A stretch of 20,809 nt of DNA from a virus. A model generated the notes under the pieces. It saw only the letters and a program-made list of their open reading frames with translations. It did not search any database and was not told where the DNA came from. How positions within the stretch are numbered: position 1 is the first letter of the stretch; the number at the start of each line of letters is the position of its first letter. Shown piece after piece: positions 1-20,809 of the stretch. The stretch is taken from IMG/VR virus record IMGVR_UViG_3300036857_000387, positions 1 to 20,809 of that record; one strand, 5' to 3'. The translations under genes were made by a program, and so were the position numbers.

Positions 1-720
1 AGGCAGTCCGACACGGCTACCTACGATGTGATCGTCGATGACGCGCCGATGTCGCCCAATCAGCGTGAGCAGACCTGGGCGATGCTGCAGGCCATGCTGC
101 CGCTGTTGGCCAAGATGAACGTGCCGCCGGAGATGTGGCAGGTGCTGATCGAGTACAGCCCGCTGCCGTCCAACGTCTCGGGCAAGATCAACGACATCAT
201 CTCCAAACAGGCGCAGCAGCCTCCGCCGCCCGATCCGGAGATGGTCAAGATCCAGGCGCAGGTCGAGGGCCAGAAGGCCCAGATGCAGGCGAAGATGGAG
301 GCCGACGCGCAGTCGGCGCAGATCGAGCAGCAGAAGGCCGCCCAGCAACTGGAGATCGAGCGCGAGCGGGCCGAGATCGAGAAGGGCAAAGCCGCGGCCG
401 AGATCCAGGCCATGCAGGCGAAGAACCAGCTGGAGATCGAGGGCTCGCTCGCCAAGCTGCAGGTGGACGTACAGGCGACGCAGGCCAAGGCTGCCGCGGA
501 CGCGGAAGCGCACAGCCAGAAGCTGGCCATGCAGCAGGCGACGGACGAGCAGAAGCTCTCCCATCAGCGCGACGCCGATGCTCAGAAGCTGAAGACCGAC
601 AAGGCCAAATCGTCCATGAAGCCGGCCGCCGGTGCCGCCGAGGAGAAGCCGCGCCGCGGCCGGCGGCTCAAGATCACGCGCGACGAGGCCGGCCGCATGA
701 CGGAGATCGCGGAGGCCTGA
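1..720 (+). CDS. Portal protein, C-terminal part (5' end cut by window edge)
   Basis: The frame is open from the left edge, so the true start lies upstream; the GTG at 28 is an internal Val codon. The visible 239 residues begin with the end of a globular portal domain, including the motif YDVIVDDAPMSPNQRE and a Pro-rich turn (PPPPDPE). They continue as a long Glu/Gln/Ala/Lys-rich coiled coil of about 130 residues and end in a basic tail (KPRRGRRLK). That layout matches the C-terminal barrel/coiled-coil tail of P22-like and related podovirus portals. The portal forms the dodecameric DNA channel at the capsid vertex, and its position upstream of scaffold and capsid genes agrees. The stop is followed after one base by the next ATG. 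The family assignment rests on the N-terminal visible motif plus gene order. Confidence 0.75.
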   Translation, partial: RQSDTATYDVIVDDAPMSPNQREQTWAMLQAMLPLLAKMNVPPEMWQVLIEYSPLPSNVSGKINDIISKQAQQPPPPDPEMVKIQAQVEGQKAQMQAKMEADAQSAQIEQQKAAQQLEIERERAEIEKGKAAAEIQAMQAKNQLEIEGSLAKLQVDVQATQAKAAADAEAHSQKLAMQQATDEQKLSHQRDADAQKLKTDKAKSSMKPAAGAAEEKPRRGRRLKITRDEAGRMTEIAEA

Positions 721-721
721 G

Positions 722-1780
722 ATGGCGGCGGCCATCGCCTGGGCCGACAGCGATTCGATCGTCTCGACCGGCACGACCTTCACGCACAGCGGGGTCGCCA
801 TCGGCACGGAGGCGGCGGACCGCGGGCTCGGCCTCGCCATCAAGGCGCTCAAGAACGGCGCCACGGCCGACATAACGGGCGTGACGGTCGATGGCGAGGC
901 TGCGCAGAAGATCGTCACCCGCGCGGCCGGCAGCAGCGACGGCGCGGGCCTGGCATCAATCTGGGTGCTGGCGTCAAAGCCGACGGGAACGACGGCTGAC
1001 ATAGAGGTCACGGCCTCCGGCAACCTCTACAACAGCCATATCGATGTATTCGCCATTACCGGCGCGGACCTGAGCGCCGCCGTCGACACCGGCGAGGACT
1101 CGTTCATCAACGGTGCCGAGCACGATGGCGATCTGGGCCTCGATGTGCCGGCGGGCGGCATCGCCTTTGGCGGCGTCATCTGCTTCGCGCTGCCGAGCAA
1201 TCCGAATGAAGTCGTCTGGTCCGGCTTCACGGAGCGGTCCGAGCTCAACAATATCTTCGGCAATACGCATCCGAGCGCTGCCGATTATGCCGCCGCCGAT
1301 GCGCAGGCGCCGCTCGCCGTCGGCATCTCGTTCCCGAACATTGTCGGCGGCGCTGGCAACACCATGGCGGCCGTGGCCGCCTCGTTCGGGCCGGCTGCCG
1401 AGCCTGAGCCCGAGCCGCCCGAGCCCATCGCGGCATCGGCGGGCGGCGGCGGAGGCGGCTATAAGCGCAGACGCAAGCGCTATTATCCGTATCCTAACGT
1501 CGCCGATGACGGGTGGGACTGGGAAGAGCGGCTGCGGCCCGCCGGGCCGCCGGAGCGTCCAGAGCCGCCCGCAACCGAGCCGCGGCAGGAGGCCGAGCCG
1601 CAGCCGGTATCGGCGAGGCCGCCCGGAGGCGCGGGACTGGCGCAGGCCGCAAGGATCGAGCGCATGGCGCCCCAGCCGGCGCCGGCGTCGGCGCCGCGCG
1701 CAAAGCCGGCCCTGTCACAGGCGGGGCCGAACGAGGACGAGGAGTGGTGGATCATCCGCCGCTACTTCCTGAACGACTGA
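722..1780 (+). CDS. Beta-rich probable virion protein of unknown role, with Gly run and basic-aromatic tail
   Basis: 352 residues. The start ATG is one base after the portal stop, with GGAGG at 711-715 six bases upstream. Residues 1 to about 223 look like a globular, beta-rich, Thr/Gly/Ala-rich domain with no signal peptide and no catalytic motif that I recognise. A Pro/Glu spacer (about 226-236) leads to a six-glycine run (241-246) and a basic-aromatic patch, YKRRRKRYYPY (247-257). The remainder is a disordered Pro/Ala/Glu-rich tail ending in an aromatic, charged tip (EEWWIIRRYFLND). Its place between portal and scaffold genes suggests a head-associated or minor virion protein, but this is inference from position. 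I do not recognise the family. Confidence 0.55.
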   Translation: MAAAIAWADSDSIVSTGTTFTHSGVAIGTEAADRGLGLAIKALKNGATADITGVTVDGEAAQKIVTRAAGSSDGAGLASIWVLASKPTGTTADIEVTASGNLYNSHIDVFAITGADLSAAVDTGEDSFINGAEHDGDLGLDVPAGGIAFGGVICFALPSNPNEVVWSGFTERSELNNIFGNTHPSAADYAAADAQAPLAVGISFPNIVGGAGNTMAAVAASFGPAAEPEPEPPEPIAASAGGGGGGYKRRRKRYYPYPNVADDGWDWEERLRPAGPPERPEPPATEPRQEAEPQPVSARPPGGAGLAQAARIERMAPQPAPASAPRAKPALSQAGPNEDEEWWIIRRYFLND

Positions 1781-1787
1781 GGAGAGC

Positions 1788-2786
1788 ATGCCAGAAGCCG
1801 CACCGAGCGCATCGACTGTCGACAATGCCCCGCCGCCCGATCCGGATACCGAGAAGTATGCCGCTCTGGCCAGGGAACTGGAGATAGAGCCGGAAGGCGG
1901 CGAGCCCGAGACGCCGGCGGAGCCGCCTGCAGAGCCTGCGGAGCCCGACAAGGCCAAGCCGGAATATGTGCCCTATACCGAGCACGAGAACGTACAGAAG
2001 GCCCTCCGCGAGGCCAGGGAACGCGCCAAGGCATCGGACGAGCGTCTCAACGGCATCATGGAACTCGTCAACCGCAGCCGGGCCGAGCGCCAGCAGCAGA
2101 AAGACGAGCCGAAGAAGGACGAGCCGCAGCTCCCTGATGTGGAGGAAGATCCCATCGGGCACTTCACGGCCAAGATCGCCGCGCTGGAACAGCAGCTCAC
2201 TGAGGCACGTACCGGCACGAGGCAGACGGCCGAGCAGTTCCAGGCGGCCCAGCAGCAGCAGCAGCTGTTCCAGCTGGTACAGCGCTCAGAGACCGATATC
2301 CTCGATCCCAAGAACCCCGACCATAAGGCCGACTATTGGGACGCCTGCGGTTATTTGGAGGGCCAGCGCATCAAGGAGCTGGACCGCATGTATCCCGATG
2401 CCGCGCCCTATGCTGTGCAGTACGCGCAGCAGCAGGGTTTCCGCACGCCGCGGGACCTGAAGCTCGCCACCCTCAACCATGATCGGCAGGCGGTGGCCGT
2501 GCAGGCCCTGCAGCTCGGGCTGTCGCCGGCGCAGGTGTACTACAATCTGGCGCTGGACCGCGGCTATCAGGCCAAGGCCAACGGCAAGGCGCCGGCGGAC
2601 AAGGGCAAGAATATTATCGAGATGGCCAAGCGGGGCACCAAGGCCGCCACCACCATCTCCGGCGGCTCGGGGCGCAAGGGCGCGCAGGACATGTCGATCA
2701 AAGACCTGTCGGACCTGTTCATCGAGGACCCGGAGGCGGCGGATAAGGTATGGGAGGAGATGCGCCGGCAGGGGAGGCTCGGCTGA
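1788..2786 (+). CDS. Probable capsid scaffolding protein
   Basis: 332 residues; GAGGAG at 1779-1784 lies three bases before the ATG. The first 60 or so residues are acidic and Pro-rich. Residues of about 66-170 are Gln/Glu/Lys/Arg-rich and likely coiled coil, including a Gln run near 160. The middle is helical and the C-terminal part is basic (KANGKAPADKGKN), ending in a short acidic helix. An acidic, helical, low-complexity protein coded just upstream of the major capsid gene is the classic profile of a phage scaffold, whose basic C-terminus usually contacts the coat protein. There is no protease motif. The assignment is from composition and order, since scaffolds diverge too fast for motif recognition. 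Confidence 0.6.
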   Translation: MPEAAPSASTVDNAPPPDPDTEKYAALARELEIEPEGGEPETPAEPPAEPAEPDKAKPEYVPYTEHENVQKALREARERAKASDERLNGIMELVNRSRAERQQQKDEPKKDEPQLPDVEEDPIGHFTAKIAALEQQLTEARTGTRQTAEQFQAAQQQQQLFQLVQRSETDILDPKNPDHKADYWDACGYLEGQRIKELDRMYPDAAPYAVQYAQQQGFRTPRDLKLATLNHDRQAVAVQALQLGLSPAQVYYNLALDRGYQAKANGKAPADKGKNIIEMAKRGTKAATTISGGSGRKGAQDMSIKDLSDLFIEDPEAADKVWEEMRRQGRLG

Positions 2787-3208
2787 TGAGCGAGCCGGCC
2801 CGGCGCGTGGCAGCGAAGGCGCCGCCCAAGCCTCAGACCGCGACGGAGAAGCTGCAAGCGCTGGCTGAGCGTCGCCATGCCGGCAGAGGCTATCTCGTAC
2901 CGAGGCCCGTGGGGCTCACGCTGCAGAGCTTCCGCGCCTGGCTCAAGGAAGTGGCCGAGATCGGTGGGGCCGGCGATGTCGAGATCGCCTGGCACTACGT
3001 CAATAACATCGAGTGGAAAGAGCGGCTGCGCAATGAGTACGACCAGCTGCGCGCGGCGGCCGGCAGGCGACACAACGCGCTCGTCGAGCAGGCGGCCGAC
3101 GAGGAGCGGCAGGCCAAGCTCGAATGGGAAGCCCGCACGAGGCAAATCGGCAAGGAACGCGAGAAGGCTGCGCTGAGGGCGCGCCTCGCTGTCCTGGAAG
3201 ACGAATAG
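2786..3208 (+). CDS. Small basic/charged helical protein of unknown function
   Basis: 140 residues. The ATG at 2786 overlaps the scaffold stop (TGATG), and GGGGAGG at 2771-2777 sits at a fitting distance, so I prefer it to an in-frame GTG start at 2750 inside the scaffold gene. The N-terminal 40 residues are basic and Ala/Pro-rich. A central segment (about 50-85) with several Trp residues looks folded, and the C-terminal 50 residues are a Glu/Arg/Lys/Ala helix, probably coiled coil. I do not recognise the family. The tight coupling to the scaffold gene and the place before the capsid gene suggest a head-assembly role. It is the last gene before a 195-bp non-coding gap. Confidence 0.6.
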   Translation: MSEPARRVAAKAPPKPQTATEKLQALAERRHAGRGYLVPRPVGLTLQSFRAWLKEVAEIGGAGDVEIAWHYVNNIEWKERLRNEYDQLRAAAGRRHNALVEQAADEERQAKLEWEARTRQIGKEREKAALRARLAVLEDE

Positions 3209-3241
3209 AGTTCGCCGCGCCGCGGGGCGTCATCCGCGGCA

Positions 3242-3286
3242 TGCGAGCCCGGCCCGCGTCAAAGGCCGGCGGTTCTCCGGCTCGCA
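3242..3286. other. Inverted repeat in the gap before the capsid gene
   Basis: The gap 3209-3403 holds no convincing gene. Within it TGCGAGCC (3242-3249) is exactly complementary to GGCTCGCA (3279-3286), with a smaller nested pair CGGCC (3250-3254) / GGCCG (3264-3268). The transcript could fold into a GC-rich stem. No T-run follows, so a standard intrinsic terminator is not supported. It could instead be an RNA-processing or attenuating structure that sets capsid expression apart from the upstream genes. Confidence 0.4.
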
Positions 3287-3364
3287 CCGTGAGCGAATGC
3301 CATCGGCCGTTCGGGCCGTCAATCCGAGCACACCGCAACCCATAGGACCAATCAGCCCGGCAGC

Positions 3365-3406
3365 TGAAGGAGGCGCGCCGGGCCGCACTCATGGTGTGCC
3401 CAAATG
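3365..3406 (+). promoter_or_regulatory. Capsid ribosome binding site with a possible hairpin between Shine-Dalgarno and ATG
   Basis: A near-perfect Shine-Dalgarno sequence, GAAGGAGG (3366-3373), lies 30 bases before the capsid ATG (3404), which is too far for normal use. No other ATG, GTG or TTG is in frame between the TGA at 3365 and 3404. The intervening bases 3380-3401 can fold: 3380-3383 with 3398-3401 and 3385-3388 with 3394-3397, one bulged C and a five-base loop TCATG. Folding would leave about eight bases between Shine-Dalgarno and ATG, a normal spacing. T4 gene 25 is a known case of a hairpin bridging a split initiation region. Whether it works here is inference. Confidence 0.45.
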
Positions 3407-4540
3407 GCAGATACCTCATACAATCTCAACGATGCCGAGACCGTCAAGCTCTGGTCCCGGAAGCTCGACCGGGAGGCTCTGAAGCGCACCTACATGAAGC
3501 GCTTCATGGGCGACGGCTCGGACTCGATGATCACCATCAAGAACGAGACTAACAAGAGCGCGGGCGACCGCATCCGCGTGACCCTGCGCAAGCAGATGAA
3601 GGGACGCGGCGTCGTCGGCGACGCCAACCTGGAAGGCAACGAGGAGAGCCTCTCCACGTTCACCCAGGACCTGGTGATCAATCAGCTCCGCCATGCCGGC
3701 CGTTCCGACGGCGCCATGACCGAGCAGCGGGTGACGTTCGACATCCGCAACGAGTGCATGGACGGCCTCGCCGACTGGTGGGCCGAGCGCTGGGACATCT
3801 GGGGCTTCTATCACCTCGCCGGCTTCACGCCGGGCAACACGACGGGGACGGCCAGCTCAGACACCGATGCCACGGGCTCGGAGTACAACGGCCACAACAC
3901 GATCACTGCGCCCACGCGCATCGTGCGGGCTGGCTCCGGGCTGACGGCAGACCAGTCGCTCACGACCTCGAACGTGTTCTCGCTGATCCTCATCGACAAG
4001 GCGATCGAGAATGCGAAGGTGGCCCAGACCGGCACCGGGCGGAACCCGATCCGACCGATCATGGTCGGGGGCAAGCCCTACTTCGTGGTGTTCCTGCACC
4101 CCTACCAGGTGACGGACCTGCGCACCAAGGCCAGCTCGGACACGGCGCACCCGGTGCTCTGGTACGACCTGCAGAAGTCGCGCATCCAGGGCGGGGAGAT
4201 GGACAACGGCATCTTCAACGGCGCACTGGGCGAGTACAATGGCTGCATCCTGCACGAGTCTACGCACGTTCCGAAGGGCGTGAGCAGTTCGACGGGCCTC
4301 GCCTTCGCCAATACCCGCAGGGCCATCCTCTGCGGCGCGCAGGCGGCCGTCGCCGGCTTCGGCATCGGCCACGACAAGTCCAGCTACGACTGGTTCGAGC
4401 AGCGGTTCGACTACGGCAACAAGCTGGGCGTCAAGGCCGGCTGCATCTCGGGCCTGAAGAAATCGACCTATGCCGAGAGCGGAACGGACCATGACTTCGG
4501 CACCGTGGTCATGTCGTCCTACGCCGCGGCTCACAGCTGA
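3404..4540 (+). CDS. Major capsid protein, N4-gp56 family
   Basis: 378 residues. The N-terminal part, with AETVKLWSRKLDREALKRTY followed by KRFMGDGSDSMI, and the central DWWAERWDIWGFYHLAG stretch fit the N4-gp56-type (DUF4043-related) HK97-fold major capsid proteins. Other family-like elements are a basic K-G-R-G segment near residue 65 and a C-terminal half with HPYQVTDLR and a DYGNKLG motif. The protein forms the icosahedral shell. It follows a scaffold-like gene and is followed at once by a small probable decoration protein. The length is typical. The start is fixed because no other start codon is available downstream of the in-frame TGA at 3365; the ribosome binding site is unusual (see the separate entry). 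Confidence 0.88.
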   Translation: MADTSYNLNDAETVKLWSRKLDREALKRTYMKRFMGDGSDSMITIKNETNKSAGDRIRVTLRKQMKGRGVVGDANLEGNEESLSTFTQDLVINQLRHAGRSDGAMTEQRVTFDIRNECMDGLADWWAERWDIWGFYHLAGFTPGNTTGTASSDTDATGSEYNGHNTITAPTRIVRAGSGLTADQSLTTSNVFSLILIDKAIENAKVAQTGTGRNPIRPIMVGGKPYFVVFLHPYQVTDLRTKASSDTAHPVLWYDLQKSRIQGGEMDNGIFNGALGEYNGCILHESTHVPKGVSSSTGLAFANTRRAILCGAQAAVAGFGIGHDKSSYDWFEQRFDYGNKLGVKAGCISGLKKSTYAESGTDHDFGTVVMSSYAAAHS

Positions 4541-4552
4541 GAGGAGGCCACA

Positions 4553-4966
4553 ATGGCAGTTGGAACTACCGCGCGGAAGCCGATCGGCCTCCAGGTCTCA
4601 TTCCTGGAGAAGCGGCACGATGCCGGCGATGCCACGGACACCAACGGGACGCAGTTCCTCATCGGAACCATCCCGAAGGGCGCCATGGTCGTCGCCGTCT
4701 ACAAGAAGACGAATGAGACGCCGACCGGCGGCGCCCGTCAGCTGTGGATTGGCACCACGGCTGCGAAGAGCTCGCTCGTCGGTGCTGCCGGCATCGCCGA
4801 GGGCACCTCGACGACCGTGCAGGTGCCGACCGGCGTCAAATCCGTGAACTTCACGCAGGACACGGACCTCTACATCACGCAGACAGGCATGACGACGACC
4901 AAGCCGACGGCGGGCATCTTCGACATCGCCATTGCCTACGTCGTCTCGCCGCAGTTCGAAACCTGA
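4553..4966 (+). CDS. Small capsid-associated protein, probable head decoration or stabilising protein
   Basis: 137 residues. GAGGAGG at 4541-4547 is five bases before the ATG, the strongest ribosome binding site in the window, which fits high expression. The sequence is Thr/Gly/Val-rich with alternating polar and hydrophobic residues, so a compact beta fold is likely. It has no signal, membrane or catalytic motif. A short beta protein coded directly after the major capsid gene commonly serves as a capsid cement or decoration protein. That role is inferred from size, order and expression signal; the sequence family is not one I can name. Confidence 0.6.
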   Translation: MAVGTTARKPIGLQVSFLEKRHDAGDATDTNGTQFLIGTIPKGAMVVAVYKKTNETPTGGARQLWIGTTAAKSSLVGAAGIAEGTSTTVQVPTGVKSVNFTQDTDLYITQTGMTTTKPTAGIFDIAIAYVVSPQFET

Positions 4967-4980
4967 CCGAGGAGTACCGA

Positions 4981-7218
4981 GTGAGCGGCTATTATCTGTA
5001 TATCGGGGCGGCGCCACTGGCGCCGTCTCCCTACTATGTGCTGCTGGCGACGCCGGCCGCGAGCCATCCCGAGTGCAACCATTCCAAGTCGATGGCTGCC
5101 ACAGTGGAGACACTTTCCCGCGCCGGCATCCAGTTCGATTTCCTGCAGGTGCAGGGCTCCTGCCACGTCGACGACGTGCGCAATGGCATCATCCGCGACT
5201 TCCTGAAGTGGGAACGGCCGGCGAGCGAGGCGCCGCACTGCCGTCATCGGTACACCGATCTGTTCTTCATCGATGCCGACATGGGATGGGACGCCAAGGG
5301 CATTATCGACCTGCTGATGGCGCCTGGCGATATCGTGGCCGGCGTCTACCGGCACAAGAACGATATTGAGACCTATCCATTCGTGGCCGGCCAGTTCGAG
5401 GGGTTAGGCGCCAATGAGGCCAACCTGTTCGAGATGGAGAAGGCGGCGACCGGCTTCATGCGCATCCGCCGCGCCGTGCTGGAGCGGCTGGCCGAGGTCG
5501 AGCGCGCCGGCGGGCTGCGGCAGACGGGCTCGCCCCGCTGCTGGTGGCCGAACCCGCAGGACGAGGAGAAGAATCCCGTCCATCCGGTCGCGCGCATTGT
5601 CGAACGCGGCTGGCCGCGGGAGATGGGCATTCCCGTGGAGGTCCATGCCGGCAACGACTACCAGTCCGGCGACTACGTGTTGTGCCTGAAGGCGCGCGCG
5701 GCCGGCTTCGGCGTGTTCGTCGACCCGGACATGAAGTTCAGCCATGCCGGCAGCAAGGTCTGGGTCGGCCACTTCGGCAACCATCTGCGCACCGAGCAGG
5801 GCGTACTCACGCCATCGTTCGTCGCGGCGGTGGAGGCGTTGAAGACCGGCAAGGCCGAGCCTGAGATCTTCGCGGCGCTGTTCGAGGGCTGGGACATCTT
5901 CGCCGGCCGCAGTCCGCTCGGCAGTCCAATGACGCTGGAGCCGGCTGCGCTTGCCGAGCTGTGGGGGCGCGCACGCGGCGCAATTGCTCCCGTGCTGGAG
6001 ATGGGCTCGGGCCTCACGACCCTGGTGCTGGGGCTGGCGCTGCAGGGCACGGGCCAGGCCGTGCATACGCTGGAGGACAATCTGCCGTCATGGCGCCAGA
6101 CCGCCTCGGCCCTCGATCGGCTCGGCATCAAGAACGTGATCTTGCACTACGCCCCGCTGGTGCCGATTGGCCCGAAGGCCGACGAAGTTGCCTACGGCGA
6201 GGCCGAGATCCCCGATACGTTCGGCCTGGTGCTGGTCGATGGCCCCTACTTCTCGCCGCAACGTCGGACGGCGGTATGGGCCCTGCGCACGAGGATCAGG
6301 GCGGCGACGCTCATCGTCGATGACGTGGGCACGAGCAGCGATCTCATCGAGATGCTGCAGAAGGCCGGCCATGTCGTCGACATCAGGGCCGGCGGCAAGA
6401 AGCGGTGGGCGATCGCGACGCCGACAGCCCTGCAGCGGCCGGCCGCCGACCCCAGGCATACTCTGCCGGGGCAGCTCATCGTCTCGCTCACCTCGCATCC
6501 GCCGCGGTTCTCGATGCTGCGGCAGGCGCTCGACAGCCTGCTCGCGCAGGATATGAAGCCCGACGCCGTGGTGCTCTGGCTCGCCCGCAGCGAGTTCGCG
6601 AACCTGCCGAGCGACATCCTGCGGCTCGACGGACTCACGATCCGGCAGTGCGAGGATCTACGCTCGTACAAGAAGCTGATCCCGGCGCTGCGGGAATATC
6701 CGGGCGCCTTCGTGCTGACGGCCGATGACGACCTGATGTATCCGCGGACATGGGTGCGGAGCTTCGTCGAGGCTTCGCGCTGGCCCGTGAAGGAAATTCT
6801 GCTGCGGCGGGCACGCAAGATGAGCTTCGTTCACGGGCCGGCGCCTTCTGCCTATAATTCCTGGCCCCTCGCCCATGCCCTGCTGGAGCAGAACGCACTC
6901 CCAGCCCTGCCCAATCTGTTCCCCACGTCCTGCCACGGCATGCTGGTGCCGCCGGGCGCCATGTATCAGGCCGTCGCCGACATGGCTGGCGCGCAGGCGC
7001 TGGCGCCCATGAACGACGACATCTGGTGGTACTGGATGGGGCTGCTCGGCGGCTCGACGTTCCGCGTCATCGGCGGCGATCCCATCGAGGACCTGCCGAC
7101 GGGCGCCGACGGGCTCTGGTCGCAGCACAATCGCGACGGCGGCAACGACCGGCAGATCGCGGCGATGATCGAGGCTTACGGCATGCCATGGGGACCGGTG
7201 CGCGAGGCTGCGGAATGA
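4981..7218 (+). CDS. Three-domain enzyme: glycosyltransferase - methyltransferase-like - glycosyltransferase
   Basis: 745 residues from a GTG at 4981, with GAGGAG at 4969-4974. Residues of about 15-300 look like a GT-A glycosyltransferase: FFIDADMGW gives a DxD (Asp98, Asp100) for metal and nucleotide-sugar binding, followed by IVAGVYRHK, a GFMRIRRAVLERL helix and GDYVLCLKARAAGF. Residues of about 310-485 resemble a class I methyltransferase Rossmann fold: VLEMGSGLTT (338-347, motif I), an acidic LED after the next strand, LVLVDGPYF around Asp420 and LIVDD (444-448). Residues of about 498-745 form a second, distinct GT-A-like domain: LIVSLTSHPPRF, SYKKLIPAL, TADDDLMYP (Asp582-584) and NDDIWWYWM. 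That pattern is known from transferases in bacterial surface-polysaccharide loci. The enzyme would act in the cytoplasm. Its acceptor (virion protein, fibre, or host polysaccharide) is unknown. It overlaps the next frame by ATGA. Confidence 0.72.
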   Translation: MSGYYLYIGAAPLAPSPYYVLLATPAASHPECNHSKSMAATVETLSRAGIQFDFLQVQGSCHVDDVRNGIIRDFLKWERPASEAPHCRHRYTDLFFIDADMGWDAKGIIDLLMAPGDIVAGVYRHKNDIETYPFVAGQFEGLGANEANLFEMEKAATGFMRIRRAVLERLAEVERAGGLRQTGSPRCWWPNPQDEEKNPVHPVARIVERGWPREMGIPVEVHAGNDYQSGDYVLCLKARAAGFGVFVDPDMKFSHAGSKVWVGHFGNHLRTEQGVLTPSFVAAVEALKTGKAEPEIFAALFEGWDIFAGRSPLGSPMTLEPAALAELWGRARGAIAPVLEMGSGLTTLVLGLALQGTGQAVHTLEDNLPSWRQTASALDRLGIKNVILHYAPLVPIGPKADEVAYGEAEIPDTFGLVLVDGPYFSPQRRTAVWALRTRIRAATLIVDDVGTSSDLIEMLQKAGHVVDIRAGGKKRWAIATPTALQRPAADPRHTLPGQLIVSLTSHPPRFSMLRQALDSLLAQDMKPDAVVLWLARSEFANLPSDILRLDGLTIRQCEDLRSYKKLIPALREYPGAFVLTADDDLMYPRTWVRSFVEASRWPVKEILLRRARKMSFVHGPAPSAYNSWPLAHALLEQNALPALPNLFPTSCHGMLVPPGAMYQAVADMAGAQALAPMNDDIWWYWMGLLGGSTFRVIGGDPIEDLPTGADGLWSQHNRDGGNDRQIAAMIEAYGMPWGPVREAAE

Positions 7219-7607
7219 GCACGGCAATTGCACTTGCAGCGCGCAGCTATGGCGTGGGGTTCATGCTATCCTGGCCGAGGAGAAGAAGCATTTCGGCCGC
7301 CCTTCAGTCGCGTTGGTCATTCGCTCGAGCTCAGAGCGTGGGCACCCCGCAGGACGCTCTTGCGAAGGATTATGGCTGGGGCAAGTGGACGTTTTCCGGG
7401 CCTTTTCTGATCGAGCAAATGTGGCAGCCAGAGGCGGTTTTTGCAGTCTCCATTTTTTTTATGACCCCCAAAAGCTACGCCGAAAGCGGGTTTGCGCCGT
7501 TCTGTTGGGTGTGTGGAGCGCGGCACAACGGGCAACGAACATGGCTTTCCGTTGGGCCGTTGCGGCTCTCGTCCTATCTTCTGCCTGATGGGCCGGCTCT
7601 CGAATGA
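7215..7607 (+). CDS. Doubtful 130-residue frame in a lower-GC stretch
   Basis: The ATG overlaps the preceding stop (ATGA) and has GAGG at 7204-7207, seven bases upstream. The stop overlaps the next gene's ATG the same way, so gene spacing favours a real frame. The product is Ser/Arg/Ala/Trp-rich with no motif I recognise, and codon use does not look like the neighbours. By hand count GC is about 50-57% in several 60-base lines here, against 65% just downstream. A second plus-strand frame is open through 7588 and encodes a plausible helical stretch around 7265-7300. An eight-T run sits at 7453-7460. It may be a recent insertion, a decayed gene or a frame-shifted one. Confidence 0.35.
   Translation: MSTAIALAARSYGVGFMLSWPRRRSISAALQSRWSFARAQSVGTPQDALAKDYGWGKWTFSGPFLIEQMWQPEAVFAVSIFFMTPKSYAESGFAPFCWVCGARHNGQRTWLSVGPLRLSSYLLPDGPALE
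7453..7460. other. Eight-T homopolymer in the low-GC stretch
   Basis: A run of eight T bases followed by ATGACCCCC is unusual in this GC-rich window. Just upstream, GAGGC (7431-7435) can pair with GTCTC (7446-7450) using one wobble pair. That gives a weak terminator-like shape, but five base pairs is too little to call a terminator. The run lies within the doubtful 130-residue frame, where a one-base slip would change the reading frame. Confidence 0.4.
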
Positions 7608-8278
7608 GCACCTTCCTCGCCATGCAGACCCGCATCGCGGACGACACGCTGCGGGACGACCTGTCGAGCCAGATCCAGAACGCGATCAACGATGCCATCG
7701 AGCTGCAGGAAGGCGAGCGCCACAAGTTCAACGAGAAGCGCTACCAACTCCTTACCGTGGCCGGCCAGCAGTACTACGACCTCGCCGAGCCGACGCTGCT
7801 CGACCAGGACGGCGCGGCGCTGGAGACGGGCGAGCTGCTGATCGAGGTCGACGACATCACCGCGACCGTCAACAGCCAGCCCTATCGGCTCTGCCCGCGC
7901 ACCCAGCAGCGCATCAACGAGTGGCAGTCCTCTACCTACCAGGGCCAGCCGGCGGATTATACAATCTACGGTGGACAGCTGCGCATCTTTCCCATCCCCG
8001 ATGCCGTCTATACGCTCGACCTAATGGGGCTCGCCCGCCTCGGGCCGAACCCGCTCAGCGCCGATGCCGACACGAACGGCTGGATGACGGATGGGGCCCC
8101 AATCATCCGGGCGCAGGCTGAGATGCTGCTCTACCGCGACATCATCCGCGACACCGACGGCTTTGCACTGGCGCGGCAGCGGCTGATCGAAGCGGGCGGC
8201 AATCCCGAACCGGCCTCGGCCAAGCGCAAGATGGCGGCGCAGGCCTTCACCGGCCGCATGCGGGCGTGGTCGCTGTGA
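7604..8278 (+). CDS. Head-tail adaptor (connector) protein
   Basis: 224 residues. The start MSTFLAMQTRIADDTLRDDL, followed by SSQIQNAINDAIELQ and an aromatic segment near residue 40, is the helical N-terminus seen in podovirus adaptor proteins (SU10-adaptor / gp4-like family). A beta segment with YDLAEP and a C-terminal helical bundle (IIRAQAEMLLYRDIIRD, then LARQRLIEAGG) follow. The adaptor docks under the portal and links it to the tail nozzle, and here the gene lies upstream of the nozzle gene as expected. It starts with ATGA overlap and has no clear Shine-Dalgarno, so translation probably depends on coupling to the frame before it. Confidence 0.72.
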   Translation: MSTFLAMQTRIADDTLRDDLSSQIQNAINDAIELQEGERHKFNEKRYQLLTVAGQQYYDLAEPTLLDQDGAALETGELLIEVDDITATVNSQPYRLCPRTQQRINEWQSSTYQGQPADYTIYGGQLRIFPIPDAVYTLDLMGLARLGPNPLSADADTNGWMTDGAPIIRAQAEMLLYRDIIRDTDGFALARQRLIEAGGNPEPASAKRKMAAQAFTGRMRAWSL

Positions 8279-8496
8279 TGGCCGGCCTCGCCGATGCCTT
8301 CCGGATGATGACGCCCGGCCGGTCCGCGGTGCCTGTCGGCGGGGCGTGGAACGAGCAGGGCGGCTTCTACCATCCGGACGACGTAATGCGCGGGCTGCAG
8401 GTGCTGCGCACCTTGCCGCTGATCCAGAGCGAGGATGGCCGGCAGTACCTGCCATGGTCGCCCTGGTACAGCATCCTGCAGCAGCAGGCGCGCTGA
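8278..8496 (+). CDS. Small 72-residue protein between adaptor and nozzle genes
   Basis: The ATG overlaps the adaptor stop (TGATG) and its own stop overlaps the nozzle ATG (TGATG). The product has a helical start (MAGLADAFRMMTPG), a turn with WNEQGGFYHPDD, and an aromatic end (LPWSPWYSILQQQ). There is no signal peptide or membrane helix. I do not recognise the family. Being locked between two connector genes by stop-start overlaps suggests a small tail or connector component made in coupled amounts. This is inference from position. Confidence 0.6.
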   Translation: MAGLADAFRMMTPGRSAVPVGGAWNEQGGFYHPDDVMRGLQVLRTLPLIQSEDGRQYLPWSPWYSILQQQAR

Positions 8497-9980
8497 TGGC
8501 CGACCCGACCCCTCTCGCCTTTGCCGAGTGGCAGCCCGACCTGAGCGACCGGACCAACCCTGCGGCCGAGGCCAGGGGCGTCATCAGCCAGGCCGGGCAG
8601 TACGCGCCGTTCCCGGACATACAGGACTATGACGCCGATGCCGAGACAGCGGCCGTCTGCGTGGGCGCCAGGGCGGTCTACGACAGCACCAAGGTGCCGC
8701 ACATCTTCATGGGCGACGCCAGCAAGCTCTACGAACTGCAGAGCCGGGCGGCGACGGATGTGTCGAATGCCAGCGGCTACAGCCTCGGCAGCGATGACGG
8801 ATGGCAGTTCGCCCAGTTCGGCGACAACGCGGTCGCGGTCGCCGGCTCCGAGCAGCCGCAGTTCCGCTTCATGGGCACATCGAGCCCGGTCGACTTTGCC
8901 GACATCACCGAGGCGCCGGCCAATGCAACCAGCGTGGCGCGCGTGGGCGATTTCCTGATGATGGGCAAGGATTTCACGGCCCACTGGTCTGCGTTCAACG
9001 ACTTCTCCGAGTGGACGCCCGATGCCACGACGCAGGCCGGTAATCAGGAACTCGATCAGGAGCAGGGCGAGATCCAGGTGCTGATCGGCCTCGACTACGC
9101 GGCCATCTTCCAGGAGCGCGCCATTCGCCGCGCGATCTATGTCGGTCCGCCCGTCATCTTCGACTTCGGCCAGGACTACGTGGAGAAGGCCCGCGGGTGC
9201 ATTGCGCGTAACGGCGCGGCGGCCTATGGGCGGCTGATCTTCTATGTCGCGGATGACGGCTTCTATGTCTTCGACGGCCAGGCCTCGACCCCTATCGGCC
9301 AGGGCAAGGTGGATACCTACTTCACCGGCCGACTCAATTACGCCTACAGGCACAAGATCTGCGTAGGGATCGACGGCATCCGCAAGCTCGCCGTGTTCGG
9401 CTTCCCCGCCGGCTCGTCGCAGCTCATCTCTGAGCTGCTGATTTATTCGATCCGCGACGGGCGCTGGACACACGACGAGATCGACTTGGAGCACCTGTTC
9501 GATACGCCCGCGGAGCCTGAGACCATCGACCTGTCGAGCGGCTTCTGGGACCAGAGCATCGACGACGAGCCAGTGGCCTCGTTCAACATCGATAGCGGCG
9601 TGCTCGATGATCGGCGCCGCCGGCTGGCGGGCGTGCAGAGCTCCACCCATCGTCTGGGGCTGTTCACCGGCAACGCGCGGGCGGCGACGATGGAGACCAA
9701 GGAAAGCGAGTTCTCGCCTGGCCGGCGCGGGCTGGTGACGGAGGTCTGGCCCATGGGCGACTTCCCGGCCGGCTCGGTCTCCGCCTCGATCGGCTACCGC
9801 AAGGCGCTGCCGGGCGAGGCCAAGGTCTATACCTCGCCGGCGCAGATGAACCGGGCCGGCTTCTGCCCGGCTCGCACGGATGCGCGGTTCGGCTCGGTGC
9901 GACTGCAGGTAGGCGCTGGCGCGGCCTGGCGCAGGGCCGAGGGCGTGCATGTGACGGCGGTGCAGACGGGGCAGCGATGA
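8496..9980 (+). CDS. Tail nozzle/hub protein, P22 gp10-like beta-propeller type
   Basis: 494 residues. The repeated beta blocks contain motifs typical of the podovirus nozzle/stabilisation family: VARVGDFLMMGK, a W-x-FNDFSEWTP segment, AAIFQERAIRRAIYVGPP (about 200-220), ARGCIARNG, and FYVADDGFYVFDG followed by a TPIGQGKVD element. In P22, gp10 closes the portal channel and forms the lower tail to which fibres attach. The gene follows the adaptor and precedes the tail fibres, as in related phages. The ATG at 8496 overlaps the previous stop. The in-frame upstream extension to 8346 would run back through the small gene and is not needed. The C-terminal 120 residues look like a separate beta domain. 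Confidence 0.75.
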   Translation: MADPTPLAFAEWQPDLSDRTNPAAEARGVISQAGQYAPFPDIQDYDADAETAAVCVGARAVYDSTKVPHIFMGDASKLYELQSRAATDVSNASGYSLGSDDGWQFAQFGDNAVAVAGSEQPQFRFMGTSSPVDFADITEAPANATSVARVGDFLMMGKDFTAHWSAFNDFSEWTPDATTQAGNQELDQEQGEIQVLIGLDYAAIFQERAIRRAIYVGPPVIFDFGQDYVEKARGCIARNGAAAYGRLIFYVADDGFYVFDGQASTPIGQGKVDTYFTGRLNYAYRHKICVGIDGIRKLAVFGFPAGSSQLISELLIYSIRDGRWTHDEIDLEHLFDTPAEPETIDLSSGFWDQSIDDEPVASFNIDSGVLDDRRRRLAGVQSSTHRLGLFTGNARAATMETKESEFSPGRRGLVTEVWPMGDFPAGSVSASIGYRKALPGEAKVYTSPAQMNRAGFCPARTDARFGSVRLQVGAGAAWRRAEGVHVTAVQTGQR

Positions 9981-10014
9981 CGAGCGCACCGCTGCCCCAT
10001 TGCGCCATCGGCGC

Positions 10015-10114
10015 CCTTGCCCTGCCATGCCGCGCCCGGCCCCGCCGCGGCTCGCCTTGCCATACCTGGCCGCGCCCCGCCAAGCCATGCCCCGCCTCGC
10101 CGGGCCCAGCCAAG
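10015..10114. repeat. Degenerate pentanucleotide array, (CCNNG) x 20
   Basis: Exactly 100 bases divide into 20 consecutive five-base units; 18 of 20 match CCNNG, and the exceptions are GCTCG at 10050 and CCATA at 10060. Units include CCTTG, CCATG, CCGCG, CCCCG and CCAAG. The five-base phase never slips. It fills most of the non-coding gap 9981-10141 between the nozzle and first tail-fibre genes. The array is GC-rich and could form many weak alternative stems. No start codon or open frame on the plus strand uses it convincingly. Function is unknown. Confidence 0.85.
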
Positions 10115-10141
10115 CATCAAGCATAGCAGGAAATCGGAACC

Positions 10142-11080
10142 GTGGCAGAAATAACCGACCTCGATCCCACCGACGCCAATAATACTGCCAGATTCCCGGA
10201 AGGAATGCTGGGCGGCACTATTAACGACAGTGCGCGCGCTCTGGAAGGGATTTTGGCCCGCTGGTTCCGCGATACGAACGGCAGCGTCACGGCGACCGGC
10301 TCGTCTAACGCCTACGCCATTACAAGCACTCGCACAATTAGCGCGCTTGCAAACAATATAATAATGACCTGGACAGCCAATTTCACCAACACCGGCGCGG
10401 CGACGCTGAACCTGAACAGCCTGGGCGCCAAGTCCATCAAGCGCTTCAACGGCTCGGCACTGGCGGCCGGGGACATCATCTCGGGCCAGCCGGTGACGGT
10501 CGTCTACAAGTCTTCGCCTGACCAGTGGTTCATGATGACGGCACCGGCAGCGCTGGTGACGAGCATGTTCGCCGACTTCGCCGAGAACGCCTCGCCGGGC
10601 GATCCGGCGGCGGATACGGGGCGGCTCTACGCGCAGGACGATGGCGCGGGTGTCACCGATCTGCGTTGGCGGGACAGCGCCGGCACCAACTACAGCCTGC
10701 GCAGCGCGACGCAGGCCGAGATGGAGGCTGCCAGTACGACGAAGGTCGTGGTGGCCTCGCGGCAGCACTTCCATCCTGGGCATGTGAAAGCGGCTGGCCG
10801 CGTGAATTCAAGCGGCAGCGTTGTGGGCACAGCCTACAACGTCGCATCCGTAAGCCAGACCGGCACGGGCGTCTATCGCGTGACGCTGACCAACGCCATG
10901 GCGGATACGAATTATTGGGTCGTGGCAAGCGCGGTAACTGATGGCATTCCGGGCAATTCGTGCCTTGTCAGCTGGGCGGTTGTGTCCGCAACGGTCTTTG
11001 ACGTCACGACGAAACGGGCATTCGACGGCGGCGACAAGGATGCGGCCTTCGGCTTCGTCGTATTCGGGGATATGGCCTAG
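10142..11080 (+). CDS. Tail fibre protein
   Basis: 312 residues from a GTG at 10142, with AGGA at 10128-10131 ten bases upstream. The N-terminus (MAEITDLDPTDANNTARFPE, then NDSARALEGILARWFRDTNG) is the virion-anchoring start found in many prophage tail fibres. It is followed by a repeat-type beta segment (TNTGAATLNLNSLGAKSIKRF, YKSSPDQWFMM). A linker (GDPAADTGRLYAQDD) leads to a C-terminal domain from about residue 200, with HPGHVKAAGRVNSSG and a Val/Ala/Thr-rich beta end that is probably the receptor-binding tip. The 5' third is clearly lower in GC than the genes around it (26 of 60 bases in 10321-10380), a sign of modular exchange. Its TAG stop shares the palindrome CTAG with the antisense gene that follows. 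Confidence 0.75.
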   Translation: MAEITDLDPTDANNTARFPEGMLGGTINDSARALEGILARWFRDTNGSVTATGSSNAYAITSTRTISALANNIIMTWTANFTNTGAATLNLNSLGAKSIKRFNGSALAAGDIISGQPVTVVYKSSPDQWFMMTAPAALVTSMFADFAENASPGDPAADTGRLYAQDDGAGVTDLRWRDSAGTNYSLRSATQAEMEAASTTKVVVASRQHFHPGHVKAAGRVNSSGSVVGTAYNVASVSQTGTGVYRVTLTNAMADTNYWVVASAVTDGIPGNSCLVSWAVVSATVFDVTTKRAFDGGDKDAAFGFVVFGDMA

Positions 11081-11781
11081 GGCGCGGAGAGCCGGGCAGC
11101 CTTTGCTCGCTTGGTACGACCGGTACGGAAGACGCGCTTTTCAATAGCCTTGAGCCAATCGGAGGGTTTGGGGAACATAGCAGCATGAGCGCTTTCGTGT
11201 CCTACCATGTCGCTGCCGAGAGCATCGTTGGCGGAGTAGCGCGAATTGAGATGGGCAAAGGATACGCCTTGCAGGCCGCGCAGAAAGGCGCGCCCCATGG
11301 CAACCTCGTCGCCGGAGTAGTGCGCGATCTTGCACTGCCGCTCCCATTCCTGGGCGAAGATGCGGGCCCCCTCGGTGGGCCGGAAAACGACGACCCGAGA
11401 CGACACCTTCATGGTGAGCCGCTTGTGCGGCGGCCAGAACAGGCGGACCCAGCGGCCGAAGATCGTGATCGCCACATCGCCGGAAAATTCGGTCGCCGGA
11501 GCAATGTCCCCGTTCACCCTGCAATCCACGTCCATGAGGACCAGCGTCTTACCGGGATAGGCGTCCATGGTTTCCAGAACGACGGACGGCTTGCGCAGTG
11601 TGTTCCAGCCCTTGCCGAGCTTGGGCTTCAACCAGAGATGGAAGGGTATGCCGTGCTCGGTGAGATTGGCTGAAAAATGAGCGGCGAGCTTGTAGTAGTC
11701 GGGCGTGAACCACCCAACGACGAGCCAATCCCCGCTTATAGGACCGCTGGTGAGATGAACGTCGGCTGCAGAATCTGACAT
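11077..11781 (-). CDS. Antisense glycosyltransferase-like protein between two fibre genes
   Basis: 234 residues on the minus strand from the ATG at 11781. GAGGG (11089-style spacing aside, at 11789-11793 on the minus strand) lies seven bases upstream, inside codons of the divergent fibre gene; this makes the 24-residue longer alternative unnecessary. WLVVGWFTPDYYKLAAHF (about 18-35) followed by a short strand and PGKTLVLMDVDCRV gives a DxD motif. These suit a GT-A nucleotide-diphospho-sugar transferase. A later VSSRVVVFRPTEGARIF and a GDEVAMGRAF element are also typical of such folds, and the end is basic. It overlaps the upstream fibre gene tail-to-tail by four bases. Base use is lower in GC than the neighbours. 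It looks like a moron (accessory gene) able to be expressed on its own, but I see no clear promoter. Acceptor unknown. Confidence 0.68.
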   Translation of the reverse strand: MSDSAADVHLTSGPISGDWLVVGWFTPDYYKLAAHFSANLTEHGIPFHLWLKPKLGKGWNTLRKPSVVLETMDAYPGKTLVLMDVDCRVNGDIAPATEFSGDVAITIFGRWVRLFWPPHKRLTMKVSSRVVVFRPTEGARIFAQEWERQCKIAHYSGDEVAMGRAFLRGLQGVSFAHLNSRYSANDALGSDMVGHESAHAAMFPKPSDWLKAIEKRVFRTGRTKRAKAARLSAP

Positions 11782-11784
11782 AAA

Positions 11785-12618
11785 ATGGCCCTCGATACCC
11801 GTTGGAAGAACCCGCAAGGCAAGGACCCTGAAGCACTCTGGCGCTGGGCGCAAGACACAACTGCCGAGCTGCGCAAGGGGGCATTCCTTTCCGGGGCCGA
11901 GAGTGACATTTCCGATTTGCTGACGCTCGTTCCCAGTCTGTTCGCGAGCGTTGCCGTCCAGTCCTTCACGACATCTGGTGCCAATACCTATACGCCGACG
12001 GCCAACATGGTGTTTGCGCTGGTCTTTTCGACCGGTGCTGGCGGAGGTGGAGGCGGGGCCGATGCGAACGACGGCGGATCGACAGCCGGCGGCGCGGGCG
12101 GTGCCGCAGGCGGAACCTGTATAGAACTCTTCACTGCAGCCCAGATCGGGGCGAGCCAGACAGTCACGGTTGGCGCCAAGGGCACGGGCGGGGCGGCCTC
12201 AACCGGCGCGAACGGCACGGCCGGCGGCAACACGACATTCGGTGCGCTGCACACCGCGACTGGCGGCGGCCTTGGTGCCGGCTTGCAGACGACGACCGAC
12301 GGCATTGCAGCCGGCGGCACAGGCGGAGTGCCCACGGGCGGGCTCATCAACCTGACCGGCGGCGACGGCGGGAATGCTGCCGCGCTCAATACCGGCAACA
12401 ACATCGCAATCGGTGGAGATGGCGGCGCCTCGTTCTGGGGCGGCGGCGGCAAGGGTGGCCGTCGTGGAGGATCGAGCGGCGTCGTGGCGCCTCAGACGGG
12501 CAAGGCGCCAGGCAGCGGTGGCGGCGGTGGCGCTGCGATCAGCAGCAATGAGACGGCCGGCGCAGACGGCGCCGATGGCATCTGCGTCGTGGTCGAGTTC
12601 ATCGGCGCCTCGGTCTGA
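11785..12618 (+). CDS. Glycine-rich tail fibre/adhesin protein
   Basis: 277 residues. The first 35 or so residues (MALDTRWKNPQGKDPEALWR onward) form a helical anchor. A beta segment (SFTTSGANTYTPTANMVFAL) follows, then about 170 residues of Gly/Ala/Thr-rich sequence with many GG and GGG runs, and a closing strand (GADGADGICVVVEFI). This is the pattern of Gly-rich fibre tips that carry polyglycine loops, as in T-even gp38-type adhesins and related Gly-rich domains. It is likely the variable receptor contact. The only possible start is the ATG at 11785 (an in-frame TGA lies at 11776). I see no Shine-Dalgarno, and the leader lies within the antisense gene. It overlaps the next ATG (TGATG). Confidence 0.68.
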   Translation: MALDTRWKNPQGKDPEALWRWAQDTTAELRKGAFLSGAESDISDLLTLVPSLFASVAVQSFTTSGANTYTPTANMVFALVFSTGAGGGGGGADANDGGSTAGGAGGAAGGTCIELFTAAQIGASQTVTVGAKGTGGAASTGANGTAGGNTTFGALHTATGGGLGAGLQTTTDGIAAGGTGGVPTGGLINLTGGDGGNAAALNTGNNIAIGGDGGASFWGGGGKGGRRGGSSGVVAPQTGKAPGSGGGGGAAISSNETAGADGADGICVVVEFIGASV

Positions 12619-13094
12619 TGCGTGCGGTGCCGGTTCTGCCGGCCAAGGTCGGCAAGGCCTGGCCGCACATCGCGGCATGGGTCTATGCGGCGCTGGCACG
12701 CGGCAACGCCGACCTCGGCCCCGAGGACATCCGGGCGCACCTCGACAAGGGCAGCATGCAGCTCTGGCTGGCATGGGACACGAAGCCGGTCGGGTGCTGC
12801 ATCACTGAGCTGATCGAGAGCGAGCGCGGGCGGACGTGCAACATTGTGGTGGTTGCCGGCGAGCGGTTCGGGACGTGGGCGCACCTGGAGGCGGATATCG
12901 CCCAATGGGCGCGGGACTGGAATTGCGTGCGGCTGAGCCTGATCGGCCGCAGGGGATGGGTGCGGCGCCTGGCGGGCGCCGGGTGGACTGAGGCGGCGGT
13001 GACGCTGGAGAAGCGGATAGATGGGATCGAGCAGCCAGACGCAGAAGACGGACACGGGACCGTGGGGACCGACCCAGGGGCCGCTGACGAATAA
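12618..13094 (+). CDS. GNAT-like (acetyltransferase fold) phage protein
   Basis: 158 residues, TGATG-coupled to the Gly-rich fibre gene. The order of elements is that of a small GNAT fold: an early helix pair, MQLWLAWDTKPVGCCITELI as the central strands, NIVVVAGERF, a helix ADIAQWARDWNC, then a strand with SLIGRRGWVRRLAGAGW and a final TLEKRI strand. Similar small GNAT-like proteins occur beside ejection-protein genes in podoviruses. I do not see the full acetyl-CoA-binding RxxGxG/A signature, so catalytic activity is uncertain and a structural role is possible. The last 24 codons, which are Gly/Asp/Glu-rich, overlap the start of the next gene. Confidence 0.58.
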   Translation: MRAVPVLPAKVGKAWPHIAAWVYAALARGNADLGPEDIRAHLDKGSMQLWLAWDTKPVGCCITELIESERGRTCNIVVVAGERFGTWAHLEADIAQWARDWNCVRLSLIGRRGWVRRLAGAGWTEAAVTLEKRIDGIEQPDAEDGHGTVGTDPGAADE

Positions 13095-13611
13095 TGCCAT
13101 CCCGCGCATCGAGCAGAGCTATCAGACGGCGCAGGCCGGCGGCGATCCGCTGGCGGCGGCCAAGGGCTATACGAACGATGTGCTGGGCGGGCAGTACCTC
13201 GATCCCAGCAGTAACCCCTATCTGGGACAGCTGTCGCAGTCCATCTGGGGCCAGGTCGCGCCAGCGGTATCGTCCATGTTCTCTCGTGCCGGCCGCGGCA
13301 CCAGCGCCAATGCCAGCGGCCTGGCCGGCGCGCTCTCGCAGGGCTTCACGTCGGCGCTCGCCCAGCCGCTGTTCAGCCAGTACAACACCGAGCGCGGACT
13401 GCAGAGCCAGGCCGTCGGCCAGCAGGCCGGACTCGCCTCTCTTGGCGACGTGAACCTGAACCAATATCTCAGCCAGATGGGCGGCCTTGCCTCGCTGGGG
13501 CAGAAAGGCACGACCACGGCTACATCGAGCATGAGCCCCCTGCAGATGATCGCTGGTATCGGGCTCACAGCCGGCAGCCTATTCGGCAAGAATGGTCCGT
13601 TCCCGATATGA
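13021..13611 (+). CDS. Small probable virion/ejection protein
   Basis: 196 residues. The ATG at 13021 has GGAGAAG just upstream and lies 74 bases inside the preceding gene. The N-terminus (MGSSSQTQKTDTGPWGPTQG) is a motif I know from small proteins in podovirus ejection clusters. The middle is Ala/Gly/Ser/Gln-rich (SNPYLGQLSQSIWGQVAPAV) and the C-terminus has a short hydrophobic stretch (MSPLQMIAGIGLTAGSLFG) that could touch a membrane. There is no catalytic motif. Placement just before the lysozyme-fused and large ejection proteins suggests it is ejected with or assembled near the internal core. Function unproven. Confidence 0.6.
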   Translation: MGSSSQTQKTDTGPWGPTQGPLTNNAIPRIEQSYQTAQAGGDPLAAAKGYTNDVLGGQYLDPSSNPYLGQLSQSIWGQVAPAVSSMFSRAGRGTSANASGLAGALSQGFTSALAQPLFSQYNTERGLQSQAVGQQAGLASLGDVNLNQYLSQMGGLASLGQKGTTTATSSMSPLQMIAGIGLTAGSLFGKNGPFPI

Positions 13612-15599
13612 CCGGTCTCTCTGACTACTACCTCGACGCCATCCGCCGCTTCGAGGGGTTCAACCCGAACCCCTATTGGGATGTGCGGCAATGGACCAGC
13701 GGCTATGGCACACGGGCGGCCGGGCCCAATGAGACCATCGGCCAGGACGAGGCCAACCGGCGCCTCACGAGCGAGCTTGGCGCCGCGCAGGGCCAGGTCC
13801 GCGGGCTGGGCGCGGCAATGACGCCGGGGCAGGAGGCGGCGCTGACATCGCTCACCTACAACGCCGGACCGTCCTGGATGAACAGCGGACTTGGCGGGGC
13901 CGTGCGCGCCGGCGATTGGGGCCGTGCGCGTGATCTCTTCCTGCAGTACGTCAACGCCGGCGGCCAGCCCAACCGTGGACTCGCCAACCGGCGGGCCGAG
14001 GAAGCAACCTGGCTCGATCCTGCCGCGGCCACCGCCGGGGCACAAAGCCCGCCGACCGCCAATCAGCTTATGGCCGGCGGCCTCATCGGCGGCGGCCCGC
14101 CGCGCAGCCAGACCGACTCGCTTACCGGCGGCAGCATGCCCGCGAGGCCGGGCCCGCCGCCATCGGGCGAGCAACTGCTCGCTGGCATTCGCGCCCTGGG
14201 TGCCACGGCGCCATTCGGCGCGCCGGGCGGCGGCATCGGCTCGGACTATGCCACCTCGCCGCCGCAAATACCCATGGCGGCCGGCAAGCTGGGCAACCCA
14301 TGGAACACGACGGTAACGCAAGCGCCCGATGCCGATGCGATCGTGCGCGGCGCGACGGCGGCGCAGGCTGCCAATAACCCCGCGCCGGCGCAGCCGAGCT
14401 TCGGCGACAGGCTGGGCAGCTGGATCAACAGCCCGGCCTTCCTGATGGGCCTGTCCATCCTCGGCACGCCGCCGGGCGGCGCGTGGGGGCCCAACGCGGC
14501 GCAGGCGGGTCTGCTCGCCCAGAAGTCGCGGCGCGAGCAGACGGAATACGAGCGCCAGCAGCAGCGGCGCGCCGTCATGGACAAGGTATGGGCCGCGGCC
14601 TTCCCGCAGGGGCAGCCCAATATGCAGCACCCGTTGCTGGCGGGGCTCAGCCCGGAGATGGCGCAGCAGGTCTATGCCGCCGGCCCCGAGGCAGGGCTGC
14701 CGGAGCTTTGGAAATACGCCTTCTTCCGCGGCCAGCAACAGGAATTGCTGCGGATGCAGATGCAGAAGGCCGGGCTCATTGCCGGCCTGATTCCCGGCAT
14801 GGGGGGCGGAACGCAGGATGCCGGCACTCTGCCGGCCACGGGCGCCCCGGCCGGCCCCCCGGCAGCGCCGGGCGCAGCCCCGCCAACTATTGCGGGAGCC
14901 GGCGCCGCTCCGGCCGCAGCAGCCCCAGCACCGGCACTGGCCGCTGCGCCGGCTGCGCGTCCGGCGCTGTCGCCCATGGAGCGCGGCGCGGTGGCGGCCG
15001 ATCTCCTCGGCAACCGCCTGGAGTCGGTGGAGCAGATCGCGGCGGCCCAGCGGGCTCCGCAGCGGGCCGGCGAGACGACCTATGCCCAGGCACAAGCCAC
15101 GCAACTGGCGCATCTGCCGCAGGCCCGTTCACAGCTGACGAGCGTCATGGGCGATCTGGATGCGATGGGACGGCTGGCGCGGCAAATCCGCGAGGACAAA
15201 AATCTGGGGTGGGCGGTTGGAGGCCATTTCCCGCTGTACGGCACCGGCTCCATGCTGATGCGTCACACGCCCGGCACAGTGAGCTACGACATTGCGTCTC
15301 GCATTGAGAGCCTGAAGTCGGCCGCCGGTCTTACTTCGTTGCAGGCCATGCGCCAGGCTTCCCCGACCGGCGGCGCGCTGGGGCAGGTATCCGACCGGGA
15401 GAATGCCATCCTGCAGGATTCCCTCGCGCGACTTGATCCCAAGATGTCTCCGCAGGCATTCCGCGAGCAGCTGCAGCGCATCGAGGCCTACGTGCAGCGC
15501 ACTCAGAAGCGGCTGCAGGCAGCGTTCCAGGAGCAGTACGGCGCTGGCCAGGGCCCCTCGTCCAGCCCGACCGCCAATGACCCGCTGGGCATCCGCTGA
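13608..15599 (+). CDS. Virion lysozyme (GH24) fused to an ejection-protein domain
   Basis: 663 residues, ATGA-coupled. Residues 1 to about 145 are a T4-type lysozyme: Glu16 in RRFEGF, Asp25 in YWDVRQ and Thr30 in TSGYGT match the T4 E11/D20/T26 triad in spacing apart from one residue. The usual LTSLTYNAG helix and an NRRAEEATWL end are present. It would cut peptidoglycan between MurNAc and GlcNAc during DNA entry. A Gly/Pro/Ala-rich linker covers most of 145-500, with a helical block at about 255-395. Residues of about 505-650 form a helical domain with SPTGGALGQVSDRENAIL (about 584-601), a motif of podovirus internal/ejection proteins. Position and fusion point to a virion-borne enzyme rather than a free endolysin. 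Confidence 0.78.
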   Translation: MTGLSDYYLDAIRRFEGFNPNPYWDVRQWTSGYGTRAAGPNETIGQDEANRRLTSELGAAQGQVRGLGAAMTPGQEAALTSLTYNAGPSWMNSGLGGAVRAGDWGRARDLFLQYVNAGGQPNRGLANRRAEEATWLDPAAATAGAQSPPTANQLMAGGLIGGGPPRSQTDSLTGGSMPARPGPPPSGEQLLAGIRALGATAPFGAPGGGIGSDYATSPPQIPMAAGKLGNPWNTTVTQAPDADAIVRGATAAQAANNPAPAQPSFGDRLGSWINSPAFLMGLSILGTPPGGAWGPNAAQAGLLAQKSRREQTEYERQQQRRAVMDKVWAAAFPQGQPNMQHPLLAGLSPEMAQQVYAAGPEAGLPELWKYAFFRGQQQELLRMQMQKAGLIAGLIPGMGGGTQDAGTLPATGAPAGPPAAPGAAPPTIAGAGAAPAAAAPAPALAAAPAARPALSPMERGAVAADLLGNRLESVEQIAAAQRAPQRAGETTYAQAQATQLAHLPQARSQLTSVMGDLDAMGRLARQIREDKNLGWAVGGHFPLYGTGSMLMRHTPGTVSYDIASRIESLKSAAGLTSLQAMRQASPTGGALGQVSDRENAILQDSLARLDPKMSPQAFREQLQRIEAYVQRTQKRLQAAFQEQYGAGQGPSSSPTANDPLGIR

Positions 15600-17950
15600 T
15601 GGCCGAGGCAGCCGCTGTCACCATCGCCGATCTCCGCCGGCAGTTCCCGCAGTACGGGGACATGACCGATGCGCAGCTGGGCGATGCGATCCATGCCAAG
15701 TTCTACGCCGACATGCCCAAGGAGGAGTTCGCCAGCAAGATCGGCCTCTCCTCGCCGGAGCAGGGCTGGGGCAGCTATCTCAAGGGCGTGGGCCGGCAAG
15801 CGGCGCAGGGCCTGACATTCAACACCGCCGATGAGATCGAGGCCGCGGCGCGCAAGCTGCTGCGCGGCGAGCCCTACGGCAAGACCGTCGAGAGCATCCG
15901 CCGGCAGAATGAGGCATTCGCGCAGGAGAACCCCGGCACGGCACTAACGGCCAATCTCGCCGGCGGGCTGCCGCTGTTCGCCCTCGGGCCCGGTGCTGCG
16001 GCGGCGCGCTGGGTGGGAGGCGCTGAGACGCTCGCCCGTGCCGCAGGACGCTCGGCGGTCCTGGGAGCAGGTGCGGGGGCTGCTGCAGGGGCCGGCGCGG
16101 CCGAGGGCGGGCTGGAGAGCAGGCTGCGGGGCGCCGTAGGCGGCGCAGAGGCCGGCGCCGCGACCGGGGCCGTCATCCCGCCTGCGCTGGCCGGCGCAAG
16201 TGGCTTGGCGAGGGGCGCGCAGCGCGCGTTCAGCCCCGAGGTGGCGCGGCGCTCGGCGCAGGTGCGCGAACGCTTCTTCCCGCCTCCGCCGGCCGGCTCA
16301 GGGCAGCCGATGCCGGCAGTGCAGTGGATCGCCGACGGCGGCGCGCCGATTGCGCCGGAGGCGGCGGCGGCCGAACAGGCAATGGCCAACGCCGCCGTGT
16401 CAGGTGGTGTCAGACCCGCGGACCTGGAGAGACTGATCGCCGGCCGCGAGACGCCCGGCAGCCCCGCCTATGCCGCCTATGCCTACGCCGGCAGGCCCGG
16501 CAGCATGGCCCAGGACGTCACGACGCTGGCCGAGACGCACCCGGCCATGCAGCGCCTGCTGGGATCAGCCGCGCGCCAATCGACCGAAGCCGCGAACGAT
16601 GTGGCGTCGTTCCTGCGTGCGCGGCAGACGGGCTTCGCGCCGGCTGAGGAGACCGCCGGGCTGGCGGCGCGTGGGCTGCCGACACGGGTGCGCGGCGCGC
16701 CGGAGATGACCGGCACTGAGGCCCAGAGAACGCTGGGGACCAGCTTTGGCACGCCCGCCCGCAGCTTCGTGCCCGGCGGCCAGTTCGCCCGCATAGGCGA
16801 CGCACTGCGTCGTTTCCTCAACATCGAGGACTTCGGCTTTCACGGCCATCAGCTCACCGGCAAGACGACGGCCGACGCCATCGTCGATGCAGCCAGGACG
16901 AACGCCAATCGTACCTACGGCTGGGCCTACTGGGCGGGGCGTGACGCAGACGTGCCGGGCGCCCTGGCGCCCGTTTTCCAGCGCTGGGAGAACCGCATCG
17001 CCAATCAAGCCGAGCCCGTGCAGAAAATGTTGCGCAACCTGATGGCCACCTTCGGCAAGTCGCGCAATCTGGAGCAGTTCGACCGCAACAAGCGCTTCCT
17101 GCTCGACGCCCGCATCGCCAAGCTGCAGGACAAGTTGTCCGAGCGGACCAATGCCGAGGCCGCGCGCGTGCTTACCATGTTCAAGAACGATATGCTCGAT
17201 GCGGTGGACGCCATTCCGACCAACAATGCCGGCGCGCTCTACGGCCGGGCACGGGCCGAATTCTCCTCGCCCATGGAGACCAGGGACGCCTACGAGCTAG
17301 GGCGAGCGGCATGGAAGGAAGGCTCCGAGATCGGGCTGGAGCACTACAACGCGATTCCCGGCGAGGGGAATCAGAAAGCGTTCCGCCTGGGGCTCTACAC
17401 CGGTTACCTCGACAAGGCGGAGACCGGTCTGACGGGCGCCGACCGACTGAGGCTGTTCAACACGCCGCGCATGGAGAACCTGCTGTCTGAGATCATCCCT
17501 CGCAGCAATCGGGGCGGCGCGACTTTCGCCAACCGTCCCGAGCGCTTCGGCGCCTGGCGCGAAAACGAGGCGCGTATGATCGAGACGCGCAATAAGGCCG
17601 TCGGCGGCTCGCCCACGGCGGAGCGGCTGGCCGACGACCAGGCCTACCGGGCGCTGTCCACGATCACCGAGATCTACCATTCCGGCGGCAGCCCGACGGC
17701 CATCGCCTTCAACGTCGCCCGGCATGCGCTCAATCGCGTCTTCGGCATGCGGCAGGAGCTGTCAGCGCAGATCGCGCGCGGCCTGCTCGACGCCAACCCC
17801 GAGACGCGACGACAGACGGTGGAGCGGGTGATCGCGCGCATGGGCGCCAACCGCGCGAAGCAGCTGGCGCAGTACCTCAACCGCGTGCAGGGCTTCGCCG
17901 TGCCCTCGACCGCGGGCGCGGTGGCGGCACAGGGACGGACGGACGTGTAG
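15599..17950 (+). CDS. Large internal virion (DNA ejection) protein
   Basis: 783 residues, TGATG-coupled. Residues 6-50 (IADLRRQFPQYGDMTDAQLG, then AIHAKFYADMPKEEF and ASKIGL) are a module common at the start of podovirus ejection proteins. Residues of about 120-205 are hydrophobic and Gly/Ala-rich with many GxxxG/AxxxG spacings, able to form packed membrane helices. The remaining 550 residues are mostly helical and charged, with no protease or lyase motif I can identify. Known ejection proteins leave the virion and build a channel across the host envelope. Its place as the largest protein in the ejection cluster fits. Confidence 0.72.
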   Translation: MAEAAAVTIADLRRQFPQYGDMTDAQLGDAIHAKFYADMPKEEFASKIGLSSPEQGWGSYLKGVGRQAAQGLTFNTADEIEAAARKLLRGEPYGKTVESIRRQNEAFAQENPGTALTANLAGGLPLFALGPGAAAARWVGGAETLARAAGRSAVLGAGAGAAAGAGAAEGGLESRLRGAVGGAEAGAATGAVIPPALAGASGLARGAQRAFSPEVARRSAQVRERFFPPPPAGSGQPMPAVQWIADGGAPIAPEAAAAEQAMANAAVSGGVRPADLERLIAGRETPGSPAYAAYAYAGRPGSMAQDVTTLAETHPAMQRLLGSAARQSTEAANDVASFLRARQTGFAPAEETAGLAARGLPTRVRGAPEMTGTEAQRTLGTSFGTPARSFVPGGQFARIGDALRRFLNIEDFGFHGHQLTGKTTADAIVDAARTNANRTYGWAYWAGRDADVPGALAPVFQRWENRIANQAEPVQKMLRNLMATFGKSRNLEQFDRNKRFLLDARIAKLQDKLSERTNAEAARVLTMFKNDMLDAVDAIPTNNAGALYGRARAEFSSPMETRDAYELGRAAWKEGSEIGLEHYNAIPGEGNQKAFRLGLYTGYLDKAETGLTGADRLRLFNTPRMENLLSEIIPRSNRGGATFANRPERFGAWRENEARMIETRNKAVGGSPTAERLADDQAYRALSTITEIYHSGGSPTAIAFNVARHALNRVFGMRQELSAQIARGLLDANPETRRQTVERVIARMGANRAKQLAQYLNRVQGFAVPSTAGAVAAQGRTDV

Positions 17951-17951
17951 C

Positions 17952-19367
17952 ATGGCAGATCCCTATATCCCTTTCGGCTATGGCTCCTCGGTCATGGGCT
18001 TTCCGGGGATGCCCGATCCGTCGATATTCGCAACCGGAGGCTTTCTTCAAAGGCAGCCGCCAATGCAGTTCGTGCCGCCGCAGTTCCCAACAGCTCAGGG
18101 CGGGGCCATGCCACAATCGCCGCAGGAGGCGGCGGACATCGCAGAATCGGGCCGATGGGCGGCAGGCATCGCACCGCTGGCGGCTCTTTCTCTCCGGGGG
18201 ATGCCGGCAACGGCTCTCGCCCTCGGAGGGCTCGTGGCGCCAACGGTCGGTAGTCTCTTTCAGCCGGCGGCTGCCGCGGAGCCGCCGCTGAAGCCACGCC
18301 TTAATGCACCGACGGAGCCGAGCGATGCTGTGCGTGCATTGCAAAGGAAACTGCAGCAGGAAGGGCTCTATGCTGGCCCGATTGACGGTCTGATGGGACC
18401 GGAGACGCAGCGGGCCAATGCGCAGCTGCAGGACATTGAGAGTCGGCGGGCGCAGCAGCGCCAGCAGGATAAAATGCTGGAGCTGCAGAAGGCCAAGACG
18501 GATGCCGAGCGCGAGAAGATCAGGCTACAGCAACAGCAGGAAGAGCGTGTGCGAGCCGAAGGCGAACGCTCAGCCGAGCTGGTGCGGGAAGGCTCCGAGC
18601 GGCTCAAGAACATGCAGCCGAGCTTCATGGAGAGCTATGGCACGCCGCTCGGATATGGCATTGGCCTATTACTTGGCGGCGGCGGCCGGTTCGGGCTCGG
18701 CCGTTTCATGGCGCGCGAGCAGCGCGAGGTGGCGGGGAGGGCCAATACCCTGAGCGGCCAGATGGCCGCCGGGCAGGCCGATGATGTCCCGGCCAGGATC
18801 GCGCGCGTTAATCAATTCTGGTCGGAAGGCGCCCCCAATACCCAGGCGCCGTTCGGCTTCCAGTCCGGCCGGCAGCCGTTCCCGTGGGCGACTAATCAGA
18901 ATGCTGTACCGCCTGGCCAGCTCTATGCGCCGCCTACCGGCCTTGCCGGGGCCGTTGCCAACTACGGGCCCTCGGCACCAGGTGCTCTCCTCAGCCTGGG
19001 CGAAATGGGATACGGTGGCGTGAATCTCATTCATGCGAATAACGAGCTGCACGCCGCCGAAGAAGAGCTTTCGAAGCCAGATGGCGCCACTCCCGCCAAC
19101 GTTCAGCGAGTGGAAGCAGCGAGGCAGGCCGTGGCGGATGCCAATTTCATGTGGCGGACAGGACAAGGTACGTTAGGCGGCACTGCAGCCGGACAACTTG
19201 AGGCCAATTTCAGCCGCAGCAGGCTTCGCCCATCGGTTCTGGAAGCTGACGCGGAGCGGGGGCGGCTTGATGCGCTGCTCAATCCGCAACCGCCGGTGCC
19301 CGCAGGCCCGCCGCGCATTCCCCGTGGGCAGGCCGGAGCTGGGCGCTTTCTTCCATGGAGACGCTAG
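17952..19367 (+). CDS. Ejection-cluster protein with peptidoglycan-binding-like motif and coiled coil
   Basis: 471 residues, one base after the previous stop; the Shine-Dalgarno is weak. Residues 1-60 are Pro/Gly/Phe/Gln-rich. A hydrophobic stretch covers about 70-108 (GIAPLAALSLRGMPATALAL). Residues of about 123-160 (DAVRALQRKLQQEGLYAGPI, then DGLMGPETQRANAQL) match the PG_binding_1 three-helix motif that docks on peptidoglycan. A Gln/Glu/Lys/Arg coiled coil follows (about 155-222), then a second hydrophobic Gly-rich segment (about 230-250), a Gly/Pro/Ala-rich middle, and a helical end with a basic tip (RFLPWRR). It has no enzyme motif. The combination suggests a virion protein that contacts the cell wall during ejection. 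No further plus-strand gene starts until 19786. Confidence 0.62.
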   Translation: MADPYIPFGYGSSVMGFPGMPDPSIFATGGFLQRQPPMQFVPPQFPTAQGGAMPQSPQEAADIAESGRWAAGIAPLAALSLRGMPATALALGGLVAPTVGSLFQPAAAAEPPLKPRLNAPTEPSDAVRALQRKLQQEGLYAGPIDGLMGPETQRANAQLQDIESRRAQQRQQDKMLELQKAKTDAEREKIRLQQQQEERVRAEGERSAELVREGSERLKNMQPSFMESYGTPLGYGIGLLLGGGGRFGLGRFMAREQREVAGRANTLSGQMAAGQADDVPARIARVNQFWSEGAPNTQAPFGFQSGRQPFPWATNQNAVPPGQLYAPPTGLAGAVANYGPSAPGALLSLGEMGYGGVNLIHANNELHAAEEELSKPDGATPANVQRVEAARQAVADANFMWRTGQGTLGGTAAGQLEANFSRSRLRPSVLEADAERGRLDALLNPQPPVPAGPPRIPRGQAGAGRFLPWRR

Positions 19368-19476
19368 GAGGCAAAGAAAAGTAGCAAGCGCGTTGCGGCT
19401 TCTCCGAATGAAACAGTGACAAAGACATAGGCCGCATATCGCAGAAGAACCGGCACCCTGCCCCACGCTTCGATCA

Positions 19477-19704
19477 TCAGAAGCTTCCATATCTACAATA
19501 GTTGATGAGTTTTAATATCAGTGCCGCGATGAAAAGAACAATAAGATACTCTAGATGCATTATGAGCAGCGGGCCGAGTATCAAAAGAATGGACCAAGCG
19601 AGAATTTTTATGCCCCAGGATACGGATTGCTCGGGCGATACCGGAGAAGCAGGCCGCGCAGCCTGTGATTGATCTGGGTAGTTTGCAGGTCCAAACGGGG
19701 TCAT
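19477..19704 (-). CDS. Antisense small two-helix membrane protein in an AT-rich island
   Basis: 75 residues on the minus strand from the ATG at 19704 (a TTG three codons upstream is possible). Residues 1-29 are polar and Pro/Ser/Gln-rich. Two hydrophobic segments follow, GIKILAWSILLILGPLLIM (about 31-49) and LEYLIVLFIAALILKLI (about 51-67), and a short basic/aromatic tail. GC over 19441-19680 is about 49% by hand count (35% in 19501-19560), against 82% in 19801-19860. The shape would suit a holin-like or superinfection-exclusion protein. Its antisense direction beside the endolysin gene argues for an independently expressed accessory gene, yet I see only a weak GGA as ribosome binding site. 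Flanking 19368-19476 and 19705-19785 hold no other gene I can support. Confidence 0.55.
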   Translation of the reverse strand: MTPFGPANYPDQSQAARPASPVSPEQSVSWGIKILAWSILLILGPLLIMHLEYLIVLFIAALILKLINYCRYGSF

Positions 19705-19785
19705 CGCGTCCAATCCGTAGCCTGGAATATCGCCCTCACGCTACCCGCTCACCGAATATCCCGCAACCCGAACAGATGAGGAACC

Positions 19786-20577
19786 ATGCCAGCCATCAGC
19801 GCGGCGCCCTGGCTCGACCTCGCCCTCGCCGAGGTGGGCACCAAGGAGGCGCCGGGCGCGGCCGACAACCCGCTCGTGCTCGCCTACTACCGCGACGCCG
19901 GCCAGCCGCAGGCCCATGACGCCGTGGCCTGGTGCGCGGCGTTCGTCGGCGCCATGCTCGCGCGCGCCCGCTACCCGCTGCCGCCGCACGACACGGCCCT
20001 GCTGGCGCGGTCCTACCTCACCTACGGCATCGCTTGCGCGCCTCAGCCCGGCGCGATCGGCGTGTGGCCGCGCGGGGCGGCCTGGCAGGGGCATGTCGGC
20101 ATCGTCGTCGACGTGGACGCTGCCCGCGGCACGGTGCGCCGCGTCTCAGGCAACCTGGGCGACCAGGTGGCCGTCGACGAGGCGCGGATCGACGAAGCGC
20201 TGGCCTTCCGCTGGCCTGTGGCAGCGACCGTGCCGGCGCTGCGCCAGGCCGGCTCGACGGAGGTGCGCATGGCCGACAGGCTCGAGCTTGCAGGGGTAGG
20301 GGGAGCGGCCGTCGCGGTCGGGGGCGCCGCGGCGGCCGACGCTCTGCAGAGCACGGCGGCGCCGGCGGCACCCGTTGTCAATCCCGACGCATTGACATGG
20401 ATTGACAAGGCCGTCGCCTCGGCCAAGGCCGTCGCCGGGCTCGTTGCCGAGCACCCTTGGCTCGGGGGCGTCATGCTGGCGGCCGTCGCGGCGCTGTGGC
20501 TCGCCCGGCGGCTCAAGGCGCGGCGCGTGGCGCGGCATGCGGCCGGTGCGCCGCTCTCGGTGGAGGTGCTGCGATAA
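19786..20577 (+). CDS. TIGR02594-type endolysin with C-terminal membrane segment
   Basis: 263 residues; GAGGA at 19778-19782 precedes the ATG. Residues of about 7-145 match the TIGR02594 phage/host peptidase-like family (NlpC/P60-CHAP related): PWLDLALAEVGTKEAPG, AVAWCAAFVGAML with catalytic Cys50, PGAIGVWPRG, GHVGIVVDV with His103, and SGNLGDQV with Asn123. These would hydrolyse peptide or amide bonds in peptidoglycan. The domain is followed by a Gly/Ala-rich stretch (about 169-188) and a hydrophobic helix at about 224-241 ending in RRLKARR, a probable membrane anchor with a cytoplasmic basic tail. There is no N-terminal signal. It lies just before a spanin-like gene, in a lysis position. 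Confidence 0.78.
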   Translation: MPAISAAPWLDLALAEVGTKEAPGAADNPLVLAYYRDAGQPQAHDAVAWCAAFVGAMLARARYPLPPHDTALLARSYLTYGIACAPQPGAIGVWPRGAAWQGHVGIVVDVDAARGTVRRVSGNLGDQVAVDEARIDEALAFRWPVAATVPALRQAGSTEVRMADRLELAGVGGAAVAVGGAAAADALQSTAAPAAPVVNPDALTWIDKAVASAKAVAGLVAEHPWLGGVMLAAVAALWLARRLKARRVARHAAGAPLSVEVLR

Positions 20578-20578
20578 G

Positions 20579-20674
20579 ATGGTTGGACTCGGCGATGCCT
20601 TCGGACCCGATCCACGCCAGCTAATCATGGCCATGACTCTTGGCGGCGGCCTGCAGCTCCGTGGAGGGCAATGA
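20579..20674 (+). CDS. Possible 31-residue peptide between endolysin and spanin-like genes
   Basis: The ATG lies one base after the endolysin stop. GGAGG at 20562-20566 is twelve bases upstream, longer than ideal. The product (MVGLGDAFGPDPRQLIMAMT plus eleven residues) has no feature beyond a weak amphipathic helix and a Gly-rich end. It fills the gap exactly and ends where the next gene begins, which is the main support. It may be a leader for the next gene or not a gene. Confidence 0.3.
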   Translation: MVGLGDAFGPDPRQLIMAMTLGGGLQLRGGQ

Positions 20675-20809
20675 TGATCTACTGGCCCGTCGTCGCCGTC
20701 ATGGCGCTCGCCCCGTTCGGCGTCTGGGGCTGGCACTGGATCGATACCCAGCGGCTGCTCGCCGCACACGTCCGCGAGATCGAGGCCGTACATCGAGACG
20801 ACGAGGAGC
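20674..20809 (+). CDS. Spanin-like small membrane protein, N-terminal part (3' end cut by window edge)
   Basis: The frame stays open to the right edge. Two ATGs are in frame at 20671 and 20674; GGAGG at 20663-20667 is six bases before the second and three before the first, so I choose 20674. The visible 45 residues start with a membrane helix (YWPVVAVMALAPFGVWGW, about 3-20) and continue as a charged, helical Arg/Glu/His/Asp-rich stretch. An N-terminal anchor plus coiled coil directly after an endolysin is the layout of an inner-membrane spanin (Rz-like), which joins the two membranes during lysis. With only the first part visible, other small membrane proteins are possible. Confidence 0.45.
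   Translation, partial: MIYWPVVAVMALAPFGVWGWHWIDTQRLLAAHVREIEAVHRDDEE

Follow-up and report, generated by a model that had tools for sequence, protein, structure and literature searches.

The window that we analysed is a stretch of viral DNA of 20,809 bases from an uncultured phage, and its source record is probably a partial viral genome. On its plus strand, the major capsid gene (3404-4540; Phage_capsid_3, N4-gp56 type; PF13252, E=3e-64) is followed by a small conserved ORF (4553-4966) and then by the gene considered here (4981-7218), which encodes a protein of 745 residues with three domains, glycosyltransferase, methyltransferase and glycosyltransferase. A placement behind the capsid gene, as the earlier note had described it, is thus borne out. 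The next recognised gene is that of a head-tail adaptor of the SU10_adaptor type (7604-8278, plus strand). Between the enzyme gene and the adaptor gene lie 385 bases (7219-7603) without a convincing gene; short ORFs are found there in two related contigs, L142 and L004. A Pfam search of the small ORF 4553-4966 gave no match, while homologues occupy the same place in L144, L146, L010 and L147, and it is possible that it encodes a decoration protein.

The frame 4981-7218 is open throughout and initiated by GTG. The strong ribosome binding site that had been noticed is present as AGGAG at 4970-4974 (plus strand), six bases from the GTG. The relatives of the protein align from the same start, and in L144, L009, L010 and L146 the enzyme gene begins where the small ORF before it has its stop. 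A longer version starting at 4744 was rejected, as it overlaps the preceding gene and is without support from relatives. An assembly chimera was excluded by the identical domain order in independent contigs, which share about 69-79% identity. All motifs named in the earlier note were found at their positions, namely D98/D100, VLEMGSG (338-344), LVDGP (418-422), LIVDD (444-448), DDD (582-584) and NDDIWWYWM from residue 678, and they are conserved beyond chance. In comparisons with L003, L005 and L144, the dN/dS ratio was 0.16-0.29 for the first domain (D1), 0.26-0.32 for the second (D2) and 0.19-0.45 for the third (D3), indicating that all three are under purifying selection. Searches with the whole protein were of limited use. 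Pfam returned Methyltransf_24 as the single match (E=0.016), PHROGs returned phrog_1574, annotated as 'unknown function', over residues 20-260 (E=1.1e-18), and neither NCBIfam nor a phmmer search against the PDB gave a match. The more distant relatives were reached by domain-wise alignments and profiles only.

D1 (4981-5835, plus strand, residues ~1-285) is predicted to be a GT-A-type glycosyltransferase of the phrog_1574 family, in agreement with the DxD glycosyltransferase that had been proposed. Among 20 D1 relatives, D98, D100, W103, D231 and H255 are invariant. The profile built from these 20 sequences matches the protein A197 of the virus STIV (PDB 2c0n) over the DxD region with E=2.5e-5, and a Foldseek search of the D1-D2 model against viral GT-A models gave E-values down to 1.4e-15 and TMt up to 0.75. 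When the same model was compared with the PDB, the best 50 matches listed were all methyltransferases and none was a glycosyltransferase; hence, the fold of D1 is assigned from the profile match to A197 and from the viral model library. Elsewhere, D1 occurs as a stand-alone protein or after another glycosyltransferase domain (GT2 where Pfam recognises it). The family is also present in cultured phages, an example being gp78 of the Pelagibacter phage HTVC023P. At the column of D231, a D1 that is fused to D2 always has SGD or GGD, whereas D1-only relatives have SED, GED or TED. This difference may be a clade signature, possibly connected with a change of acceptor or mechanism. Since the ED motif has become GD in the D1-D2 group, the chemistry of D1 may differ, and we count this against our main reading.

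The central domain D2 (5878-6408, plus strand, residues ~300-476) carries E340xGSG, E365, D420GP and D447-D448. By profile and by predicted fold it is a class I, COMT-like SAM methyltransferase with a Rossmann core, as had been suspected. The residues E340, G342, S343, G344, E365, D420, D447 and D448 are invariant among 22 D2 relatives, so that the features of the SAM site (ExGSG, the beta-2 Glu, the beta-4 Asp and DD) are fixed in all of them. The profile of these 22 sequences found 3cvo as the best of the solved methyltransferases (6e-9), along with Rv0187-type O-methyltransferases (2e-7). The D1-D2 model (pLDDT 89) led in Foldseek to COMT-type O-methyltransferases with E~5e-7 and TMt ~0.6. 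With Methyltransf_24 (PF13578; cut-off 26.3 bits), the window protein scores 16.5 bits, and the homologous D2 domains of L008 and L140 score 36.1 (E=1.3e-8) and 28.9 bits, respectively.

D3 (6457-7195, plus strand, residues ~493-738) is a predicted GT-A glycosyltransferase related to KfiA and belongs to another family than D1. The profile of 42 D3 relatives matched KfiA with E=2e-8 and heparosan synthase B with E=1e-5, and in all 42 the DDD at 582-584 and the two aspartates of DDIW are invariant. The D3 model (pLDDT 92) had KfiA as its best Foldseek match (E=4e-8), followed by SpsA. These results uphold the second GT-A-like domain with a DDD motif. The identity to KfiA is just 16%, and we therefore do not claim a GT45 assignment for D3. 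That D1 and D3 are duplicates of one glycosyltransferase domain can be rejected, because they fall into separate families and their nearest solved relatives are not the same; profiles, predicted structures and relatives all agree with the earlier view of two different types of transferase. We also looked for structures and relatives that would speak against an enzyme. The models have a Rossmann methyltransferase core in D2 and a GT-A fold in D3, and relatives in which one of the parts stands alone match families of glycosyltransferases and methyltransferases, not non-enzymatic structural proteins.

The complete D1-D2-D3 architecture was found in the window, in L002-L006 and in L144/L118, full-length relatives being available in L002-L006 and L144; a further one, in L007, is cut by the contig edge. 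The domain order therefore recurs in related phages. When profiles were run over every locus retrieved, D2-type domains were almost always fused behind D1. L120 alone departs from this, in that a weaker relative of D2 forms a gene of its own there, close to a D3 relative. In this other virus (L120:2313-4196), a D3-type glycosyltransferase, a methyltransferase that resembles FkbM by eye and a Methyltransf_24 gene form three consecutive separate genes. In the D1 tree, all 22 D1-D2 sequences lie on one side of a branch (91/97; 90% of bootstraps), which is consistent with a single origin of the D1-D2 unit in the 22 sampled phage sequences, and the three-domain clade is nested within this group (100/100). 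In the D3 tree, the five phage D3 domains form one group (100/100), which is nested in a clade of 33 that is mainly proteobacterial (100/99). This position indicates one capture: D3 was gained once, in the clade of the window, from a lineage of bacterial polysaccharide glycosyltransferases. The bacterial relatives of D3 belong to gene clusters for O-antigen and polysaccharides; encoded next to them are, among others, a polysaccharide protein of the flippase type, a member of the O-antigen ligase family, GT4, GT8 and YjbH. Such surroundings would fit a target on the host surface just as well, and we count this against our main reading.

The genomic place of the enzyme is conserved as well. Of the 25 D1-D2(-D3) contigs with enough upstream sequence, 23 (about 19 of 20 when near-identical contigs are merged) carry a major capsid gene on the same strand as the immediate upstream neighbour, and the adaptor gene is located downstream in most contigs. 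The capsid, adaptor and portal profiles used for these counts were run over all loci and had been built from some of these same loci; the PHROG matches and the depositors' annotation of MW202691 and MW202573 are independent of them. The upstream capsid genes fall into two families, phrog_334 (Phage_capsid_3) and phrog_283 (P22 coat), and D1-only genes in L014, L016, L017 and L020 are likewise found behind a P22-type capsid gene. Two contigs, L126 and L127, are exceptions with the portal gene downstream and no recognised capsid gene upstream, and many D1-GT2 fusions (L012, L018, L021 and others) do not adjoin a capsid gene recognised by the profiles; both observations count against our main reading. 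In MW202573, the order is P22 coat, small ORF, stand-alone methyltransferase, stand-alone D1-type glycosyltransferase (E=1e-46), small ORF and adaptor. The two stand-alone enzyme genes are at L155:5366-6552 (MW202573.1), and the methyltransferase belongs to another family than D2, Methyltransf_11/23. As judged from these sequences, a glycosyltransferase and a methyltransferase have been united in the slot between capsid and adaptor by two routes, by fusion and, in MW202573, as separate genes.

The reading that we favour, and consider reasonably probable, is that of a head-module enzyme with three activities, by which a virion protein receives a short methylated glycan. The target would most likely be the capsid protein or the small protein encoded beside the capsid gene. 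D1 would use its DxD motif and a metal ion to transfer the first or only sugar from a nucleotide sugar of the host. Since D1-D2 is a conserved unit, D2 most likely acts on the product of D1; it would O-methylate this sugar with SAM, possibly with a metal at D420/D447/D448 as in COMT-like enzymes. D3, derived from a bacterial surface-polysaccharide glycosyltransferase, would add a further sugar in the clade of the window, although at which step it acts is a guess. The host would supply both the nucleotide sugars and SAM. What the sequences and models show are the domains with their predicted folds, the conserved residues, the selection, the history of the fusion and the place behind the capsid gene; catalysis, donors, linkage, target, the sequence of the reactions and the late expression that had been suggested are what we infer. 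Because relatives occupy the same genome place in many phages, it is probable that such phages place a methylated sugar on their own particles. A broader proposal joins two parts: tailed phages of both capsid types would share a head-module glycosyltransferase-methyltransferase that O-methylates a capsid sugar during normal assembly, and the clade of the window would have evolved a three-step synthase in a single polypeptide by capturing a bacterial polysaccharide glycosyltransferase. We give this joint proposal an even chance of being correct.

Phages are known to alter the surface glycans of their hosts, and the enzyme could instead modify a surface polysaccharide such as O-antigen or capsule during infection and so block the adsorption of further phages. 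The bacterial kin of D3, which sit beside flippase, O-antigen ligase and other glycosyltransferase genes and serve surface polysaccharides, would fit such a role. However, host-modifying phage genes are usually early genes or part of a lysogeny module, whereas in two capsid lineages this gene has its place within the head module, after the capsid gene, and in several relatives it begins at the stop of the small post-capsid ORF. The conservation of this place across phages favours modification of the virion over that of the host surface, which we regard as an unlikely target. It is less likely still that activity is confined to one or two of the domains, for example with D1 or D2 as a binding or scaffold domain, and that a single transfer takes place. 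The loss of the Glu of the ED motif from D1 in the D1-D2 group would be in line with partial activity, but the DxD motif, D231, H255, the SAM-site residues and the DDD of D3 are all invariant and dN/dS is low in each domain. DNA is the substrate of some phage glycosyltransferases. A role of these enzymes against nucleases has also been proposed (PMC10202952), but the gene lies among virion genes rather than replication genes and D3 is closest to polysaccharide enzymes, which makes glycosylation and methylation of modified bases in the phage DNA, or of another small cell component, very improbable.

The protein encoded in the window resembles in composition A064R of the algal virus PBCV-1, where the methylated glycan of the major capsid protein is completed by two glycosyltransferase domains and a sugar O-methyltransferase, each with an activity demonstrated in assays (PMC9614988). 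In both cases, one viral protein combines two different glycosyltransferase domains with a class I SAM methyltransferase domain and may work in a like manner. However, A064R has 638 residues in the order GT-GT-MT, compared with 745 residues and GT-MT-GT in the window, and the A064R chain was not named among the PDB sequence matches of the D1 or D3 profiles, so that kinship is unsupported here. A197 of STIV, the profile match of D1, is an essential viral glycosyltransferase whose proposed substrate is the glycosylated capsid protein (PMC10551542). It is likewise a viral GT-A protein from a virus with a glycosylated capsid protein, but it consists of a single domain without a methyltransferase, belongs to an archaeal virus, and its acceptor is a proposed one.

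The mycobacteriophage Che8 has glycosylated virion proteins (PMC12363180), and its glycosyltransferase gp110 was reported to be essential for capsid glycosylation. We found that the adjoining gp108 (L153:2172-3347), annotated as 'glycosyltransferase', contains GT2 and a C-terminal Methyltransf_24/TylF domain and is, as judged from its sequence, an independent phage glycosyltransferase-methyltransferase fusion. The gp108-gp110 region thus also has glycosylation genes including such a fusion in a phage with glycosylated virion proteins, but the glycosyltransferase domains belong to other families, and the genes lie near the right genome end and not in the head module. A search of the three sequences gp108-110 with the D1 profile gave no significant match (E>0.05). 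The 'polysaccharide biosynthesis' gene of the podovirus MW202691.1 is a homologue; this D1-D2 fusion fills the same slot, with the coat gene on one side and tail accessory genes on the other. It differs in that it is without D3, is about 30% identical and accompanies a P22-type rather than an N4-gp56-type coat. KfiA and heparosan synthase B (PmHS2), the closest solved relatives of D3, share the GT-A fold and the DDD motif, but they are bacterial capsule enzymes and KfiA's identity in Foldseek is the low one given above. The literature searched for a bifunctional phage glycosyltransferase-methyltransferase acting on capsids gave nothing specific.

To our knowledge, virion glycosylation has been demonstrated in only a few tailed phages, mainly mycobacteriophages. 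If many uncultured phages keep a glycosyltransferase-methyltransferase in the capsid slot, capsid glycosylation would become a widespread and predictable trait, phrog_1574 would gain a function, and compact enzymes for the synthesis of methylated glycans would follow. Viral multi-domain enzymes that build glycans are already known; the link to the capsid gene is unusually consistent here.

A second ORF of the window deserves mention. It encodes 244 amino acids on the minus strand (11077-11811) and is, within the tail region, a lone candidate for a gene on that strand. Searches against Pfam, PHROG and phage sequences gave no match, and those against the PDB no significant one. The ORF occupies the gap from 11080 to 11785 and bears a GT-A-like 'VLMDVDCRVNGD' stretch.

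Follow-up and report, generated by a model that had tools for sequence, protein, structure and literature searches.

A minus-strand YNNGG array beside a phage tail-fibre gene is very likely a vrRNA gene aimed at rival tail-fibre alleles

We analysed a virus record of 20,809 bases (IMGVR_UViG_3300036857_000387), referred to below as the window. Its genes encode head, tail and lysis proteins of a tailed phage, and the contig is probably a fragment of a larger genome. A repeat array lies between a virion structural gene and a tail-fibre gene, and the features at this locus are collected in Table 1.

Table 1. Features at and around the array, with positions in the window.
Feature	Position	Strand	Remark
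Upstream virion structural gene (phrog_3287)	8454..9980	+	
Second hairpin of the 3' tail, perfect 9-bp stem GGGGCAGCG/CGCTGCCCC	9968..9998	-	Predicted fold
Segment present in the window lineage only	9981..10141	.	Flanking genes abut in L129, L131 and L144
First small hairpin of the 3' tail, GCGCC-GAT-GGCGC	10002..10014	-	Predicted fold
Putative vrRNA repeat tract, 20 YNNGG units	10015..10114	-	19/20 units fit YNNGG
Putative guide core, units 2-18, matching the tail-fibre family	10025..10109	-	Units 1, 19 and 20 match no allele
Weak promoter-like CTGCCA-17-TATGCT	10120..10148	-	8/12, TG before second box; sequence reading
Tail-fibre gene (phrog_11355, phrog_3484)	10142..11080	+	
Own tail-fibre site matching the target, codons 17-36, RFPEGMLGGTINDSARALEG	10190..10248	+	25/40 guide bases match

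Twenty in-phase pentamers fill the array, in which the constant columns hold C in 19/20, C in 20/20 and G in 19/20 units, and all four bases occur in the two middle columns. Exact CCNNG units numbered 18 of 20, as opposed to 6 at most in shuffles and 4 at the best place on the other strand. The lag-5 match over 100 bases was 65, above the maxima of 50 in 500 local shuffles and 49 in 50 Markov shuffles of the whole window. These values bear out the initial annotation, which had described a phase-perfect CCNNG array and had proposed a five-base autocorrelation and an array search as checks. The search found no further array of the same kind in the window beyond 10015-10114 and at least 120 similar stretches elsewhere in IMG/VR.

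Read on the minus strand, the array is (YNNGG)20. CCATA at 10060 becomes TATGG, which fits the unit with Y = T, and the sole defective unit is 10050-10054 (CGAGC on the minus strand), where one G has been lost. The informative strand is the minus strand, and the unit is YNNGG. The free dinucleotides, hereafter the guide, read TT TG CC GA GG AT TT GG GC CA AT AA GA GC GG CG GC AT AG AA in the 5' to 3' direction of that strand. Protein coding by the array was considered and rejected, since five-base units leave frames open unless NN is TA, so that open frames are expected. An ATG overlapping the stop codon of the upstream gene (ATGA) opens a frame of ~50 codons through the array (9978-10130), which ends just before the likely ribosome-binding site of the fibre gene and may keep translation coupling across the insertion.

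The YNNGG unit is the repeat described in a 2026 preprint (bioRxiv 2026.04.26.720920, PMC13142463) for VIPR systems, which are RAMP-based relatives of CRISPR with a gapped code. According to the preprint, vrRNAs are small RNAs of about 100 nt that consist of a YNNGG repeat tract and a structured tail behind it, and they are bound by Vipr, which is classed as an ancestral RAMP. Pairing of the NN dinucleotides with double-stranded DNA is reported to follow NNxNNx..., where the skipped base is usually a codon wobble position, and the one-nucleotide-skip code used below comes from this one preprint (PMC13142463). The natural targets that it describes are satellites, prophages and other VIPR loci, and its main text mentions satellites that use vrRNAs of their own against related ones. 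The characterised type has 9-16 repeats, and array architecture differs among seven types (PMC13142463).

Two hairpins are predicted directly after the tract (z of -4.4 for 9968-10014), consistent with the structured 3' tail of a vrRNA, and the second one overlaps the upstream gene at its 3' end. Among other arrays, stable hairpins (z < -2) were found after the tract in 24% and before it in 10%. The promoter-like sequence in Table 1 ends five bases before the tract and stayed under the threshold of the promoter scan; from its sequence alone, it could be the promoter of the array. The 5' flanks of the arrays gave no clear composition peak for a conserved promoter, and no Rfam family matched the window at gathering score. 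At another locus (L028, ~6934-7170), the sequence before two arrays is like the 3' part of a tRNA (GGTTCGACTCC...), and ARAGORN found no tRNA in this flank.

Since the flanking genes abut in close relatives, the array segment is an insertion in the window lineage. None of 36 relative contigs contained an array, and among 61 fibre relatives it occurred only in one near-identical copy of the window. The DNA relatives of the window in the phage collection were limited to a 50-base piece of the fibre gene in unrelated phages. It had been proposed that relatives lacking any array at the locus would speak against it; they do lack it, and this indicates an insertion in one lineage rather than an unreal array.

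Similar arrays in IMG/VR were collected with a pattern of seven exact GCC triplets at 5-base pitch, which gave at least 120 stretches. Among the matches listed, 132 of 187 merged arrays were intergenic, and in 92 of these 132 the GCC strand was opposite to both flanking genes, so that the transcripts of the flanking genes read (NNGGC)n. In 49 of 50 contigs among the matches listed, all matches were on one strand; a few contigs hold simple repeats. Adjacent identical NN dinucleotides had a frequency of 0.075 compared to 0.070 expected, indicating that the sister arrays are unlike products of slippage. Their commonest deviation was GCC to ACC, which is GGC to GGU on the other strand. Bacterial genomes, searched with an even longer pattern, yielded a few degenerate arrays, most matches being simple repeats.

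The family most frequent beside the arrays was phrog_4652, annotated as of unknown function. It was encoded by 39 of 50 array contigs of at least 20 kb and by none of 14 control genomes, and a locally built profile found it in about 80 of the at least 120 array stretches among the matches listed. Of the 85 loci holding this family among the matches listed, 84 had an array at a distance of at most 1 kb from it, and the nearest array was on the strand opposite phrog_4652 in 106/108 cases; because the loci were selected by their arrays, these linkage figures describe array loci and not all phrog_4652 genes. Furthermore, phrog_4652 was present in 7 of 8 bacterial genomes with degenerate arrays and in neither of two with simple repeats.

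The conserved motifs of phrog_4652 are R-x-R-P...W and a C-terminal G-x-G-D-x-R-P...G-R-F. Its structural model (pLDDT 96.8) resembles Csm3/Cas7 subunits, and in a profile comparison the family hit the solved structure of SUSP1 Vipr (PDB 36pp) with an E value of 7e-42. The family thus combines a predicted RAMP fold with a glycine-rich loop and homology to SUSP1 Vipr, and by this sequence and model comparison phrog_4652 is Vipr. A tblastn search with one phrog_4652 member against named phages gave no match. The window case also offers a route to decoding the targets of unexplained viral GGY/NN arrays.

The window itself contains no vipr gene. In L135, a relative with a 59% identical structural protein and a fibre of the window's family, Vipr is encoded at 3502-4215 of the contig. 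As this relative shares the structural module of the window, the window phage may encode Vipr in the unrecovered part of its genome. In the L135 contig (G085, 3200-4550), vipr lies between long GG[ACT]NN tracts, which are looser than GGY and escaped the GCC pattern. Among array contigs of 20 to 105 kb, some also had no recognised Vipr; Vipr is diverse, and the profile may miss some types. Four such contigs of 25 to 105 kb (L018, L012, L024 and L037) hold either lone guides or divergent vipr types.

Read with a one-nucleotide skip, the guide decodes to TTx TGx CCx GAx GGx ATx TTx GGx GCx CAx ATx AAx GAx GCx GGx CGx GCx ATx AGx AA, that is, the codons [FL][CW]P[DE]G[IM][FL]GA[HQ][IM][NK][DE]AGRA[IM][SR][NK]. 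A similar N-terminus is present in the window's own tail fibre (RFPEGMLGGTINDSARALEG) and, with closer similarity, in those of relatives, e.g. RWPEGMSGGTINNSGRAMEG in L129. The best one-nucleotide-skip match in 646 kb was the fibre site of L129 (28/40), and one of the next-best matches lay at the own site (25/40); skips of 0 and 2 gave up to 25 at scattered places, which is background only. When 61 fibre relatives were added, the four best matches (27-29/40) were at the same codons and in frame, followed by the own site. According to the preprint, vrRNAs address competing elements with this skip, the skipped base falling for the most part on wobble positions, and the fibre match has this form.

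Against 28 distinct fibre alleles, the guide matched a mean of 21.8 and at best 29 of 40 bases; these alleles are mutually related, so the match counts as one strong coincidence and not as 28. None of 20,000 shuffled guides reached 29 (mean 10.9, sd 2.2, best 26), and the best of 494 real 20-unit guides from other phages was 20. Within the core of 34 bases, L347 and L388 each matched 29, L331 28 and L336 27, compared to 25 for the own allele. These four non-self alleles jointly fill all core units but unit 9, and the best alleles leave 5/34 core bases unpaired.

No perfect target of the window guide was found, and exact IMG/VR scans at 20-22 specified bases gave none. Scans at 16 bases gave 4 and 13 stretches, none of which was a whole-guide fibre match. 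The segment WPDGIFGAH in L391/L392 matched 18/18 bases and was rejected as a target, being at about chance level for the scan and failing in units 11-18. Only three weak fibre relatives were found in 385 genomes of the class of an alphaproteobacterial VIPR carrier. An all-against-all search for exact 9-unit targets among the fetched loci yielded too few matches to bear on the code.

We also compared every array in frame with its two adjacent genes only. A p value of 0.01 or less was obtained for 3 of 19 arrays antisense to both neighbours, as opposed to 2 of 267 others. One of the three is the window array beside the tail-fibre gene, and the others belong to L043 (major head protein) and L111 (baseplate wedge subunit); the window prompted the test, so two of the three cases are new.

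L043, L415 and L418 are related phages with differing vrRNA-like arrays at one position next to the major head gene, and each array decodes to another part of this gene. In L043 (1385-1449), the guide core matched 22/22 bases of the head alleles of L417 and L418, compared to 18/22 of its own. L415 (~1797-1895) carries another guide there, which points to a different segment of the major head gene and matched 26/28 bases on L416 and L417, compared to 20/28 on its own allele. The L418 array (1270-1319) is frame-shifted and points at the 3' end of the head gene, with the own allele joint lowest. Among 1000 shuffled guides, none reached the L043 or L415 score and four reached the L418 score, with the core units in the three loci and the placing of shifted units in L415 and L418 chosen by hand. 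In all three, the tract is closed on its vrRNA strand by a hairpin with a T-run, and Vipr was found in none of the L043-family contigs. The L111 array (6167-6226) lies in a baseplate module, and an in-frame match of its guide to the adjacent wedge gene starts from codon 125 (19/24). No alleles from close relatives were found.

The fit of 19/20 minus-strand units to the published vrRNA repeat, the linkage of arrays with Vipr, the in-frame fibre match, the hairpin tail and the replication in the L043 family lead us to regard the array, with considerable confidence, as a vrRNA gene on the minus strand aimed at rival tail-fibre alleles. The array would be transcribed and its RNA loaded into Vipr, a Cas7-like RAMP, for which the GGY triplets would be the scaffold. 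The NN dinucleotides would base-pair with target DNA as NNxNNx..., skipping third positions of codons in the N-terminal segment of the tail-fibre family. Rivals that carry another fibre allele would thereby have this gene bound and repressed by the complex, the own allele being partly mismatched, and Vipr would come from elsewhere in the genome or be supplied in trans. Such a guide likely plays a role in conflict between related phages. The window case also lends support from independent natural data to the one-nucleotide-skip code.

The most serious alternative is that the array is a relic, a vrRNA once directed against a rival's fibre gene and now non-working. One unit is defective, all known alleles are mismatched, the contig has no vipr and the sister array in L418 is visibly frame-shifted. 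However, the other 19 units and the hairpin tail are intact, vipr is present in relatives that share the window's structural module, and the insertion is unlikely to be old because it is missing from an 85%-identical relative. We therefore consider a relic rather unlikely. Regulation of the phage's own fibre gene instead of a rival's is less probable again: the own site lies 76 bases beyond the end of the array and matches 25/40, but the four non-self alleles match better, and in the L043 family the own allele is the worst or joint worst for each guide.

The initial annotation had read the array as a possible recombination site, binding platform or structured 5' leader. Its points on spacing, the constant triplet, diversified N positions (as the sister arrays confirm) and a link to the fibre gene hold. 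The recombination site and a plus-strand leader are not supported. The informative strand is the minus strand, with YNNGG as its unit, and its NN letters form the guide of an RNA by which DNA of the fibre gene would be recognised. A leader or boundary that controls or shuffles the fibre module would suit a position between genes and directly before the fibre gene, and the whole stretch folds stably (z of -3.9 on the minus strand); it leaves the GGY/NN pattern and the Vipr linkage in other phages unexplained and is insufficient for the in-frame match of the NN letters, so that we regard it as very improbable. Ordinary tandem slippage or chance composition can be dismissed, even in a GC-rich genome and with simple five-base repeats occurring in bacteria, as it is refuted by the shuffles; neighbouring NN in sister arrays are also no more alike than chance, and bacterial degenerate arrays, not simple ones, track vipr.

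As a vrRNA, the window array is of a known kind, sharing with VIPR the alternating GGY/NN repeat, the predicted structured 3' tail and a target in competing phages read with a one-nucleotide skip at codon wobble. It differs in having no adjacent vipr gene (the contig is incomplete), in lying antisense to its neighbours in a structural module, in its 20 units (17 in the matching core) as opposed to 9-16 in the characterised type, and in a target that related phages carry as their homologue of the adjacent gene. A guide so placed and so aimed, at non-self alleles of its neighbour gene, is not described in the main text of the preprint (PMC13142463). We lean slightly towards a class of lone vrRNAs that lie antisense within structural operons of phages and are directed against non-self alleles of the adjacent gene, through Vipr from elsewhere or from another phage in the cell. 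Its members would be the guides against the tail fibre (window), the major head protein (L043) and perhaps the baseplate wedge (L111).

If this class is real, such guides, which lie away from vipr genes and are directed against the version of the neighbouring structural gene that rivals carry, would serve sibling phages as a weapon of allele exclusion, in which the own allele is spared as it differs. Their position would suggest that guides arise or travel with the neighbouring gene. Phages may thus carry small guides against rivals' versions of their own building blocks, which makes testable how self and non-self are distinguished with a gapped code and where vrRNA guides originate.

RNA arrays of the TRAP type, (G/U)AGNN, likewise have a triplet and two free bases at 5-nt pitch. 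The window array has another triplet and no TRAP, and its target information lies in the free bases. A literature search on pentamer repeats in phages found nothing. As in class 1 CRISPR effectors (Csm3/Cas7 on crRNA), the array-linked protein has a modelled Csm3-like fold and, according to the preprint, binds guide RNA (PMC13142463). In contrast to these effectors, the VIPR guide is gapped and made of dinucleotides, has no spacer-repeat array, and no cas genes are known in the type.

Two guides in vipr loci (L010:5934-6028 and L055:658-727) have their best in-frame neighbour match in the C-terminal glycine-rich segment of vipr (p of 0.01 and 0.06, respectively). Judged by this match, they look as if aimed at rival vipr genes.
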